Source of the DNA: Oscillospiraceae bacterium
GTDB taxonomy: Bacteria > Bacillota > Clostridia > Oscillospirales > Oscillospiraceae
DNA: 64,000 nt
Direction of reading: 5' to 3'
NCBI GenBank assembly: GCA_017458335.1
Contig: JAFTFT010000027.1
Span: forward strand, 1-64,000
Shown here: piece after piece, positions 1 through 64,000 of the stretch
Numbering within the stretch: position 1 is the stretch's first letter
How the letters are laid out: every line of letters starts with the position of its first letter
Made by a program: the position numbers and the translations under genes
Notes under the pieces: model-generated
Databases searched by the model: none
What the model was told of the DNA's origin: nothing
The model's input: only the letters and a program-made list of their open reading frames with translations

Positions 1-175
1 AAAAGAGAGAGCCCACGATGTTTGCACACTGGACTCTCAGTTGATGATGGTATTGTGATTGATAAGAGCCGTATGAACCGAGAGGTTCACGTACGGTTCC
101 GTGAGAGCCTTCGGGTGAAAGCCCCGCTGGCTACTCGACTGAGAGGAGGAAGAGATTTCCTCCTACTCGATTGCA
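1..175 (+). mobile_element. 3' end of a group II intron (domains V and VI)
   Basis: Positions 66-99 form a textbook domain V: GAGCCGTATG, a GAGA-capped stem, then CACGTACGGTTC, with the catalytic AGC-type base. After a short linker, positions about 130-172 fold into a domain VI-like hairpin (GAGGAGGAA / TTTCCTCCTAC), followed by a plausible 3' splice boundary near 170-178. The reverse transcriptase/maturase and 5' domains would lie upstream, outside the window. The element sits directly behind the stop codon of the minus-strand gene that ends at 191. The exact 3' boundary is uncertain. Confidence 0.8.
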
Positions 176-190
176 GTTAAGAATCCGGCC

Positions 191-1567
191 TTATTCCTCC
201 TGCATTTCCGTGTCAATCCGGCGGAGCCGCTCAATCACCCGGTCGGTGAGCGCATCGGTCAGCCCAAGGTCGAACACCAGCTGCAGCAGGGTGTATCTGG
301 CACGGGTCTCCTTGGCATAACGGAAGGTATCGCGCAGCAATGCCTCGTCGATTCCGATCTCCCTGGGAAGAGACGGGCAGCCGACCTGCCTGAGCAGACG
401 CCGGAGAGAATCGGCTTCGGGAAGGGAAGCAAGCTGCTGCAGAATTTCATCCCAGTGCTGCTGCATGCGGTCGATGCGTATCAGACGCCCGGGGACGGCG
501 TTCTTCTGTGCCTGAGCCTCGATGTCCAGCGCCTCGCGGGCGGCACTGCCGTAGCAGCGGCGGATTTCACGCTCCCAGGCCGGCTTGTCAAACCGCTCGG
601 CGGCAAGCCTTGCCGCATCAAAGTCCACCGGTGTTCTGCAGAGTTCTTCCGCCAGCATCAGGACGAGAACCGTTCCCACCGCGACCTGTTCACCATGCAT
701 GGCGCCCGGGGTACCCCGCTGTTCGTTCACAACCTCCCAGAAGTGGGACATGTGGTGTTCCGCTCCGGAGGCGGGGCGGGAAGAGCCGTAGAGGCTGATG
801 GCGGCGCCGGAGAGGACCAGACCCTCCATCACACTGCCAAGGACCTCCGGGTCGCGTTCGGCGATCCGGGGGGCCTTCTCCATCACCCGGGCCAGACAGG
901 TCTGCACCAGCTCGACGATGGGCGCGCAGTAATGCTCACCGTTGATGATGCGGGAGAGCTTCCAGTCGTTCAGGCAGGTCAGCTTCCCGATCAGATCGCC
1001 GAAGCCGGCGACCGTCATGCGGAAGGGCGCGTTTTTCAGAATGTCGGTGTCCCCGATGATGAGCTCCGTGCTGTGGGCCTGCATGGTCCGCTTGAGCCCG
1101 CCGACGTTCATGATGCCGATGCTGGCGGCAAACCCGTCCATCGGTGCGCCGGTTGCGACCGTAAAGCAGGGAAGGCCGAGGCGGAAACTGGAATATCGGG
1201 TCATGTCGGTGATGGAGCCGGTGCCGACCCCGATCATGAGATCCGCGTCCGTGGGAACGCTGACGACGATCTCGCCAAGTGTCGCCTCGTCGAAGGCGGT
1301 ATGCTGCAGAATGTGGGAGCAGGCGTCGATCCCGGCGGCCTGCAGAAGATCGGCACAGCGCTGCCCGGCGATCTTCCAGGTGATCTCATCGCAGAGAATG
1401 TAGGGCTTCCGGTATTGAAAGCGCTTTACATAGTCCGGGAGCGTATTGAGAACACCGGGGCCGATTTCCACGGCACGGATGGGTACATAATGACGACGGC
1501 CGCAGTCACAGTCCAGCTCTGTGCCGAGGTATTTTTCCAGGGGCTGCGGTTCATGATACATCTTCAC
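191..1567 (-). CDS. sn-glycerol-1-phosphate dehydrogenase family protein (EgsA/AraM-like), copy 1
   Basis: A 458-residue member of the iron-containing alcohol dehydrogenase superfamily, sn-glycerol-1-phosphate dehydrogenase branch. It would reduce dihydroxyacetone phosphate to glycerol-1-phosphate in the cytoplasm with NAD(P)H. The dinucleotide-binding GVGTGSITD is near residue 113, TGAPMDG follows, and metal-ligand regions are SGAEHHMSHFWE and MHGEQVAVG. An N-terminal CDCGRRH motif may bind metal. The start is GTG at 1567, 7 nt after GGAGG. It is the last gene of an operon that also holds a paralogue (5576-6832) and an ABC importer. The real substrate could be another phospho-polyol, since a polar-lipid role does not need two copies beside a transporter. 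Confidence 0.85.
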   Translation of the reverse strand: MKMYHEPQPLEKYLGTELDCDCGRRHYVPIRAVEIGPGVLNTLPDYVKRFQYRKPYILCDEITWKIAGQRCADLLQAAGIDACSHILQHTAFDEATLGEIVVSVPTDADLMIGVGTGSITDMTRYSSFRLGLPCFTVATGAPMDGFAASIGIMNVGGLKRTMQAHSTELIIGDTDILKNAPFRMTVAGFGDLIGKLTCLNDWKLSRIINGEHYCAPIVELVQTCLARVMEKAPRIAERDPEVLGSVMEGLVLSGAAISLYGSSRPASGAEHHMSHFWEVVNEQRGTPGAMHGEQVAVGTVLVLMLAEELCRTPVDFDAARLAAERFDKPAWEREIRRCYGSAAREALDIEAQAQKNAVPGRLIRIDRMQQHWDEILQQLASLPEADSLRRLLRQVGCPSLPREIGIDEALLRDTFRYAKETRARYTLLQLVFDLGLTDALTDRVIERLRRIDTEMQEE

Positions 1568-1579
1568 TGCTTTTCCTCC

Positions 1580-1609
1580 AAAAAATGTAAGGCCGCGGAA
1601 GCGGCCTTA
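1580..1609 (-). terminator. intrinsic terminator/attenuator between solute-binding gene and egsA-like gene
   Basis: On the minus strand TAAGGCCGC-TTCC-GCGGCCTTA forms a 9-bp stem followed by a run of six T. It lies inside the operon, between the solute-binding protein gene and the last dehydrogenase, so it probably lowers expression of the latter rather than ending the operon. Confidence 0.75.
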
Positions 1610-1633
1610 CAGAAATGTTAATGCTGTGGGAAA

Positions 1634-2671
1634 TCAGCCCTGGATCTGACCGACGAGCTCGTTCCAGTGCTCAAGCAGTTCGGCCTTTTTCTCGATCAGC
1701 TCGTTGACAGGACGGGGAACCCAGGTCATGTCGGCAGAGGCTTCGAGCCAGGCACCTTCGGGAACAACGTAGTTGGCGTTGGTGAGACGCAGGGTGCCTT
1801 CCTCGTAGGCGGCAATGGCGCTCTGGCCTTCCGCGGAAGTCATGAAGTTGACCAGCGCTTCGGCAGCGGCGCGATGCGGGCAGTTCTTCACGATGGCCAT
1901 GCCGTAGGCAGCAGCGGAAGTACCCTCAGAGGGATAGCGAACCTCGGTGGTGGTGGAGCCGTTCTGGTTCAGCTTGATGGCGCCGTCTTCATAGGTCAGA
2001 CCGACGACATACTCACCGTCATAGACGGAGTTGAAGCAGACAGAGGACTTCTCGACAACAACCATGTTCTCCAGAAGCTTGGAGATGTAGTCCCAGGACT
2101 CATCGGTGCCGACACCGTAGACGGAGAAGATGTTGCAGAGGTTGTTCCAGGCAGCGGAGGAGCTGTTCGGGTCGGAGATGACGATCTTGCCCTTCAGAGC
2201 CGGATTCAGCAGGTCTTCATAGGAGCGGATGTCGAGGCCAAGCTCTTCCTCGAGCTCGGTGTTGACGCAGAAGCAGACGGTGGACAGGTGGTCCATGCTG
2301 TAGAAGCCGTTGGGGGTGGAGTAGCCTTCCATGGCCTCGTCGTTGTGGATGGAGACCCACTTCTCGAAGAGGGCTTCATGGGTCATGCCGTCGCTGTCGC
2401 AAAGGCCACCCCAGGTCACGTCGCCCTGCGGGTTGTCGGCTTCGGCGGCGATACGGGAGGTGTACTCACCGACACTGCCGGAGACAACTTCGATTTCAAC
2501 ATCGGGATAGACTTCGTTGAAGCAGGTTTCAAGGGCTTCCAGGTCGAACTCCGTCATGGAGGAGTAGAGGACCAGAGGACCGCTGACTTCTTCGTCATCG
2601 GCGGCATAGGCAGGCACGGCCAGAGCAAAGGCCATGCACAGCGCGAGGATCAGTGCCAGTACTTTTTTCAT
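1634..2671 (-). CDS. ABC transporter solute-binding protein (iron/2-aminoethylphosphonate type)
   Basis: A 345-residue periplasmic-binding-protein fold of the SBP_bac_6/AfuA group, whose relatives bind ferric iron, phosphonates or phospho-sugars outside the membrane. Residues 1-23 are a Sec signal peptide ending AYA-A. The mature protein opens LVLYSSMTEFD, the usual start of this family. There is no lipobox cysteine in the usual position, so it may not be a classical lipoprotein. AAGGAG lies 9 nt before the ATG. It is encoded just after the fused permease, and an attenuator hairpin follows. Given the two dehydrogenases in the operon, a phosphorylated three-carbon ligand is a reasonable guess, but the sequence does not prove it. 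Confidence 0.85.
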   Translation of the reverse strand: MKKVLALILALCMAFALAVPAYAADDEEVSGPLVLYSSMTEFDLEALETCFNEVYPDVEIEVVSGSVGEYTSRIAAEADNPQGDVTWGGLCDSDGMTHEALFEKWVSIHNDEAMEGYSTPNGFYSMDHLSTVCFCVNTELEEELGLDIRSYEDLLNPALKGKIVISDPNSSSAAWNNLCNIFSVYGVGTDESWDYISKLLENMVVVEKSSVCFNSVYDGEYVVGLTYEDGAIKLNQNGSTTTEVRYPSEGTSAAAYGMAIVKNCPHRAAAEALVNFMTSAEGQSAIAAYEEGTLRLTNANYVVPEGAWLEASADMTWVPRPVNELIEKKAELLEHWNELVGQIQG

Positions 2672-2751
2672 GCTTTTTTTCTCCTTGTTCTGATATTTTT
2701 TCTTAAATCCCGAAGGACTTTAAGACATAAGGGAGATGCGCGGCTGCGGGC

Positions 2752-4404
2752 TCAGAGCTGAATGTCGTCCTCGGACTTGCTGATGGCCATATAGAGGAAA
2801 AGGGAGATGGCCGTGATCACCGTCAGAATGGCTGCAAAGGCGGCAGCCGTCCCGTACTCGCCGCGGCCGATATAGATGTAGGCCTGCATGGTCAGTGTGG
2901 CGGTCTTGTTGCTGTAGAGGATGACGGAACTGGAGAGCTCGGTGACGATGGCAACCCAGCTGAGAATGGCACCGGAGATGATGCCGTTGGACATCATGGG
3001 GACGGTGATCTTGACAAAGGTCTTCAGCTTGGAGGCGCCGAGGCTGATGGCAGCCTCTTCAATGCTGATGGGAATCTGCATCAGGGTCGCTGTGGCCGAG
3101 CGGATGGTATACGGCATCCTTCGTATGGCGAACGACATGATCATGATGGTCATGGTACCGGTCAGGGCGAAGGGCTTGGCACCGTAGGCAATCAGCAGCG
3201 CAATACCGATGACGGCGCCGGGCATGATGTAGGGCAGCATGGAGATGGTGTCCAGGGTGTGGTTCAGGGCACTGCTGCGGCGAACCACCAGATAGGCGAG
3301 AATGACGGCGATCACAATGATGATGAGCAGGGCCAGGACACCCATGACTACGGTGTTTTTGGAGGCCATCCAGAGCTTTTTCTTAATGGCCTGCTGATAG
3401 TTGCCGAGGGAGAAGCCGGGGCTGAACACCGCGCCTCTGCACTTGCGGAAGGACAGATAGATGATATAGATCTGCGGCAGGAAGGCGACGGCGCAGAGCA
3501 GGTAGCAGTAGAGATGCATCAGGAATCCGCCGAAGCCTTTGGCAGGCTTCTTCTCCACGGGATGCAGGGCGTTGATGGAGAACTTGAAGCGGCTGGTGGC
3601 CCACTTCTGGAGGAAGAAGATGACAGCGGTGACAATGACGGCAATGACGGCCAGAGCCGCGGCAAAGTTGTAGTCGCTGCCGTTTTCACCCAGATACTCG
3701 TTGTAGAGCAGAACCGGGAAGGTCTTGAACCCTTCGCCCAGAACGGTCGGCGTACCGAAGTCCGCAAACGCCTGCATGAAGACCATCAGGGAGGCGGCGA
3801 GGATTGTCGGCATGGTCAGGTTCAGGACAATATTGAACAGACGCCTGATGCCGACACAGCCCATGTTGGAGGAAGCCTCCATCAGGGTGTTGTCGATGCT
3901 CTTGAAAGCGCCGTTCATGTAGATAAACACCAGCGGGAAGAACTTCAGGGTCTGGGAAAGGGCGATGCCGCCAAAGCCGTAGATGCTGGGCAGACGGATG
4001 CCGAAGGCAGATTTGAAGAACTTGGTGATGACGCCGGCACGGCCGAGAAGCATGACCCAGGAATAGGCGCCGAGGAACGGAGCCGACATGCAGCAGAGAA
4101 TGCTGACGACAAAAAGAATCTTGGCTCCCTTCAGGCGATAGAAGGCGTAGAAGTAAGCAAAGGGAATCCCGATCAGCAGGGTCATAAAGGTCACGAAGAA
4201 GGTGATCTTAAAGCTGTTGACGATCGTCTTGGAGTAGTAGCTCTGACCGAAGAACTTCTGGAACTGGGACCAGGAGAAGCTGCCATCGGGCATAATGACC
4301 GACTGCTTGATGATGCCGAACATCGGGTAAATGAGAACCGCGATGAACAGCAGAAGCATAACGATGGATACAATGAACCATCCGTCAAAGCGTTTCTTTA
4401 CCAT
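2752..4404 (-). CDS. ABC transporter permease, two fused membrane domains (FbpB type)
   Basis: A 550-residue inner-membrane protein with about twelve transmembrane segments and two copies of the binding-protein-dependent permease domain (roughly residues 50-270 and 330-545). Each carries an EAA-like loop, EASSNMGCVGIRRLF near 180 and EEAAISLGASKLKTF near 455, that docks the ATPase. The single-chain double permease is typical of iron and 2-aminoethylphosphonate importers such as FbpB, so only one permease gene is needed. It lies 15 nt behind the ATPase gene. The start ATG follows a G-rich stretch. Confidence 0.9.
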   Translation of the reverse strand: MVKKRFDGWFIVSIVMLLLFIAVLIYPMFGIIKQSVIMPDGSFSWSQFQKFFGQSYYSKTIVNSFKITFFVTFMTLLIGIPFAYFYAFYRLKGAKILFVVSILCCMSAPFLGAYSWVMLLGRAGVITKFFKSAFGIRLPSIYGFGGIALSQTLKFFPLVFIYMNGAFKSIDNTLMEASSNMGCVGIRRLFNIVLNLTMPTILAASLMVFMQAFADFGTPTVLGEGFKTFPVLLYNEYLGENGSDYNFAAALAVIAVIVTAVIFFLQKWATSRFKFSINALHPVEKKPAKGFGGFLMHLYCYLLCAVAFLPQIYIIYLSFRKCRGAVFSPGFSLGNYQQAIKKKLWMASKNTVVMGVLALLIIIVIAVILAYLVVRRSSALNHTLDTISMLPYIMPGAVIGIALLIAYGAKPFALTGTMTIMIMSFAIRRMPYTIRSATATLMQIPISIEEAAISLGASKLKTFVKITVPMMSNGIISGAILSWVAIVTELSSSVILYSNKTATLTMQAYIYIGRGEYGTAAAFAAILTVITAISLFLYMAISKSEDDIQL

Positions 4405-4419
4405 GATGTTTCCCCCCGC

Positions 4420-5535
4420 TCAGCTCTCGGGACGGTCGTTGTGAACACCGGTCAGGATGTTCTCACTTCCGTCCTCGGTGAAGACGTTGAGCTTTTCCGT
4501 GTTCAGCGTCAGCTTGATGTGGGAACCGGGTTCAATGATGCTGTCGATGGAGGATTCCTGAATGATCTCGACCTCTTCGCCGGAGGACAGGTGGACAAAG
4601 TAGTGGGTGTTCAGACCGAGGAAGACACAGTCGTCCACCACGGCGTCGATGCCAGCGGTGGCGCCGCGGTCCAGCAGGAACTCTTCCGGCCGGACGGAGA
4701 GAACAACGTTCTGATTCTTCTTCTGCTCGTCGCGGACGCCTTTGATCTCAGCCTTATAGCCGCTTTTGGTCACGACATAGGTCTTGCCGCCTTCGACCTC
4801 CAGCGTGCCGTTGAGAATGTTGGAGCGGCCGATGAAGGTGGAGACGAAGAGGTTGGCCGGGCGCTGATAGATGGCTTTCGGCGTGCCGATCTGCTGGATC
4901 ACGCCGGCGTTCATGACGGCGATGCGGTCGGAAACGGCCATGGCCTCTTCCTGGTCATGGGTGACATAGACGGTGGTGATGCCGACGTTGTGCTGAATGT
5001 TCTTGATGACGGTGCGCATCTCGACGCGGAGTTTGGCGTCCAGGTTGGAGAGCGGCTCGTCCATCAACAGGACATCAGGCTCAATGCAGAGGGCACGGGC
5101 CAGCGCCACACGCTGCTGCTGGCCACCCGAAAGACGCTCGGGCATGCGGTCTGCATACTGGTCGATCTGCATGAGCTTCATGAATTTTTCGGCCTGGTCC
5201 TTGATCTTTTCCTTGGGGAACTTCTTGTTCTTCAGACCGAATTCCACGTTCTTCCGCACGGTATAGTGCGGGAAGATGGCATAGTTCTGGAAGACCATGC
5301 CGATGTTGCGCTTCGAGGGGTCGAGATCGTTGATGCGCCGGTCACCGAAGTAGAAATCGCCGCCTTCGATGCTGTTGAAGCCTGCGATCATGCGCAGAAG
5401 CGTGGTTTTGCCGCAGCCCGACGGTCCGAGCAGGGTGAAAAACTCTCCCTCTTTGATCTCTACGCTCAGGTCGGGGATCACGACATTGTCGCCGTATTTT
5501 TTCACGGCTTTTCTGATCGAAATGTTGTTGCTCAC
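4420..5535 (-). CDS. ABC transporter ATP-binding protein (PotA/FbpC type)
   Basis: A 371-residue importer ATPase that powers the permease encoded next to it. Visible motifs are Walker A GPSGCGKTT (about 37-45), Q-loop QNYAIFPH, signature LSGGQQQR, Walker B VLLMDEPLSNLD and the switch histidine in VTHDQEEAM. The C-terminal 130 residues form the TOBE-type regulatory domain seen in PotA, MalK and FbpC. The start is GTG at 5535 with GAGGAG about 9 nt upstream. It is transcribed after the copy-2 dehydrogenase with a 40-nt gap. Confidence 0.92.
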   Translation of the reverse strand: MSNNISIRKAVKKYGDNVVIPDLSVEIKEGEFFTLLGPSGCGKTTLLRMIAGFNSIEGGDFYFGDRRINDLDPSKRNIGMVFQNYAIFPHYTVRKNVEFGLKNKKFPKEKIKDQAEKFMKLMQIDQYADRMPERLSGGQQQRVALARALCIEPDVLLMDEPLSNLDAKLRVEMRTVIKNIQHNVGITTVYVTHDQEEAMAVSDRIAVMNAGVIQQIGTPKAIYQRPANLFVSTFIGRSNILNGTLEVEGGKTYVVTKSGYKAEIKGVRDEQKKNQNVVLSVRPEEFLLDRGATAGIDAVVDDCVFLGLNTHYFVHLSSGEEVEIIQESSIDSIIEPGSHIKLTLNTEKLNVFTEDGSENILTGVHNDRPES

Positions 5536-5575
5536 GACGTTTGCTCCTCTATCTTCATTTTCCCTGGTCGGAATA

Positions 5576-6832
5576 TCAGGACAGGTCCAGCATGCGCCTC
5601 ACGCGCATGAGCGTCAGACGGTTGCGTACCGTCGGGGAGTGTGCGATGAGAACCGGGAGAAGTTCTTCCGGAACCTCCAGATCGGAGAGACAGCGCTTTG
5701 CACCGAGCTTTTCAAATTTTTCAAAGATTTCCGCTTCCGTGGGGATTTCGGCAATGATCTCACGAATGGCGGGCCAGGCTTTCACAATGGCTTCCGGGGT
5801 TACCGCGGCGAGACAGTCGTTGAGGTTCTCTTCCACAGCGGTGGGATAGAGCGTATCTCCGTAGAAATTGCGGAGCCAGCCGTCATCCAGCGGCTGATAC
5901 GGCCGGACACAGCCGGAGATCTCCTCCGTCTCAGCCATCTGATGATAGACACGGGAGGCGATCAGCGTTCCGACGCCGACCTTCTCTCCGTGCAGCGCGG
6001 GGCTGTTCACAGCGCCGAGCCCGGCGGGACGCATCTCAATCAAGTGGGAGATGTGGTGCTCCGCACCGGAGGCCGGACGGGAATTGCCCATCATCTGCAT
6101 GGCCAGCCCGCTCATGAGCAGTCCGTACATCACAGATTCAAAGGCCTTCTGATCCCCGCTGCGTGTATCCAGACAGGAATCCCAGATTCTGCTTACGGCA
6201 TCCTTCATGATGTCATAGATCACGGGGCAGACCGCTTCACCGGTGAGCTCATGGGCGATCCTCCAGTCGGCGAGCGCAATAAACTTGCCGAGCATGTCCC
6301 CGACGCCGCTGGCCGTGAGATACGCCGGAGCCCTGGAGATGACATCGAGGTCGGCGACGACGAGAAGCGGCGCCACCGCGTTCATGGTGTTCTTATAGCC
6401 GTGCCAGGTCATGGCCGCGACGGACGAGCAGTAACCGTCCACACTGGCAGCCGTCGGGAGCGCCACAAAGGGTATCCCTCTCTGCGCGGCACAGTAGCGG
6501 ACCGTGTCGTGGATGGAGCCGCTGCCGCAGGCCAGAAGAACTTCGGTATCCGCAGACAGCTGCCGCAGAACTTCGGCGGTGGAGTGCTCATCGGCATGGA
6601 GCCCCTCAGAGGGAAGGACAATCTCCTGTTCCGCGTGGGGATGGGGGAAGAGCGGATTGTTCCAGGTGTTGCTGCCGTACACGGCACAGCGCTTTCCCTG
6701 AATGCCTTCATCCTTCAGAATTTCATCCAGATTCCGCAGAACACCGGAGTCGATGATGCACGTCCGGGTGGACATCTGATGCTCTTTTCCACAGATACAG
6801 CGTCCGCCATATTGCCTGCTGTCTATCCGCAT
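5576..6832 (-). CDS. sn-glycerol-1-phosphate dehydrogenase family protein (EgsA/AraM-like), copy 2
   Basis: A 418-residue paralogue of the protein at 191-1567 and the first gene of the operon. It shows ACGSGSIHD (nucleotide binding), PTAASVDG, the metal-site segments SRPASGAEHHISH and ALHGEKVGVG, and an N-terminal GGRCICGKEH resembling the CDCGRRH of copy 1. The two copies share the fold motifs but differ widely elsewhere, so they probably handle different substrates or form a heteromer. The ATG at 6832 lies about 17 nt after the predicted transcription start, giving a very short leader with a weak AGAGG site. Confidence 0.85.
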   Translation of the reverse strand: MRIDSRQYGGRCICGKEHQMSTRTCIIDSGVLRNLDEILKDEGIQGKRCAVYGSNTWNNPLFPHPHAEQEIVLPSEGLHADEHSTAEVLRQLSADTEVLLACGSGSIHDTVRYCAAQRGIPFVALPTAASVDGYCSSVAAMTWHGYKNTMNAVAPLLVVADLDVISRAPAYLTASGVGDMLGKFIALADWRIAHELTGEAVCPVIYDIMKDAVSRIWDSCLDTRSGDQKAFESVMYGLLMSGLAMQMMGNSRPASGAEHHISHLIEMRPAGLGAVNSPALHGEKVGVGTLIASRVYHQMAETEEISGCVRPYQPLDDGWLRNFYGDTLYPTAVEENLNDCLAAVTPEAIVKAWPAIREIIAEIPTEAEIFEKFEKLGAKRCLSDLEVPEELLPVLIAHSPTVRNRLTLMRVRRMLDLS

Positions 6833-6855
6833 AGAAAACTGCCTCTTTTGTTGAA

Positions 6856-6884
6856 AGTATACAAAAAATTTGAACTATAGACAA
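6856..6884 (-). promoter_or_regulatory. sigma-A promoter of the egsA/ABC operon
   Basis: On the minus strand TTGTCT (6879-6884), a 17-bp spacer and TATACT (6856-6861) lie just upstream of the first operon gene. Confidence 0.8.
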
Positions 6885-6919
6885 ATTATAAACGATCTGT
6901 TCGTCGGTGTCAATCAAAA

Positions 6920-7630
6920 CTAAAGCAAATCCAAAAGGAATGAAGTGACTCGGGTATAGTCGGAAACCGGACGGAACGGGATGTCAGAGACATAGACCGC
7001 TTCATCGTTGCCGCCGTGGCCGTAGTCGTCCCCGACATAGAGAATCTCATCATGCCGGTAGCCTTCGTCCTGGCAGAGTCGGTCAAGGGCATAATACTTG
7101 TTGTAGGGCAGAGGAGCCAGATCAAAGGAAGAGGAGCCGCCGACAAAAACCGTGAATTCCGGGAAAAGCGCACAGACCTCGGCATAGAAGGCCAGACGTT
7201 TTTTCCGGTCCGGATCGAAGGCCAGCTTGTCACGGATGTCTGCCTTCGTCCCGAGGAGGGGGAAGGTGACGCAGCCGGAGGAATGAAACTCGACGCCGTC
7301 GCCGGCATACTCCGTGTACCCGTGCTCCCGGCGCAGCCGGGAAATCCGCGCGGTGACACTTTCCCGGTCCGGTGGAATTTGGAGATCGAAAACCTGCCGG
7401 TGGAGCCCTGCTTCCGGATCATAGCGGCAGTACTGCATGCCGTAGTTGCCGATAACGTCGATGGGGTAATTTTCGATCTGACGCAGAATGCGGGGGCAGT
7501 TTCCCGCACCGACGATCAGAACGCGATAGCGCCGGCGCAGCCGGTCGAGCAGTTCGCGGCTTGCGGGCGGCAGCGGGGTTCGGTGCTGAGTCAGCGTTCC
7601 GTCCAGATCAAAGCCGATGACTTTCAGCAT
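6920..7630 (-). CDS. HAD-superfamily phosphatase (HAD-IIB/Cof-like)
   Basis: A 236-residue haloacid dehalogenase-type hydrolase. The nucleophile motif DLDGTLT is at the N-terminus, a cap domain lies in the middle, and a C-terminal YVGDDYGHGGNDEAV provides the magnesium-binding acids. It should remove phosphate from a small phospho-sugar or phospho-polyol in the cytoplasm. The frame stays open upstream to 7711, but AGGAGG sits 8-9 nt before the ATG at 7630, immediately ahead of the conserved core, so the shorter start is preferred. It lies upstream of the operon promoter at 6856-6884 on the same strand. A joint role with the two dehydrogenases is likely but unproven. Confidence 0.82.
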   Translation of the reverse strand: MLKVIGFDLDGTLTQHRTPLPPASRELLDRLRRRYRVLIVGAGNCPRILRQIENYPIDVIGNYGMQYCRYDPEAGLHRQVFDLQIPPDRESVTARISRLRREHGYTEYAGDGVEFHSSGCVTFPLLGTKADIRDKLAFDPDRKKRLAFYAEVCALFPEFTVFVGGSSSFDLAPLPYNKYYALDRLCQDEGYRHDEILYVGDDYGHGGNDEAVYVSDIPFRPVSDYTRVTSFLLDLL

Positions 7631-7727
7631 AAACTTGGTCCTCCTGTGGTGTAGTGAATCGGGCGATGGGATCTCCAAAACGGACACCTGCCCGGGCGCG
7701 GCATGACGCACCGGGCAGGATAAACTG

Positions 7728-10700
7728 CTATTTCAGAACGACATTCTCTTTGCCGAGCAGCTCCTGCAGCTCGAGGATCAGACCCTCGTGGAGGAGGCAG
7801 CGGGTGCCAAGCTTTTTCTTCTCCTTCTCACACCAGATGATCATGGAGCCGTTGCCGGGGAACATGGTCAGAATCAGGGTGATCCGACGGAGAACGGGAT
7901 CCTGTTCCGAGGGGAGACGGATATAAAGCTTTTGAGCCTGCGAAGCTGCAGCGGGGCGGCCGGACAGACCCGGCGAGGGCGCCTGCCCTGCGGCCGGAAC
8001 TTCGGAGGACTGTGCCGTGCCCGGTGTGTTCAGGTCAGATAGGGGGCGGATGGAGTCGACCATGATCTGGGCCTCCTTCTCGTCCCGGACGGAGATCTTC
8101 CCCCGGACGAGAACAGCCTGGTTGTCGACGATGTAAGAACCGCAGAGATCCAGTGCCTTTTGAAAAACAATCAGTTCCATCGTGCCGCTGTCATCCTCCA
8201 GCTGCACATAGCACATGAGCGAGTTGTTTTTTGTGGTGCGGGTGCGGTGAGAGTCGATGACGCCGGCAACCACGACAGGCTGGTTATCGGAGAAGGTCTG
8301 AGGGCCCTCTTCGGAGGAAAAGTCGTTCATGATTGCGCCGATGGGCACGGCGCCGGCGCGACGGACCGCGGCGCGGTACTCGTCCATGGGATGGCCGCTC
8401 AGATAGAGGCCGGTCATCTCCTTTTCCATCGCCATGCGCTCGCGGGCACTGTATTCCTGTACGTCCGGAATCGGAAGACTGTCCTGCTGAGAATCGGGCT
8501 GCGTTTCATCCTCCTCCCAGGAGCCGAACAGGTCCATCTGGCCCGAAATATTGTCCCGGGTTTCCCGGCTGATGCTGTCGATCATGCTACCGGCGACCGT
8601 GACGAGAGCCTTGCGTTTATAGCCGAAAGAGTCGAAGCCGCCGGCTCGTATCAGGTTTTCGACAGCGCGGCGGTTGAAATCTTTCCCGTTCATGCGCCGG
8701 AGAAAGTCTTCAAAGCTGCGGAAGGGACCGTTTACCCGGCGCTCCGCCTCCAGCTGGGCGACGGCGCTGCGGCCGATGCCCTTGATGGCGGCGAGACCGA
8801 AGCGGATGTTGCCTCCGGATACGGAGAAACCGGACTGAGACTCGTTTACATCGGGAGGCAGAAGAGAGAGACCGAGCTCCCGGCATTCGGCCGTATATTC
8901 GGAGATCTTCTGGCCGTTGTCAAGGACGGAAGAGAGAAGCGCTGCCATGTATTCACCGGGATAGTGCTTCTTCATATACGCGGTGCGGTAAGCCACAATG
9001 GCGTAGCACACGGCGTGCGCCTTGTTGAAGGCGTAGCTGGCGAAGTCCAGTATCTCGTCATAGATGCTGTTTGCAACCGCCTCGGGGACACCGTTGGCCA
9101 CCGCACCGGCAATGCCGCGCTTTGGATCACCGTGGACAAAGGCGACACGCTCGGCATCGATGACGGCGTGTTTCTTCTTGCTCATGGCGCGGCGAATCAT
9201 ATCCGCCTGACCGAGGGAGAAGCCGGCCAGCTGGCGGAAGATCTCGATGACCTGCTCCTGATAGACGATGCAGCCGTAGGTGACTTCAAGAATCGGACGG
9301 AGCAGAGGGTGCTTGTAGGTGACATGCTCGGGGTGCTGAGAGCACTCGATGAAGCGGGGAATGCTGTCCATGGGACCCGGGCGGTAGAGGGCGACGATGG
9401 CGGTGATGTCCTCAATGCTCTTCGGACGCAGCTGGACACAGACGCCGGTCATGCCCGCACTCTCCATCTGGAAGACGCCCATGGTCTGCCCGGCGGAGAG
9501 CATCTCGAAGACGGACGGATCGTCCTCGGGCACATCCTCCACGCGGAAGCCGGGCTCCTTCTGCCGGACCAGGCGGGCGGCATCTTCGAGGACGGTGAGG
9601 TTTCGCAGACCGAGAAAGTCCATCTTCAGCAGTCCCAGCTCCTCCAGGGTGGTCATCTGGTACTGGCAGACGACAGACTCGTCATTCTTCGCCAGGGGAA
9701 CATAGTCTTTGACGGGCCGTTCGGTGATGACGACGCCGGCGGCATGGGTGGAGGCATGCCGGGGCATGCCCTCCAGCGCACGGGCTACGTCGATGAGGGT
9801 ACGGAGCTTCTCGTTTGAGTCGTAGAACTCCTTCAGAGGCTTGGAGAGCTTCAGCGCCTCGTCCAGCGTCATGTTGAGCGCGGTAGGCACCTGCTTGGCC
9901 ACGGCGTCGGTCTCGGCATAGCTGATGTTCAGGACGCGGCCTACATCGCGGATGGCGGCGCGGGCAGCCATGGTGCCGAAGGTGACGATCTGGGCGACGT
10001 GATCCTCGCCGTAAAAGCGGTTGACGTAGTCGATGACCTCGCCGCGGCGGTTGACACAGAAGTCGACGTCGATATCCGGCATGGAGACGCGCTCCGGGTT
10101 CAGAAAACGCTCAAAAAAGAGAGAATACTTGATGGGGTCGACATCGGTGATATAGAGACAGTAGGAGACCACGCTGCCGGCGGCGCTGCCGCGCCCGGGA
10201 CCGACAGGGATGCCGTTGCGTTTGGCGTAGCCGATGAAGTCCGAGACGATAAGAAAGTAGTCCACAAAGCCCATCTTCTCAATGATACCCAGTTCGTAGT
10301 CCAGCTGGGCATGGACCTCCGGTCGGTCGGGGTAGCGGACGGCGAACCCCTGTTCGCAGAGCTTGCGCAGGTAGGCGGCGCTGTCCGTCTCCCCCGCCGG
10401 CAGGCGGAAGCGGGGCAGATGATAGTGGCCGAATTCAAAATCATAATGGCAGCGGTCGGCGATGAGATTTGTGTTGTCCGCGGCCTCGGCGAGACCGGGG
10501 AAAAGGCTTCGCATCTCGGCTTCGCTCTTCAGGTAGAATTCCTGCGTCTCAAAACGCATGCGGTTTGGCTCATCGACGGTCTTGCCGGTCTGGATACACA
10601 TGAGGACATCCTGGTAATAGGCATCGCTTTTTTCCAGATAGTGGGCGTCGTTGGTCATCACAAGAGGAATTCCGGTTTCTCCGCTGAGGTTGATGAGACC

Positions 10701-11258
10701 TTCAGTGACGACCTGCTCCTCAGGAATGCCGTGGTTCTGAACCTCCAGAAAGAAGTCTTCGCCGAAGAGTTCCCGCAGCTTCAGGGCGCGGTCTCTGGCT
10801 TTGTCTGTGTTTCCGTTCAGGATGGCCTGGGGAATCTCGCCGGCCAGGCAGCCGGAGAGGCAGATGAGACCTTCCGCATGGGCGCTCAGCAGCTCCCAGT
10901 CGATGCGGGGCTTCACGTAGAAGCCTTCGGTAAAGCCGGCGCTGACCAGGGCACAGAGGTTCCGGTAGCCGGTTTCATCCTTGCAGAGCAGGATCAGGTG
11001 GGAATAGTTGTTGTCAACACCGTGCTCCTTCTGAAAGCGGCTGCGCGGGGCCACATAAACCTCGCAGCCGATGATCGGGCGGACGCCTTCCTTCAGGCAG
11101 GCGCGATAAAACGCCACGGCGCCGTACATGACGCCATGGTCGGTGATGGCTATGGCACTCTGCCCAAGGGACCTGGCTTTCTTCGCGATCCGGTCGATGC
11201 GGCAGAAACCGTCCAGCAGCGAGTATTCGGTATGAACGTGGAGATGGACAAAGCTCAT
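7728..11258 (-). CDS. dnaE: DNA polymerase III alpha subunit
   Basis: A 1176-residue C-family replicative polymerase, close to the usual DnaE length. The PHP domain starts with HLHVHTEYSLLDG, the palm carries the catalytic acids in PDIDVDF near residue 400, and thumb, fingers and helix-hairpin-helix regions follow. An OB-fold lies near 990-1070 (QPVVVAGVIDS onward). It has no exonuclease insertion, so it is DnaE and not PolC. It overlaps whiA by 4 nt (ATGA) and is the last gene of the hprK-murB-rapZ-whiA-dnaE unit. Linking dnaE to a cell-wall/carbon-regulation cluster is a recognisable Clostridia arrangement. Confidence 0.96.
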   Translation of the reverse strand: MSFVHLHVHTEYSLLDGFCRIDRIAKKARSLGQSAIAITDHGVMYGAVAFYRACLKEGVRPIIGCEVYVAPRSRFQKEHGVDNNYSHLILLCKDETGYRNLCALVSAGFTEGFYVKPRIDWELLSAHAEGLICLSGCLAGEIPQAILNGNTDKARDRALKLRELFGEDFFLEVQNHGIPEEQVVTEGLINLSGETGIPLVMTNDAHYLEKSDAYYQDVLMCIQTGKTVDEPNRMRFETQEFYLKSEAEMRSLFPGLAEAADNTNLIADRCHYDFEFGHYHLPRFRLPAGETDSAAYLRKLCEQGFAVRYPDRPEVHAQLDYELGIIEKMGFVDYFLIVSDFIGYAKRNGIPVGPGRGSAAGSVVSYCLYITDVDPIKYSLFFERFLNPERVSMPDIDVDFCVNRRGEVIDYVNRFYGEDHVAQIVTFGTMAARAAIRDVGRVLNISYAETDAVAKQVPTALNMTLDEALKLSKPLKEFYDSNEKLRTLIDVARALEGMPRHASTHAAGVVITERPVKDYVPLAKNDESVVCQYQMTTLEELGLLKMDFLGLRNLTVLEDAARLVRQKEPGFRVEDVPEDDPSVFEMLSAGQTMGVFQMESAGMTGVCVQLRPKSIEDITAIVALYRPGPMDSIPRFIECSQHPEHVTYKHPLLRPILEVTYGCIVYQEQVIEIFRQLAGFSLGQADMIRRAMSKKKHAVIDAERVAFVHGDPKRGIAGAVANGVPEAVANSIYDEILDFASYAFNKAHAVCYAIVAYRTAYMKKHYPGEYMAALLSSVLDNGQKISEYTAECRELGLSLLPPDVNESQSGFSVSGGNIRFGLAAIKGIGRSAVAQLEAERRVNGPFRSFEDFLRRMNGKDFNRRAVENLIRAGGFDSFGYKRKALVTVAGSMIDSISRETRDNISGQMDLFGSWEEDETQPDSQQDSLPIPDVQEYSARERMAMEKEMTGLYLSGHPMDEYRAAVRRAGAVPIGAIMNDFSSEEGPQTFSDNQPVVVAGVIDSHRTRTTKNNSLMCYVQLEDDSGTMELIVFQKALDLCGSYIVDNQAVLVRGKISVRDEKEAQIMVDSIRPLSDLNTPGTAQSSEVPAAGQAPSPGLSGRPAAASQAQKLYIRLPSEQDPVLRRITLILTMFPGNGSMIIWCEKEKKKLGTRCLLHEGLILELQELLGKENVVLK

Positions 11259-12160
11259 AGGGACTCCTCTCCGGCGAGAAGGATGATCTTGTTCAGGCGG
11301 TGGGACAGACAGCTCTTGGTGACGGGAGGATTGGAGAGCAGGGCGAGATCCGCGAGGCTGGCTTCGGGATTGGCGAGACGCAGCAGGGCAGCGTCGCGCA
11401 GCGTTTCCGGGAGTCCGTCCAGCCCGTCGCGCTTGATGAGGCGGCGGATGGCGTCGTTCTGACGCATGGCGGCGGAGACCGTTTTGTCCGCATTGGCAGA
11501 GTCACAGTTGATCTGCCGGGTGACGGTGTTGCGCATCTCCTTGTCCACTTTGGCGGTCAGAATGTTCATGGCGGCGACATGGGCGCCGATGCGGGCGAGA
11601 AAGTCGGAAATCTGGTCGGCTTTCTTGAAATAAAGCAGGGAGTGAGCGCCGCGCTCGGCTTCCTTCGGTTCCAGATCCATCTCCAGCAGCATCGCGCGCA
11701 GTTCCCGGCTGACACTGTGGTGGCTGGTGGCAAGCTCCAGATGAAAGCGCTTCTCGGGATCGGTCACACTGCCTCCGGCCAGGAACGCGCCCCGGACAAA
11801 GGCTTCGCTGCAGCCGGGCTCCTCCAGAATGCCAAGGTTGATATGGTGGGAAATGGGGCCGCCGGCGTCGCCGCCGAAGCTCTCGAGAATCCGGGTGATC
11901 TTTTCCGGGTCGAGGATGCAGAAGCTGCGCTTGCCCAGAGCGTCTTCCGGCGGGAGCTGGTCAAAGCCGAAGGAAAAGGCTTTCTTGAACAGGCGGGGAA
12001 GCCGCTCGGCAAAGGGAGCGCAGGCGGTGATGATCCGGATTTCGGAGGTGCGGAAGGTGTTGCAGTAGAGCAGAACGCCGTAACACTCGGCCAGTGCCAG
12101 ACCGCGCTTCTCCAGACGGCTGTCGCAGAGCTCTGCTTTGGTTTCGGAGGAAAAGGACAT
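11255..12160 (-). CDS. whiA: DNA-binding protein WhiA
   Basis: A 301-residue WhiA. The N-terminal two thirds form a degenerate LAGLIDADG-homing-endonuclease fold without nuclease activity, and the C-terminal 80 residues form a helix-turn-helix (ALLSNPPVTKSCLSHRLNK). In Firmicutes it influences division and chromosome segregation. The segment AFLAGGSVTDP is diagnostic. It is translationally coupled to dnaE downstream and lies 10 nt behind rapZ, the usual neighbour. Confidence 0.95.
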   Translation of the reverse strand: MSFSSETKAELCDSRLEKRGLALAECYGVLLYCNTFRTSEIRIITACAPFAERLPRLFKKAFSFGFDQLPPEDALGKRSFCILDPEKITRILESFGGDAGGPISHHINLGILEEPGCSEAFVRGAFLAGGSVTDPEKRFHLELATSHHSVSRELRAMLLEMDLEPKEAERGAHSLLYFKKADQISDFLARIGAHVAAMNILTAKVDKEMRNTVTRQINCDSANADKTVSAAMRQNDAIRRLIKRDGLDGLPETLRDAALLRLANPEASLADLALLSNPPVTKSCLSHRLNKIILLAGEESL

Positions 12161-12170
12161 GGCGGACTCC

Positions 12171-13028
12171 TTACTTGTCGATATCCCGGTTGATGTTGAC
12201 AGAACTCACGTTGTTGGCAACCAGGTGCTTGTGCAGAGCGGAGGCGAGCGCCACGCTGCGGTGACGGCCGCCGGTGCAGCCGATGGCAATGGTGAGGGTG
12301 AGCTTGCCTTCCTCAATATAATAGGGGAGAAGGAAGGAGATCATATCCTCGAGCTTTTCCAGAAAGCTTCGGGTCTGAGGGTGACTGAAGACAAATTCCG
12401 CAACGGGGCGGTCGAGACCTGAGAGCGGACGAAGCTCATCCACATAAAAAGGATTGGGGAGAAAGCGGGCGTCGAAAACCAGATCCGCATCCAGCGGGAT
12501 CCCGTGCTTGAAGCCGAAGGACATCACGGTGACGTCGAGACCGCGTTTGCGGCCTTCCCCGGCAAAAAGGGAGAAGAGACGGTTCTGCAGGACGCCCAGG
12601 GTCATGGAGGAGCTGTTCACCACATAATCCGCGCTGCGCTTGATCGGCGCAAGGAGCTCCTCTTCCCGGTGAACGGCATCCTCTGTGCTCATGCCCATTT
12701 CCGCCAGAGGGTGGGGACGGCGGGATTCCTTGTAGCGACGGACCAGAGTCGGCACATCCGCGTCCATATAGAGAATGCGCACGTCACATTCCATTTTGCG
12801 CAGTTCTTCGATGGTATTCGGCAGCTCGCCGAAGCCCTCCCGGTCACGGATGTCGGTGACGAGGGCGACCTTTTCATAGCGCCCGCGGGTATCCAGACAG
12901 AGCTCGGCAAAGCGCGTCATCAGGGCGACGGGCATGTTGTCAACGCAGTAATAATCCAGGTCCTCCAGAACGTCGGCGGCACGGGTCTTGCCCGCACCGG
13001 AGAGACCGGTGATGATGAGAAATTCCAT
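12171..13028 (-). CDS. rapZ: RNase adapter/nucleotide-binding protein RapZ (YvcJ)
   Basis: A 285-residue P-loop protein. The Walker A motif GLSGAGKT is at residues 8-15, YCVDNMP follows, and the C-terminal domain carries IGCTGGRHRSV. In enteric bacteria RapZ tunes glucosamine-6-phosphate synthase through small RNAs. In Firmicutes the YvcJ homologue binds and hydrolyses nucleotides, with a less clear role. It is located between murB and whiA, with 9-10 nt gaps on both sides. Confidence 0.95.
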   Translation of the reverse strand: MEFLIITGLSGAGKTRAADVLEDLDYYCVDNMPVALMTRFAELCLDTRGRYEKVALVTDIRDREGFGELPNTIEELRKMECDVRILYMDADVPTLVRRYKESRRPHPLAEMGMSTEDAVHREEELLAPIKRSADYVVNSSSMTLGVLQNRLFSLFAGEGRKRGLDVTVMSFGFKHGIPLDADLVFDARFLPNPFYVDELRPLSGLDRPVAEFVFSHPQTRSFLEKLEDMISFLLPYYIEEGKLTLTIAIGCTGGRHRSVALASALHKHLVANNVSSVNINRDIDK

Positions 13029-13037
13029 CAGACGCTC

Positions 13038-14036
13038 CTATTCTTCGACAGGCTCCGATACGGCGGAAATGCGGTTGCGGGAAACCTGCGGTCCGTTGTC
13101 CTCCAGCCGGTAATCCGGCGGGAGAATCATGATTTCGGGTTCAAGAAAAACGCCGCTTTGACGATACACGGTGTTGCGCACATGCATCATCAAATCATAG
13201 ACATCGTGAGAGGTGGCATCGCCTCGGTTCACGACGAAACCGGCGTGCTTTTCCGAGACCTGCGCTCCGCCGACGGTATAGCCCTTCAGTCCGGCCTCCT
13301 CGATCAGGGCGGCGGCATAATGCCCCTCCGGCCGGCGGAAGGCACTGCCCGCGGAGGGAAGGTCCAGCGGCTGCTTGGAGCGGCGCTTCTCACTCAGTTC
13401 CTGCATGCGTGCGGAGATGGCCTGCGGATCGTCCTGCTCCAGATGAATCACGGCACTGAGAACAATACAGCCCGGGGTCTTCTGAAAATAGCTCTGGCGG
13501 TAGCCGAAGGCACAGTCGGCGTTGGGCAGCTCATAGAGAGCCTGATCGGGAACGAAGAGAAAGACGACGCTCTCCACGACGTCCTTGAGCTCTCCACCAT
13601 AAGCGCCGGCATTCATGATACAGCCTCCGCCCAGTGTTCCGGGGATGCCGCCGGCAAACTCCAGACCTTTCAGGCCGTTTTCCTGGGCGAAGGCAGCCAG
13701 ACGCGCGAGGGACACACCGGCTTCCGCATAGATGGAGCCATCCGGCAGCAGAAAGAGTTTCTGAAGCTTCTCCGTGCTGATGATGAAGAGGTCGTTCAGC
13801 CCCTCGTCAGGAAATAATATATTGGTGCCGTTGCCCAGAATGAAGGGGGCGATGTGATGCTGTTTCAGGATGTCGCAGAGCTTTGTGAGACCGGTGACGT
13901 CCGAAGGAGCGGCAAGCGCGCGGACGGGTCCGCCGATGCGGAAGGAGGAGTGGGCCTTCATCGACTCATTCTCCAATAGTTTCATACCGGGGAACTGTTC
14001 TTTAACGGCCAGAACGGCCTGTTCGAGGTTTTCCAT
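13038..14036 (-). CDS. murB: UDP-N-acetylenolpyruvoylglucosamine reductase
   Basis: A 332-residue FAD enzyme that reduces UDP-GlcNAc-enolpyruvate to UDP-MurNAc with NADPH, the second committed step of peptidoglycan synthesis. FAD-binding LGNGTNILF, GIPGTLGGG and MNAGAYGGE are clear. The catalytic serine lies in PSAGSAFRRP and the acid in LEPEIMIL. It is a type II (Firmicute-like) MurB with about 25 extra residues at the C-terminus. It sits between hprK and rapZ in the same transcription unit. Confidence 0.95.
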   Translation of the reverse strand: MENLEQAVLAVKEQFPGMKLLENESMKAHSSFRIGGPVRALAAPSDVTGLTKLCDILKQHHIAPFILGNGTNILFPDEGLNDLFIISTEKLQKLFLLPDGSIYAEAGVSLARLAAFAQENGLKGLEFAGGIPGTLGGGCIMNAGAYGGELKDVVESVVFLFVPDQALYELPNADCAFGYRQSYFQKTPGCIVLSAVIHLEQDDPQAISARMQELSEKRRSKQPLDLPSAGSAFRRPEGHYAAALIEEAGLKGYTVGGAQVSEKHAGFVVNRGDATSHDVYDLMMHVRNTVYRQSGVFLEPEIMILPPDYRLEDNGPQVSRNRISAVSEPVEE

Positions 14037-14102
14037 TTGGTCTCCTTCAATAGAGTGCGTATTGAGTGCTGATCAGAGATACGGATGCAAACGGAGCTGC
14101 GC

Positions 14103-15041
14103 TCAGAACGCACCGTTGTCAATGGCAAAATCGTGCGCGGCGGTCAGCATCTCCGCGGCGTTATAGCCCATTTTCTTCTGACGGTTGTTCATGGCGGCAA
14201 GTTCCAGAATGACGGCGAGATTTCGCCCGGGAGTGACGGGAATGGTGACCCGGGGGACTTTGACGCCGAGAATCTCCTCCGTCTCGCTCTCCAGACCGAG
14301 ACGGTCGTAGGCTTTCCCGTCTATCCAGTGCTCCATGCGGACCACGAGGTCAATGCCGGAGTGAGGCAGCACCGCGCCGACGCCGTAGATGTGCCGGACG
14401 TTGATGACGCCGATGCCGCGAAGCTCCATGTAGTAACGGATGATCTCCGGCGCGGAGCCGATCAGCATGTTTTCACCGATGAGTTTGATCTCCACCGCGT
14501 CGTCGGCAACCAGGCGATGGCCCCGCTTGATGAGCTCGAGGGCGGTCTCACTCTTGCCGATGCCGCTGTCGCCCATCAGGAGAACGCCTTCTCCGTAGAC
14601 GTCGACCAGAACGCCGTGGGTGGTGAGCCGGGGGGCGAGATAATCATGGAGCAGGAAAATCACTCTGGCCTGAAAATCGGAAGTGTCGGTAGGAGTGTAG
14701 AAAACGTTGCGGTCATACTTCTCCGCCATTTCAAGGCATTCCGGGAAGGGTTCACACTTGTGGCAGATGACGAGCGCGGCAATGTCATAGGCCATGAAGC
14801 GGTCAAAGGCCTCCAGTCGTTCCTCATGGTTGAGCGTGTTGAGATAGGTCGACTCAACCATGCCGATCACCTGCATGCGTTTGGGATCAAAGTAGTCATA
14901 GAATCCGGTCAGCTGCATCGCCGGCCGGTTGACGTCGGCCATGGTCAGAACCGCGGTTTCATAGTCCCTGGAGAGGTGCAGCGGCTGAAGATTCATATCC
15001 TTCACAACGGTTTTAAGGGGAACGGTATATTTGCTCGGCAT
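14103..15041 (-). CDS. hprK: HPr kinase/phosphorylase
   Basis: A 312-residue bifunctional enzyme that phosphorylates HPr on Ser46 or removes that phosphate, the sensor step of CcpA-dependent catabolite repression in Firmicutes. The Walker A is GDSGIGKSE (about residues 155-163), with the HprK signature LRGIGVINVRHIYGVG following. It is the first gene of the five-gene unit and has AGGAGG 8 nt before its ATG. Confidence 0.96.
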   Translation of the reverse strand: MPSKYTVPLKTVVKDMNLQPLHLSRDYETAVLTMADVNRPAMQLTGFYDYFDPKRMQVIGMVESTYLNTLNHEERLEAFDRFMAYDIAALVICHKCEPFPECLEMAEKYDRNVFYTPTDTSDFQARVIFLLHDYLAPRLTTHGVLVDVYGEGVLLMGDSGIGKSETALELIKRGHRLVADDAVEIKLIGENMLIGSAPEIIRYYMELRGIGVINVRHIYGVGAVLPHSGIDLVVRMEHWIDGKAYDRLGLESETEEILGVKVPRVTIPVTPGRNLAVILELAAMNNRQKKMGYNAAEMLTAAHDFAIDNGAF

Positions 15042-15085
15042 GAGAAAACCTCCTGTCTGCGTATCATGATTCTGCCATTTTCTTT

Positions 15086-15114
15086 ATTATAGGATTCGGG
15101 AAAGTATTTGGCAA
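15086..15114 (-). promoter_or_regulatory. sigma-A promoter of hprK-murB-rapZ-whiA-dnaE
   Basis: Minus strand TTGCCA (15109-15114), a 17-bp spacer and a perfect TATAAT (15086-15091), about 45 nt ahead of hprK. No other good promoter was seen inside the unit. Confidence 0.85.
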
Positions 15115-15168
15115 GCATTATTTTACACGCACCCGGGCGTAAAAAGTGAGAATTCCGTAAAAAAGAGC

Positions 15169-15197
15169 TTGCTTTTCTGGCCCTGTTCTGATATTAT
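15169..15197 (+). promoter_or_regulatory. sigma-A promoter of rpmB
   Basis: TTGCTT (15169-15174), a 17-bp spacer and TATTAT (15192-15197), diverging from the hprK promoter. The intervening 54 bp hold no clear operator. Confidence 0.75.
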
Positions 15198-15243
15198 ATA
15201 CAAGCTGTCTTTCAGCAAACACAAGCAAGGAGGTGCTTCAGCT

Positions 15244-15432
15244 ATGGCAAAGTGCCAGTTCTGTGACAAGGATGTGGCTTTCGGCATTCAGGTCAGCCAC
15301 TCTCATAGACGCTCCAACCGTACTTGGAAGCCGAACGTGAAGCGCGTCAAGGCCATCGTAGACGGAACGCCCAAGCATGTTTACGTCTGCACTCGCTGCC
15401 TGCGCAGCGGAAAGGTCACCCGCGCTGTGTAA
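15244..15432 (+). CDS. rpmB: 50S ribosomal protein L28
   Basis: A 62-residue L28 with two CxxC pairs (CQFC near the N-terminus, CTRC near the C-terminus) that form the zinc ribbon of the C-plus type. AAGGAGG stands 9 nt ahead of the ATG. A longer reading frame upstream (from 15169) overlaps the promoter and is not used. It is transcribed alone, with an intrinsic terminator behind it. Confidence 0.95.
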   Translation: MAKCQFCDKDVAFGIQVSHSHRRSNRTWKPNVKRVKAIVDGTPKHVYVCTRCLRSGKVTRAV

Positions 15433-15448
15433 TTGAACATTACCCGAT

Positions 15449-15484
15449 AAAGCCTGTCGTAGAGATTTCCGCGACGGGCTTTTT
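15449..15484 (+). terminator. rpmB terminator
   Basis: AAGCCTGTCG pairs with CGACGGGCTT (one G-T pair) around a 14-nt loop and runs into TTTTT. A second GC hairpin (CCGCC-CTTC-GGGCGG, about 15507-15523) follows without a T-run. Confidence 0.85.
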
Positions 15485-15592
15485 CGGTTTCAGAGAGAAA
15501 AACGCCCCTCCCGCCCTTCGGGCGGAGAACGGGAAAGCATCGAAGAGCCGCAAGAGTTTTTTCGGAAATACAGTCAAAACGGAGGAAAACAC

Positions 15593-16168
15593 ATGGAAGC
15601 GCTGGAGAAACGCATTCTGACAGAGGGAGAGATCCGCCCGGGCGGGATCCTGAAGGTAGATGGGTTCCTGAACCACCGGATCGATCCGCAGCTGAGCTAT
15701 GACATGGCGGTGGAGCTGAAACGGCTCTATGAGGGGGCGGAGATCAACAAGATCCTGACCATCGAGGCGTCCGGCATCGCCATGGCCTGTATGACAGCCT
15801 ATGTCTTCGGCTGTCCGCTGGTCTTTGCGAAGAAAAGCAAGTCGAAGAACATCTCCGACGATGTCTGGTCGGTGGAGGTCGAGTCCTTTACACATGGGAA
15901 CACGAACACGGTTGTTGTGTCCAAGCAGTATCTGGGACCAGGGGACAAGGTCCTGATCATTGACGACTTTCTGGCCACGGGTGCGGCGCTCAAAGGCCTC
16001 AAGGCTCTGGTAGAGCAGGCGGGCGGCACCGTCGTCGGCGCCGGGATCGCCATCGAGAAGGCCTTCCAGGGCGGCGGAGACGAGATGCGCCGGGAGGGCA
16101 TGCGCGTGGAATCCCTCGCGCGGATCGCCAGCATGACCGACGACAGCATCGAATTTGTGCGGGAGTAA
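15593..16168 (+). CDS. xpt: xanthine phosphoribosyltransferase
   Basis: A 191-residue purine salvage enzyme that converts xanthine and PRPP to XMP. The PRPP-binding loop is VLIIDDFLATGAAL (about 122-135), and the N-terminus (RILTEGEIRPGGILKVD) and FAKKSKSKN are typical of Xpt. GGAGG lies 8 nt ahead of the ATG. Xpt genes in Firmicutes often carry a guanine riboswitch. None is visible in the 108 nt between the rpmB terminator and this start. Confidence 0.93.
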   Translation: MEALEKRILTEGEIRPGGILKVDGFLNHRIDPQLSYDMAVELKRLYEGAEINKILTIEASGIAMACMTAYVFGCPLVFAKKSKSKNISDDVWSVEVESFTHGNTNTVVVSKQYLGPGDKVLIIDDFLATGAALKGLKALVEQAGGTVVGAGIAIEKAFQGGGDEMRREGMRVESLARIASMTDDSIEFVRE

Positions 16169-16192
16169 CAGAGAGCAGACCGCTGAAACAGA

Positions 16193-16234
16193 CAGGGCAG
16201 TTCCGGAGCTTGACGATCGGGGCTGCCCTTTTCT
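16193..16234 (+). terminator. xpt terminator
   Basis: GGGCAGTTCCG pairs with CGGGGCTGCCC through an 11-bp stem with two G-T pairs, followed by TTTTC. Confidence 0.85.
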
Positions 16235-16246
16235 TCGCTGCGGGGC

Positions 16247-16275
16247 TTGACAGAGAAACGGGAGCGTATCATAAT
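16247..16275 (+). promoter_or_regulatory. sigma-A promoter of the CCA-adding enzyme gene
   Basis: A perfect TTGACA (16247-16252), a 17-bp spacer and CATAAT (16270-16275). The transcription start near 16282 excludes translation from the start of the long open frame at 16210. Confidence 0.85.
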
Positions 16276-16362
16276 CTGGGACAAAAGAGGCTGTGTCTGA
16301 CGGAAAGAGCATGCCCTGTGCGCAGCGAGGAACACCTGCGAAAGAAAGTGAGGGAGAGCGCA

Positions 16363-17727
16363 TTGGAGAAAGGTGAAGATAAAAATGTCTCCATGGCAAG
16401 AATGATTGCGGAAAAGGTCGCACTGGAAGGCGGCAGAACCTTTTATGTCGGCGGCCTTGTTCGAGATCATATCCTTGGCAGGGACAATAAGGACGTGGAT
16501 ATCGAAATTCATGGGATAACGCCGGAGAAACTGGTCGAAATACTGGAAACGTTCGGCGAGGTTACGAAAACGGGCATGAGCTTTGGCGTGTTCGGCCTGA
16601 AAAAATTTGAAATCGATATCGCCATGCCGAGAAAAGAGAAAGCCGTCGGCCGCGGACATAGAGACTTTGAGATTGATGTAGACCCGTTTATCGGATATGA
16701 AAAAGCGGCGTTGCGGCGAGATTTTACCATGAACGCCATGATGGAAGATGTTCTGTCCGGTGAGATCCTGGACTTCTTCGGCGGCAGGGAAGATATGAAA
16801 AAGCACCTGATCCGCCATGTGAATGATATCACGTATCAGGAAGACGCTTTAAGGGTACTCCGCGCCGCGCAGTTTGCGGCAAGATTTCAATTTGAAATTG
16901 CAGATGAAACGAGAGCTCTGTCACGGACGATGAGCCTGACAGAGCTTGCCTCGGAGAGAATTCTCGGAGAACTGAACAAGGCACTCATGAAAGCAAAAAA
17001 GCCCAGTATCTTCTTTGAGGAAATGAGGAGGATGGGGCATCTGGCCTGGTGGTTTCCGGAGCTTGAAGCCCTGATCGGAGTCCCGCAGAATCCCGTATAT
17101 CATCCGGAAGGCGACGTCTGGACGCATACGATGATGGTGCTTGATGCCGCGGCAGAGCTGCGATCTGCCGCATTGTATCCCGAGGGGTTCATGATGTCGG
17201 CCCTCACACATGACTTCGGGAAAGCAATTTCTACTGTTGTGGAAGAGCATAAAGTGAGCGCCATCGGACATGAGAAAACCGGAATTGCGCTGGCAAGACA
17301 GTTTCTGCGGAGAATCAGCAATGAAAACAAAATGGAGCATTATGTCCTCAATATGGTGGAACTTCACATGAAGCCAAACATGCTGGCAAGCGAAAGAGCC
17401 GGCCGAAAGAGCACTTCGAGGATGCTCGATCAGTCGGTTTGCCCCGGGGATCTTCTGCTTCTGGCAAAAGCGGACCACTTCGGAAAAGGCAACGCAGAAG
17501 ACTACAGCGCAACGGAAACCTTCCTTCAGGAACGTCTTTCTTACTTTGAGGAGCTCATGTCACGGCCGTATGTGCAGGGGAGGGATCTGGTTGAAGCAGG
17601 CGTGAAACCCGGCGCCGATTTCAGTGAAGCCCTGGCATATTCCCATAAAATGAGGCTTGCCGGTGTACAAAAGAAGGAAGCGCTGGCACAGACACTGGCC
17701 TTTATCCGGAAACTGAGAACGACATGA
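16363..17727 (+). CDS. cca: CCA-adding tRNA nucleotidyltransferase / HD-domain phosphohydrolase
   Basis: A class II nucleotidyltransferase that builds or repairs the 3' CCA end of tRNAs. The head shows FYVGGLVRDHILG and DVDIEI (catalytic acids), RRDFTMNAM and EDALRVLRAAQFAARF. The C-terminal half carries an HD domain (THDFGK) that may remove 2',3'-cyclic phosphates. The start is set at TTG 16363 because AGGGAG lies about 7 nt upstream and the product opens MEKGEDKNVSMAR, a normal length ahead of GGRTFYVGG. ATG 16393 is the alternative. The product is 454 residues. A tRNA-end repair enzyme 3 kb from an rtcB locus is worth noting, but each has its own promoter. Confidence 0.88.
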   Translation: MEKGEDKNVSMARMIAEKVALEGGRTFYVGGLVRDHILGRDNKDVDIEIHGITPEKLVEILETFGEVTKTGMSFGVFGLKKFEIDIAMPRKEKAVGRGHRDFEIDVDPFIGYEKAALRRDFTMNAMMEDVLSGEILDFFGGREDMKKHLIRHVNDITYQEDALRVLRAAQFAARFQFEIADETRALSRTMSLTELASERILGELNKALMKAKKPSIFFEEMRRMGHLAWWFPELEALIGVPQNPVYHPEGDVWTHTMMVLDAAAELRSAALYPEGFMMSALTHDFGKAISTVVEEHKVSAIGHEKTGIALARQFLRRISNENKMEHYVLNMVELHMKPNMLASERAGRKSTSRMLDQSVCPGDLLLLAKADHFGKGNAEDYSATETFLQERLSYFEELMSRPYVQGRDLVEAGVKPGADFSEALAYSHKMRLAGVQKKEALAQTLAFIRKLRTT

Positions 17728-17731
17728 TTTG

Positions 17732-17769
17732 AAAAAACTGCGGACGAAAAACAGTTCGCAGTTTTTTTC
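17732..17769 (+). terminator. terminator behind cca
   Basis: AAAAAACTGCG pairs with CGCAGTTTTTT, giving a strong hairpin with a T-run. Confidence 0.85.
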
Positions 17770-18025
17770 CCGGGATTATCATGAGGTGTTCTGCTATGAT
17801 TGCACCATCGAAGGAAACAAGCCCTCGAGAAGCCGGACAGGAGGCAGGCTTCACGGTAAAAATCTCTCTTGGGTAAATTCAGGCGCATACAGCAGAGAAT
17901 GATCAATTGCAGTTTCCGTGATCAAGAGGTCGCACTCTTTCGAGGGTGTCTTCGCGTACTATGACGCCGATGAGTCATATGCTGAAGGTCCTGATGAGTA
18001 GGCGCTACGAGGAGGTACATGCCTA
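17770..18025. other. intergenic stretch with one doubtful tiny frame
   Basis: No clear gene. A frame starting at GTG 17918 would give a 27-residue acidic peptide ending in YAEGPDE at about 18001, directly ahead of the small gene at 18026. It lacks a ribosome-binding site, so I do not call it a gene. Confidence 0.4.
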
Positions 18026-18199
18026 ATGAAAAACTTCATTCCGTACAACAAGCTCTCCCCTAAACAGCGGAGAGCTGTTGACAAACAATCCCGCGTACTG
18101 TGGGAGATCAGTCCGGTCACCAGAAGACCGGAAAACCCAAAAGCATATCATCGTGCAAAGCTCAAGCAAGAGGTACGGGAGCAGGCTGAGAGCAACTGA
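18026..18199 (+). CDS. small basic protein, 57 residues
   Basis: The frame encodes a 57-residue basic protein opening MKNFIPYNKLSPKQRR and containing ISPVTRRPENPKAYHR. From memory, similar short proteins (PVTR.PENPKAYNR pattern) occur beside many genes in gut Firmicutes; their function is not known to me. AGGAGG lies 11 nt before the ATG. A second ATG at 18019, in another frame, gives only 14 residues. A terminator-like hairpin follows. Confidence 0.55.
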   Translation: MKNFIPYNKLSPKQRRAVDKQSRVLWEISPVTRRPENPKAYHRAKLKQEVREQAESN

Positions 18200-18262
18200 A
18201 CAAAAATGATATACAGCCCAGGAGACATGCCATGAATCTGATTCATACCCGTGGTGCATGGT

Positions 18263-18332
18263 CGACGATCATCAGAACTGCCAGAAGGCGAATGCTGCCT
18301 GAACGGAAAGTTCGAAGGTCGTCGGCTTTTTT
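18263..18332 (+). terminator. possible terminator
   Basis: CGACGATC (18263-18270) pairs with GGTCGTCG (18317-18324) around a long branched loop and is followed by GGCTTTTTT. Confidence 0.4.
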
Positions 18333-18430
18333 CTTTGATCGGGTACAATGAAAATGGATGGTGTCAGGCTGCTTTGAACCATAAATAAAGAATCTCATGC
18401 GGAAAACCGGACCTGCCATTCCGGAAATGA

Positions 18431-18459
18431 TTGAAGAAAGGGGCAGGTTCTGATATACT
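18431..18459 (+). promoter_or_regulatory. sigma-A promoter
   Basis: TTGAAG (18431-18436), a 17-bp spacer and TATACT (18454-18459), 47 nt ahead of the small membrane protein gene and possibly also serving the WYL/rtcB operon. Confidence 0.7.
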
Positions 18460-18505
18460 GAACATCAAAACAAGAGATCATTGAAAACAGAGGAGATATA
18501 TACCC

Positions 18506-18673
18506 ATGGCAATACAAATCATTGGAGCAATGCTGGCAGCATTCTGTATTACCAGGCTTTTCGGCAAGAGGCTGATTCCCTGGCTGGAAAAGCATGGCTT
18601 CAGGCAGCGGACCAAGGATGAAGTGGAGGAACAGATTTATTCAAAGAAAAACGATTCCGCTGATTGCGGCTGA
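18506..18673 (+). CDS. small membrane protein resembling the MraY N-terminus
   Basis: 55 residues: one hydrophobic helix (IIGAMLAAFCITRLFG), then KRLIPWLEKHGFRQRTKDEV and a polar tail. The pattern of a helix followed by LIPWL..HGF.Q resembles the first membrane segment and following loop of phospho-N-acetylmuramoyl-pentapeptide transferase, but nothing more of MraY follows. It may be a relic or an independent small protein. AGGAGA precedes the ATG by 9 nt. It lies 60 nt ahead of the WYL genes and shares their direction. Confidence 0.6.
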   Translation: MAIQIIGAMLAAFCITRLFGKRLIPWLEKHGFRQRTKDEVEEQIYSKKNDSADCG

Positions 18674-18732
18674 AGTGAGGGCCCTTTTCTGATCGTTACG
18701 GAGTGCAGAAAACCTGAAAGGAGAGATGCCGC

Positions 18733-19956
18733 ATGGCTTACAGCGAACTAATCAAAAACTTCAGCCGTATCCGGGGCTATATGCGGTCTTTCTATGTTTA
18801 CGGGTTCCGTCATCGGAATGAATATGACGAAAAAAGCACGCGGGGCTATGACAATGAACGGCGGAGAATAGAAAGCTGGCTGGGGGACTATATGTCTTTC
18901 GGACAGGATGCTGACGGGAAGAGAACTTTCCTCTCTGTAGACAGCAGAGCCGCTGACCATAACCCCCTTTACCGGGCTTTTAAGGCGAAGAGCTTCACGG
19001 ACCGGGACATCATGCTGCACTTCCATCTTCTGGACATTCTTGAGAACACAGAGGGCCTTTCGATTACAGAGATCACGGAAGAACTGGCAGAACGGCTGAA
19101 TGAGTTCGATTCCGATGAGATTCCCGACGAGTCCACGATTCGGAAAAAACTGCAGGAATATGTGGAGCTCGGGCTCTTGCGGAAAGAAAAGCGGGGAAGA
19201 GAAACGGTCTATTCCGTCAGTGTCGATGACATGAATCTGGAAAGCTGGCAGACCGCGATCGACTACTATGCGGAGACAGCGCCGCTGGGCGTAATAGGGT
19301 CGTTTCTGCAGGGACGCTTCCCGGAAACCGAGCCGGTCTTCCGATTTAAGCATCACTATATTCTGAATGCCCTCGACAGTGAGATCCTGTATGATCTGGT
19401 CACCGCAATCGGTGAAGAACGTGCGGTTACGCTGACAAAAGGGAAATACAAGACAGATGTGCTTCCGCAGAAGCTGTATATCAGCACGCAGACCGGGCGA
19501 CAGTATTTGCTGGCCTGGATGCCCCGGAACAGACAGTTCACCTTCATCCGGACGGATCTGATCGATGAAGTGAAGATCGGAGAACAGATCATAATCCCGG
19601 AGAAGCTGAAGGAAAGGCTGAAAGATTTTCAAAGCCATGTGTGGGGCGCGGCGGCGGGAAACCGTTCTACACCGGAGCATCTGGAGATGACCCTGCTGGT
19701 GAGGGAAAACGAAGGCTTCATTGTGAACCGGCTGGAGCGGGAGAAGAGATGCGGAACCGTTGAGCAGCTGGATCGCACGCACTGGCGATTTTCCGCGGAT
19801 GTTTATGATGCAGTGGAGATGCTGCCCTGGATCCGGACTTTTACCGGGAGAATCGCCAAACTCGAATGCAGCAATCCCCATGTCACAGACCGCTTTTACA
19901 AAGATCTTGAGATGATGGCCGTTATGTACGGAGGGGAAAGCAATGCTGTTTCATGA
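18733..19956 (+). CDS. WYL-domain transcriptional regulator, first of a pair
   Basis: A 407-residue protein. Residues about 1-60 are basic and contain RGYDNERRRIESWLG. A winged-helix domain spans about 90-160 (LSITEITEELAERLN, DESTIRKKLQEYVELGLL). A WYL domain spans about 210-320 (QYLLAWMPRNRQFTFIRTDLIDEVKIG), followed by the WYL C-terminal extension. WYL domains are ligand-sensing folds proposed to bind nucleic acid or nucleotides and often govern stress and defence genes. The gene overlaps the second WYL gene by 14 nt, so the two proteins are probably made together. The operon continues into rtcB and a tRNA array, so the natural guess is a sensor of damaged RNA ends. Confidence 0.85.
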   Translation: MAYSELIKNFSRIRGYMRSFYVYGFRHRNEYDEKSTRGYDNERRRIESWLGDYMSFGQDADGKRTFLSVDSRAADHNPLYRAFKAKSFTDRDIMLHFHLLDILENTEGLSITEITEELAERLNEFDSDEIPDESTIRKKLQEYVELGLLRKEKRGRETVYSVSVDDMNLESWQTAIDYYAETAPLGVIGSFLQGRFPETEPVFRFKHHYILNALDSEILYDLVTAIGEERAVTLTKGKYKTDVLPQKLYISTQTGRQYLLAWMPRNRQFTFIRTDLIDEVKIGEQIIIPEKLKERLKDFQSHVWGAAAGNRSTPEHLEMTLLVRENEGFIVNRLEREKRCGTVEQLDRTHWRFSADVYDAVEMLPWIRTFTGRIAKLECSNPHVTDRFYKDLEMMAVMYGGESNAVS

Positions 19957-20863
19957 AATTTACGGCAGCTATTATCAGACGGTTTCCCTGATCCTGCAGG
20001 AAGCGGTCAGAGGAACCCTGACGAAGAAAAGCCTGTCCGGACTGATAAAAAAGCATGCATTTGGGGAGAGTTCTCTGAATATCCCGAGCGGCCTGACCGG
20101 AGAGCAATGGCGCCTGCTCCATCAGGATCTCACTACACCCTTGACGGATGAACCGAAGATGCCCTTGACAATACTGGAGAAGCGATGGCTGAAGGCTCTG
20201 CTTCTGGATCCCCGGGTCCGGCTTTTTGCACCGGATTCGGCAGGCTTTGATGAGATTGCCCCGCTGTTCACACCGGATATGTTTGTTTATTACGATCGAT
20301 ATACAGATGGGGACGATTATCAGGACGAGACGTATGCCCGAAACTTCCGAAATATCGTCACGGCGATCAGAGAGAAGAAGAATCTTTTGCTCGAATATGA
20401 ATCTCGAGACGGATCCAGGAATAAGATGACGGTGACTCCTCAATATCTGGAGTATTCAGAGAAAGACGACCGTTTCCGGCTGTTTGCAAGAGGAAAATAC
20501 CGGCATTGGATTCTCAATCTGTCGCGGATCAAAGAATGCAGCCTGGAGGCGGCAGAAAAACGGATGCCCGGGCGGGCACCTGCGGAGCAGGCACTCCGTT
20601 TTGAACTGACAGATCACAGAAATGCCATGGAACGGGTCCTGCTTCATTTTTCTCATCTCCGGAAGGAGACCAAACGTCTTGATGAGAAACATTATCAGGT
20701 AACACTGTATTACGATCGGCAGGATGAGACCGAGATGGTGATTCGCCTGCTTTCCTTCGGCCCCGTGATCCGGGTCACAGAACCCGAGAGAATCGTACAG
20801 CAGCTCCGGGAGAGAATTGAAAGACAGGGGAAGCTCGCAGATGCTCCCGGAAGCGGAGAATAA
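19943..20863 (+). CDS. WYL-domain protein, second of a pair
   Basis: A 306-residue partner of the preceding protein. It lacks an obvious N-terminal winged helix of normal length and opens MLFHEIYGSYYQTVSLI. The WYL core lies at about 140-205 (REKKNLLLEYESRDGS, TPQYLEYSEKDDRFRLFA, NLSRIKECSLE), followed by a C-terminal extension. GGAGGGG ahead of its ATG lies within the end of the first gene, indicating coupled translation. A pair of unequal WYL proteins suggests a hetero-oligomeric sensor, one half binding DNA and one reading the signal. It lies 35 nt ahead of rtcB. Confidence 0.82.
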   Translation: MLFHEIYGSYYQTVSLILQEAVRGTLTKKSLSGLIKKHAFGESSLNIPSGLTGEQWRLLHQDLTTPLTDEPKMPLTILEKRWLKALLLDPRVRLFAPDSAGFDEIAPLFTPDMFVYYDRYTDGDDYQDETYARNFRNIVTAIREKKNLLLEYESRDGSRNKMTVTPQYLEYSEKDDRFRLFARGKYRHWILNLSRIKECSLEAAEKRMPGRAPAEQALRFELTDHRNAMERVLLHFSHLRKETKRLDEKHYQVTLYYDRQDETEMVIRLLSFGPVIRVTEPERIVQQLRERIERQGKLADAPGSGE

Positions 20864-20898
20864 ATGAATGCGCGAGGAGAAGAGGAAGGAGAATAACG

Positions 20899-22107
20899 AT
20901 GATTGAAATACAGGGAAAACATAACAGCGCGGTCTGCTATTGTGATGAGCTTGAAGAGACCGCGCAGCAGCAGATCCAAGAGCTCTGTGACCAGTCAGTT
21001 TTTGCGGAATCCAGGATCCGGATCATGCCGGATGTGCATGCGGGCGCAGGCTGCACGATCGGAACGACGATGACCATCAAAGAAAAAGCGGCACCCAGCC
21101 TTGTCGGCGTCGATATCGGCTGCGGTATGGAGACGGTGATGCTGCGGGAGAAAGAAATCGACTTCGCAAAACTGGATCGGGTAATCCGCACTTCGGTTCC
21201 GGCAGGGGAGAATATCAGGAAAACACCGCATCCGTTGACCGGACAGCTTGCGCTTGAAACGCTCTGGTGTGCCGCTGCGGTAAACAAAGAGAGAGCGATG
21301 CTCAGCCTCGGGAGCCTTGGCGGAGGCAACCATTTTATTGAAGTGGACCGTGATGACGACGGTTTCCTCTATCTGGTGATTCATTCCGGCAGCCGCTACC
21401 TTGGGGTTCAGACCGCAGGGTATTATAAAAAGCTCGGATGGCAAAGCATGAATACCGTCAGCCGGGAAGAAAGAGACCGGCTGATTCAACGTTACAAGGC
21501 AGAGGGACGGACACAGGAGATTGAACAGGGGCTCCGGGAATTGAACGAACGGTTTGAATCGGCAGCGGAAGTACCGGAAACGCTTGCCTATGTAGAAGGA
21601 GACAATCTGGAGCACTATCTTCACGATATGAAAATCGTCCAGCAGTTTGCCGCCTTGAACCGACAGGCAATGGCACAGGCGATTCTCGAAGGAATGGGCT
21701 GGACGGAAACAGACAGTTTTACCACCATACACAACTATATCGATACCGAGAACATGATTCTTCGAAAGGGTTCGGTTTCCGCGCAGAAGGGCGAGCGACT
21801 GCTGATTCCGATCAACATGCGCGACGGCGCTCTGATCTGCATCGGGAAAGGGAATCCTGAGTGGAATTATTCCGCACCGCACGGTGCCGGGCGCGTCCTC
21901 AGCCGAAAAGCAGCCCAGGAGAGACTGAATGTTGAACAGTTCCGAAAAGAGATGGAGGGCATCTACAGCACCTGCGTTGCCGAAAGCACCCTGGACGAAT
22001 CCCCCATGGCCTATAAAGGCATGGATGCGATCCTGTCACAGATCGGGCCAACCGCGGAAATTGTGAAGCGAATCAAGCCAATATACAACTTCAAGGCAGG
22101 AACATAA
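20899..22107 (+). CDS. rtcB: RNA-splicing ligase RtcB
   Basis: A 402-residue GTP/manganese-dependent ligase that joins 2',3'-cyclic-phosphate (or 3'-phosphate) RNA ends to 5'-OH ends, the chemistry needed for tRNA splicing and for healing tRNAs cut by nucleases. Metal and active-site motifs are present: MPDVHAGAGCTIG, GVDIGCGME (catalytic cysteine), GSLGGGNHFIE, HSGSR, and the guanylylated histidine in APHGAGRVLSR. Length matches E. coli RtcB. No archease or PrfH gene is nearby. It is the third gene of WYL-WYL-rtcB, with GAAGGAG 8 nt before the ATG, and the tRNA array starts about 110-140 nt behind its stop. Confidence 0.93.
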   Translation: MIEIQGKHNSAVCYCDELEETAQQQIQELCDQSVFAESRIRIMPDVHAGAGCTIGTTMTIKEKAAPSLVGVDIGCGMETVMLREKEIDFAKLDRVIRTSVPAGENIRKTPHPLTGQLALETLWCAAAVNKERAMLSLGSLGGGNHFIEVDRDDDGFLYLVIHSGSRYLGVQTAGYYKKLGWQSMNTVSREERDRLIQRYKAEGRTQEIEQGLRELNERFESAAEVPETLAYVEGDNLEHYLHDMKIVQQFAALNRQAMAQAILEGMGWTETDSFTTIHNYIDTENMILRKGSVSAQKGERLLIPINMRDGALICIGKGNPEWNYSAPHGAGRVLSRKAAQERLNVEQFRKEMEGIYSTCVAESTLDESPMAYKGMDAILSQIGPTAEIVKRIKPIYNFKAGT

Positions 22108-22154
22108 CGGAGAAAAGATTCATACAAATCATAAGCGCTTAACCAGACAGGGAG

Positions 22155-22207
22155 AGTTCGTAACTTTTTTCCCGTGAATTCTATGGGCGGCTGTGGTACA
22201 TTACAAT
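22155..22207 (+). promoter_or_regulatory. short hairpin/T-run and possible -10 box between rtcB and tRNA array
   Basis: AGTT-CGT-AACT followed by six T (about 22155-22170) is a weak terminator-like element behind rtcB. TACAAT at 22202-22207, preceded by TGTGG, could be a -10 box for separate transcription of the tRNA array. No good -35 is seen, so the array may be expressed by read-through from rtcB. Confidence 0.35.
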
Positions 22208-22248
22208 CACCGAAAGGAAAAAAGCACGGACAGCAAAGAACTGGTAAC

Positions 22249-22285
22249 GGCGGAGATACAGGTTCAATTCCTGCAGAGGTCACCA
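22249..22285 (+). tRNA. 3' half of a permuted tRNA (anticodon 3' strand to CCA)
   Basis: Reads GGCGG (anticodon stem 3' strand), AGAT (variable), ACAGG-TTCAATT-CCTGC (T arm, one A-C mismatch at its base), AGAGGTC (acceptor 3' strand), discriminator A, encoded CCA at 22283-22285. No upstream segment can pair with AGAGGTC. The matching strand GGCCTCT is downstream at 22372-22378 (one G-T pair). A complete tRNA-Asp lies between the two halves, with linkers of 6 and 3 nt. Confidence 0.65.
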
Positions 22286-22291
22286 ACATAC

Positions 22292-22368
22292 AGCTCCGTG
22301 GTGCAGATGGTTAACACGCCTGCCTGTCACGCAGGAGATCGCGGGTTCAAGTCCCGTCGGAGTTGCCA
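22292..22368 (+). tRNA. tRNA-Asp(GTC), divergent acceptor stem
   Basis: A full cloverleaf: acceptor AGCTCCG/CGGAGTT (A1-T72, G2-T71), D arm GTG..CAC with GG, anticodon arm CCTGC-CTGTCAC-GCAGG giving GTC, T arm GCGGG-TTCAAGT-CCCGT, discriminator G, encoded CCA. The body is a classical tRNA-Asp, but the A1-T72 end is unusual for Asp, which normally has G1-C72. It is embedded between the two halves of the permuted tRNA. Confidence 0.88.
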
Positions 22369-22371
22369 TAC

Positions 22372-22400
22372 GGCCTCTTAGTTCAACGGTAGAATACCGC
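22372..22400 (+). tRNA. 5' half of a permuted tRNA (acceptor 5' strand to anticodon 5' strand)
   Basis: Reads GGCCTCT (acceptor), TA (U8, A9), GTTC-AACGGTA-GAAT (D arm with A14 and G18G19), A26, CCGC (anticodon stem). It then departs into ATGAAAAAA and the flanking helix instead of an anticodon loop and 3' half. Joining C22400 to C22241 would make a perfect 5-bp anticodon stem (CCGCC/GGCGG) and a 7-nt loop TGGTAAC. Position 33 would then be G rather than U and the triplet would be GTA. If the join is elsewhere, the string CTGGTAA would read GGT. The decoding identity cannot be settled. Confidence 0.6.
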
Positions 22401-22423
22401 ATGAAAAAACGTGCTTTGTTTAT

Positions 22424-22498
22424 GGCTTTGTACGTCAATCGGCAGACGGGCGGACTGTCGCTCCGCAGATGCGGGTTCAAATCCCGTCAAAGTCGCCA
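22424..22498 (+). tRNA. tRNA-Asp(GTC)-like, second divergent copy
   Basis: Acceptor GGCTTTG/CAAAGTC (one G-T), D arm CGTC-AATCGGCA-GACG, anticodon arm GCGGA-CTGTCGC-TCCGC giving GTC with G37, variable AGAT, T arm GCGGG-TTCAAAT-CCCGT, discriminator G, encoded CCA. It lacks the usual G10 of tRNA-Asp and differs strongly from the copy at 22292. It starts 6 nt after the flanking helix of the permuted tRNA. Confidence 0.8.
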
Positions 22499-22501
22499 AA
22501 T

Positions 22502-22577
22502 GCTTCCTTCGTCTAAGCGGCAAGGATGTCTGTCTTCCAAACAGAAGGTGCGAGTTCAAGTCTCGCAGGAAGCTCCA
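22502..22577 (+). tRNA. tRNA-Gly(TCC)
   Basis: Acceptor GCTTCCT/AGGAAGC fully paired, D arm GTCT..GGAT, anticodon arm TCTGT-CTTCCAA-ACAGA giving TCC, variable AGGT, T arm GCGAG-TTCAAGT-CTCGC, discriminator T as usual for bacterial Gly, encoded CCA. It lies 3 nt behind the second Asp-like tRNA. The D arm TTCGTCTAAG.GGC resembles tRNA-Glu. Confidence 0.88.
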
Positions 22578-22693
22578 GCAGCCTGAAAGCACAGCCCGCA
22601 ATATATGCTTATCCTTGCTGAATATACTTCTGCCTGAGCGATATGTGTAATTGCGGCATAGAACGAACGAAGGAGAACTCCTCCGTGGAACGG

Positions 22694-22733
22694 AAAAACT
22701 TCCTGCAGTCCTCTCGGACGGCAGGAAGTTTTT
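22694..22733. terminator. bidirectional terminator between tRNA array and dtxR-family gene
   Basis: AAAAACTTCCTGC..GTCC-TCTC-GGAC..GCAGGAAGTTTTT: a near-perfect long stem with A-run and T-run on both sides. It can end the tRNA array on the plus strand and feoAB-dtxR on the minus strand. Confidence 0.9.
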
Positions 22734-22759
22734 CATTATCGGGTATGCTCAGGATGCGG

Positions 22760-23149
22760 TCAGACCTCGGGGGCGCCGGATGGATAACGTGAGAGAATCT
22801 TTTCAAAGGACTCGCTGCTGAGGGCGTGCTCCATGGAGCATGCCTCTTTTTCGGCAATGGCCTCTTCCACACCGACGTACATGAGAAAGCGCTTGAGGTA
22901 CACATGCTTGGCATATGTGGATTCGGCTAGAGCGAGGCCTTCGTCCGTGAGATGAAGCATTTTGTCCTCGTCCATTCGGATCAGTCCCAGCTCGGCGAGC
23001 TTGCCGAGCTCTACGCTGACCGAAGGCCTGGAGATCCCAAGCCAGGAGGCGATATCCGTCGAGCGACAGAAGCCCTTTTTCTGACGGATGATCAGAATGG
23101 CCTCCAGATAGTCGTCTCTGGATTCATTACGAAATGTTCTCTGACTCAT
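22760..23149 (-). CDS. DtxR/MntR-family metal-dependent regulator
   Basis: A 129-residue repressor of the iron- or manganese-sensing DtxR family: an N-terminal winged helix (ESRDDYLEAIL, RSTDIASWLGISRPSVSVELGKLAELGLI) and a short metal-binding/dimerisation part with CSMEHALSSESFEK. It has no SH3-like third domain, as in MntR. It follows the iron importer gene after 40 nt on the same strand, so it is probably co-transcribed. It is likely the repressor that acts on the palindrome at 25569-25586. Confidence 0.88.
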   Translation of the reverse strand: MSQRTFRNESRDDYLEAILIIRQKKGFCRSTDIASWLGISRPSVSVELGKLAELGLIRMDEDKMLHLTDEGLALAESTYAKHVYLKRFLMYVGVEEAIAEKEACSMEHALSSESFEKILSRYPSGAPEV

Positions 23150-23189
23150 AAGTCACATCCTTTTATCGTTCTTTTTTACTATCAACGGC

Positions 23190-25538
23190 TCAGCCGAGGC
23201 CGAGCAGAAGGCCAATCAGACGTACCAGCAGCGCGGCAACCCAGGCAACGGTACACTGCCAGAGGACAACGCCGACCGCCCAGCCGCGGCCCAGCTCACG
23301 CCGGATTGCGGCAATGGCGGCGACACAGGGCGTATAAAGCAGACTGAAAACAAGCATGGAAGCGGCGGCCAGGGGCGGCAGGACAGCGTTGACACCGGTG
23401 GAGGCAAAGAGCACCTTCATGACGCTCACAACGCTCTCCTTGGCCATAAACCCGCTGATGAGCGAGGTGCAGATCCGCCAGTCTCCCAGACCGACGGGAC
23501 GCAGCAACGGGGCGATCCATCCGGCCACCACGGCAAGAATGCTCTGCTGAGAATCTTCGATGAAATTGAAGTGAAGATCAAAGCTCTTCAGGAACCAGAC
23601 CACGATGGTGGCGATCAGAATGACGGAGAAGGCACGCTGCAGAAAATCCTTTGCCTTCTCCCAGAGCAGCTGAAGAACATTGCGAGCACTCGGAAGACGG
23701 TAATTCGGCAGCTCCATCACAAAGGGAACCGCCTCCCCGCGGAAAAGCGTGTTCTTGAACAGAAGCGCGACCAGAATCCCGATCAGGATCCCCAGAATAT
23801 AGAGACCGGTCATCACCTGCCAGCTGTAAGCCGGGAAGAAGGCACTGACAAAAAACGCGTAGATTGGGAGCTTCGCGGTACAGCTCATGAAGGGGGTCAG
23901 CAGGATTGTCATTTTACGGTCGCGCTCGCTGGGCAGGGTGCGGGTGGACATGACGGCGGGAACCGTGCAGCCGAAGCCGATCAGCATCGGGACGATACTG
24001 CGGCCGGAAAGGCCGATTCTCCGCAGAAGTTTGTCCATGAAAAAGGCGACGCGGGCGATGTAGCCGCTGTCCTCCAGAATGGAAAGAAAGAAGAAGAGCG
24101 TCACAATGATGGGCAGAAAGCTCAGCACGCTTCCGACCCCTTCAAAGATTCCACCGATGACCAGACCATGCAGGGCGGGATTGACATGCGCCGCGGTCAG
24201 AGCCGCATCGCTTATGTCGGTGAGCCAGCCGATTCCGGCTGCGAGGAGATCCTGCAGCCAAACGCCGATCACGCCGAAGGTGAGGAAAAAGACAAGCCCC
24301 ATGATGGCGATGAACAGCGGGATGGCGGTGTATTTGCCGGTGAGCAGACGGTCAATCCGCTGGCTGCGCAGATGCTCGCGGCTCTCACGGGGCTTTACCA
24401 CGCAGGTGGCGCAGACCTTGTTGATGAAGGCAAAACGCATATCCGCCATGGCCGCGCAGCGGTCGAGACCTCGCTCGTTTTCCATCTGCAGCGCGATATG
24501 TTCCAGCATCTCGGCTTCATTTGCGTCCAGGTCCAGCTGCTCAAGAATGCGGCGGTCGCCCTCAATGAGTTTACTTGCTGCAAAACGGACCGGGATACCG
24601 GCGCGTCTCGCGTGATCTTCGATCAGGTGACTCACGGCGTGAATACAGCGGTGGACTGCGCCGCCGTGGTCCTCCGGACCGCAGAAGTCCTGACGGAGCG
24701 GCTTTTCCTGATACCGGGCGATGTGGACCGCATGGCGGACCAGTTCGTCCACGCCCTGGTTTTTGGCGGCGGAGATCGGAACCACGGGCACACCCAGCAT
24801 GGCTTCCATCTCATTGATCTTGAAGGAGCCGCCGTTTCCGGTGACCTCGTCCATCATGTTCAGGGCGACGACCATCGGCGTCTCCATCTCCAGCAGCTGC
24901 ATGGTGAGGTAGAGATTGCGCTCGATGTTGGTGGCGTCGACAATGTTGATGATGGCTTTGGGCTTCTCATTCAGAACAAAATCCCGGGAGACCAGCTCTT
25001 CGCTGGAATAGGGAGACATGGAATAGATTCCCGGCAGATCGGTAATCTGGGTATTGGGCTGACCTCGGATCACACCGTCCTTGCGGTCCACCGTGACGCC
25101 GGGGAAGTTCCCGACGTGCTGATTGGCGCCGGTCAGCTGGTTGAACAGGGTCGTCTTGCCGCTGTTCTGGTTTCCGACCAGCGCAAACGTAAGCAGAGTG
25201 CCATCCGGAAGCGGATCACCGGTTCCCTTGGGATGGAAACGGCCTTCTTCACCGAGACCGGGGTGCTCGGATTCCCGGGTGCAGACTTCAGCGTCCTCCT
25301 CTGCCAGGTGCGCATCAAGAAGCTCGACGTCAATCTGTGCCGCGTCGTTCAGGCGCAGCGTCAGCTCATATCCGTGAATGCGAAGCTCCATCGGATCTCC
25401 CATGGGGGCCAGTTTTACCACGGTCAGCGCCGCGCCGGGGATCACCCCCATATCCAGAAAATGCTGCCGCAGGGCGCCCTCTCCGCCGACCCGGGAGACA
25501 AGGGCACTCTGGCCGGGCTTCAGCTCAGCAATGGTCAT
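23190..25538 (-). CDS. feoB: ferrous iron transport protein, FeoA-FeoB fusion
   Basis: About 782 residues. Residues 1-75 are a FeoA SH3-like domain (LRQHFLDMGVIPGA), followed by a linker and the FeoB G-domain (GNQNSGKTTLFNQLTG, VTVDRKDG, DLPGIYSM, NMMD). A helical GDI-like part comes next, then a polytopic channel domain with two Gate motifs (GFGCTVPAVMSTR; LLYTPCVAAIAAIRREL). It imports Fe2+ under anoxic conditions. ATG 25538 with GGTGG 8 nt upstream is preferred; GTG 25550, 4-5 nt after GGAAGG, is also possible. The promoter carries a palindrome. Confidence 0.93.
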   Translation of the reverse strand: MTIAELKPGQSALVSRVGGEGALRQHFLDMGVIPGAALTVVKLAPMGDPMELRIHGYELTLRLNDAAQIDVELLDAHLAEEDAEVCTRESEHPGLGEEGRFHPKGTGDPLPDGTLLTFALVGNQNSGKTTLFNQLTGANQHVGNFPGVTVDRKDGVIRGQPNTQITDLPGIYSMSPYSSEELVSRDFVLNEKPKAIINIVDATNIERNLYLTMQLLEMETPMVVALNMMDEVTGNGGSFKINEMEAMLGVPVVPISAAKNQGVDELVRHAVHIARYQEKPLRQDFCGPEDHGGAVHRCIHAVSHLIEDHARRAGIPVRFAASKLIEGDRRILEQLDLDANEAEMLEHIALQMENERGLDRCAAMADMRFAFINKVCATCVVKPRESREHLRSQRIDRLLTGKYTAIPLFIAIMGLVFFLTFGVIGVWLQDLLAAGIGWLTDISDAALTAAHVNPALHGLVIGGIFEGVGSVLSFLPIIVTLFFFLSILEDSGYIARVAFFMDKLLRRIGLSGRSIVPMLIGFGCTVPAVMSTRTLPSERDRKMTILLTPFMSCTAKLPIYAFFVSAFFPAYSWQVMTGLYILGILIGILVALLFKNTLFRGEAVPFVMELPNYRLPSARNVLQLLWEKAKDFLQRAFSVILIATIVVWFLKSFDLHFNFIEDSQQSILAVVAGWIAPLLRPVGLGDWRICTSLISGFMAKESVVSVMKVLFASTGVNAVLPPLAAASMLVFSLLYTPCVAAIAAIRRELGRGWAVGVVLWQCTVAWVAALLVRLIGLLLGLG

Positions 25539-25568
25539 GCTGCAGACCACCGTCCTTCCGTTAACCTT

Positions 25569-25586
25569 TAATAACGGCTGTTATTA
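25569..25586. promoter_or_regulatory. palindromic operator, probable DtxR-family box
   Basis: TAATAAC-GGCT-GTTATTA is a perfect 7-bp inverted repeat that overlaps the -10 box and the transcription start of feoAB. The DtxR-family gene is in the same operon, so autoregulated iron repression is likely. Confidence 0.7.
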
Positions 25587-25611
25587 TATGCGAAAGCGCA
25601 GAAAAAGGCAA
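25583..25611 (-). promoter_or_regulatory. sigma-A promoter of feoAB-dtxR
   Basis: Minus strand TTGCCT (25606-25611), a 17-bp spacer and TATAAT (25583-25588). Confidence 0.85.
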
Positions 25612-25686
25612 ACACTTTCTTCATTTCTTTTCAGAAAACGCCTGACAAATCAAACCGCCGGAGGGCAGAGAACGAGATTCCGGACC

Positions 25687-25715
25687 TTGCGGGAAGACAG
25701 AGCGTATGGTAAAAT
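25687..25715 (+). promoter_or_regulatory. sigma-A promoter of the Nudix gene
   Basis: TTGCGG (25687-25692), a 17-bp spacer and TAAAAT (25710-25715), 37 nt ahead of the start codon. Confidence 0.7.
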
Positions 25716-25751
25716 AAACCGTTCCAAATTCAAAAACAGAGAGGTTTTCAC

Positions 25752-26315
25752 ATGGAAGAAAGAAAACTGAGAGAAATACAGGTCGGGACCGAAGATATTT
25801 TTGACGGTGTGATTCTGAACGTCAAGCGGGATCAGGTCCGGCTGCCGAACGGACATCAGAGCGTCCGCGAGGTTATCCGGCACGTCGGGGCCGTGTGCGT
25901 GGTTCCGGTGACGGCAGACGGAAAGGTTGTTGTGGAGCGGCAGTATCGCTATCCCATCGACCAGGTCATCACCGAGATCCCGGCCGGTAAGCTCGACAGC
26001 AAAGAAGAGGACCGTCTGCACGCGGCAAAGCGCGAGCTGATGGAGGAAACCGGAATCACGGGGGACACCTGGACAGATATGGGACTCTATTACGGCGCTC
26101 CGGCCTATTCGGACGAGAAAATCACCATGTACCTGGTGCAGGACCTGCACATGGGCCAGCAGCATCTGGACGAGGATGAGTTCCTGAATGTAACGGTTGT
26201 CCCCATGGAGGAGCTTGTCGAGGAGATCCTCTCCGGAATAATCACCGATGGGAAGACCCAGGCGGCGATCCTGAAAGCAGCCATGTTGATCCGCAGGCAA
26301 AGCAGCGCGGAATAA
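25752..26315 (+). CDS. nudF: Nudix hydrolase (ADP-ribose pyrophosphatase type)
   Basis: 187 residues with the Nudix box GKLDSKEEDRLHAAKREL..EETG (about 73-96), preceded by EIPAG, the pattern of ADP-ribose diphosphatases. It splits ADP-ribose or a related nucleoside diphosphate sugar into AMP and a phosphosugar in the cytoplasm. It has its own promoter. A glycosyltransferase gene follows after 28 nt and is probably co-transcribed. Confidence 0.9.
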   Translation: MEERKLREIQVGTEDIFDGVILNVKRDQVRLPNGHQSVREVIRHVGAVCVVPVTADGKVVVERQYRYPIDQVITEIPAGKLDSKEEDRLHAAKRELMEETGITGDTWTDMGLYYGAPAYSDEKITMYLVQDLHMGQQHLDEDEFLNVTVVPMEELVEEILSGIITDGKTQAAILKAAMLIRRQSSAE

Positions 26316-26343
26316 AAAACAGCGGAAGGACGAACGGTCAATC

Positions 26344-27858
26344 ATGGAAAAACTCAACGTCTGCCTGATCAATGACTCTTTTCCGCCGGCCATCGACGGA
26401 GTAGCCAACGCGGTGACCAACTACGCACAAATCATTGCGCGGGACTATGGCTTCCCCACGGTGGTGACGCCGTACTATCCGGATGCGGACGACTCGGTCT
26501 ATCCCTTCCCGGTGGTGCGCTATCCGAGCGTGGATATGACCAAGCTTGTCGGTTATCGGGCCGGAATGCCGTTTTCACCGGAGATTACCGCAAAGCTGGA
26601 GCAGGCGCACTTCAATATCATCCACAGTCACTGCCCGATCACGTCCACCATGCTGGCACGCTCGGTACGGACCCGGCTGGATGTGCCGCTGGTGTTCACT
26701 TATCACACCAAGTTCGATATCGACATCGCCAACGCGATCCGCTCCAAACGCCTGCAGGAAGGCGCGGCGAAGATCCTGGTGGAGAACATCTCGGCCTGCG
26801 ACGAGGTCTGGACCGTTTCCAACGGGGCGGGGGAGAACCTGAAAAAGCTCGGCTACACGGGCGAGTATATCGTTATGCCCAATGGCGTTGATTTCCCCCA
26901 GGGACGGGTATCGGAGAACCTGATCAACGAAGTGACAAAAGACTATGACCTGCCCGGGGGGGTGCCGGTCTTCCTGTTCGTCGGACGGATGATGTGGTAC
27001 AAGGGCATCCGTATCACCCTGGACGCGCTGAAAAAACTGTTGAATAAAGGGTTTGACTTCCGCATGGTGTTTATCGGCGGCGGAACCGACAAGAAGGAGA
27101 TCGTCGCGTACAGTCAGAAGCTCGGCCTCACCAGAAAGGTGTTCTTTGCCGATCCGATCCATGACCGGACCCGGATCCGGGCCTGGTACTGCAGGGCGAA
27201 TCTCTTTCTCTTCCCATCGACCTTTGACACCAACGGCCTCGTCGTACGGGAAGCGGCGGCCTGCGGCCTCGGCAGTGTCCTGGTATCGGGCAGCTGTGCT
27301 GCGGAAGATACGACCGACGCGGTGAACTGCATCCAGATCGAAGAGAACGCGGATTCCATGGCGTCAAGCCTGGAGAAGGTATGCCGGGATCCGGAAAAGA
27401 TGAAGGAGATCGGTGAGGGCGCACAGCGGGATGTTTACATCTCCTGGGACAGCGCCGTCAAAGGCGCGGTGGAGCGTTACGGCGTGGTGATTGAAAACTA
27501 CAGAGCCGGACGGTATCCCAGGCATGAGAGACCGCAGGATGAGATGTACGAAGGAATCGGAGATCTGATGAACCTCATCGGAACCAGTGAGCTGCGGCGA
27601 AAGGAAATCCGCGATACCCTGAGCGGCATCCTGGAAGGCAGACATCCGAAGAAGGAGTGGCTGCACCCGTTTGATTCCAGCGTGACAGACGCCGTGTTCC
27701 GCCCCATGAAGCAGGGAATGACGGAGTGGATGAAAGGAATGGGAAGCGGACTGACCGACTGGTATACCGGAGTGGAAAGCGAAGCCAGACGACGGAGCGA
27801 AGAGCTGAAGACGACGATTCACGACGGACTGGAAGACTACTACGATATCTTCCTCTGA
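26344..27858 (+). CDS. glycosyltransferase family 4, probable diacylglycerol glucosyltransferase type
   Basis: 504 residues with a GT-B fold. The N-terminal domain opens NVCLINDSFPPAIDGVANAV, HSHCP and YHTKFD follow, and the C-terminal domain carries FVGRMMWYKGI, FIGGG and the nucleotide-sugar acid motif near FDTNGLVVREAAACG. These resemble bacterial mono-glycosyl-diacylglycerol synthases, which build membrane glycolipids. About 110 extra residues at the C-terminus (from PRHERPQDEM) are unusual and could be a membrane-binding or partner segment. The next gene starts 14 nt later. Confidence 0.82.
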   Translation: MEKLNVCLINDSFPPAIDGVANAVTNYAQIIARDYGFPTVVTPYYPDADDSVYPFPVVRYPSVDMTKLVGYRAGMPFSPEITAKLEQAHFNIIHSHCPITSTMLARSVRTRLDVPLVFTYHTKFDIDIANAIRSKRLQEGAAKILVENISACDEVWTVSNGAGENLKKLGYTGEYIVMPNGVDFPQGRVSENLINEVTKDYDLPGGVPVFLFVGRMMWYKGIRITLDALKKLLNKGFDFRMVFIGGGTDKKEIVAYSQKLGLTRKVFFADPIHDRTRIRAWYCRANLFLFPSTFDTNGLVVREAAACGLGSVLVSGSCAAEDTTDAVNCIQIEENADSMASSLEKVCRDPEKMKEIGEGAQRDVYISWDSAVKGAVERYGVVIENYRAGRYPRHERPQDEMYEGIGDLMNLIGTSELRRKEIRDTLSGILEGRHPKKEWLHPFDSSVTDAVFRPMKQGMTEWMKGMGSGLTDWYTGVESEARRRSEELKTTIHDGLEDYYDIFL

Positions 27859-27871
27859 CGGTGGCGCCCGG

Positions 27872-29032
27872 ATGAAAGGATGGAAAGGAGCCGCGGTTCT
27901 GCTGGTCCTGCTTCTGATGCTCGGCGGTATCCTGCTGGTGCGGACAAACGGGCTGCCGGGAGCGGACCGGGAGAACAACGCAGTGACGGAGAATCAGCGC
28001 CGGAGCGAGGGAGAAGTACAGCAGAGTGGAGACGCCGCCGGAGAAAGCATGACCGGAAACCCGGAAGAGTCGGTACCACGCCCTCCGGCAACACCGGAAC
28101 CGACACCGACACCTTCCCCAACCCCAAAGCCGCTGCGGCCGATCAGCCTGACGGAAACAGATCTGCCGGAGGAGCTTCTGCGCCCTGCGGAACATCGGGG
28201 GACGGTACTGGAAGAGGACTATCCCACCCGGGACATGGTCTCGGATACCCCGGACCGGATCAACAAGGACGTGATGGTTTATCTGCCCTACGGGTACGAC
28301 CCGCAGGGACAGTATGACGTACTGATTCTGCTGCACTGCGCCTGGGCGGATCACCGCTTCTGGCTGGAGCAGGAACGCAACTACGGCAGCGAGGAGGCGC
28401 CAAGACTGGTCTCAGTGCCGAATCTGCTGGACCGGATGATCGAGGAAGGCTGCTGCAGACCGCTGATCGTGGTGAGCCCCTGCCTCTATCTCTATGACAG
28501 GCAACCCAGCAACGCCGGAAACGGATATGACTATGAGCAGTTTGAGCAGGAGATCGGAACCGACTTTCTCCCATGGATTGCGGAGAACTACGCGACGTAT
28601 GCCGCAGACGGCAGCAGAGAAGCGCTGCGGGCAGCAAGAGAACACTTCGGCGTGCTCGGGGCAAGCTTCGGGGCCTATGCGGAGTATTTCTGCGTGATCA
28701 GTGAAAATTTCGACCTCCTGGCCTGGTACAGTTTCTGCGGGGGCGGAGAGATCGAGCCCTGGCACCTGACGGAAATCTGGACAGAGAAAGGATTTTCGGA
28801 GCTCCCGCTGAGGATGCTTTACATCTGCGAGGGAGAATTCGACGACCGTTACGGCCCGGAGATCTCCTACCATAATCTTCTGACATTCGGGGGAACCTTC
28901 AACGAAGAGAATGTGAAGTTCACCCTGGTGCAGGGCTGGGGGCACGAAGATCACAGTTACCTCGTAGGACTGTACAACAGCCTGCAGATGTTCTTCCGGG
29001 AAACCGGCGCGAACGGAGCGGGAGCGGGATAG
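27872..29032 (+). CDS. membrane-anchored alpha/beta-hydrolase (putative feruloyl/acetyl esterase-like)
   Basis: 386 residues: a single N-terminal membrane helix (AAVLLVLLLMLGGILLV), then a Pro/Thr-rich linker ([12 protein letters not shown], about 70-85), then an esterase domain of the D family. The nucleophile serine is in LGASFGAY (about 263), an acid lies near EGEFDDRYG and the histidine in GWGHEDHSY (about 365). Relatives remove acyl groups from plant xylan or act on mycolyl-like esters; the substrate here is open. It faces outward and follows the glycosyltransferase gene. Confidence 0.75.
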   Translation: MKGWKGAAVLLVLLLMLGGILLVRTNGLPGADRENNAVTENQRRSEGEVQQSGDAAGESMTGNPEESVPRPPATPEPTPTPSPTPKPLRPISLTETDLPEELLRPAEHRGTVLEEDYPTRDMVSDTPDRINKDVMVYLPYGYDPQGQYDVLILLHCAWADHRFWLEQERNYGSEEAPRLVSVPNLLDRMIEEGCCRPLIVVSPCLYLYDRQPSNAGNGYDYEQFEQEIGTDFLPWIAENYATYAADGSREALRAAREHFGVLGASFGAYAEYFCVISENFDLLAWYSFCGGGEIEPWHLTEIWTEKGFSELPLRMLYICEGEFDDRYGPEISYHNLLTFGGTFNEENVKFTLVQGWGHEDHSYLVGLYNSLQMFFRETGANGAGAG

Positions 29033-29046
29033 TACGAGAAACATAC

Positions 29047-29077
29047 ACACGGCTGTGCCCCGGCATGGCCGTGTTTT
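29047..29077 (+). terminator. terminator behind the esterase gene
   Basis: ACACGGC pairs with GCCGTGT, followed by TTTT. Confidence 0.8.
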
Positions 29078-29112
29078 CAAAAAAGCGGACAGCGAGACTG
29101 CAGACAGATCCG

Positions 29113-29174
29113 CAAAAATAGACAAGAAGAGGCAGGTTTGACGGTTTTCTTTTCTCTCCGGTGCGGCGTATAAT
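29113..29174 (+). promoter_or_regulatory. chbP promoter with 23-bp activator-type element
   Basis: The element at 29113-29135 (CAAAAATAGACAAGAAGAGG, then CAG) matches the one at 34803-34825 in 19-20 of 23 positions. TATAAT at 29169-29174 has no recognisable -35, as expected for an activator-dependent promoter. The distance from element start to -10 start is 56 nt in both places. The response regulator at 38111-38848 is the likely binder. Confidence 0.6.
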
Positions 29175-29204
29175 GGAAGCAGCATGGGACAGGAGGAAGA
29201 AACG

Positions 29205-31610
29205 ATGCAGTACGGGTATTTTGACAATAAACACAGAGAGTATGTGATTGACCGGATTGATGTTCCGGTGTCGTGGACCAATTATATCGGGACGGGGGAG
29301 ATGATGGGCGTCTTCAACCATACGGCAGGCGGCTATCTGATCTGCGGGAGTTCGGAATACCACCGGGTCACGCGCTTTCGCCCGAACGGCGTCCCCATGG
29401 ACGGCCCTGGCCACTATGTCTATCTCCGGGACAATCAGAGCGGGGACTTCTGGTCGGTGTCCTGGCAGCCGGTGGGCAAACCGAAGGAGCATTTCTCCTG
29501 CCGGCACGGACTGGGCTATGTGAAATACCTCAGCGACTACGGCGGAATCAGCGCCGAACAGACCCTGTTTGTTGCAATGGACGAGCCGGTGGAGATCTGG
29601 GACCTGCACCTGCGCAACGACAGCGGACAGATGAGAAGCCTGTCGGTCTTCCCTTATGCGGAGTTCAGCTTCCATCAGGTCGATATGGACAACCGGAATT
29701 TCCAGATGAGCCTCTATGCGGCGGGAAGCCGCTTCGAAAAGGGCGTCATCGAGTACGAGCTGCACTATGAAGAAGACAGCTTTCAATTCTTTACGGCGGA
29801 CCGCGAGCCGGATGGCTTTGACTGCCTGCGGGACAGTTTTATCGGGCCGTATCGAACCGAGCGCAATCCAATCGCCGTAGAAAACGGGGAGATGAGCGGA
29901 AGCTTCGAGAAGGGCGGAAACCACTGCGCCGGACTGAAACAAAGCCTGACGCTTGCACCCGGGGAGGAGGCAAGGCTGCTGTTCTTCCTGGGCGAGGGAG
30001 ATGCGGCGGCAGGCCTGCGTGCCAGAGACACATACAGCCCGGCGAGAGTGGATGAAGAATTCCGGCGGCTGGCGACGTTCTGGAATGAGAAGTTGGGCTG
30101 CCTCCAGGTGCAGACGCCGAACGAAGGCATGAACACTGAGCTGAACCTCTGGAACCTCTACCAGAGCGAGATCAACGTGATGTTCTCCCGGTTTACGTCT
30201 TTCATCGAAGTAGGCGGCCGCGTCGGACTCGGCTACCGCGATACTGCACAGGATGCCATGACGATCCCGCACTCCAATCCCCGGAAATGCCGGGAACGCC
30301 TGATTCAGCTGCTGCGGGCCCTGACGCAGGAGGGTTACGGCCTGCACCTGTTTGAGCCGAGATGGTTTGAGCCCGAGGGAAGGGAGCAGTCCTTCAAATC
30401 CCCGACGGTCGTTCCGACTCCGCCCAGAAGCCAGATCGTCCACAGCATCCGGGATGCCTGTGCCGACGACGCACTGTGGCTGGTGAGCGCAGTGGTACAG
30501 TACATCCGGGAGACCGGAGAAGACGAATTCGTCGACGAAGAGCTCGGCTATGCCGACGAGGGCGAGGGAAGCGTCTATGAACACCTGAAGCGCATTCTCG
30601 ACTTCTCCGCACGGCAGGTCGGACAGAACGGAATCTGCAAAGGACTTCGGGCAGACTGGAACGACTGCCTGAACCTGGGCGGCGGAGAGAGCGCGATGGT
30701 GAGCTTCCTGCATCTCTGGGCACTGGAGAACTTCTGCGCACTGGCCGAACACCTGGGCAGAAGAGAAGACGCGGCCAGGTACCGGAAACTTGCGGAGCAG
30801 GTCCGGATGCGCAGCCGGGAGGTCCTCTGGGACGGAGCGTGGTTTCTCCGCGGCATCACGGCAGACAACCGGAAGATCGGAACAAAGACCGATGCCGAAG
30901 GAAAGGTTCACATGGAGTCGAACACCTGGGCCGTCATTTCCGGCGCCGCAACGCAGGAACAGGGGATCCTGGCCATGGACAGCGTGGACGAGTATCTTTT
31001 CACAGAGTACGGCCTGATGCTGAATGCGCCCTGCTACACGAAGCCGGACGACGGGATTGGCTTTGTCACAAGGGTCTACCCCGGCCTCAAGGAAAACGGC
31101 GCGATCTTCAGCCATCCGAACCCCTGGGCCTGGGTTGCCGAGGCAAAGCTGGGCAGAGGCTCCCGGGCGATGAAGTTTTATAACGCGCTCTGCCCTGCCC
31201 TGCAGAACGACCGGATCGAGATCCGGCAGGCGGAGCCGTACAGCTACTGTCAGTTTGTCGTGGGACGGGACCACAACGCCTTCGGACGGGCACGGCACCC
31301 CTTTATGACGGGATCGGCGGGCTGGTCGTACTTTGCCGCGACACAGTATCTCCTCGGCATCCGGCCGGACTTTGACGGCATTATCGTGGATCCCTGCATC
31401 CCGGCTGAGTGGAAGGAATTCACGGTGGTGCGCAGATGGCGCGGCAGCACCTACAGGATCCATGTGAGCAACCCGGACGGCGTGGAAAAGGGCGTCAGGA
31501 GCATGACCGCAGACGGTATCCGGGTTGAAAGGCTTCCGATCCTGCCGGCCGGGAGCGAATGCCGGGCAGAAGTGGTGCTCGGTACAGAAGAGAGAGGAGC
31601 GGACAGATGA
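29205..31610 (+). CDS. chbP: GH94 phosphorylase, N,N'-diacetylchitobiose phosphorylase type
   Basis: 801 residues. It cleaves a beta-1,4-linked disaccharide with phosphate to give a sugar-1-phosphate and a free sugar, in the cytoplasm. The N-terminus (YGYFDNKHREYVI, WTNYIGTGE, HTAGGY, VTRFRPNG), the catalytic acid in LRADWNDCLNLGGGES and the C-terminal WGRG..SHPNPWAWVAEAKLGRG-type region follow chitobiose phosphorylases more closely than cellobiose phosphorylases. AGGAGG lies 8 nt before ATG 29205; the frame's earlier ATG (29184) is not favoured. The stop overlaps the mutase start (ATGA). Cellobionate or another beta-disaccharide remains possible. Confidence 0.85.
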   Translation: MQYGYFDNKHREYVIDRIDVPVSWTNYIGTGEMMGVFNHTAGGYLICGSSEYHRVTRFRPNGVPMDGPGHYVYLRDNQSGDFWSVSWQPVGKPKEHFSCRHGLGYVKYLSDYGGISAEQTLFVAMDEPVEIWDLHLRNDSGQMRSLSVFPYAEFSFHQVDMDNRNFQMSLYAAGSRFEKGVIEYELHYEEDSFQFFTADREPDGFDCLRDSFIGPYRTERNPIAVENGEMSGSFEKGGNHCAGLKQSLTLAPGEEARLLFFLGEGDAAAGLRARDTYSPARVDEEFRRLATFWNEKLGCLQVQTPNEGMNTELNLWNLYQSEINVMFSRFTSFIEVGGRVGLGYRDTAQDAMTIPHSNPRKCRERLIQLLRALTQEGYGLHLFEPRWFEPEGREQSFKSPTVVPTPPRSQIVHSIRDACADDALWLVSAVVQYIRETGEDEFVDEELGYADEGEGSVYEHLKRILDFSARQVGQNGICKGLRADWNDCLNLGGGESAMVSFLHLWALENFCALAEHLGRREDAARYRKLAEQVRMRSREVLWDGAWFLRGITADNRKIGTKTDAEGKVHMESNTWAVISGAATQEQGILAMDSVDEYLFTEYGLMLNAPCYTKPDDGIGFVTRVYPGLKENGAIFSHPNPWAWVAEAKLGRGSRAMKFYNALCPALQNDRIEIRQAEPYSYCQFVVGRDHNAFGRARHPFMTGSAGWSYFAATQYLLGIRPDFDGIIVDPCIPAEWKEFTVVRRWRGSTYRIHVSNPDGVEKGVRSMTADGIRVERLPILPAGSECRAEVVLGTEERGADR

Positions 31611-33016
31611 TTCATTTCGGAACAGGCGGCTGGAGAGCGGTGATCGCAGACGGATTCACGAAAGCCAATCTCCGTCTTCTGACAGCGGGGCTCTGCAGCC
31701 TGATGACAAAAGAAGGCCATGCAGGAGAAGAGCTCTGCGTCGGCTATGACCGGCGGTTTCTGGCAAAGGAATCGGCCCATTGGATTGCGGAAGTTCTGGC
31801 GGGCTATGGGTTCCGGACGCTGATGGTAAACCGCTCGTCACCCACGCCGCTGGTCATGTACGTGGTCAAGACCCGGAATATGCCCTACGGTATGATGGTG
31901 ACGGCGAGCCATAACCCCGCGATCTACAACGGGGTCAAGATCTTTACAGCGGGCGGCCGGGACGCAGACCGCAACGTGACGGATCGGATCGAGGCGGAAA
32001 TCGCCAGGATCGATGAGACACAGATCCTCAGTATGGACTATGACGAGGCGCTGCAGCAGGGACTTGTCCGGGAGGACAACCCATCCAACGACTACATCGA
32101 CAGCATCCTTGCCCTGATCGACACCGAAGCCATCAAGAGAGCCCGACTCAAGGTCGCGCTTGACCCGATGTACGGGGTAAGCCAGACCAGCCTGCGGACC
32201 ATTCTGATGACCTGCCGCTGTGACCTGGAAGTCATCCATGACCGACACGACACGCTGTTCGGCGGAAAGCTTCCTGCTCCCAACGCGAGGACACTCACAA
32301 CACTCAGCAATTATGTGCTCGACCGCTGCTGCAATCTGGGCATTGCCACGGACGGTGACGCGGACCGTCTGGGTGTTATTGACGAGACGGGCAGCTTTGT
32401 CCATCCGAATACTTTGCTGGTGCTGCTCTATTACTATCTGGTCAAGTACCGGGGCTGGCAGGGGCCCTGCGTACGAAACAACTCCACCACCCATCTTCTG
32501 GACCGTGTGGCAGAAAAGTTCGGCCAGACCTGCTACGAAGTGCCGGTGGGCTTCAAGTGGATCTCGGCCAAAATGGCGGAGACCGACGCCATCATCGGCG
32601 GGGAGAGCTCCGGCGGACTCGCGGTGCGCGGGCACATCTCCGGCAAGGACGGAATATATGCCGCGTCTCTACTGGTGGAGATGCTGGCGGTCACGGAAAA
32701 GTCCATCTCGGAGATTTACCGGGAGATCACCGACGAGGTCGGAACACTGGTATACCGCGAGGCAGACTTCCGGATGACACCGGCGCGCAAGGGCGAACTG
32801 CAGGAGCTTCTGTTTGAAAAGAAGCTTCTCCCGCCGCTGGAACACGTCTGCCGCATCAACCGCGAAGATGGCGTGAAACTGTATTTCGAGGACGGAAGCT
32901 GGGTGATCTGCCGCTTTTCCGGAACGGAGCCGCTGCTGCGCATGGCGGCGGAAGGGAGAGATGCGGAACAGGCCGACGGCTATATCGCCGCCTGGCAGAC
33001 CCTTCTTGATCTTTAA
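31607..33016 (+). CDS. phosphohexomutase (phosphoglucosamine/phosphoglucomutase type)
   Basis: 469 residues of the alpha-D-phosphohexomutase family: opening FGTGGWRAVIADGF, catalytic phosphoserine loop TASHNPAIYNG, metal loop DGDADRLG, sugar loop GGESSGGLA and C-terminal phosphate loop RFSGTEPLLR. It is translationally coupled to the GH94 gene by a 4-nt overlap, so it probably converts the sugar-1-phosphate released there (for chitobiose, GlcNAc-1-P) to the 6-phosphate for glycolysis or cell-wall synthesis. Confidence 0.88.
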   Translation: MIHFGTGGWRAVIADGFTKANLRLLTAGLCSLMTKEGHAGEELCVGYDRRFLAKESAHWIAEVLAGYGFRTLMVNRSSPTPLVMYVVKTRNMPYGMMVTASHNPAIYNGVKIFTAGGRDADRNVTDRIEAEIARIDETQILSMDYDEALQQGLVREDNPSNDYIDSILALIDTEAIKRARLKVALDPMYGVSQTSLRTILMTCRCDLEVIHDRHDTLFGGKLPAPNARTLTTLSNYVLDRCCNLGIATDGDADRLGVIDETGSFVHPNTLLVLLYYYLVKYRGWQGPCVRNNSTTHLLDRVAEKFGQTCYEVPVGFKWISAKMAETDAIIGGESSGGLAVRGHISGKDGIYAASLLVEMLAVTEKSISEIYREITDEVGTLVYREADFRMTPARKGELQELLFEKKLLPPLEHVCRINREDGVKLYFEDGSWVICRFSGTEPLLRMAAEGRDAEQADGYIAAWQTLLDL

Positions 33017-33083
33017 AGGCTGTGAAGCCATACAGGCGGAGGGAGTTTTCCCTCCGCCGCCTTCCATACAGGGGGATGACAGT

Positions 33084-34784
33084 ATGGAGAAACAAGTGAA
33101 AAAACAGCCCGGTTCTCTGCGCACCAAGCTTCTGAGAATCATCCTGCTGTGCTGGGTGCTGCCGATCGCGATCATTCTGACGGTGGCGGGCGTTCTGCTG
33201 CGTTCCAACTATGAACGGAATCTGCGGAGCCAGCTGGAGACCGACGCGGGTTATGTGCTCCGTCAGGAGGAACTGCTTCTGGACGCCGTCTTCGAAAGCT
33301 CAAAGGCGGTGAGCTACGACGGGGCGGTACGCAGCGCCTACCGGGATTATCTGCAGAACGGAGACCGGACGGCACTGTATCGTGGCGTGTCGGAGTATCT
33401 GTCGCAGACATTTGCTCGTGACGAACGGTTCCAGGCGGTGTTTGTCAGCTTCTGGGAGGATCTGAAGATCTATCCCTACATCATGAGCAGCGGCATCCGG
33501 GGGTACAGCATCCCGCGAAACTATCACCGAAGTGTGGAACCGCTGCTGCTGGAAGAGATGTCGGAAGCGGACACGGCGATCCGGATCCTGGTGTACGACA
33601 GGGAACTCTATGTCGCGCGCAACCTGCTGGACAGCAGCTTCCGTCCCTATGCCACGGTTGTGATGCTCTGTGACAAGAGCGGCCTGCTGAGCAGCTTTGA
33701 CAGCATCCGGGGGGCAGGCGGAGTCACACTGCTGCTGGATGACCTGATGCTGGACGAGACGGGAACACTCCGACAGGCAGAAAACACGGAGTCTCCCGAC
33801 GTGGATGTGCTGTGTTATGACGGAGACCTGGATGGTCACCGCCTGCAGCTGCAGGTTAAAACAGAGCCTTTTGATATCCTTGCGGACATCCCGGAACTGC
33901 GGGTCGCGGTGACGGGCGTGGTCCTGCTGGTCCTGCCTCTGCTGCTGGTGATGATCCTGCTTTTTCGCAGGCAGGTGACCAGACCGGTGGAAACGCTGCT
34001 GGATGCGACTGACCGTCTGCAGGGAGGGGAGCGAGGATACCAGATCAGCGACGAAGCGAAAAACAAGGAATTTGAACGCATCTACCGCCACTTCAACGCC
34101 ATGTCCAGTGAACTGCAGAACCAGTTTGAGCGTTCCTATCTGGAGCAGCAGGCCCTGCAGCAGGCGCGGGTCAAAGCGCTGCAGTCGCAGATCAATCCAC
34201 ACTTCCTCAATAACACCCTGGAGGTCATCAACTGGGAGGCACGGCTGGCGGGCGATGAGCGGGTGAGCGAGATGATCGAGGCGCTGTCCGTAATGCTGAA
34301 CGCAGCACTCGGCCGAGACGGCCGAAGCCGCATCCCTCTGCGGGAAGAACTGAGCTATGTCGACGCCTATCTTTACATTATTTCTCAGCGTCTGGGCGAA
34401 CGCCTGGTGATCAGCCGGGAGATCGACGAAGAACTGCTGGAGCTGCCGGTTCCGCGCCTGATCCTGCAGCCGCTGGTCGAAAACGCCGTGGAACATGATC
34501 TTGCACAGCACCGCGGAGGGGCACTCTCCGTCCGGGCATACCGCGTCGGGGATGAGATGGTGCTGGAGACCGAACACGACGGCAGCCTGAGCAGGGAGGA
34601 TCAGGAAAGCATCCGCGAAATGCTGGTATCATCTGTTGTGGATACGGAGATCTCCGGGCAGGTCGGCCTGAGAAATGTCAGACAGCGGCTGGAGCTGCTT
34701 TACGGACAGGCAGGACGGCTGAGCATCGAGCAGAGCGCAGAGGAACGGATTCTGGCGCAGGTTCGCTTCCCGATCGAATCCTGA
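33084..34784 (+). CDS. sensor histidine kinase, YesM/LytS-like class
   Basis: 566 residues. Transmembrane segments at about 20-42 and 280-302 frame an extracellular sensor domain of 240 residues, followed by HAMP, a His_kinase segment with QSQINPHFLNNTLEV (histidine about 371) and an HATPase domain (LQPLVENAVEHD, VGLRNVRQRL). YesM-type kinases usually sense sugars, often with the ABC solute-binding protein encoded beside them. It pairs with the AraC-type response regulator at 38111. The ATG at 33084 follows AGGGGG. Confidence 0.88.
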   Translation: MEKQVKKQPGSLRTKLLRIILLCWVLPIAIILTVAGVLLRSNYERNLRSQLETDAGYVLRQEELLLDAVFESSKAVSYDGAVRSAYRDYLQNGDRTALYRGVSEYLSQTFARDERFQAVFVSFWEDLKIYPYIMSSGIRGYSIPRNYHRSVEPLLLEEMSEADTAIRILVYDRELYVARNLLDSSFRPYATVVMLCDKSGLLSSFDSIRGAGGVTLLLDDLMLDETGTLRQAENTESPDVDVLCYDGDLDGHRLQLQVKTEPFDILADIPELRVAVTGVVLLVLPLLLVMILLFRRQVTRPVETLLDATDRLQGGERGYQISDEAKNKEFERIYRHFNAMSSELQNQFERSYLEQQALQQARVKALQSQINPHFLNNTLEVINWEARLAGDERVSEMIEALSVMLNAALGRDGRSRIPLREELSYVDAYLYIISQRLGERLVISREIDEELLELPVPRLILQPLVENAVEHDLAQHRGGALSVRAYRVGDEMVLETEHDGSLSREDQESIREMLVSSVVDTEISGQVGLRNVRQRLELLYGQAGRLSIEQSAEERILAQVRFPIES

Positions 34785-34802
34785 CAGTTTTTGCCGTTTA
34801 CA

Positions 34803-34864
34803 CAAAAACAGACAAGAAACGGCAAGGGCAGTTCTCACGCAAGCGGGGCATGATGTGTTATCAT
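34803..34864 (+). promoter_or_regulatory. promoter of the sugar-binding protein gene with repeated 23-bp element
   Basis: Second copy of the element (CAAAAACAGACAAGAAACGG, then CAA; 34803-34825) with TATCAT at 34859-34864. Spacing to the -10 is the same as upstream of chbP (56 nt from element start), and again no good -35 is present. Confidence 0.6.
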
Positions 34865-34920
34865 GAGGACACTGACAGCAAGGCATGTCACAAAAATCTG
34901 TAAACAGGGAGTGCACAAAC

Positions 34921-36177
34921 ATGAAAAAATCACTTGCAATGCTTCTGGTGCTGGTCCTTATGCTGAGCCTCGTGTCCGTGGCCGCATTTGCGGACAAGGC
35001 CGTCACGCTGAACGTGGTGACGTCCTACGGCGGAGATGACGGCAACCGCAAGAACTTTGAGAATGCGGTCAAGGCCTATGAAGAGTCCACCGGCAACAAG
35101 GTCAACGACGGCTCGGCCACTTCCAACGAAGAGTGGAAGGCCAAGGTGCTGACCGATTTTGAGACCGGTTCCGAACCCGATGTCCTCTTCTACTTCACCA
35201 ATGCGGACGCCGAGCCCTTCATCAGCGCCGGAAAGGTTGTCTCTCTCGAAGAGATTCGCGCCGAGTATCCCGATTATGCCGGCAACATGAAGGACAGCAT
35301 GATCGCGGTCGCCGCAGACGGAAAGCAGTATGCGGTTCCCTCCTCCGGCTACTGGGAGAATATGTTTGTCAACAGAAAGGTCCTGGAGGACTGCGGGGTT
35401 GCGGTTCCAGGCCCGGACTACACATGGGATCAGTTCCTCGCAGACTGCGAGAGCATCAAGGAAGCCGGCTATACCCCCATTGCCTGCTCACTGGTGGAAG
35501 TTCCCCACTACTGGTTTGAGTTCACCGTCATGAACAACGGTACGGTAGAGAATCATCTGGATGTCCCCGCGGCGGCGGATGATGCGGCGGCTGCCAAGTG
35601 GGCCGCAGGTCTGAACGATATCAAGGCCCTGTACGAAGCGGGTTACTTCCCTGCAAATACCCTGACCGCTTCCGACGCGGAGACGGTGGAACTCTTCAAC
35701 TCCGGCGAGGCGGCCTTCCTGATCGACGGAAGCTGGAAAGTCGGATACTTTACCGAGAACGCGGAAGATCTGAATGATTTTGCCATCGCCTATGTTCCCG
35801 GCAAGGGAGAGCGCAGCGCTTCCGAAGCCATCGGTGGCATCTCCATGGGCTACTTCATTACCACCAAGGCCTGGAACGATCCCGACAAGCGTGAAGCAGC
35901 GGTTGAGTTCGTAAGCCAGCTAACCTCCGATGAAACCCTGAGCACCTTTGTCACGACCGAAGTGACCGCCCTGGTAAACGGCGCGAAGCCTGAGGGCCTG
36001 AATCCCCTGCAGCAGTCCGCGGCTGACGCCAATGCCAGCATTACCGCCATCGCCGGTGCGGTACAGGACAGCCTGACGGCAGAAGCCCGCGGAGATCTGT
36101 TCGCCAATGTGCAGAATGTGGTCACCGGCAAGATGAGCGCTGAGGATGCCGTAGCTTCCGCGATTGCGCTGAACTGA
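34921..36177 (+). CDS. ABC transporter sugar-binding protein (family 1)
   Basis: 418 residues. A Sec signal peptide (MKKSLAMLLVLVLMLSLVSV..AAFA) precedes a MalE-like carbohydrate-binding fold (NVVTSYGGDDGNRKNFENAV, FETGSEPDVLFYF, WENMFVNRKVLED). There is no lipobox cysteine, so it may be released or held by other means. It has its own activator-type promoter and is followed by a strong hairpin before the permease genes, which would give excess binding protein over membrane components. Confidence 0.9.
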   Translation: MKKSLAMLLVLVLMLSLVSVAAFADKAVTLNVVTSYGGDDGNRKNFENAVKAYEESTGNKVNDGSATSNEEWKAKVLTDFETGSEPDVLFYFTNADAEPFISAGKVVSLEEIRAEYPDYAGNMKDSMIAVAADGKQYAVPSSGYWENMFVNRKVLEDCGVAVPGPDYTWDQFLADCESIKEAGYTPIACSLVEVPHYWFEFTVMNNGTVENHLDVPAAADDAAAAKWAAGLNDIKALYEAGYFPANTLTASDAETVELFNSGEAAFLIDGSWKVGYFTENAEDLNDFAIAYVPGKGERSASEAIGGISMGYFITTKAWNDPDKREAAVEFVSQLTSDETLSTFVTTEVTALVNGAKPEGLNPLQQSAADANASITAIAGAVQDSLTAEARGDLFANVQNVVTGKMSAEDAVASAIALN

Positions 36178-36210
36178 GAAACCGGACAGAGAAATCCCGC
36201 AACCGATGCA

Positions 36211-36239
36211 AGGCTGCTGCGCATGCAGCAGCCTTTTTC
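36211..36239 (+). terminator. attenuator hairpin between binding protein and permease genes
   Basis: AGGCTGCTGC-GCAT-GCAGCAGCCT, a perfect 10-bp stem followed by TTTTTCTT. Partial read-through would set the high ratio of binding protein to permease. Confidence 0.85.
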
Positions 36240-36271
36240 TTACAAACCCTGTCTGTTGAGGCGGTGAAGGT

Positions 36272-37198
36272 ATGAGTTCCATGATCTATAAGAAGAAAAG
36301 TCCGCTGATCCTGTTCCTGGTGCCGGCCTTTCTCTTCCTGCTGGTCTATCTGTATTACCCCTTCTTTCAGAACATTGTCAACACCTTCATGAAGATCGGA
36401 GGACTTGGACGTGCGGCGGAGGGACTGAATGAACCGTGGTATGAAAACTATCAGCGGCTCTGGACAGACCCCTATATGAGAACCGCGCTGAAAAACACGC
36501 TGTTGCTGACGGTTTGCACCATCGTCTTTCAGGTCGGGATCGCACTGATCCTGGCGCTGCTGGTGGATACGATCCGTGTGGGGGCACAGTTTTTCCGAAC
36601 TGTATACTTTTTCCCGATCGTGATCTCCGCTACGGCGCTCGGCCTGATGTTTAATCTGATCTTTCTCTACAAGGGCGGAATGGTGAACCAGCTGCTGCTG
36701 AACATGGGAAAGCTGCCCACCGAGGTCAAAGCCAGCGGCAAGGTTCTGGTCCAATGGCTGGACTGGAAAGATCAGGCCCACTTCCTCTTTACCATGCTGA
36801 TGCCGGTCATGTGGCAGTACGTCGGCTTCTATTTTGTCATCCTGATCACGGGACTGAACAACATCTCTCCGGATCTCTATGAGGCGGCGGCCCTGGATGG
36901 TGCAGACGGGTGGAAGAGGACGCGTTATATCACACTTCCGCTGCTGCGAAACGTTCTGTGCACCTGCCTGGTGCTGGCCATCACCGGCGCACTGAAGGTC
37001 TTTGACCTGCCGTGGATCATGTTCGGCGCGGGAATGCCGGAGAACATGAGCTGGCTCACGGGAACGTATATGTATGACCAGACCTTCAACAAGATGAATG
37101 TAGACTACGGCTCAACCATCGCGGTGCTGATCGTGGTGCTGGGCGTGATCCTCTCGAATGTTGCCAACCGGATCTTCCGCCCGTCGGAAGATCTCTGA
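36272..37198 (+). CDS. ABC sugar permease, MalF/UgpA type
   Basis: 308 residues with six predicted membrane segments and the EAA loop DLYEAAALDGADGWKRTRYITLP (about 205-227) that contacts the shared ATPase. No ATPase gene is in this cluster, so a general MsmK-like ATPase elsewhere must energise it, which is usual for these importers. It starts 94 nt behind the attenuator-separated binding-protein gene. Confidence 0.9.
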   Translation: MSSMIYKKKSPLILFLVPAFLFLLVYLYYPFFQNIVNTFMKIGGLGRAAEGLNEPWYENYQRLWTDPYMRTALKNTLLLTVCTIVFQVGIALILALLVDTIRVGAQFFRTVYFFPIVISATALGLMFNLIFLYKGGMVNQLLLNMGKLPTEVKASGKVLVQWLDWKDQAHFLFTMLMPVMWQYVGFYFVILITGLNNISPDLYEAAALDGADGWKRTRYITLPLLRNVLCTCLVLAITGALKVFDLPWIMFGAGMPENMSWLTGTYMYDQTFNKMNVDYGSTIAVLIVVLGVILSNVANRIFRPSEDL

Positions 37199-37219
37199 GA
37201 AAGGAGGGAGCAGAGCGCT

Positions 37220-38077
37220 GTGGATACCGGAAGAAAATCCGTCCCGAAGATCCTGACCTATGTGCTTCTCAGCTTCTGGGCGCTGACAACGATCTATCCC
37301 TTCATCTGGGTGATTCTCAACTCTTTCCGCAGAAAAGGCCTGATCATCTCTGATTCTTTTTCCCTGCCGCTGGGGGATGCCTTCACCTGGGACAACTATC
37401 TCACGGCCTGGGAGCGCTCGGACTTCAAGAACGCCTATCTCAACAGCTTCCTCATCTCGGGAACCGTGACGGTCGCCGTGGTGATCCTGGCCGGGCTTGC
37501 CGCCTACGGTCTGGTGCGATACCGCTTCCCGGGCAGAGGCCTGCTCTACAGCCTCATCATGGCGGGCATGATGTTCCCGGTCTTCTCGACGATCATTCCC
37601 GTCTTCCGTATGGAAGCGGTAATGGGCCTCGCCGGAACGGGAAACCGCTGGCTGAGCCTGCTGGCGGTGATCCTGCCGCAGATTGCGGGAAATCTCTGCT
37701 TTGCCATCATCATTCTGATGGGCTTTATCCAGTCGGTGCCGATCGAACTGGAGGAGAGCGCCTATCTGGACGGCTGCAATGTGTTTCAGATCTACTTCCA
37801 TATCATCATTCCGGCTGCGAAGTCGTCCTTTGCGACCGTTGCGATTTTTGCCTTTCTCTGGAGTTACAACGACCTGTTTACCCAGTCTTTCTTCCTGCGC
37901 TATCCGCAGGAACGGGCCATCACCGGGCTGCTGAATGAAATCAGTTCCCAGGCCGGCGTAAACTATGGTTTGATGGCAGCTTCGGTCGTCCTCGTGGTGA
38001 TCCCGGTTCTGATCGTTTATGTGTGCCTGCAGAAGCATATCATTAAAGGCTTGACGGCGGGCGCGGTCAAAGGCTAA
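37220..38077 (+). CDS. ABC sugar permease, MalG/UgpE type
   Basis: 285 residues with six membrane segments and the EAA-like loop ELEESAYLDGCNVFQIYFHIIIP (about 175-198). It is the partner of the preceding permease. The start is GTG at 37220, with AAGGAGGG about 11 nt upstream. The two-component regulator gene follows after 33 nt in the same unit. Confidence 0.9.
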   Translation: MDTGRKSVPKILTYVLLSFWALTTIYPFIWVILNSFRRKGLIISDSFSLPLGDAFTWDNYLTAWERSDFKNAYLNSFLISGTVTVAVVILAGLAAYGLVRYRFPGRGLLYSLIMAGMMFPVFSTIIPVFRMEAVMGLAGTGNRWLSLLAVILPQIAGNLCFAIIILMGFIQSVPIELEESAYLDGCNVFQIYFHIIIPAAKSSFATVAIFAFLWSYNDLFTQSFFLRYPQERAITGLLNEISSQAGVNYGLMAASVVLVVIPVLIVYVCLQKHIIKGLTAGAVKG

Positions 38078-38110
38078 AATCAGAGTATCAGAGGGAACGG
38101 GGGCGAGATC

Positions 38111-38848
38111 ATGTACCGTGTTGTTCTGATCGACGATGAGAGACTGATCGTAGAGGGCCTGAGCCGGGTGGTGAAATGGGCAGACTTCGGCTGCGAGATC
38201 GCGGCGACCGCGGAAGATGCGGTCACCGGCGCCGGAATCATTCGGAAGATCCGGCCGGATATTCTGTTCACGGATATCCGTATGCCGGGGCAGGACGGCC
38301 TGACCATGCTTGCCGGACTGAGGTCGGAGTTTCCGGACATGCAGGTGACGGTCCTGACCGGATATCGCGACTTCAGCTATGCACAGGAGGCCATACGGCT
38401 GGGGGTTACCCGCTTTCTGCTGAAGCCGTCCAAGATGGATGAGATCAACGAAGCACTGCAGACCATGACGGAACGCCTGAAGAAAAGCAGGCCGGACACG
38501 GAGAATGAGAATCCGGAAAACAGCCGGGCAGGCAGCTTCCTGGTCAAGCAGGCGGTGGCCTATATGGAGACGCACTACGCCGAGAAGCTGACCCTGCAGG
38601 AAGTGGCGGATGCCTGCTATGTATCCCAATGGCATCTGTCCAAGCTGCTGAACCGTTTTACGGAGCAGAGTTTTTATGACATCCTGAACAGCCAGCGCGT
38701 GGAAGCGGCCAAGAGGCTCCTGGCGGATCCGAGCCTGCGGATCGGAGACATCGGAGAAATGGTCGGATATGCCGACCCGGCGCATTTTGCCCGTATTTTC
38801 AAGAAAACCACCGGTATGAGCGCCAATGAGTACCGCAACAGTCTGTAA
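38111..38848 (+). CDS. response regulator with AraC-type DNA-binding domain (YesN-like)
   Basis: 245 residues. The receiver domain carries the acid pair DDE near the N-terminus and phospho-acceptor Asp in LFTDIRMPG (about 56), a linker spans about 125-140, and two AraC helix-turn-helix motifs follow (LTLQEVADACYVSQWHLSKLLNRF; IGEMVGYADPAHFARIFKKTTG). It is shorter than most YesN proteins. It is the likely partner of the kinase at 33084 and the likely binder of the repeated 23-bp element upstream of chbP and the binding-protein gene. Confidence 0.9.
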   Translation: MYRVVLIDDERLIVEGLSRVVKWADFGCEIAATAEDAVTGAGIIRKIRPDILFTDIRMPGQDGLTMLAGLRSEFPDMQVTVLTGYRDFSYAQEAIRLGVTRFLLKPSKMDEINEALQTMTERLKKSRPDTENENPENSRAGSFLVKQAVAYMETHYAEKLTLQEVADACYVSQWHLSKLLNRFTEQSFYDILNSQRVEAAKRLLADPSLRIGDIGEMVGYADPAHFARIFKKTTGMSANEYRNSL

Positions 38849-38888
38849 GAGAAAAAACGGGTAAAGCGCAGCAGAAAACGAAAAAAGG

Positions 38889-38937
38889 AACCGTCCGACG
38901 GCAGATTCTCAGAGAATTGTCCGACGGGCGGTTTTTT
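38889..38937 (+). terminator. terminator of the chbP/ABC/two-component locus
   Basis: AACCGTCCG pairs with CGGGCGGTT, enclosing an inner hairpin and running into TTTTTT. Confidence 0.8.
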
Positions 38938-39049
38938 GACTTCCTATTCGGTGAAATTCGGGGTATAATAACAGATGCGGACCGGCCCGAAGACCGCAGA
39001 AATCAGGACGCGGTTCAAGGAAAAACACATACACCGCAGGAGGGAGCAT

Positions 39050-39373
39050 ATGATTCGGTATTTCTTCATCTATCTCGGAATCATCAACGTGATTGCTTTC
39101 GGCCTGTTTGCCATGGATAAAAAGCGGGCGGTGTATAACGGCGAGATTGAGAAAGCCAAACGCAGACGGAAACCGGAGCCGGTCCGGACCATGAAGCGCC
39201 GGATCCCCGAAAAAACGCTGTTCGTCACAGCGGCTCTGGGAGGAAGCATCGGCGCCATGGCCGGAATGTGGCTCCTCCGGCACAAGACCAGACACTGGTA
39301 CTTTGTCTACGGAATGCCTGTGATCCTGCTGCTGCAGATGCTGATTGCCTGGATCGCGGTCAGAAAAATCTGA
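39050..39373 (+). CDS. DUF1294 family membrane protein
   Basis: 107 residues. An N-terminal helix (YFFIYLGIINVIAFGLFAMDKK), a basic segment, and a C-terminal helical pair with ALGGSIGAMAGMWLLRHKTRHWYFVYGMP, the DUF1294 signature (GGS.GA..GM...RHKT.H..F). Function is unknown. GGAGGG precedes the ATG by 5-6 nt. TATAAT at 38964-38969 with a weak -35 (TTCCTA, 17 bp upstream) could be its promoter. Confidence 0.8.
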   Translation: MIRYFFIYLGIINVIAFGLFAMDKKRAVYNGEIEKAKRRRKPEPVRTMKRRIPEKTLFVTAALGGSIGAMAGMWLLRHKTRHWYFVYGMPVILLLQMLIAWIAVRKI

Positions 39374-39400
39374 TCTTATACAGCCCGGAAGAACTGTCGA

Positions 39401-39429
39401 TTGAGATTTGAGTCCGGATATGCTATAAA
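39401..39429 (+). promoter_or_regulatory. sigma-A promoter of the EFR1-like gene
   Basis: TTGAGA (39401-39406), a 17-bp spacer and TATAAA (39424-39429). Confidence 0.75.
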
Positions 39430-39490
39430 AGACACAGAGGTCAAAAATGGGCAGAACTTTATCAATCTATTCAGGAGGGGTTTATACAAC

Positions 39491-40273
39491 ATGAGTACCA
39501 ATCTCATCTACTGCTATTCCGGAACCGGAAACTGTCTTGACATGGCGAAAAACATCGCAAAAGAGCTCGGAGATACCGACATTGTGATGATGCGTTCCTT
39601 CCCGGCTGTGACGGAAACGAAGGGCGCGAAAAGAGTCGGGTTTGTCTTCCCGTGCTTCGGCGGAGGTGCGCCGACGGATGTCCTGGAATATGCCAAATTC
39701 ATCCATATCACACCGGAGACCTATGTCTTCGCGGTGAGCCAGTCCGCAAGCTATGCCGGAACAGGCCTTGCCGAACTCAACAAGATCCATCCACTGGATT
39801 ACTGGAGAACAGTGACCCATCAGTGTTCCTGCATCTGGCTCTTCCCGCACACCCTGATGATGCCGCCGATGACACCGAAACAGGCCCAGAAGCGAAGCGA
39901 GAAGCTGGCCAAAGAAATCGGCCTCGAGATTCTCAGCATGGCCAAGACGGAGAAAAATCCGCCCAGAAACGTTCTGAATGCGGCGGAAAATGCCGGCTGG
40001 CCCATGATTTCGAAAAAGAAGGCCGAAGGCTTCCGGGTGAGCGACGCCTGCATCGGCTGCGGTCAGTGTGTGAAGCTGTGTCCCAGAGGGAACATCCGCC
40101 TGGAAAACGGCCGGGCCGTCATCGGGAACAACTGTGCACAGTGCCTGGGCTGCCTGCAGTTCTGCCCCACGGGCGCGATTTCTCTTGGCAGCGTCACGGA
40201 CAAGCGGGAACACTATCACAACCCGAATGTCAAAGCCGCCGATCTGATGGAGAAGGTTATCCACATCGATTGA
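39491..40273 (+). CDS. EFR1-type flavodoxin-ferredoxin fusion protein
   Basis: 260 residues. Residues 1-150 are a flavodoxin-like domain with the FMN phosphate loop YSGTGNCLD, and the C-terminal part holds two [4Fe-4S] clusters (CIGCGQCVKLCP and CAQCLGCLQFCP). It would pass electrons between flavin and low-potential ferredoxin partners in an anaerobe. A longer frame from 39401 overlaps the promoter; AGGAGGGG about 11 nt before ATG 39491 supports this start. The iorAB genes that need reduced ferredoxin are close by but convergent. Confidence 0.85.
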   Translation: MSTNLIYCYSGTGNCLDMAKNIAKELGDTDIVMMRSFPAVTETKGAKRVGFVFPCFGGGAPTDVLEYAKFIHITPETYVFAVSQSASYAGTGLAELNKIHPLDYWRTVTHQCSCIWLFPHTLMMPPMTPKQAQKRSEKLAKEIGLEILSMAKTEKNPPRNVLNAAENAGWPMISKKKAEGFRVSDACIGCGQCVKLCPRGNIRLENGRAVIGNNCAQCLGCLQFCPTGAISLGSVTDKREHYHNPNVKAADLMEKVIHID

Positions 40274-40331
40274 GCATGCACGATGTGTACCTGGCTCACT
40301 GCACAGACGGCAGGCTTTGACGTGACAAGTT

Positions 40332-40381
40332 AAAAAAAAGAAACGCCCGGATATCGGACCGTAAAGTCCGTTATCCGGGCG
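40332..40381 (-). terminator. terminator of iorAB
   Basis: CGCCCGGATA pairs with TATCCGGGCG around an inner stem; on the minus strand it ends in a run of eight T. It may also act on the plus strand less efficiently. Confidence 0.85.
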
Positions 40382-40400
40382 CTTTGCAAGTGTACAGTAA

Positions 40401-40976
40401 TTATTCCGCGGCGGCTCTGCCGGCGCGGTAGGCGGCGAGATTCAGCTCAAGAAACTTCGGCGGGACCGTTTCACGGATGACCGCCTCCCAGTCAATGTGA
40501 TCAAGCTGGAGTGCTTTTGTCATGGCGCCGAAGAGAACGATGTTCATGCACTTGACATTCCCAAGCTCCATGGCAATTTTTGAAGCGTCCAGTGTATAGC
40601 AGCGGAAGTTGGCCTCCATGGCTTCCAGACAGCCCTCGGGATAGGTCTCGAGGCCTGCGGCGATGGTAGAAGAGGGCATCTCATAGTCATTGATGACGGC
40701 GATGCCGTCCGGCTTCAGGAAGTGCGCATAGCGGACAGCCTCCATCTTCTCGAAAGCCACCATGAGATCAGCCGCTCCGTCTCCGATGACAGGGGAATAG
40801 ACCTTCTCGCCCCAATGAACCTGGGTGGAGACGCTTCCGCCGCGCTGGCTCATGCCGTGGACTTCGGACATCTTGACATCATAACCGGCGGACATGAGGC
40901 CGTTTACCAGAACCTTGGCCGTCAGAATGGCTCCCTGGCCGCCGACACCGACCAGAATTGCGCTTTTGCTGTTCAT
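40401..40976 (-). CDS. iorB: indolepyruvate:ferredoxin oxidoreductase, beta subunit
   Basis: 191 residues of the gamma-domain type of 2-oxoacid oxidoreductases: opening SAILVGVGGQGAILTAKVL, then VHGMSQRGGSVSTQVHWG. With IorA it decarboxylates aryl pyruvates to aryl-acyl-CoA and reduces ferredoxin. The true start is ATG 40976, preceded by AAGGAGG and overlapping the iorA stop by 4 nt; the longer frame from 41045 is an overlap with iorA. Confidence 0.93.
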   Translation of the reverse strand: MNSKSAILVGVGGQGAILTAKVLVNGLMSAGYDVKMSEVHGMSQRGGSVSTQVHWGEKVYSPVIGDGAADLMVAFEKMEAVRYAHFLKPDGIAVINDYEMPSSTIAAGLETYPEGCLEAMEANFRCYTLDASKIAMELGNVKCMNIVLFGAMTKALQLDHIDWEAVIRETVPPKFLELNLAAYRAGRAAAE

Positions 40977-42730
40977 CTCACGTCCTCCTTTCTGCTGATG
41001 GCGCCGACCGGGCAGACCTGCGCACAGACCGTGCAGCCGACGCACTGAGTCGGATCAATGCAGGACTTCCTGTCCTTAACCATGACCGCGGGGCAGCCAA
41101 CCTGCAGGCACTTACGGCAGCCGATACACTTTGAGGTGTCCACGACGCACTTGCCGATGTCATGTTTCATCCGCTTGATGAGCAGGCAGGGACGGCGCGT
41201 GATGATCGCCGCGGGGACTTCGGACGCAAGCGCGTCATCGACCGCCTTCTGCATGGCGGTCAGATCCTGCGGATCCACGATGATGATATTCTGATATCCG
41301 TAGGCCCGGAGGACGTCTTCGATTTTGATGGCCGTAGCCATGTCTCCCTGAAGAGTGTAGCCGCTGCCCGGATTGTCCTGATGGCCGGTCATGCCGGTGA
41401 TATGGTTGTCCAGAACAACGGGAATGACGCTGCCCTTGTTGTAGAGGATTTCGGCAGCGCCGGTCATGCCGCTGTGGAAGAAGGTGGAGTCGCCCAGAAC
41501 ACCGAAGACCTTTTTCTTCTGGCCGGAGGCCTCAAAGGCCTTGGACATGCCCATGGCCAGGGAGAAACCGCCGCCCATGCAGATGCAGGTGTCCATTGCC
41601 GTGAGCGGAGCGCTGGCCCCCAATGTGTAACAGCCGATGTCTCCGGCGATGACGAAGTCCTTCCCCTTGGACATGGTGTAGAAGAAGCCCCTGTGCGGGC
41701 AGCCGGGGCAGAGAGCGGGCGGACGGGAGACCGCCTTTACCGGAAGCTCTTTGACCACAGGCTTCTCACCGAAGAGCATTTCCCGCAGCCGCTGGGGATT
41801 GAGCTCGTACATGTTGCTGACCAGGGCTTTGCCGATACAGTCGATCCCGGCGGCCTTGATCTGCTCCTCCATGAAACCCTCCAGCTCCTCGATGACATAG
41901 AGCTTCTCCACCTTGGAGGCAAACTCCCGGATCAGATCCATGGGCAGAGGATTGGTGAGGCCAAGCTTCAGGAAGGAAGTATCCTCGGGAAAGACATCTT
42001 TGGCATACTGATAGGCGATGGAGGCGGTGATGACACCGGTTTTCGTCCCCTTCAATTCCATCCGGTTCAGGGGAGAGCGATTGCTGTATTCCTCCAGATC
42101 GGCGAGGTTCTTCTCCACCTTGGGATGATTCCGATAGGCGTTGGCCGGGGCACAGACATATTTCTTCGCATCGCGCTGATAGACATAAGGCTCGGCTTCC
42201 TCCCGCTCACCGAAGGTCACCAGACTCTTGGAATTGGAAATGCGGGTGGTGGTGCGAAACAGCACCGGCATGTCAAACTGCTCGGAGATCCGGTAAGCTT
42301 CCTTCATAAAATCGATGCATTCCTGGGAATCGGAGGGTTCTACCAGAGCAACCTTGGCGGCGCGGGCATAGTAGCGGTTGTCCTGCTCGTTCTGAGAGGA
42401 GTGCATGCTGGGGTCGTCTGCTGTGACAATTACAAAGCCGCGGTTGATGCCGTTGTAGGCCGCGGTGAACAGTGGATCGGCAGCCACATTCAGACCGACA
42501 TGCTTCATCGCGCAGAGGCTGCGCACGCCGCCGATGGCGGCACCGTAGGCGACCTCGGTCGCAACCTTCTCGTTCGGCGCCCATTCGCAGTAGAGGGCGT
42601 CCTTATACTGGGGCAGAGATTCAAAAATCTCCGTGCTGGGAGTACCGGGATAGGCGGAACAGACCTTAACCCCGGCTTCATAGGCGCCTCTGGCGATTGC
42701 CTCGTTGCCGGAGAGCAGATGTTTGGTCAT
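40973..42730 (-). CDS. iorA: indolepyruvate:ferredoxin oxidoreductase, alpha subunit
   Basis: 585 residues: a pyrimidine-binding domain at the start (LLSGNEAIARGAYEAGV), a thiamine-diphosphate-binding domain at about 330-500 (CPGCPHRGFFY, GDIGCYTLG, GDSTFFHSG) and a C-terminal pair of [4Fe-4S] motifs (CIGCRKCLQVGCP, CVGCTVCAQVCP). It handles aromatic amino-acid breakdown in peptide-fermenting anaerobes. It is divergent from a LysR gene whose product probably controls it. Confidence 0.95.
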   Translation of the reverse strand: MTKHLLSGNEAIARGAYEAGVKVCSAYPGTPSTEIFESLPQYKDALYCEWAPNEKVATEVAYGAAIGGVRSLCAMKHVGLNVAADPLFTAAYNGINRGFVIVTADDPSMHSSQNEQDNRYYARAAKVALVEPSDSQECIDFMKEAYRISEQFDMPVLFRTTTRISNSKSLVTFGEREEAEPYVYQRDAKKYVCAPANAYRNHPKVEKNLADLEEYSNRSPLNRMELKGTKTGVITASIAYQYAKDVFPEDTSFLKLGLTNPLPMDLIREFASKVEKLYVIEELEGFMEEQIKAAGIDCIGKALVSNMYELNPQRLREMLFGEKPVVKELPVKAVSRPPALCPGCPHRGFFYTMSKGKDFVIAGDIGCYTLGASAPLTAMDTCICMGGGFSLAMGMSKAFEASGQKKKVFGVLGDSTFFHSGMTGAAEILYNKGSVIPVVLDNHITGMTGHQDNPGSGYTLQGDMATAIKIEDVLRAYGYQNIIIVDPQDLTAMQKAVDDALASEVPAAIITRRPCLLIKRMKHDIGKCVVDTSKCIGCRKCLQVGCPAVMVKDRKSCIDPTQCVGCTVCAQVCPVGAISRKEDVR

Positions 42731-42809
42731 TGAATCACCTTCTGTTTCAGAATAATTCCATTTTACCGAAAGACTTGCGAAAAGAGAAATAGAATGCTAT
42801 GATGGGGAT

Positions 42810-42824
42810 ATAAGCAACACTTAT
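42810..42824. promoter_or_regulatory. LysR-type operator in the iorA/lysR divergent region
   Basis: ATAAG-CAACA-CTTAT is an interrupted palindrome of the T-N11-A class typical for LysR regulators, 18 nt ahead of the LysR start and about 80 nt ahead of iorA. Confidence 0.65.
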
Positions 42825-42841
42825 GTCTCGGAGGTAGAGTT

Positions 42842-43738
42842 ATGACCATTACCCAGGTTCAATATGCATGTGAAATTGCCAGGCGGGGCAGCATGACACG
42901 GGCGGCGGAGCAGTTCTACATCTCGCAGCCGGCCCTTTCGGAACAGATCAAGGCCCTGGAGGCGGAACTGGGATGTGTCCTTTTTCACCGGAGCGCCCAT
43001 GGGACGGAACTCACCGAGACCGGGAAACGCTTCTGTAAGTACGCCGAGCCGGTGGTCAGCGCCTGGAAGACCCTGGAGCAGAACAGCGCAGAGCTGAAAA
43101 ATAAACCCCACAGCCGCGTGCATATCGGTTTTGGCGTGCGGGCCAGGTCCAACGGGCTCTTTGAACCGATCATGAGCTTTTTTGACAGCCACCCGGAAAT
43201 CAGTGTCAGCTTTACGACGGATATGAACGAGAATTTCCCGGAGGCGATCGAAGCGGGAAGAATGGACATCGCAATCGGCCGTCTGTACGGGCAGCAGATG
43301 ACAAACCTGACGGGAAAGATTGCGATTTTCCCACTGCTGACGGAACCCCAGTGCATCCTGATGTCCAGAGAAGATCCGCTCAGCGGAGAATCGATACTCC
43401 CATTTCGGATTCTGGACGGCAGGACGGTAATCTGCGGACCGGAGGAATCCGGCGATGACACCGAGATGAGAGAAATGTGTGAGAAGCATCATGTCCGGAC
43501 GGACCGGGTGCTCCGGGCGGATGATATCAACGCCGTGATTGCCCTGGTTCAGAGAAAGAAGGGCTATGCGCTGGGGCCGGTCTCGTTTGCCCGCTTCTTC
43601 GGCGTGGCGGCGGTTCCCCTGGAAGAGGGAGATGATATTGCCCTGAACCTGATCTGTCGGGCGGATGAACAGGATGACGCACTGTTCCGCCACCTGCACA
43701 AGCATCTGGCGCGCAGCCTGCTGCTGCGAAGCGCATAA
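42842..43738 (+). CDS. LysR-family transcriptional regulator
   Basis: 298 residues: an N-terminal helix-turn-helix (MTRAAEQFYISQPALSEQIKALEAELG) and a periplasmic-binding-like effector domain (VHIGFGVRARSNG onward). The gene is divergent from iorAB, with a T-N11-A palindrome between them, so an aryl-pyruvate or aromatic amino-acid responsive activator is likely. GGAGG precedes the ATG by 7 nt. Confidence 0.9.
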   Translation: MTITQVQYACEIARRGSMTRAAEQFYISQPALSEQIKALEAELGCVLFHRSAHGTELTETGKRFCKYAEPVVSAWKTLEQNSAELKNKPHSRVHIGFGVRARSNGLFEPIMSFFDSHPEISVSFTTDMNENFPEAIEAGRMDIAIGRLYGQQMTNLTGKIAIFPLLTEPQCILMSREDPLSGESILPFRILDGRTVICGPEESGDDTEMREMCEKHHVRTDRVLRADDINAVIALVQRKKGYALGPVSFARFFGVAAVPLEEGDDIALNLICRADEQDDALFRHLHKHLARSLLLRSA

Positions 43739-43891
43739 GCAGAAAAAGACGGCGCAGGGCTGAACCCTGATGATTGCATCAGCACCTGCAGGCCGCAAAA
43801 CGAATAACAGGAAGTGGCATTTTGCACGGAAGTGTGATATACTCTGTGTCACGGAGTCATGGTACTTCAAAAAAGAGGAGGACAAAATGAA

Positions 43892-44560
43892 ATGGCAAAA
43901 CGTTATCTGACACTTGTACTCTGTATCCTTCTGCTCACCTGTCTGATTCCCTGCGCGGCCTTTGCGGCGTCGGATTATGACACGGTGACGATCCAGAAGA
44001 ACGACACGGTACTGAAGCTTCTTGAGGAAAGAGGCAGAGATTATGAGACGGACCGGTACGTTGTAATGGTGCTCAACAGGATGTACCGGGAGTCTCAGCT
44101 TGAGGTTCTTTCGATCGGCGACACCATCAAAATCCCAAAAGCAAAGAGCGAGATCAAGGGCGAGGCCATGAATCTGATTTCCGAAAAAGACGGAATCGAG
44201 TATTTTGTGATTCCCTACAAGATTCAGAAGGGCGACACGCTCAAGAACATCTATAAACTCTGGGGCATGTCCTATCTGGAAAACGCCGAAACCATCAAGG
44301 CACTGAATCCCGGGAAGAACCCGGACAAACTCACGGTCGGAGAGATCTATAATCTTCCCACCACGGAGAAAAATCTGAAGACAAATACCTACACGACCGT
44401 CATGTCCCATCTCATGCTGAAGGATGAAACGCCGGAGAGCGTCTTTGCCCGTTACGGCATTGATTTTGATGAGAGAGAGGCCGATCTGCAGCAGTACAAT
44501 CAGCTCGCTTTCAGTGCGATGAAGGAAGGGGACAAGCTGCTGATTCCTCTGGTGTGGTAA
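43892..44560 (+). CDS. secreted LysM-like protein
   Basis: 222 residues. A Sec signal peptide (YLTLVLCILLLTCLIPCAAFA) is followed by two or three LysM-like repeats, YDTVTIQKNDTVLKLLEERG and VIPYKIQKGDTLKNIYKLWG, each ending in an IP/LP motif (DTIKIPK; EIYNLPT; DKLLIPL). LysM modules bind GlcNAc chains of peptidoglycan. There is no catalytic domain, so it is probably a wall-binding structural or targeting protein. AGGAGG lies about 10 nt before ATG 43892. Confidence 0.78.
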   Translation: MAKRYLTLVLCILLLTCLIPCAAFAASDYDTVTIQKNDTVLKLLEERGRDYETDRYVVMVLNRMYRESQLEVLSIGDTIKIPKAKSEIKGEAMNLISEKDGIEYFVIPYKIQKGDTLKNIYKLWGMSYLENAETIKALNPGKNPDKLTVGEIYNLPTTEKNLKTNTYTTVMSHLMLKDETPESVFARYGIDFDEREADLQQYNQLAFSAMKEGDKLLIPLVW

Positions 44561-44715
44561 ACAAAGCAGAAGCTGTTATGGAGCGGTAAAGTCTACCATT
44601 ACACAGGTGCTCATAGCAAGAGATAATCAAACATACTTTACTGACGACGGCGACTACTATTCCGATTAAGCTTAAGGAAAGTGACAATCGCATAACTGGG
44701 ATAAAAGCAATCGAC

Positions 44716-44762
44716 CACGGAAATGGGCACATCAAAAACGGTGTGCTCATTTCCGTGTTTTC
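44716..44762 (+). terminator. terminator behind the LysM-like gene
   Basis: CACGGAAATG pairs with CATTTCCGTG, with an inner GCACA/TGTGC stem, and runs into TTTT. The stretch 44561-44715 before it shows no gene. Confidence 0.85.
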
Positions 44763-44782
44763 ACAGAAAAAAGCAGAATGGC

Positions 44783-44811
44783 TTTACAACGGATTATTTT
44801 CTGTGTATACT
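44783..44811 (+). promoter_or_regulatory. sigma-A promoter with a 200-nt leader
   Basis: TTTACA (44783-44788), a 17-bp spacer and TATACT (44806-44811). The transcript would carry an untranslated leader of about 210 nt to 45031. I recognise no riboswitch class in it. Confidence 0.65.
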
Positions 44812-45030
44812 ATCTTTAATAACGCTCATCATTCTGTCAGCTGCACAGAGAAGATTATCGGGACGAAGCGGAAACGACCTGAGCATCCTGGGCTATCTGT
44901 GATTCTTCTGTGACGGCTCCTGTGCGATAATCACGGCAGATGAATTCTAAGGGATCTGTTGTTGGCCTGTGCCGGCAGAACAGAAAATGGAATCAACTAT
45001 AAAAAATACAAAAGAAAAGGAGAATGTGAG

Positions 45031-46656
45031 ATGAAAAGAAATAATCTGATCAGCATCCTGCTGACCTTCGCACTGCTGCTGTCACTGACGTTTTGTGCCG
45101 GCGCTTCGGCTTTCGCTGCCGAGAGCGGTATAAAGCCCATGCAGCAGCTGAAGCTGATTGAATCTCAGATCGACAGCCTCAGACAAGATGACAGCACGAG
45201 AACCTGGTATTATACGGTCGCAGATCTGGATCACGACGGCTGCCTGGAGTTTATTGCGGCTTCCCTGCATCCCGCGGACCGCTCGACCAACCTGAAGGTC
45301 TGGTCGGTCAGCAGGGACGGTACGGCGCTGAACGAGTACAGCCTGAATAAGGACAAAGAGGAATCCTTCCCCGACATCATGACCGACATGGCCGATACCT
45401 ACTATGTCAAGGATACCGACACCTGGTACTATATGGTCAATGATAATGTTGTCCTCTCGGACAACGAGGTCTATACCGTTAAAACGGCAGTGAATCTGAA
45501 AAACGGAACCCTCAGTTATGACAGCTATGCCGTTGAGCACACTGTCCTGACGAACGGGGTACGCAATGTCTCTCACACAGATACGACAGGCCAGCTGATC
45601 TCGCCGGAGCAGTACAATGCCGCGGGAGGGAACGCCTTTGCCGGCGCAGATCGGAGCAACTCGGCGTTTGAGTGGCTGACCGCCGACAAAATCGGGGACC
45701 TGGAGCACCTGACCGAGAGTTATGAGGTCTTTATGGGCACCAGAGAGCCGACAGAGACCTTCCCCGTTCCGAAGCCCGCTGCCCTGGGAGAAGAGGATAA
45801 AACAGCTCCGGCTCCAAGCCCCACTCCCGCACCACAGCCGACTCCGGCCGCTCCGACCTGGCTCACCATTACCAAGAACCCGACAAATGAGAACAGAACC
45901 GTCGGCGGCAGCGCCATTTTTGTCGCCTGCGCAAATGCGTATGACTCCCTGAACTGGACGTTTGTCTCCCCGGGCGGCGGGGAATACACGCCCTGGAATT
46001 TCCTTGCCGGTTCAAGCGCAAGCATCAACGGAGAAAACAGCACTTCCATCACCGTGTCCGGACTGGAATCCTGGATGAACGGATGGGGCGCCTACTGCAC
46101 CTTCTATTACAAAGGCCAGACCGCCCGTACCAGCACGGCCTATATGTTCGTCAGCACACCCGCGCCCGCGCCCACACCCACACCGACTCCTCCTCCACAG
46201 CCGGTCTACGGATCCATGAGCGGCACGGCTCATGAAGGCGGCGGCGGATACGCCATCAACCTGCAGAACGGCACCCAAGTGTTTGTCGACAGCTGGAACT
46301 GCAACGTGGAGGGACAGTTCTACGACGGATGCTCCGCGGTAGTCTATTACATCGATTATCCCAGCACGGCCAACGTCTATCGGGCGGATATCTTTGGCAA
46401 TATGGGCCTGATCATCCCTGACGAAGACCAGGGCGGCTGGGCCGGAAGCCACTACTACGATAATGAATGGGACTACGCTGAAGAGGACCAGGGCGGCTGG
46501 GCCGGAAGTAACTATTACGACAATGAATCGGACTACTCCGACGGTGTGGTATACGATCCTGTGGGCGACGAGCATAACCGCATCACCTGCCCGCTTTGCG
46601 GGAACCATTTCTCCCCAGGCCTTGATGAGTGCCCGGTCTGCGGCTGGACACCATGA
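45031..46656 (+). CDS. large secreted protein with Pro-rich linkers and a C-terminal zinc ribbon
   Basis: 541 residues. A Sec signal peptide ends ASAFA near residue 29. Residues about 35-235 form an unassigned globular domain with DLDHDGCLEFIAAS, an EF-hand-like calcium loop. A Pro-rich linker (TPAPQPTPAAPT) leads to an Ig-like domain at about 285-370 (WLTITKNPTNENRTVGGSAIF), then a second linker and a beta-rich module. Two tandem copies of DQGGWAGS.YYDNE.DY follow, and the end is a four-cysteine zinc knuckle (CPLCGNHF.., CPVCGWTP). A zinc ribbon at the end of an exported protein is odd. No cell-wall sorting signal is visible. Confidence 0.75.
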   Translation: MKRNNLISILLTFALLLSLTFCAGASAFAAESGIKPMQQLKLIESQIDSLRQDDSTRTWYYTVADLDHDGCLEFIAASLHPADRSTNLKVWSVSRDGTALNEYSLNKDKEESFPDIMTDMADTYYVKDTDTWYYMVNDNVVLSDNEVYTVKTAVNLKNGTLSYDSYAVEHTVLTNGVRNVSHTDTTGQLISPEQYNAAGGNAFAGADRSNSAFEWLTADKIGDLEHLTESYEVFMGTREPTETFPVPKPAALGEEDKTAPAPSPTPAPQPTPAAPTWLTITKNPTNENRTVGGSAIFVACANAYDSLNWTFVSPGGGEYTPWNFLAGSSASINGENSTSITVSGLESWMNGWGAYCTFYYKGQTARTSTAYMFVSTPAPAPTPTPTPPPQPVYGSMSGTAHEGGGGYAINLQNGTQVFVDSWNCNVEGQFYDGCSAVVYYIDYPSTANVYRADIFGNMGLIIPDEDQGGWAGSHYYDNEWDYAEEDQGGWAGSNYYDNESDYSDGVVYDPVGDEHNRITCPLCGNHFSPGLDECPVCGWTP

Positions 46657-46816
46657 AGCGGATAAAAGCATACATCCGCGAAAAGGTTCGTTAAACGGAC
46701 ATCTTACAACGATAAAGGTTTAGACGCAATCAAAAAATGAGCTTCACAAGACGGCGGTGACATGCAGCAGACCGTCCTTGTGAAGCTCATCTTGCATACG
46801 GGGAAAATCAGCGGAG

Positions 46817-47341
46817 TTATAACACCTTGATCTGACAGCTTTGCATCGTTTTGAGCGCAGCTTCATGCAGCTCCGGTGTGACACCTGCACAGCATTTTGA
46901 ATCGACAGAGATCGGCGCTTCGGGAAAGTGGGCTTTCAATAAAAGCGCGTTGCTCACAACGCAGATGTCTGTACAAAGACCGATGAGCTCTATTGAAAAA
47001 TCCTCACCGTCAGCGACTTCCGTCATCAGAAGGGGAAGGGTAGTAGAACCGAATGTATACTTCTGGACTTTATAATGCGGGAGTTTTTCAATCACCTCGC
47101 CGATCCTGCTGTCAAGTTCCCAGCCGGGTGTGCCGTAGATGCAGTGGGGAACCGGGAGCTTCCGGCCTTCCGCTGTACTGAGATAGTCTTCAAAGTGCGT
47201 ATCATAAGTGACAAACAAATCACCGTCGAAATTGCGGATCTTCTCGATGCATGCAGGAATAATCGCCTCGGCTTCCGGAGTGCCCAGTGCACCGTCCACA
47301 AAGTCTTTCTGCATATCGACAACGACAAGATACTGTTTCAT
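46817..47341 (-). CDS. isochorismatase-family cysteine hydrolase (nicotinamidase-like)
   Basis: 174 residues: catalytic Asp in VVDMQKDFVDGAL (about 9), and nucleophile Cys in IGLCTDICVVSNALLLK (about 123), with the cis-peptide region before it. Length and DTHFEDY fit the nicotinamidase/pyrazinamidase group that converts nicotinamide to nicotinate for NAD salvage, though the usual DxH metal motif is only partly conserved (THFEDYLSTAEG). It lies just outside the island boundary at 47.6 kb. Confidence 0.8.
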   Translation of the reverse strand: MKQYLVVVDMQKDFVDGALGTPEAEAIIPACIEKIRNFDGDLFVTYDTHFEDYLSTAEGRKLPVPHCIYGTPGWELDSRIGEVIEKLPHYKVQKYTFGSTTLPLLMTEVADGEDFSIELIGLCTDICVVSNALLLKAHFPEAPISVDSKCCAGVTPELHEAALKTMQSCQIKVL

Positions 47342-47525
47342 GATGAATCCCCCTGACCAAAAGAATAATATGCAAGCTCAGTATAGCAGATCTATGCGAT
47401 TCCTGCCACCTGAACTTTCAGATCTTTAAATTCCCGCCAATCATAGTGATCTTGATCCATTTGGGAATTGTGGAGTCCCATCTCAATCTGCTCAGTTTCA
47501 GCCAGAAGCGTTACTGTTCAGAGGT

Positions 47526-47658
47526 TAAGAACAGAAAGGAAATATACCAGAACGGATATATTACAACCGATAAAGAAAACACTGAAATCGTTTGCGATTT
47601 CAGCGTTTTGGTCCGAGTGACTGGATTTGAACCAGCAGCCTCTTGAACCCCATTCAAG
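47526..47658. repeat. attachment-site copy A (tRNA-Pro 3' segment plus adjacent repeat)
   Basis: 47609-47658 repeats the last 50 nt of the tRNA-Pro gene at 56866 (one base change, CAGC for CGGC, within the shown block). 47566-47608 repeats its downstream hairpin. 47526-47565 continues to match copy B at 49520. A HipB-like box (TATACC-N6-GATATA, 47543-47560) lies inside. It marks the outer end of the tandem islands. Confidence 0.8.
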
Positions 47659-47929
47659 GCGACAAGTCAATAAATACGGGGCTTTTCCCGGCTTGTGTTA
47701 CCCACGTGGTACCCACGGGGGTGTTTTTTGCTTTATTCGGGGTAGCGATAAAACCGAATCCTCCACAAGAATTTAACACACATTTTTCCGCTTTCAGCTA
47801 TTCAACGGTTGCGCTTTGCCCTGTTGTGAATCTTGCAAATTCCGTTTGAATGATAAATTGACCACCCAGACAGAACACTACTTCCTGAGTTTAAAAGGAG
47901 CTGTGGGATCTGCAGAGGCTTCTTCAGGG
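47659..47929. other. non-coding stretch behind hipT
   Basis: No gene recognised. A hairpin ACCCACGTGGTACCCACGGGGGT with a T-run (about 47699-47730) is present on the plus strand. Confidence 0.4.
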
Positions 47930-48916
47930 TTAACCAGGCCTCAAAGCAGCAGCCCGTTCATTGATCAAAACAACCAATCGTTCCTTCAGGTGATTTGGAA
48001 GATAGGATTCTTCACACATACGAAGGTACTGATCCTGCATGGAAAGAAGCTTCTGAATCATTTTTACAGCGGCTTCGCGGGAAATACCACTGGTTTCAGC
48101 AAATTTCAAAAAATCGTTTCTGTGAATATGATGCTTCTTGCCATTGACGGTAAGCGCCAACTCTTCATCGTCTTCAGGAAGAATCACATTGACCGGAAGC
48201 ATATCATAAGCTTCGGACAATACATAACGCTGACTGCCGGCCGAGGTTTCAACCAGCGAAAAGTTTTTCAGATGCATATCTGAGTTCCCGACGAGGAAAG
48301 AAAAAACCACCCGTAAAAACAATTCTGACAGATCCAGACCGGGACGCTGGGAGTAACGCGATATGACTTTGGCGCAGCGTTCATACGAGCCCTGGTATTT
48401 GTTTTCGGTCAGGCGCTGTTCAAGCTGGCAGAAGTCTTCCATCGCCAGCAGTTTCAGAGTCGGATTCTTTCTTGTCGGCAAAATGCGGTCAATTCGTCTG
48501 GTGATATAGGAAGTGCTGAAATGATCTCCGGACATTCGGATCAGTGCAAATGGGACGGTAGCGATTCCTGTTACCCGCGCCATATGCATGACAAGATATT
48601 CCGCCTCCGGCAAAGCCTCATACTCTGCTGTTTGAGGCTTGAGAATGAACCCGGTAGGATAGTTGACCAGCGTGAGACGAGGCCTTCCGCCGCCTGTTGT
48701 CAGGTGAAGGGATATTTTTTTCTGCACTCCGGGAACCGTAAGACCTTTGTTGGTGCTCTCCGCAGCGATGAGAGCCAGCGTGGCTTCCGAGGTATCCAAT
48801 TCCGGAAGAATGCTCGTTCCGAAGAATTTCCGCACACAGTTGGAATGCCATTGAGCCGCCAGCTCCTGCAAAGAGGCTTCTGCTGAAAGCTCTTTTCCGC
48901 AGCAAAGACATCTCAC
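47930..48916 (-). CDS. hipT: HipT-like serine/threonine kinase toxin (HipA C-terminal domain)
   Basis: 328 residues of the HipA kinase fold without the HipA N-terminal subdomain. It starts with a CLCCGKEL zinc-binding knuckle, then VPGVQKKISL (gly-rich/substrate loop), FILKPQ (ATP lysine), VGNSDMHLKNFS (catalytic loop) and LSEAYDMLP (metal-binding acid). HipT of enteropathogenic E. coli phosphorylates tryptophanyl-tRNA synthetase and halts growth; the target here is unknown. It overlaps hipS by 4 nt, completing the operon hipB-hipS-hipT. Confidence 0.88.
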   Translation of the reverse strand: MRCLCCGKELSAEASLQELAAQWHSNCVRKFFGTSILPELDTSEATLALIAAESTNKGLTVPGVQKKISLHLTTGGGRPRLTLVNYPTGFILKPQTAEYEALPEAEYLVMHMARVTGIATVPFALIRMSGDHFSTSYITRRIDRILPTRKNPTLKLLAMEDFCQLEQRLTENKYQGSYERCAKVISRYSQRPGLDLSELFLRVVFSFLVGNSDMHLKNFSLVETSAGSQRYVLSEAYDMLPVNVILPEDDEELALTVNGKKHHIHRNDFLKFAETSGISREAAVKMIQKLLSMQDQYLRMCEESYLPNHLKERLVVLINERAAALRPG

Positions 48917-49245
48917 AGCTTTTCCCCCCGGATCCTTACCGCCCCAATGCAGTCTTTGCAGGCAACAAGCAAGAGACCGAAGCGGTCCCGTTGATCGATC
49001 TTCCAGTTGTGCGATACCAGATTCAATAGCCAGCCTTCCGGAATCAGACCGTCAAAAAAGGCAAACAGAGTCTTAGACAGGAAAGGAGATTCCTGCCGGG
49101 GCAGTGTCAGACTGACGGCAGGAGCATCAGGATCAGAGAGATATTGCAAATCATATTGAAACACATATCCCTCATCTGTTTCGCGCAATGTTCCGGCAAA
49201 AGAGTCCCGCACATATACATAAGCAGTTCTGAATTCCCGGTCCAT
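48913..49245 (-). CDS. hipS: HipS-like protein (HipA N-terminal subdomain)
   Basis: 110 residues matching the N-terminal domain of HipA (YVYVRDSFAGTLRE, VSLTLPRQESPF, AFFDGLIPEGWLL). In HipBST systems this separate small protein is the antitoxin that blocks HipT. It starts in a TAATG overlap with hipB and overlaps hipT by ATGA, so all three are translationally coupled. Confidence 0.88.
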   Translation of the reverse strand: MDREFRTAYVYVRDSFAGTLRETDEGYVFQYDLQYLSDPDAPAVSLTLPRQESPFLSKTLFAFFDGLIPEGWLLNLVSHNWKIDQRDRFGLLLVACKDCIGAVRIRGEKL

Positions 49246-49445
49246 TATTCATCGATCCTTCCCGGGACCGCCTTCATTCCAAACATGGCGAGTGCTTGAT
49301 TGACCTTATCCATACGTACAGTCTCTTTCCCCTGTTCCAGATCACGGACAAAACGAAGCCCAAGACCGGAACGCATAGCAAATTCCTCCTGCGTCAGGCC
49401 AGCCTCTTTTCTTTTCAATTTTACAAACTGTGCAATCGTGTTCAT
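49245..49445 (-). CDS. hipB: HipB-like helix-turn-helix regulator
   Basis: 66 residues, essentially one XRE/HTH_3 domain (LKRKEAGLTQEEFAMRSGLGLRFVRDLEQGK). It should bind the TATACC-N6-GGTATA boxes upstream and repress the operon. The predicted transcription start is only about 2 nt before the ATG, so the hipB mRNA would be almost leaderless. Confidence 0.88.
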   Translation of the reverse strand: MNTIAQFVKLKRKEAGLTQEEFAMRSGLGLRFVRDLEQGKETVRMDKVNQALAMFGMKAVPGRIDE

Positions 49446-49453
49446 AAGCCAAT

Positions 49454-49481
49454 GTTATACCCGTTCGGGTAGAAATGTCAA
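49454..49481 (-). promoter_or_regulatory. hipBST promoter
   Basis: Minus strand TTGACA (49476-49481), a 16-bp spacer and TATAAC (49454-49459). Operator O1 occupies the spacer. Confidence 0.8.
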
Positions 49482-49554
49482 GTGGTTTTTCTGAAATATA
49501 CCAGAAGAGGTATAAAAAATAAGAACAAGAAGAAAATATACCAGAACGGGTATA
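49456..49554. promoter_or_regulatory. three HipB operator boxes
   Basis: O1 49456-49473 (TATACC-CGTTCG-GGTAGA), O2 49497-49514 (TATACC-AGAAGA-GGTATA), O3 49537-49554 (TATACC-AGAACG-GGTATA). Starts are spaced about 41 nt apart, close to four helical turns, so HipB dimers would bind the same DNA face and could loop or stack. Confidence 0.7.
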
Positions 49555-49648
49555 TTATAACCGATAAAGAAAACGCTGAAATCATCGACGATTTCAGCGT
49601 TCTGGTCCGAGTGACTGGATTTGAACCAGCGGCCTCTTGAACCCCATT
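49520..49648. repeat. attachment-site copy B between the two islands
   Basis: 49603-49648 repeats the 3' part of tRNA-Pro, identical to the intact gene up to GAACCCCATT. 49565-49602 repeats the downstream hairpin. The upstream part matches copy A and contains operator O3. It separates the hipBST island from the integrase-bearing island. Confidence 0.8.
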
Positions 49649-49856
49649 TGTATGAGGCCGCTTGAATCAAATCGAATTGAGGCCAATCAAGTGCTCTGAT
49701 TTTCTGGAAAAACCCAAAATCCCAGGTGTTGGCCTGGCTAGAACGGTCAAAACCCGTTGTATGCCTGAGCTCCGGATTTTTCGTCCATCCGGAAATTTGT
49801 TAGATGAAGTGTTTGATGCCTGCTGCTTGCATTACATTTGAGGAGAAATGTTTCCC

Positions 49857-49885
49857 TTGTCAAGTGATCTGTTCTGTGCTATGCT
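49857..49885 (+). promoter_or_regulatory. promoter of the small-peptide mRNA, copy 1
   Basis: TTGTCA (49857-49862), a 17-bp spacer and TATGCT (49880-49885). The leader of about 100 nt is structured (GCGCCCTCCGGAGAGGAGGG), so the start site may be hidden. Confidence 0.75.
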
Positions 49886-49996
49886 CACAATAAGCAAAGG
49901 CACGAAGCTGGCGCGGTCAGTCCTTCTACTCATTCCCCCGGAACGTTAGGAGGGCAGCTTCTTTTCGTCGCGCCCTCCGGAGAGGAGGGACGGCCA

Positions 49997-50086
49997 ATGG
50001 TGATGACCTACTCGGATTTTATCCAGACTGGCATTTTCCTCGTTGCGCTGATAAACCTCGTTTATCAGATTGCAAAAAAGAAGTGA
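49997..50086 (+). CDS. small hydrophobic peptide, putative type I toxin, copy 1
   Basis: 29 residues: MVMTYSDF, a single membrane helix (IQTGIFLVALINLVYQI) and a KKK tail. Size and layout match putative holin-like/Fst-type membrane toxins of Firmicutes. GAGGAGG lies about 8 nt before the ATG. An internal in-frame ATG (50003) is an alternative start. An antisense RNA converges on its 3' end. The peptide is identical in copy 2. Confidence 0.7.
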   Translation: MVMTYSDFIQTGIFLVALINLVYQIAKKK

Positions 50087-50204
50087 CCGCCGGCACCCTG
50101 ACAAGTACGGCGATCACTTCAAAGCACTTTATAAGGGCTGACCGCTAAAAACTAGCGGAGTGCCTTTGTGTTATTTATTATATCAGATTAGGAAGCTTTG
50201 TCAA
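50085..50204 (-). ncRNA. convergent antisense RNA, putative antitoxin, copy 1
   Basis: Minus-strand promoter TTGACA (50199-50204), a 16-bp spacer and a perfect TATAAT (50177-50182). Transcription from about 50170 would end at the inverted repeat GAAGTGA.CGCCG/CGGCG.TCACTTC (about 50080-50122), followed by a T-run on this strand. The RNA and the peptide mRNA share similar 5' sequences (AAAGGCAC..GCGGTCAG), as in the par/Fst type. Confidence 0.65.
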
Positions 50205-50233
50205 CGGGCTTTTGCAGAACAGTAACTATCAAT

Positions 50234-52937
50234 TCACACAAGAGTATCCGTTAACTGCCCTGCAATGCCGAAACTTTCAAGACGCATGATGCTTTCCTCA
50301 GCGCTGCCGAAGCTCAGAAAATTGACACTGCCGTACCAGGTAATGCGCTGGTCAATAATCGTAAACTTCTGATGAAAACCGGAGCGATAAGAAACAGTGA
50401 CACCATAACCCTTCAGGTATTCCGTACAGGCAATGACTCCGGAACGATCTTTTTCTCGATATTCCTCAGGGGGCCTGGTTACGACCTTTACAGTTGCTTC
50501 GCTCAGAATGGCTTCGGAAAGGAATGTTACAAGACTGTTCAACCGTCGGATTTTCATGAACGGGCTGACAATCAATATTTCATTCTTTGCAGATTTCAAA
50601 TCCTGACAGTAGACCGGATAGAAGCTTTTTCCATCGTAAATCAGGTCGGCTTCAGGCTGACAGTCGGAGTCTACCCGGATGCGATATCCGATGGAGGCAT
50701 ATCCTTTTAAGCGCTTCTGGTACATCTTCTCCAACACGGGAACATGAACATCCACATAGTCGTAGATCAACACTTCTTCTTTTCCGGGATAGTTGCGGTG
50801 CAATCGCCCCGCATATTGGGCAACTTTGCCTTTCCATGAGATTGGCATGGCTAGAAAGAGGGTGTCCAGGCGGGGATAATCGAATCCTTCACCCACATAT
50901 TTCCCGGTTGCAATCAATAGAACCGGCTGATCTGCAGGAATTGCCTTGAGGCGCTCTAAAGTGAGCCTGCGGTCCTTTTCTGAAACCGTTCCATAGAGTT
51001 TTATGATGTTCTCACAGGAGCCAGAAAGCTGTTCAGCCAGCAAATCTACATGCACCCGACGCTCCGTCAGAACGATGGGACACCTCCCTTGCAGAAGAGC
51101 TGTACGGACATCTCTGCAAACCTGAGCGTTTCGGACATCATCTTTGCCGAGAACAGAATACAGTTTCGCGATCCCTTGCTCCTCTGCCGTAGCGCAACGA
51201 AAGCTGGTAAAACGGGGAACAATAAAATGTTCAAATTTGCGCTTTTCAGCTTGCTCTTTTGCATCAACGGTATACCGGATCGGGCCGCACTGAAGAAATA
51301 CAACAGGCTGATGCCCGTCCTGCCTCGTCGGTGTTGCGCTTAGACCGTAGACATATTTTGCAGTGACTTCCTTCAGAACCCGTTCGAAATTGACGGCGGA
51401 TACATGATGGCATTCATCAACGATTACCATACCATAGTTCCGTACGAGTGCGTCCACTTCATCGCCTGACAGGAGAGATTGGAGAATGGCGACATCTACA
51501 ATTCCGGACGAATTGCGTTTTCCACTCCCGATCTGACCGATCAGGGAGCGATTCTTCCTTCTTCCGCGGCTTTTTGGCTCCATAGGCAGTTTCTCAGAGA
51601 TCTCCAGAAACTCACCGAGAGAACTGATCCACTGGTTCAACAGGGCTTTTGTATGTACCAGGACAAGAGTGTTGACTTTTTTCTGCCCGATCAGCCAGGC
51701 GGCAATGACTGTTTTTCCAAATGCAGTGGTCGCAGCCAGAACACCGGTGTCATGTTGCGCCAGAGCCTCGGCAGCAGGTTTCTGCTCCTCACGGAGTACC
51801 CCAGAGAATGCAGCCTGTATACTCTGACCGGGATTCCTCTTGTCGTCAACAAAATAGGGGACACCCGCTTCTTCCAGCAGGGTAATTAGTCCATTTTCAC
51901 ACCCGCGAGGCAGGGCAAGATAACCGTCTCTGCATTCAGCAGTATTGATGATTCGAGGCTTATTATAAATCGGAAGACGCATTGCCTGGGAGCGATAGAA
52001 GTCAGGATTTTTAAACGCTGCCAAACGTACAAGTCGATTTTTGGCTCTCAGGGAAAGACTGCCCTCCTCCACATAGAGGAGATTGCTCTTAATTATTGTC
52101 AGATTGATTGGAAAATCCGTGTTTTGCAGGGAAACGGCCTTTTTCTGTTCCCAGGGCTTTGGTGAATCATCTCCACGAATGACAGTTCCGAGTGCATCTC
52201 CCTGAACATGATGTTGAATGATGTATTCAATCTTTTCGGGAGATAGTCTCTGTACACTGGACAAAAAAGCCCACTGATCCGGATAAGCATTATAAGCCTC
52301 GTCAACAAACTCGCTGTTGTGATTCTTGCGGGCATTTCCCTGAAGAGGCAACGCAATCAAGTTCCCGAAGCCGCCTTTCGGTAAACTGTCTTGATTAGGA
52401 AACATTCTGTCATAGGAAGAAAGAGAAAGAGCACCTCCTTTTTCCATGGCGGCAGTCAACAATGCCGTTCCGATTCGCCTTGCATCATAGCAGAGTATTG
52501 GTTCTTCAAAGAAAAACCAGATGTGTGCGCCCTGCCCGCTTCGAGAACGCTCAATATAGCAGCGGCAGGCAGTCGCGATTTTCACATTTTCCACAAGGTT
52601 TTCTGCAAATACCGGGCTTCCACTCATTTGCACAGGCTGGTGAATATCCATGCTTTTTGGTCTTAAGACTTTCCCATCTCTTAGCGTACACATCTTCCCG
52701 GCCATGAAACAGAGATTTAAAGAGAGCGATCTTGTCGACTGAAGAGCTATATCTGGTAATCGCCGCGTTGTTTATCATAGGAACAACCGGATCAGGTTTT
52801 GGGACATCCTTCTCGTCAATTACGGCAGGGATGCCTTTTAATAAACAGAGTTCAGCCCTCAGGCCTGCATTCTCTTTCTCAAGGGCCTCGATACGCTGCA
52901 GCAGAGATTTTCGTTCCTGCTCATAAGCATAATCCAC
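50234..52937 (-). pseudogene. TOTE-type archaeo-eukaryotic primase-helicase, frameshifted and internally deleted
   Basis: Two frames together make one broken gene. Frame 1 (from GTG 52937, GGAGG 8 nt upstream, ending 52551) gives a coiled coil (RIEALEKENAGLRAELCLLKG) and the primase start DKIALFKSLFHGREDVYAKRW..GYSPACANEW..CGKCENRDCLP. Frame 2 (open 52705-50234) resumes at YIERSRSGQGAHIWFFFEEP and runs through GGFGNLIALPLQ, a helicase (TAFGKTVIAAW, IVDECHH, SATPTR, QYAGRLHR) and a phospholipase-D-like end (HQKFTIID..GSVN). Intact relatives carry about 60-70 residues with the catalytic D-x-D at the junction; these are missing, so the primase should be dead. The helicase frame is open and could still be translated. 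Confidence 0.85.
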
Positions 52938-52970
52938 CGTTGATGCCTCCCACACAGATTTTGCTTCTTC

Positions 52971-52999
52971 ATTATACAGGAAGACCTTATGTGGTGCAA
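52971..52999 (-). promoter_or_regulatory. promoter of the TOTE-type gene
   Basis: Minus strand TTGCAC (52994-52999), a 17-bp spacer and TATAAT (52971-52976). Confidence 0.75.
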
Positions 53000-53298
53000 T
53001 GAAAAACAGTAGGATACTGCGAAGGAAACGCAAATCCGCGGACGTTTTGACAATCCGCGGATCTTTTGAATTCAAAGTATCCATTCATTCGGAAATCTGT
53101 TAGATGAAGTGTCGCATGCCTGCTGCTCTGCATTACATTTGAGGGAGAAATGCTTCCCTTGTCAAGTGATCTGTTCTGTGCTATGCTCACAGTAAGCAAA
53201 GGCACGAAGCTGGCGCGGTCAGTCCTTCTACTCATTCCCCCGGAACGTTAGGAGGGCAGCTTCTTTTCGTCGCACCCTCCGGAGAGGAGGGACGGCCA

Positions 53299-53388
53299 AT
53301 GGTAATGACCTACTCGGATTTTATCCAGACAGGCATTTTCCTCGTTGCGCTGATAAACCTCGTTTATCAGATTGCAAAAAAGAAGTGA
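53299..53388 (+). CDS. small hydrophobic peptide, putative type I toxin, copy 2
   Basis: The same 29 residues as copy 1 (only silent change, GTG to GTA). The promoter TTGTCA (53159-53164), 17-bp spacer, TATGCT (53182-53187) is preserved. Confidence 0.7.
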   Translation: MVMTYSDFIQTGIFLVALINLVYQIAKKK

Positions 53389-53504
53389 CCGCCGGCATCC
53401 TGGCAAGAGCGGCGATCACTTCAAAAACTCTTTAAGGGCTGACCGCTAAAACCAGCGGTGTGCCTTTGTGCTATTTATTATATCAGATTAAGAAGCTTTG
53501 TCAA
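53386..53504 (-). ncRNA. convergent antisense RNA, putative antitoxin, copy 2
   Basis: Promoter TTGACA (53499-53504), 16-bp spacer, TATAAT (53477-53482), and the hairpin terminator near 53382-53424. Differences from copy 1 lie mainly in loops. Confidence 0.65.
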
Positions 53505-53596
53505 CGGGCTTTTGCCTAACAGGAACAATCAATGTTGACTTAATTCAGGCTGGTTTTCTGTTCCCCTACCCTCTACACAGTAACGTGGCGGCATGA

Positions 53597-53728
53597 TTCG
53601 ATGGCTTTGACATTGCCCTTGTTCAAAGGCTCTTACAGCATAGCAGCGCAGCCGTTACACAGCGGTATATTGGAATTGAACCTCAGCGGATAGAGAAAGC
53701 AATTGAAGGGCATGCGGAGCTGTTATAG
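53597..53728 (+). pseudogene. C-terminal remnant of a tyrosine recombinase
   Basis: 44 codons closed by TAG, including DIALVQRLLQHSSAAVTQRYIG and EPQRIEKAIEGHAELL, the end of an integrase with the LLQHSS motif and catalytic tyrosine. A stop precedes it and no other part is found. It is in opposite orientation to, and different from, the intact integrase at 55753, so it stems from another element. Confidence 0.8.
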
Positions 53729-53733
53729 TGCCA

Positions 53734-54762
53734 TTATTTAGCGACATTAATCAGGTTTAGATACTTTAACGCTTCTGTATTCTTCTGTGTTGCCTCGGCG
53801 CATTTCGCTGCTATATCAAGTGATGCTTTACTGCTATTTGCAACTGTAAGTAAACTGCGAACATCCTGATTTATCTCCTCAATTGAGCGATTCGCTTTGG
53901 ACATCTCGCTGTACAGAATGTATTGATTATCCTTTATTTGTTCAAGATTGCTCTGAATATTTTCCAGTTTGCCTATAATCAAATTTTGACGGAGCTCTGA
54001 TTCATATAGATTATAGGCTCCATTTGGCCCTGTTAATTCTGTGCAGCGACCTGATGCAAAATATTCATAAATTGTACTGACTGCTATAAGGTTACGATAC
54101 TTTGGAAAAATAACATCTAGGTCATATAAGTTTTGTAATGTTTCCTTAGAGACTTCCAGCGGAAGTTCAAGTTTTGAAATTTCTGCTTTTGCCTTTGGAT
54201 ATTTATCTATATCTAAATCTCTGCGTCTCTTAGCCTCCTCAAATTCTGCATCATTTTCCGAAATTAACTGCTTGTATTCGACTTGATCCTTCTCGTATTT
54301 TTCCCGAAGTCTTTTAACCTGAGAATCATAATACGATCTTCGGCTTCTGTTTGTCTCTTCAACTTTTTTCTTTCGATTATGTGTAATGGCCCAATACGGA
54401 AGAAATAGTATTGCCGCAATGGCAAAACAAGCGCCAAGTGCTTCGGTAAATACTAAGCCCATAACAAAAGCACCAATTGCCAATACGAGAAAGAACACTT
54501 CAAAATTCGCCAAAGCGCGCTCCGCAGTAGGTTGAGGAACAGTTGTTGACATATCAACAGGTTTCTTGATATTCGCTCTCCGCGCAGATAAACGCTCTGT
54601 TGTCATCTGATAAATATGGTCGGGACTGTTTAGCTCTAAACTATTTTTTGCTTGTCTGACTGATTCTTCTTGCTGATATACTGATGCTTCAAGTTCTGAA
54701 ACTGTTTTCAAATATTCCGTAAGTCCCTTAATATCATTGAATTCCATTTGCATGTCCCTCAC
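53734..54762 (-). CDS. unknown coiled-coil membrane protein
   Basis: 342 residues. An N-terminal helix-rich region comes first, then two membrane segments at about 88-127 (FFLVLAIGAFVMGLVFTEAL; CFAIAAILFLPYWAI). A long charged coiled coil spans about 130-200, and a conserved-looking C-terminal domain contains VIFPKYRNLIAVSTIYEYF and TGPNGAYNLYESELR. I recall similar proteins on Firmicute mobile elements but no function. It overlaps the upstream gene by 4 nt, so the two act together. AT-rich codon use contrasts with the chromosome. Confidence 0.7.
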   Translation of the reverse strand: MRDMQMEFNDIKGLTEYLKTVSELEASVYQQEESVRQAKNSLELNSPDHIYQMTTERLSARRANIKKPVDMSTTVPQPTAERALANFEVFFLVLAIGAFVMGLVFTEALGACFAIAAILFLPYWAITHNRKKKVEETNRSRRSYYDSQVKRLREKYEKDQVEYKQLISENDAEFEEAKRRRDLDIDKYPKAKAEISKLELPLEVSKETLQNLYDLDVIFPKYRNLIAVSTIYEYFASGRCTELTGPNGAYNLYESELRQNLIIGKLENIQSNLEQIKDNQYILYSEMSKANRSIEEINQDVRSLLTVANSSKASLDIAAKCAEATQKNTEALKYLNLINVAK

Positions 54763-55118
54763 AATTTCATCAAATTATTGAATACACTTTTTACGCCTTT
54801 ATCACAACTTTTCCGCGCGTAATATCCCGATTCCCTCTTAAAGACAGGTTTCCCTTTTTGATAATATGTGTAATAATATAGGGGTTCAGGTACTTCTTCA
54901 CGCATACATGAAGATATCACGATGATTTCATCATCTATGGCATCAAGATGATTAGTGATAACAAATGCTTTGAACTCTTCCAAGCCGTCCAGACATTCTT
55001 GAGGTGTTTCAAATTCATTAGCAGATACACCAAGAGGATAACTATTGCTGTTTGATGGAAAAATTTTGAAAACATATTTGCCGTTGTCTAAGCGAACTAT
55101 ACAGTCTTCTTTCTTCAT
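54759..55118 (-). CDS. unknown protein with YegP/DUF1508-like N-terminus
   Basis: 119 residues. The first part (YVFKIFPSNSNSYPLGVSANEFETPQECLDGLEEF) has the pattern of DUF1508 repeats, and the rest is unassigned. It is first of a two-gene unit with the coiled-coil membrane protein. AAGGGAG lies about 8 nt before the ATG. AT-rich, as expected for island DNA. Confidence 0.65.
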   Translation of the reverse strand: MKKEDCIVRLDNGKYVFKIFPSNSNSYPLGVSANEFETPQECLDGLEEFKAFVITNHLDAIDDEIIVISSCMREEVPEPLYYYTYYQKGKPVFKRESGYYARKSCDKGVKSVFNNLMKL

Positions 55119-55160
55119 TCCAATCTCCCTTCATTTTGATAATAAAAAAGTGCGCAGCCC

Positions 55161-55303
55161 CAAACGGAACTACGCACGAAAAATACACAACTCCGTTTGC
55201 CGCGACGCAACTAATGACACTCCTTGGGAATGCAATAGTGGAGAGTGCATTTTTACCAAAGGTAAAAACGCATTCCCAAGAAGTCATTATTCAGTTGCGT
55301 CGC
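55161..55303. repeat. nested inverted repeats
   Basis: CAAACGGA (55161-55168) pairs with TCCGTTTG (55192-55199). GCGACGCAACT (55202-55212) pairs with AGTTGCGTCGC (55293-55303), enclosing further matched arms (AATGAC/GTCATT, TTGGGAATGC/GCATTCCCAA, TTTTTACC/GGTAAAAA). The larger one spans about 100 nt and could be a transposon end pair, a mini-element or an RNA hairpin. Confidence 0.75.
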
Positions 55304-55395
55304 AAGATTATAATACCATACTGCTAGCTGAAACACAACCTTTACTTTTCCTGTTTTTCTGCTAAAATGAACAAAAGAAGGGAGGCGCTGACGCC

Positions 55396-55521
55396 GTGGA
55401 TATGGAGGAACTTGGCTATTTTATCTATATGGATTCTATGGAAAAGAAGCAAAAGCAAGAGCAGGAAGAAATGATGCGTGACATTTTCGGCGACAACAGC
55501 GAACACGATGAAGATGAATAG
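55396..55521 (+). CDS. small acidic protein, 41 residues
   Basis: From GTG 55396 (or ATG 55402): DMEELGYFIYMDSMEKKQKQ followed by an acidic tail ending HDEDE. GGGAGG lies upstream at about 10 nt. I do not recognise it. It is convergent with the integrase and could be a small island regulator. Confidence 0.45.
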   Translation: MDMEELGYFIYMDSMEKKQKQEQEEMMRDIFGDNSEHDEDE

Positions 55522-55691
55522 CCGCTTCGCTGTGGTGAAAGCGTGCTTCGCCAGATAATTCCACTACCGTTCTGCTGACCTTTTTTGAAAATACACTTTC
55601 AATATGCCTGTATCATTAACAATCGCGCTGATTGTCTTTTGGAATGTATCATTGTTTTGGAAAGTTCTATCCGAATTCTTCAAAGATGTAT

Positions 55692-55726
55692 AAAAACGAT
55701 GGAGAGCTGTAAAAAGTCTCTCCATC
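55692..55726 (-). terminator. terminator behind the integrase gene
   Basis: GATGGAGAG pairs with CTCTCCATC; on the minus strand a T-run follows. Confidence 0.75.
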
Positions 55727-55752
55727 AAGCTTAAAGATGTGCAAAAGATGTA

Positions 55753-56712
55753 TCAAGATGTTCTCATAGGTTTTCTTTTCATAGAAATTCTCTTGGAATT
55801 GTTTTTCTGAATTTGCGCAAGAGGGGAAAACTGGTCATAGTTCTTTGCTATGTCAGCATCAAATATGGCACAGTAGTGTTTCGTCATATCAAGAGTGGAA
55901 TGACCAAGCAGATGTTGAAGAGTGAAAGCGTTGCCTCCACAATCCACAAGATACTTTCTGGCAAAGGTATGACGGAACATATGAAGACTTGTTTTCTCTA
56001 CGCCCCGTTTCCTGTTGTATTTGGCAATGGAGCATCGTAAGCCGTTTTCAGAAAGTTGCTCTCCAAACTCATTTGGGAACAGATAATCATAATCATTTCC
56101 ACCACGAATGCGCAAATACTCTTTGAAGGTTGAGCACAAACTATCACAAAGGGGAATGCTCTGTGATTTCTTGTTCTTTGTGTGGCGTAGATATATGATG
56201 CGATTCTGGAGATCTAAGTCTCTGTTTTTGATGTTTCGGACAGTGGCAGCTCGGCAGCCGTTGTTCAGTAATAGATTGATGATCACCCAATTGCGATATT
56301 CTGAAAACTTACAAGTACGTGTGTTTGGCTTTTTCAAGAGTTTTTCTAATTCATGGTCAGTGTATGTTTCCTTGATCGTTTCTTCGGCTTTATAGAGTGG
56401 AATATCAAGATCGACAATTCCTTCCTCTCTGCACCAAGTGAAAAAAGTTTTCAAAGTCGCTGTGTAGCTTCTTATAGTGTTAGAGGAAAGGTTCGTATCT
56501 CGCATGTCGGCAATCATTATCTGCAAATCTTTTTTGCATAAAAAGTCAATTGGTTTGTTTACGTCAAGGTGCTTGCTGATGGCAGAAAAATGTTGCTCAT
56601 AAGTGGCAAGCGTCTTGTCAGCAGTCCCATAAGCCTTCTTCGCCAATAGGAAACTCTTGAATTGATCCCTTATCAGTACGCTTGAATCCATGGTTAGCCT
56701 CATTCTTGCCAT
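55753..56712 (-). CDS. int: tyrosine site-specific integrase
   Basis: 319 residues with a SAM-like core-binding domain (about 8-95) and a catalytic domain with Arg in NNGCRAATVRNI, the HMFRHTFARK box and LLGHSTLDMTKHYCAIF holding the nucleophile tyrosine. It lies 150 nt from the 3' end of tRNA-Pro and reads away from it, the usual arrangement for an element integrated at a tRNA gene. No excisionase gene is obvious. Confidence 0.92.
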   Translation of the reverse strand: MARMRLTMDSSVLIRDQFKSFLLAKKAYGTADKTLATYEQHFSAISKHLDVNKPIDFLCKKDLQIMIADMRDTNLSSNTIRSYTATLKTFFTWCREEGIVDLDIPLYKAEETIKETYTDHELEKLLKKPNTRTCKFSEYRNWVIINLLLNNGCRAATVRNIKNRDLDLQNRIIYLRHTKNKKSQSIPLCDSLCSTFKEYLRIRGGNDYDYLFPNEFGEQLSENGLRCSIAKYNRKRGVEKTSLHMFRHTFARKYLVDCGGNAFTLQHLLGHSTLDMTKHYCAIFDADIAKNYDQFSPLAQIQKNNSKRISMKRKPMRTS

Positions 56713-56830
56713 AACCGATTTCCTCCCATAAACAGGCGCTTCTCGCCATTTTCAGGCATAAAAAACAGCACGCTTGAATCCTCCTTTTTCTTCAAAATTC
56801 AAGAGTGCTGTTTTTCATAAGAGCATAAAA

Positions 56831-56865
56831 AGAAAACGCTGAAATCATTCGCGATTTCAGCGTTT
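56831..56865 (-). terminator. tRNA-Pro terminator, part of the attachment repeat
   Basis: AAAACGCTGAAATC-GCGAAT-GATTTCAGCGTTTT followed by CTTTTT on the minus strand. The same hairpin is copied at 47.57-47.61 and 49.57-49.60 kb. Confidence 0.85.
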
Positions 56866-56941
56866 TGGTCCGAGTGACTGGATTTGAACCAGCGGCCTCT
56901 TGAACCCCATTCAAGCGCGCTACCATCTGCGCTACACCCGG
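56866..56941 (-). tRNA. tRNA-Pro(GGG), integration target
   Basis: Acceptor CCGGGTG/CACTCGG, D arm GCGC-AGATGGTA-GCGC, anticodon arm CTTGA-ATGGGGT-TCAAG giving GGG, variable AGGCC, T arm GCTGG-TTCAAAT-CCAGT, discriminator A, encoded CCA. It is intact; its 3' 46-50 nt are repeated at 49603 and 47609, marking island ends. Confidence 0.95.
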
Positions 56942-56973
56942 ATACTCGGGCTGCCATTTCCGACAGCCCAAAT

Positions 56974-57002
56974 ATAATAGCACAATTTGAAACGTATTGC
57001 AA
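56974..57002 (-). promoter_or_regulatory. tRNA-Pro promoter
   Basis: Minus strand TTGCAA (56997-57002), a 17-bp spacer and TATTAT (56974-56979), followed by a leader hairpin GGGCTGTC..GGCAGCCC before the tRNA. Confidence 0.8.
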
Positions 57003-57032
57003 TAGAAAAATTCTGATTCCTGAAAAAATCGC

Positions 57033-57641
57033 TTAAATTTCCGGCAGGACGATATATCCGTCGGCATTGATGGTGACTCCATTGCTTCCGGCGCCTGAAG
57101 CGTTCGGCATCGTATTCGGCACTGCACCCAGAGCTGGTGCTCCGTCTACGGCAGGAATCTCATATTCCCGCATTTTGAGTCCGGATCCGGAGGCCGTGAT
57201 TTCCGGGCCGGGTGTCGGTGCAGGCGTGGGGGTAGGCGTGGGAGTAGGCGTAGGCGTGGGAGTAGGCGTAGGCGTGGGGGTAGGTGTCGGCGTCGGAGTG
57301 GGCGACGGCGTGGGAGTAGGAGTAGGCGTCGGCACAGGTGTCGGTGTGGACTCCCAAATCGGCGTACTCACCGGTGTTGGAGTCGGTGTCGGCGTGGGGG
57401 TAGGGGTAGGCGTAGCTGTTGGCGTAGGTGTTGGTGTTGGTGTCGGTGTAGGCGTAGGTGTCGGTGAAGCGGATGGAGCCGGCGTGACAGTCGGCGAGGG
57501 TAAGACGGTCGGCGATACGGTGACAACAGGCGTCGGAGATGTTGCCGGAACTTCAGATGCCCGATGACGAAGCAGCATGACCAGCAGGAGAATCAGCACC
57601 AGCACAACAACCGCACAGAGAAGGATGGTCTTCTTTTTCAT
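57033..57641 (-). CDS. membrane-anchored Pro-Thr repeat protein
   Basis: 202 residues. An N-terminal membrane helix ([19 protein letters not shown]) is followed by a long Pro-Thr repeat (about residues 50-145, PTPTPTP runs broken once by VSTPIWES) and a C-terminal tail of about 50 residues ([18 protein letters not shown] onward). It looks like a stalk that holds a small domain away from the membrane. The repeat DNA is slippage-prone. It is probably the last gene of the unit with the 533-residue secreted protein and GH25 lysozyme. Confidence 0.7.
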
Positions 57642-57685
57642 TCACATGTCCTCCCGAAGCATTCCGGATTTGGACGGCTAACGGA

Positions 57686-59287
57686 TTAATTAGCCTGCTT
57701 CAGCGCGTCTGAGGCTTTGTAATAGTGATACAGCGCGGCCATGGCATTGACCATTTCGCCGCTCGAAGCTTCGCTTTCCAGACAGGCTTTGACATAGGAA
57801 AGAGCGGAGAGCTGTACGGTCATGGGCTCGGCGCCCTCAGTTTGAATTACAATGTGATGCGTATTGCCCAGCCGATCCGCGGAGATGGCCGGAATGACGA
57901 TCCGGTACCGGCCGTCCGCCTCCTGCGTCACGGGAACGGAGGCGTTGTCCAGAAGAGCACTGACGGTACCGCTGTAACTCTCTGCAGGAGTCACATAGAG
58001 ATAGACGGAAGTCACGGAGTCGAGAATCAGAGAGCAGGAAACGGAGCGGATGTTCCGGTTCCGGCCGCGCAGGAACTCCTGATCCGAGAGGGCTTTCAGG
58101 ATGTCAGCGATCTGCTCCTCGGAATAGGATTCGGTGAAGTAAGTCGACATGCGGGTGTGGTCCGCGAATACGGTACGATTTTCAAGCTTGGAGAGGAAGA
58201 CCTGGGAATGGTAACCATAGTCCAGCAGAGCGCGGGCGAGGGTTTTCACCTCGTCAGTGATCTCGTCACTGCCGATCAGGGCGTTGAGGTAGCCTTCTGC
58301 AGTAAAGACCTCTGAAACGGTCTGTTCTGTGTTGCCCACGCGGTAATGGTAGACCGCCGTGATCTCATCCGCCAGCTGCAGGGCATTCAGACTGCAGGTA
58401 AAGCCGTAGCAGCCGCTGCCGCCCAGATCGGTATCGGACGGATCAAAGGGATCCTGAACGGTTTTACCATTGACCGTAAAGTCCATATAGCTGTCGGAAT
58501 AGTCGGCTCCGTCAAACACGGGCAGATCCAGGAAGAAGTTCAGACCCAGCTCACCGCCGAGAACCAGAGAGTGGGTGGCAAAGGCCGGCCGGGGAGCTTC
58601 TTTGAAGGAGGCAGAGACGGTCACATCGCCTCGGGGCATTTCGAAAGAGGCTGCAGCGCCCTCCATGGAGAACGGAACTGCGGTGTCGCCCTGCATCACC
58701 TGCAGCGCGTCGAGGACATAATTCTCAGCCGGAACCACCGTCACAGTCACCAAATCATGCACCGCCGCGTCGGAAGAGGAGAGCGTGACGCTGCCATTGA
58801 GCATCGAAGGATCCGGAATGATGCTATAGCGGTCGGGGTAGACGGGGATCACATAGGAATTCTCGCGGTTGAAGCCTGTCTCACTCTGGCCGCCGACACT
58901 CACGAGAGAGCCCGTGTCCAGAACGACGGAAACAGGTTCGGCGGGGCCGTAGTCGGAGCTGTCGCTCTGGCTGCGCCGGATTACGGCGTCTGCGTAAGCC
59001 GCTGTCCCGGCAAGATCAAAAGCGGCGATGCCGGTTTCGTCTGTCACGACTGCAGCGGCGACCTCGCCGGACGGCAGGACAAGCTCCAGAGAAAGATTGC
59101 CCACGGCGATATTGCCCGGGGTAACGGCCATGACCCAGAGCGTCGGATATTCCGGGGCGCTCTGCGGGATTTCGACTTCAGCGGTCTCAAGCTCGTTCTC
59201 CGCCAGCGCCCCGACCGAAAACAGGCCGGCGAGCACCAGCAGGCAGATGACAAGCGAAAGAAGTCTCCGGACAGAAGATTGTTTCAT
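57686..59287 (-). CDS. large secreted protein with beta-repeat domains
   Basis: 533 residues. The signal peptide (LLSLVICLLVLAGLFSVGALA) is followed by a carboxypeptidase-like regulatory beta domain at about 50-110 (LELVLPSGEVAAAVVTDETGIAAFDL), an InlB/Listeria-Bacteroides-type repeat at about 165-235 (NGSVTLSSSDAAVHDLVTVTVVPAENY) and an alpha/beta region up to the end. No sorting motif or enzyme signature is visible. A surface or matrix protein is likely. Confidence 0.65.
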   Translation of the reverse strand: MKQSSVRRLLSLVICLLVLAGLFSVGALAENELETAEVEIPQSAPEYPTLWVMAVTPGNIAVGNLSLELVLPSGEVAAAVVTDETGIAAFDLAGTAAYADAVIRRSQSDSSDYGPAEPVSVVLDTGSLVSVGGQSETGFNRENSYVIPVYPDRYSIIPDPSMLNGSVTLSSSDAAVHDLVTVTVVPAENYVLDALQVMQGDTAVPFSMEGAAASFEMPRGDVTVSASFKEAPRPAFATHSLVLGGELGLNFFLDLPVFDGADYSDSYMDFTVNGKTVQDPFDPSDTDLGGSGCYGFTCSLNALQLADEITAVYHYRVGNTEQTVSEVFTAEGYLNALIGSDEITDEVKTLARALLDYGYHSQVFLSKLENRTVFADHTRMSTYFTESYSEEQIADILKALSDQEFLRGRNRNIRSVSCSLILDSVTSVYLYVTPAESYSGTVSALLDNASVPVTQEADGRYRIVIPAISADRLGNTHHIVIQTEGAEPMTVQLSALSYVKACLESEASSGEMVNAMAALYHYYKASDALKQAN

Positions 59288-59347
59288 CTTTGTACCCTCC
59301 GATCTTAAATGATGTTGTTTTAACCCATCCGCAGCGCGGACAGGGAC

Positions 59348-60199
59348 TTACTTTCTCACAAAGCGCAGATTCAGATCCGCATTTCCGGTCACACCGGGGA
59401 TCGAGGCCTCAAAGCTGCACTGCCAGAAGTCGCAGGCATAATAGTAGTCGGGAAAATCACCGGGGACAGACACCCAGAAGGCATAGTCCGTCAGACGGGA
59501 GAGGTCAAAGCCGTAGTAACCCAGGTAGCGGTTGAAGTAGACGCCGGCGTCATAACCCGCATTCTCAATGGTACGGCAGAAGGCCACCGCGCAGTCGGTC
59601 AGCGTCAGATCGCCCAGACCGGTGGTGCGGGCCTGTTCTTCGTCGATTTTCTCCCAGTCAAAGATGACCGGCAGATTCACACGGAAGCCCCGGAGATGAT
59701 CGATGACAAACTCGGCTTCTTCGATGGCTTCGCTGACGTTGGTTGCCTGAGAAAAAAAGTAGACGCCGGTATCCAGTCCGGCGGCAGAGGCCCCGGACAA
59801 ATTGGTCTCAAACCAGGGATCCAGAAAGAGCCCGCCCTCGGTGTAGCCGCGGTAACCCAGACGGACGTAAGCAAAGTCCAGAACCTGGGCGGCAGCGTTC
59901 CAGTTGACTTCCCATTGATGTTCTGAGGTGTCGATCCCCAGATAGGTGGTGTAGTCCGAACCGGTATAGGTCGGAATACCGTCCACGGTCCGGAAGTCAT
60001 CCGGCTTCAGCGTACTCACCGGGACGTTTTCAAACGGCGTTATCCAGACCATGTCGAACCCGTCGTTCAGATAGACCTGCCCGGCATGCTCATCCGGTTT
60101 CGGTTCCGGGAGGGTCATCCGGATGATGCCGATCAGTGCGATGATCAACGCGGCGCCGATCACAAGATACCTCAGTTTTCCGGGACGTCTTCTTCTCAT
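59348..60199 (-). CDS. membrane-anchored GH25 lysozyme (muramidase)
   Basis: 283 residues. An N-terminal membrane helix (YLVIGAALIIALIGIIRM) is followed by a linker and a GH25 barrel (YLGIDTSEHQWEVNW, FAYVRLGYRGYTEGG, GVYFFSQA, and FDWEKID with catalytic acids, AFWVSVPG). It would cleave the MurNAc-GlcNAc bond in peptidoglycan outside the cell. GGAGG lies 7 nt before the ATG. Its promoter overlaps the divergent one of the NTPase gene (minus TATAAT at 60253-60258). Confidence 0.9.
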   Translation of the reverse strand: MRRRRPGKLRYLVIGAALIIALIGIIRMTLPEPKPDEHAGQVYLNDGFDMVWITPFENVPVSTLKPDDFRTVDGIPTYTGSDYTTYLGIDTSEHQWEVNWNAAAQVLDFAYVRLGYRGYTEGGLFLDPWFETNLSGASAAGLDTGVYFFSQATNVSEAIEEAEFVIDHLRGFRVNLPVIFDWEKIDEEQARTTGLGDLTLTDCAVAFCRTIENAGYDAGVYFNRYLGYYGFDLSRLTDYAFWVSVPGDFPDYYYACDFWQCSFEASIPGVTGNADLNLRFVRK

Positions 60200-60231
60200 G
60201 CTTTCCTCCGAGTGTATCCGCCGTTTTCCAT

Positions 60232-60260
60232 TTGACGGATCCGAACGAATCCATTATAAT
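60232..60260 (+). promoter_or_regulatory. promoter of the THEP1-csoR unit, overlapping a divergent promoter
   Basis: TTGACG (60232-60237), a 17-bp spacer and TATAAT (60255-60260). The minus-strand -10 of the GH25 gene overlaps by 4 bp, so the two promoters should compete. Confidence 0.85.
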
Positions 60261-60327
60261 ACAAAGAAACAGAAAGACGCAAGTGGGCAATCGAAAGATT
60301 CGGGAGCGTCTGACCGGAGGCGAGACA

Positions 60328-60936
60328 ATGAAGCGACATCTGTTCCTGAGCGGACCGGCCTTCTGCGGGAAAAGCCGGCTGATCCGGGAGCAGCTCGGCA
60401 GCAGCCTGCAGAACGCCGGAGGCTTCTGCACGGAGCTCTGCAAAGCGCCGGACGGAAGCGTGCTCGGCTGTGCCATGATCCCGACTGCCGCGGCAGGCGG
60501 TGTTGAGGGGCTGGAGCAGGAGCTGTTTCTCAATATGAGGAGCTTTCCGCCCGCGCACGACAGCGAGGTGTTTCGCGGACTTGGCGTCCGGCTGCTGGAT
60601 GAGGCGGCCTGGTACCCCTTCGCGGTGCTGGACGAGATCGGCGGGATCGACCTGATCATTCCGCAGTTTCGTGTTGCACTGGAAAGCCTTCTGGCCTCGG
60701 AGCTGCCGATTCTCGGTGTGGTTAAGAGCAGAGAAGACAGCGAGCAGATGCGGCGCCTCCTCGGTCCGGGATCCCGTTTCACGGCGTTCTCCGAGCGGCT
60801 TTTTGAGCAGCTGGCCGGAGACCCGGAGACGGAACTGCTCTTCATCACGGATGACGCGGAGAGAGAAGCCGCGGACGCGGTTACGGCCTGGATTGCAGAA
60901 TATGCGGCGCTGCCGGGCTTTCAGAACAGACTATGA
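60328..60936 (+). CDS. THEP1-type nucleoside-triphosphatase
   Basis: 202 residues. P-loop SGPAFCGKSRLI near the N-terminus, Walker B VLDEIGGIDLI at about 100, and the family's small alpha/beta fold. THEP1 proteins hydrolyse NTPs; their cellular role is unclear. GGAGG precedes ATG 60328 by 7 nt. The stop overlaps the CsoR-like gene by 4 nt (ATGA), so the two are coupled. That pairing suggests a metal- or stress-linked role. Confidence 0.8.
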   Translation: MKRHLFLSGPAFCGKSRLIREQLGSSLQNAGGFCTELCKAPDGSVLGCAMIPTAAAGGVEGLEQELFLNMRSFPPAHDSEVFRGLGVRLLDEAAWYPFAVLDEIGGIDLIIPQFRVALESLLASELPILGVVKSREDSEQMRRLLGPGSRFTAFSERLFEQLAGDPETELLFITDDAEREAADAVTAWIAEYAALPGFQNRL

Positions 60937-61364
60937 TACAGAAATCGGGCGATCAAATGGAAACGAAACCCAATATACCGATGGAAGAAGCGCTTCCGGA
61001 GGGCTATCACCGCCACGCGGACGGCACGGTGCACTGCCACCGGCATCTGGAGGACGGAAGCATCTCACCGGAGCATGAACATGACCATGCGCACGGACAC
61101 GGCCATACCCATACCCAGACCAAGGCGGTGGTAAATCGGCTCGCCCGGGCCATCGGACATCTGGAATCGGTCAAAAGCATGGTGGAGAACGGGCGGGACT
61201 GCACGGAGGTGCTGATCCAGCTGGCCGCAGTGCGATCTGCGCTCAGCAGCACGGCGAAGGTTATCCTGAAGGACCATCTGGAGCACTGCATCAGCGAGGA
61301 CGGGGCCAACACCGAAGAACAGCTGCGCGCCCTGAACGACGCCATCGACAAGTTTATGCAGTGA
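60933..61364 (+). CDS. CsoR/FrmR-family metal-sensing repressor with His-rich N-terminus
   Basis: 143 residues. The first 50 hold a dense histidine run (YHRHADGTVHCHRH, HEHDHAHGHGHTHT), and the last 85 are a CsoR/RcnR-like helical domain (RLARAIGHLESVKSMVENG) with the ligand set Cys in GRDCTEVL and His/Cys in LKDHLEHC. Such proteins repress copper, nickel or aldehyde detoxification genes. The His-rich arm could store or deliver metal. No transporter gene is adjacent, so its targets lie elsewhere. Confidence 0.85.
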   Translation: MIQKSGDQMETKPNIPMEEALPEGYHRHADGTVHCHRHLEDGSISPEHEHDHAHGHGHTHTQTKAVVNRLARAIGHLESVKSMVENGRDCTEVLIQLAAVRSALSSTAKVILKDHLEHCISEDGANTEEQLRALNDAIDKFMQ

Positions 61365-61376
61365 GCTGTTCTCAAT

Positions 61377-61604
61377 AAAAAACGCCCTCCGGATTTCTCC
61401 GGAGGGCGCCCGCTTATGCCGTGCCGGCCCATAGGTAACCTGCACAAAAGAGCAGGTGGGTTGCCTAAGTTCTGTTTCACTGCTTCCAACTTCCGGGACA
61501 AGTCTCCGGGAGGCCTGCAATCCGCAGATTCAAATCAGCATCCCTTATAAGAGATGTGGGTTTCATGGGCCGTGAAGTCTGAAAAGACTACACGGACACA
61601 GCAG
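61377..61604 (-). ncRNA. ssrS: 6S-like structured RNA with terminator
   Basis: On the minus strand CTGCTGTGTCCGTG (from 61604) pairs with CACGGCATAAGCGGG near 61410. Inside, GGCCCAT pairs with ATGGGCC and AGGCAACCCACCTGC with GCAGGTTACCT, separated by an open central region, giving a long rod with a bubble as in 6S RNA. GCCCTCCGG-AGAAAT-CCGGAGGGC and a T-run (61377-61409) terminate it. The assignment to 6S is from structure and remembered Firmicute sequence, not a search. Confidence 0.55.
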
Positions 61605-61609
61605 AAAAA

Positions 61610-61909
61610 TCATTCATCGGAAGGGCCTTCCTCGTCCTCATCATCATAGAGGAGCGCCATGAAGCGCTCATAGACATCCTGAAGCTCGGCGTCATCGTCG
61701 ATGGACTCAAAGACCTCATCGCCGTTTTCATCTTCCACCACGCGCAGGAGAATGAAGCCGTAATCAGGGTCGTCTTCCTTCATGTCGGCGGGGAGGAAGG
61801 ACATATAGGTCTGGCCGTTATAGTCCATGGACTCAATCACTTCCAGCTCGAACTCCTGGCCGTCGTCGTCTACGATGGTGATAAAATCGCTGCCGAATTC
61901 GTCGCTCAT
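61610..61909 (-). CDS. DUF1292 family protein
   Basis: 99 very acidic residues with the DUF1292 pattern (ITIVDDDGQEFELEVIESMDYNGQTYM, DYGFILLRVVEDENGDE, FESIDDDAELQDVYERF). Function is unknown; the family is common in Firmicutes. The 6S-like RNA begins about 5 nt behind its stop, so either that RNA has a promoter inside this gene or it is processed from the same transcript. Confidence 0.88.
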   Translation of the reverse strand: MSDEFGSDFITIVDDDGQEFELEVIESMDYNGQTYMSFLPADMKEDDPDYGFILLRVVEDENGDEVFESIDDDAELQDVYERFMALLYDDEDEEGPSDE

Positions 61910-61978
61910 CTCTTCAGCCTCCTGTTATCTGGTGAATCTATTGTATCTCATCACCGTAAAGAAATCAATAGTTCTTCG

Positions 61979-62024
61979 AGAAAAAACCCATTCTGATCGA
62001 AAATGACCGGAATGGGTTCTTCTT
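61979..62024 (-). terminator. terminator of the solute-binding protein gene
   Basis: AACCCATTC pairs with GAATGGGTT; on the minus strand a T-run of six follows. Confidence 0.8.
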
Positions 62025-62088
62025 TCTCATGAACGCGCGTCCGGATGCCACGGCGTCCGCTTTTCAGTCGGAAACGCAGCAGGGGAAA

Positions 62089-64000
62089 TCAGCGCTGTTC
62101 GTTCACATAGATGTTGGCTTTGCTCTGAATCAGGCGGGCAACCTCGTCGACGCTCTTCTGATCCGCGAAGAAGGCCTGAGCCTGTTCGTTGACGATGTCA
62201 TAGATGCTGGTGTCGTAGCTTGCCACCTTGGTGCAGGTTTCGATGATGGAGAGAACCTCATCCGCCTGCTCCTGGGTCATGGCATAGATGTGGTGCTCCA
62301 CACCGCTGTCGTCGATCCAGCCGCCGCGGCTTTCCTCAATCTTCTCTCCGTTTTCATCCAGAAGGATGTTGCCGTCGGCGTCCTTGCGGTACCTCGGCGT
62401 CATGAAGTCTTCCAGCTGCTTGTTGAAGACGTTGCGGTTGGAGGGAATGTTATACTGATTGGTCTGGCCGGATTCGGTCAGCATGGAACGGAAGAACTCC
62501 CAGGCGGCGTCCTTGTCGGCGCAGCTGCGGCTCATGGCAAAACCGTTTTCAAAGCGCATGATGCTGCCGACGCCGCTGCTCGTGGGCCATCCAATATAGG
62601 TGGCCTGACCGCCGAAGTTGGCGCCGTTCCAGAGGATGGAATCCAGGCCGTAGAGGTAGGTCTGGGTCAGCATCTGGCGGCCCTGGCGCAGCAGATCCTG
62701 GGTGCTCTCGGAATTGTCATGCTCATCCCAGTTGTATTCCGCGGGGAACTGCTTGACAAACTGCAGCAGCTGCTTAAAGTTGTCGCTTTCAAAGTTGACC
62801 TTTCCCGTGGTCCAGTCAACAAAACTGTCCATATCCGCGTAGAGCAGGGAGCTCATGACCTGATCCCGGGTGACATAGGGTTCCAGAGGGGTGCAGCCTT
62901 CCGGCATCTTCTCCAGTGCGGCGTTGAAGTCGTCATAGGTCCAGCCCGGCGTATCTCCAACGATGCTGGCCGCCCCGCAGAGGGTTTCCACGGAGAAGCC
63001 GGAGACGACCTGGTACAGGCCGCCGTTGACCTCCAGGGCGGAGAGCAGGTTGGGGAAGAAGTCCTCGCGCTTCAGCTCCGGATCCTTGTCGAGATAGGGA
63101 TAGAGATCTTCCAGCAGGCCCTTGGACGCGATCTGACGGTAGGCGATCTGGTTGGTCGGGATGATGTCGGGGAGGTTGCCGGCCATGACTTCGGTGTTGA
63201 ACTTGGTGATACCGGCGGTGAAGTCGCTCTCGGTGTTGTACTGGGAATAGTCCAGATACTCCAGGCGGACATTGTCGTGGCTGCGGTTGAAACGGACCAT
63301 GCGGTTGGTGAGCTGATAATCGGGGTTATACTCCAGTTGCGCGACGGTCAGAATCTGCTTCTTCGGCAGGGAATCGGCCGGAACTCTGGTCAGCGTGAAG
63401 AGCTGGGTGTCGATGCTGCCGCCGGAGTAGTCCGTGGTGATCCCCATGATGCTGCCGTCGGAAGAAATCTTCAGGGCCTGACTGGCGACGGAGTCGCCGT
63501 TGATGTCACAGCTCATCCAGTTCAGAACCGGAACCGGTTCCGCTTCTCCCAGCTTGAATCCGTAGAGGAACATGCCGCTGGTATAGTAGAAGTCATAATT
63601 CTCATCGCCGGGGAACAACGTCCATGCGGAATCGGGGATCGGGAAGCTCTCGCCGAGCTCCTTCTTTTCAAAGTCGATGGGACGAAGCTCGGGGCCTTTA
63701 TCGCCGAAGAGCATAACCGCGACACTGCCGTCGGCCAGAGTAACCATGGAATTTACGTAGTTGTCCAGCTGCATGGACCAGGCGATGCTGCCGTCCGGCG
63801 CGATTGCCTGAAGCGTCATTTCCATGACGACAATGAGATTACCGTCGGGATCTTTCGCGATATTATAGGTGTTGAGCCAGGTGTTCGTGGTATCGAGGTC
63901 GACGGGGGCACGGCTCAGTTCCTCGCCCTCCGGACTGAGGATGACAACGTCATAGTTCTGCTCATTGTGATAATAATCGCCAGTGTACTGCTCTTCGGTC
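62089..64000 (-). CDS. ABC transporter solute-binding protein with N-terminal beta-propeller-like region (5' end outside window)
   Basis: At least 637 residues; the frame stays open to the window edge, so the true start lies beyond 64000. The N-terminal 190 visible residues show repeated blade-like strands (ILSPEGEELSRAPVDL, IAKDPDGNLIVV, AIAPDGSIAWSMQLD, LADGSVAVMLFG). From about PKKQILTVAQLEYNPD the sequence is a family-1 carbohydrate-binding fold (GITKFNTEVMAGNLPDII, EDLYPYLDKDPEL, GWPTSSGVGS). Such propeller-fused binding proteins occur in Clostridia importers. A terminator follows the gene. Confidence 0.85.
   Translation of the reverse strand, partial: TEEQYTGDYYHNEQNYDVVILSPEGEELSRAPVDLDTTNTWLNTYNIAKDPDGNLIVVMEMTLQAIAPDGSIAWSMQLDNYVNSMVTLADGSVAVMLFGDKGPELRPIDFEKKELGESFPIPDSAWTLFPGDENYDFYYTSGMFLYGFKLGEAEPVPVLNWMSCDINGDSVASQALKISSDGSIMGITTDYSGGSIDTQLFTLTRVPADSLPKKQILTVAQLEYNPDYQLTNRMVRFNRSHDNVRLEYLDYSQYNTESDFTAGITKFNTEVMAGNLPDIIPTNQIAYRQIASKGLLEDLYPYLDKDPELKREDFFPNLLSALEVNGGLYQVVSGFSVETLCGAASIVGDTPGWTYDDFNAALEKMPEGCTPLEPYVTRDQVMSSLLYADMDSFVDWTTGKVNFESDNFKQLLQFVKQFPAEYNWDEHDNSESTQDLLRQGRQMLTQTYLYGLDSILWNGANFGGQATYIGWPTSSGVGSIMRFENGFAMSRSCADKDAAWEFFRSMLTESGQTNQYNIPSNRNVFNKQLEDFMTPRYRKDADGNILLDENGEKIEESRGGWIDDSGVEHHIYAMTQEQADEVLSIIETCTKVASYDTSIYDIVNEQAQAFFADQKSVDEVARLIQSKANIYVNEQR

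Follow-up and report, generated by a model that had tools for sequence, protein, structure and literature searches.

A permuted tRNA enclosing a tRNA-Asp gene: most likely the tRNA-mimicking head of a Y-like small RNA in an Oscillospiraceae RNA-repair locus

Several described systems contain tRNA-like RNAs that are rearranged or divided. The bacterial Y RNA YrlA (RF02553) is described from the Salmonella rsr-yrlBA-rtcBA operon, where it is accompanied by an RNA ligase and a Ro-type protein (PMC7790460, PMC8394870). A role as a competitive inhibitor has been floated for its tRNA-like domain (PMC7790460). In the Rfam consensus of YrlA, a T arm is followed by a closed acceptor and then by a D arm. 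In the permuted tRNA genes of algae and an archaeon, the break is reported to be ligated through BHB motifs, which consist of two 3-nt bulges, and the intervening sequences measure 1-74 bp (PMC3978253). The two-piece tmRNA of bacteria is described as working in two pieces, with a break that is not religated (PMC3978253). In Listeria phage CKA15, a DUF2828-type protein has been called Ro-like by HHPred; three highly transcribed putative ncRNAs lie within 2 kb upstream of its gene and have been proposed to be Y RNAs (PMC12282133).

Here we describe a scrambled tRNA in a 64,000-nt stretch of an Oscillospiraceae genome, referred to as the window. Comparison with its relatives makes it most likely that this is the tRNA-mimicking head of a Y-like small RNA belonging to an RNA-repair gene system; it probably does not encode a tRNA used in translation.

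Layout of the element

The coordinates and letters of the scrambled tRNA hold up on re-checking of the window sequence. Downstream of rtcB, an 8-bp stem encloses, in this order, the 3' half of a tRNA with its CCA, an entire tRNA-Asp and a 5' half that pairs with the 3' half; these features and the array genes named below are on the plus strand. The promoter element GTTCGTAACTTTTTTCCCGTGAA (22156-22178), which is common to the arrays of Y-like units upstream of DUF2828 genes, is followed by a -10-like TACATT (22197-22202) and a leader with CCGAAAGG. The 5' arm of the stem, AAAGCACG (22221-22228), pairs in eight of eight positions with 22410-22417 of the 3' arm, CGTGCTTT, which together with the following G spans 22410-22418. 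Inside the stem, the family hallmark ACAGCAA (22230-22236) forms an internal loop with the A-rich strand ATGAAAAAA (22401-22409), and ATGAAAAAA is found in a bacterial relative (L170) too. An anticodon-type stem is formed by the 3' strand GCGG (22250-22253) and the 5' strand CCGC (22397-22400), with four of four pairs. The T arm ACAGG-TTCAATT-CCTGC (22258-22274) has four of five pairs and an A-C mismatch at its base. It is followed at 22275-22285 by the acceptor 3' strand AGAGGTC, an A at N73 and the encoded CCA (22283-22285). The acceptor strand (22275-22281) makes seven of seven pairs, one of them G-U, with the 5' strand GGCCTCT (22372-22378). U8-A9 and the D arm GTTC-AACGGTA-GAAT complete the 5' half at 22379-22395, with U8 at 22379 and the D arm at 22381-22395 (four of four pairs, one G-U).

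The acceptor loop holds the complete tRNA-Asp(GTC) with its own CCA (22292-22368; ARAGORN, and RF00005 at 60.2 bits), flanked by spacers at 22286-22291 and 22369-22371. The same array continues with a second tRNA-Asp(GTC) (22424-22498) and a tRNA-Gly(TCC) (22502-22577), both found by ARAGORN, and the Asp-Gly order recurs in a locus of the same genus (L152). The first-pass annotation of this stretch had described tRNA parts in permuted order with pairing halves, complementary outer flanks and a complete tRNA-Asp between the halves; the pairs and coordinates above bear out all three. ARAGORN and Rfam miss the permuted tRNA and report the nested tRNA-Asp(GTC). For tmRNA in the window, ARAGORN finds none and Rfam gives only an 11-nt chance match of 6.7 bits. 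Elsewhere in the window, Rfam matches a group II intron at 64-139 (61 bits) and 6S RNA at 61403-61610 on the minus strand.

The case for the proposed structure is one of comparison, not of folding energy. The minimum-energy fold of 22214-22423 lacks the nested structure and is no better than those of shuffled sequences (z -1.03). The nested form as drawn has -36.9 versus -60.7 for the minimum, a value that is indicative only, as the D and anticodon arms of the tRNA-Asp are misplaced in the drawing. When folded together as two pieces, the halves associate through the outer and acceptor helices at -36.7, against a mean of -25.2 (sd 2.8, lowest -34.9) with a shuffled partner; the T arm, the D arm and the anticodon-type stem are absent from this co-fold.

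The unit family and its gene company

Y-like units were sought in the best 80 of 558 confirmed named bacterial loci and the best 80 of 403 confirmed viral contigs with DUF2828 relatives. A unit was defined by AARnnnnnnACAGCAA with at most one motif mismatch, a paired arm of at least 6/7 and TTG. With this motif, learnt from relatives that partly recur in the tested set, 461 units were found on the DUF2828 strand of the 160 loci versus 45 in reversed sequence. Within 1600 nt upstream of DUF2828 there are 268 units, distributed over 76 of the 80 bacterial loci, and 37 more lie elsewhere on that strand. As an independent check, all six other carriers of DUF2828 among 398 genomes of the phylum, picked by the protein alone, have a unit upstream of the gene (in one, G377, with one motif mismatch). 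The gene itself is sporadic, being present in 9 of 99 relatives and 7 of 398 phylum genomes with the source genome counted in both. The A-rich strand is also a family feature: 77 of the 268 units have AAAA no more than 3 nt away from the 3' arm, versus 9.8 in shuffles. At gathering thresholds, Rfam reports tRNAs in 21 further sources, plus one SAM riboswitch and one DUF3800-XI match away from the units (L104). An exact AAAGCACGGACAGCAA match in G168 was rejected as a unit: it lies inside an opposite-strand open reading frame, and no unit with a paired 3' arm was detected there.

In 61 of the 76 loci, the 250 nt preceding the first detected unit contain the promoter motif CGCAACTTTTTT, with at most one mismatch and followed by a -10-like hexamer; in 43 of the 61 the motif lies 50-65 nt from the first unit. 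In total, there are 87 matches in 2.5 Mb over both strands. The window has a single such element, with one mismatch, at 22159 and 62 nt before the stem. Two further copies are seen in L152 (5080-6770); in the same locus, a predicted tRNA without a normal anticodon (6372-6443) lies in a stretch that gives the impression of being intron-like.

The window element shares the AARnnnn stem, the paired arm ending in TTG and the nnACAGCAA (22228-22236) that faces the A-rich strand. It sits downstream of RtcB and not directly upstream of DUF2828. The DUF2828 gene of the source genome lies with two further units on another contig (C38). There, a second copy of the promoter region, with its CGCAACTTTTTT-type element, is followed by two hairpins that share the stem and the ACAGCAA motif, and these precede the DUF2828/DUF7788 gene. 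Neither hairpin is a clear tRNA mimic; one has TTATC-CTTTTCA-GATAA, a loop without a purine at position 37.

Besides the window, 16 permuted heads have been identified: in L137, L152 (three), L154, L170, L176 (two) and L180 (two), in the viral loci L239 and L259, in Mycobacterium phage LeBron, and in the Bacillus phages FADO and vB_BcoS-136 (two). Each has a T arm, a closed acceptor and a D arm, in this order, inside the stem. Seven came from a signature scan and nine were recognised by eye (the third of L152, both of L176, both of L180, LeBron, FADO and both of vB_BcoS-136). In LeBron, the units are found downstream of the Ro-like gene, and the unit finder did not detect them. In 14 of the 16, a short loop lacking CCA closes the acceptor; in two the loop is N-CCA-spacer, and in the window it is CCA-spacer-tRNA-Asp-spacer. 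L152 has two permuted units between ordinary tRNA genes with the loops ACCAAAC and GCCATGC, which we read as N73-CCA-spacer.

The scan signature consisted of a T arm, an acceptor of at least 6/7, U8 and a D arm, all enclosed by a paired stem that carries an ACAGCA-like motif (at most two mismatches). In the 160 DUF2828 loci and the window it gave 14 forward matches, at least six of which are spurious, tandem tRNAs or unclear (L105, L135, L201, L203, L211, L250), no reverse match and none in each of two base-order controls. A second scan of all loci, some in native orientation, gave 14 forward, four reverse, and 0 and 0 control matches. Long-loop matches in L105/L039/L095, L118 and L180 arise artificially from units that adjoin each other, those in L135 and L250 are apparently spurious, and L201/L203 hold ordinary tRNAs in tandem; L202, L211 and L260 were left out as unclear. 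The less biased test of the acceptor is a count in which it was not a criterion: of the 21 units in which 30 nt or more follow a T arm, nine have an acceptor hairpin of at least 6/7, versus 1.2 (maximum 5) in shuffles, and two of the nine (L148 and L260) were left out as not clear permuted heads. Because MAFFT alignment of the permuted heads puts the acceptors in the wrong place, the strands were set by hand for the pairing count. On these, a head's own acceptor strands pair in 6.6 of 7 positions versus 3.6 of 7 for cross-matched strands (0 of 20000 permutations), a test partly selected on pairing, as eight of its ten members had been found by acceptor pairing or by the first-pass annotation. 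The viral unit L259:4065-4192 is a permuted tRNA that keeps its anticodon arm, GCAGT-CTGATAA-ACTGT, with the anticodon GAT; the stem thus seems to be grafted at different corners of the tRNA.

Other units carry other inserts. An anticodon-type stem-loop (5-bp stem, 7-nt loop, U33, R37, T loops excluded) is present in 85 of the 268 inserts versus 6.7 (maximum 13) in dinucleotide shuffles, stem pairing being a criterion of the count. In 48 of the 85, the loop is identical to an anticodon loop of predicted tRNAs from the loci, compared with 0.5 of 6.6 in shuffles. The same loop may occur on different stems: CTTTTAA (Lys UUU) has 11 occurrences on six stems, CTTCTAA five on four, and CTGAAAA five on five. 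The Lys-UUU tRNA is reported to be cut by the anticodon nucleases PrrC and AriB (PMC12409363). Among the real tRNAs of these loci, too, no loop is as common as CTTTTAA (30 of 655), and its excess therefore need not reflect nuclease targets. Some units are tRNA bodies without an acceptor end, such as CAU types matched by Rfam at model positions 4 to 67. By the detectors used, 152 of the 268 units have no T arm, D arm or anticodon stem-loop, which weakens a reading of the whole family purely as tRNA mimics.

The gene company of the window element consists of two WYL-type regulators and an RtcB RNA ligase (20899-22107, PF01139), all on the plus strand. The first regulator (18733-19956) matches the PADLOC WYL profile and has no Pfam match; the second (19943-20863) matches PF13280 and PADLOC WYL. 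About 1 kb upstream of these genes lies what we take to be a CCA-adding/poly(A)-polymerase-like gene (16210-17727). In tblastn searches of the 80 bacterial DUF2828 loci, homologues of one or both WYL proteins were found in 59, of RtcB in 41 and of either in 65; many of these loci end near the DUF2828 gene. In the 80 viral contigs, RtcB was found once and WYL in none. The order WYL-WYL-units-DUF2828-RtcB is seen in four loci (L089, L092, L097, L099), while in others the WYL genes are sometimes inverted or RtcB precedes DUF2828. Two relatives (G012 and G032) have tRNA arrays after rtcB, and in G032 no DUF2828 was found. Arrays of 11-20 predicted tRNA genes are present in L033, L034, L285 and L288 (genomes G032, G012, G225 and G251, respectively); the arrays of relatives are possibly replacement tRNA sets.

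A DUF2828 homologue occurs in 676 of 50,697 phage records, and among the matches listed, several of 20 carry the annotation "Ro-like RNA binding protein". The vWA part of DUF2828 gives a weak profile match to three TROVE proteins (probability 53, E 1.4e-4). Together with the HHPred result published for CKA15, the annotation and this one weak match suggest that DUF2828 is Ro-like. A PDB sequence search with the DUF2828 profile gave only four matches (E 0.1-0.8), and the DUF2828 protein of the source genome is unmatched by NCBIfam and PADLOC. TROVE was not found in the source genome, which is 84% complete.

Readings of the locus

We consider it likely, from comparison, that the product of 22221-22418 is a Y-RNA-like RNA belonging to a WYL-RtcB-DUF2828 (Ro-like) RNA-repair regulon, with a tRNA-mimic head in YrlA order and a tRNA-Asp in its acceptor loop. 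The sequence and its pairing, the family, the promoter element and the gene company are established by comparison. The outer stem and the nnACAGCAA/A-rich internal loop would be the common, presumably protein-binding, part. As in YrlA, the head would comprise, in this order, one anticodon strand, the T arm, the 3' and then the 5' strand of the acceptor, the D arm and the other anticodon strand, and the Y stem would take the place of the anticodon loop. For the steps that follow, we infer transcription of 22221-22418 as one RNA; as happens between tRNAs in tandem, RNase P and 3' maturation would cut it, here at the CCA and at G22372. Given an acceptor loop made of CCA-spacer-tRNA-Asp-spacer, ordinary tRNA-end processing would free the tRNA-Asp and leave a two-piece Y RNA that ends in CCA like a tRNA, its pieces kept together by pairing in the outer, anticodon-type and acceptor helices. 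The DUF2828 protein may bind this Y RNA, which could, as a tRNA mimic, serve as a tether or decoy in a response to tRNA damage. Points against the Y-RNA reading are the score against the YrlA model, the location of DUF2828 on another contig, the lack of a TROVE match in the 84% complete genome, the fold energies, the mismatch in the T stem, the single occurrence of the nesting and the many units without a tRNA sign.

The nested arrangement has been seen only in the window, and the whole stretch is matched in one of 102 genomes of the genus, the source itself. The spacer before the tRNA-Asp (CCA-ACATAC-AGC) equals the Gln-Asp spacer on contig C154 of G225, and the spacer after it (CCA-TAC-GGCC) equals the Asp-Glu(CTC) spacer of G012 and G032. 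On another contig of G225 (C46), the junction of tRNA-Asp end, 5' half and stem arm is present at 90% identity; the tRNA-Asp is degenerate there and no 3' half is seen upstream of the 5' half. With a single match in the genus and this incomplete counterpart, the nesting is an uncommon arrangement, perhaps of recent origin or in decay. The spacers, the truncated copy in G225 and the T-stem mismatch would fit a decay product, in which remnants of an old Gln-Asp-Glu array were rearranged with a Y unit and are now non-functional. On the other hand, the Y stem, the acceptor, the promoter element and the tRNA-Asp are all intact. Compared with the Glu(CTC) acceptor of G012 and G032 (GGCCCCT/AGGGGTC), the window also has a paired C-G to T-A change that involves both separated halves, a change that common ancestry of the halves could also give. 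Overall, decay appears improbable to us, though it fares better than the other alternatives.

Less probable still is a true permuted tRNA gene, in which, as proposed in the first-pass annotation, the flanks are excised and the ends joined, giving a new anticodon loop; the adjacent RtcB could conceivably do the joining. The pairing halves, the encoded CCA and the neighbouring RtcB are what such a gene would have. Joining C22400 to C22241 would give a 5-bp stem and a 7-nt loop, but only four of these pairs exist as encoded; the fifth arises solely through that joint, and the loop then has G33. BHB geometry is lacking at the junction, where 21 + 9 unpaired nt lie between the 4-bp anticodon-type helix and the 8-bp stem, and the acceptors of relatives are mostly closed by a short loop. 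The flank helix, which had been taken to hold a precursor together, is the stem of the whole family. In other members it encloses single anticodon stem-loops, tRNA bodies in the normal order or inserts that show no tRNA sign, so it is no splicing aid of the window tRNA alone. The idea that flanks and halves belong to one RNA is kept in the Y-RNA reading; excision and joining find no support. A long leader, whose Y stem protects a tRNA operon transcript and whose permuted tRNA is incidental, would fit the two further tRNA genes downstream on the same strand, but permuted heads are present too in phages and in further bacterial loci whose tRNA content differs, which makes it very hard to sustain.

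Beyond the Y-RNA reading of the window element, the regulon as a whole might, more speculatively, be a library of tRNA decoys against anticodon nucleases. Y scaffolds would display anticodon stem-loops and permuted or truncated tRNA bodies, DUF2828 would hold the scaffolds, RtcB would reseal cut RNAs, WYL regulators would switch the system on and the linked tRNA arrays would supply replacements. The window element would then combine the two arms, as a split, CCA-ended Y RNA carrying a replacement tRNA-Asp. We put this forward tentatively and rate it as doubtful, because more than half of the units have no tRNA sign.

The Y-RNA reading ties the puzzle of a permuted tRNA in a bacterium to a conserved set of tRNA-mimicking RNAs. 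In Clostridia and other bacteria these would be linked both to Ro-like proteins and to an RNA ligase; in phages, which come from many hosts, they would be linked to Ro-like proteins. The exact copies of anticodon loops in Y-type hairpins, most often of Lys-UUU, make the purpose of tRNA mimicry by bacterial Y RNAs directly testable. If the reading is true, a tRNA gene inside the acceptor loop of another RNA would be a new form of gene nesting and would give a new two-piece RNA.

Comparison with known systems

Like the permuted tRNA genes of algae and an archaeon, the window element has the 3' half first and an acceptor rebuilt across an intervening sequence. Unlike them, its intervening sequence measures 86 nt (22286-22371) and contains a complete tRNA, and it has no anticodon loop. 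The proposed two-piece state resembles that of two-piece tmRNA, with the difference that the segment excised from the window RNA would be a tRNA.

The Ro-like phage systems are similar in that a DUF2828-type gene adjoins ACAGCAA-type hairpins (LeBron and Listeria phage P100) and tRNAs (P100). In P100, three such hairpins with other stem sequences lie just upstream of the DUF2828 gene gp165 (38.6% identity); they were missed by the strict finder, and the looser search gives three there and two in a reversed control. The ncRNAs of the related phage CKA15 may correspond to these hairpins. In vB_BcoS-136 (L311) and P100 (L314), the Ro-like DUF2828 gene is preceded by tRNA arrays, and Y-type hairpins lie among the tRNAs or after them; 15 tRNAs are annotated in the stretch and 17 are found by ARAGORN. 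The available text of the phage Ro-like literature differs in naming no motif, anticodon mimics or permuted heads (PMC12282133, PMC13148394). Among the literature matches listed, no description of these DUF2828-linked arrays was found, and the mentions of DUF2828, judged by title, concern plants only.

The window scores 17.1 against a YrlA threshold of 69 bits in Rfam, below the gathering cut-off, and the best alignment uses the tRNA-Asp. It differs from YrlA in its stem and internal loop, and in having a full 7-bp acceptor, a CCA and a whole tRNA in the acceptor loop. Its system has DUF2828 in place of TROVE and WYL regulators in place of RtcR, and its relatives have arrays of many units. The element is not filed as RF02553. 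What it shares with YrlA is the company of an RNA ligase and a Ro-type protein, here an adjoining RtcB and a DUF2828 protein encoded elsewhere in the genome, and the order of T arm, acceptor and D arm on a long stem. As this permuted order is that of the YrlA consensus, a permuted tRNA would be what a tRNA-mimicking Y RNA looks like.
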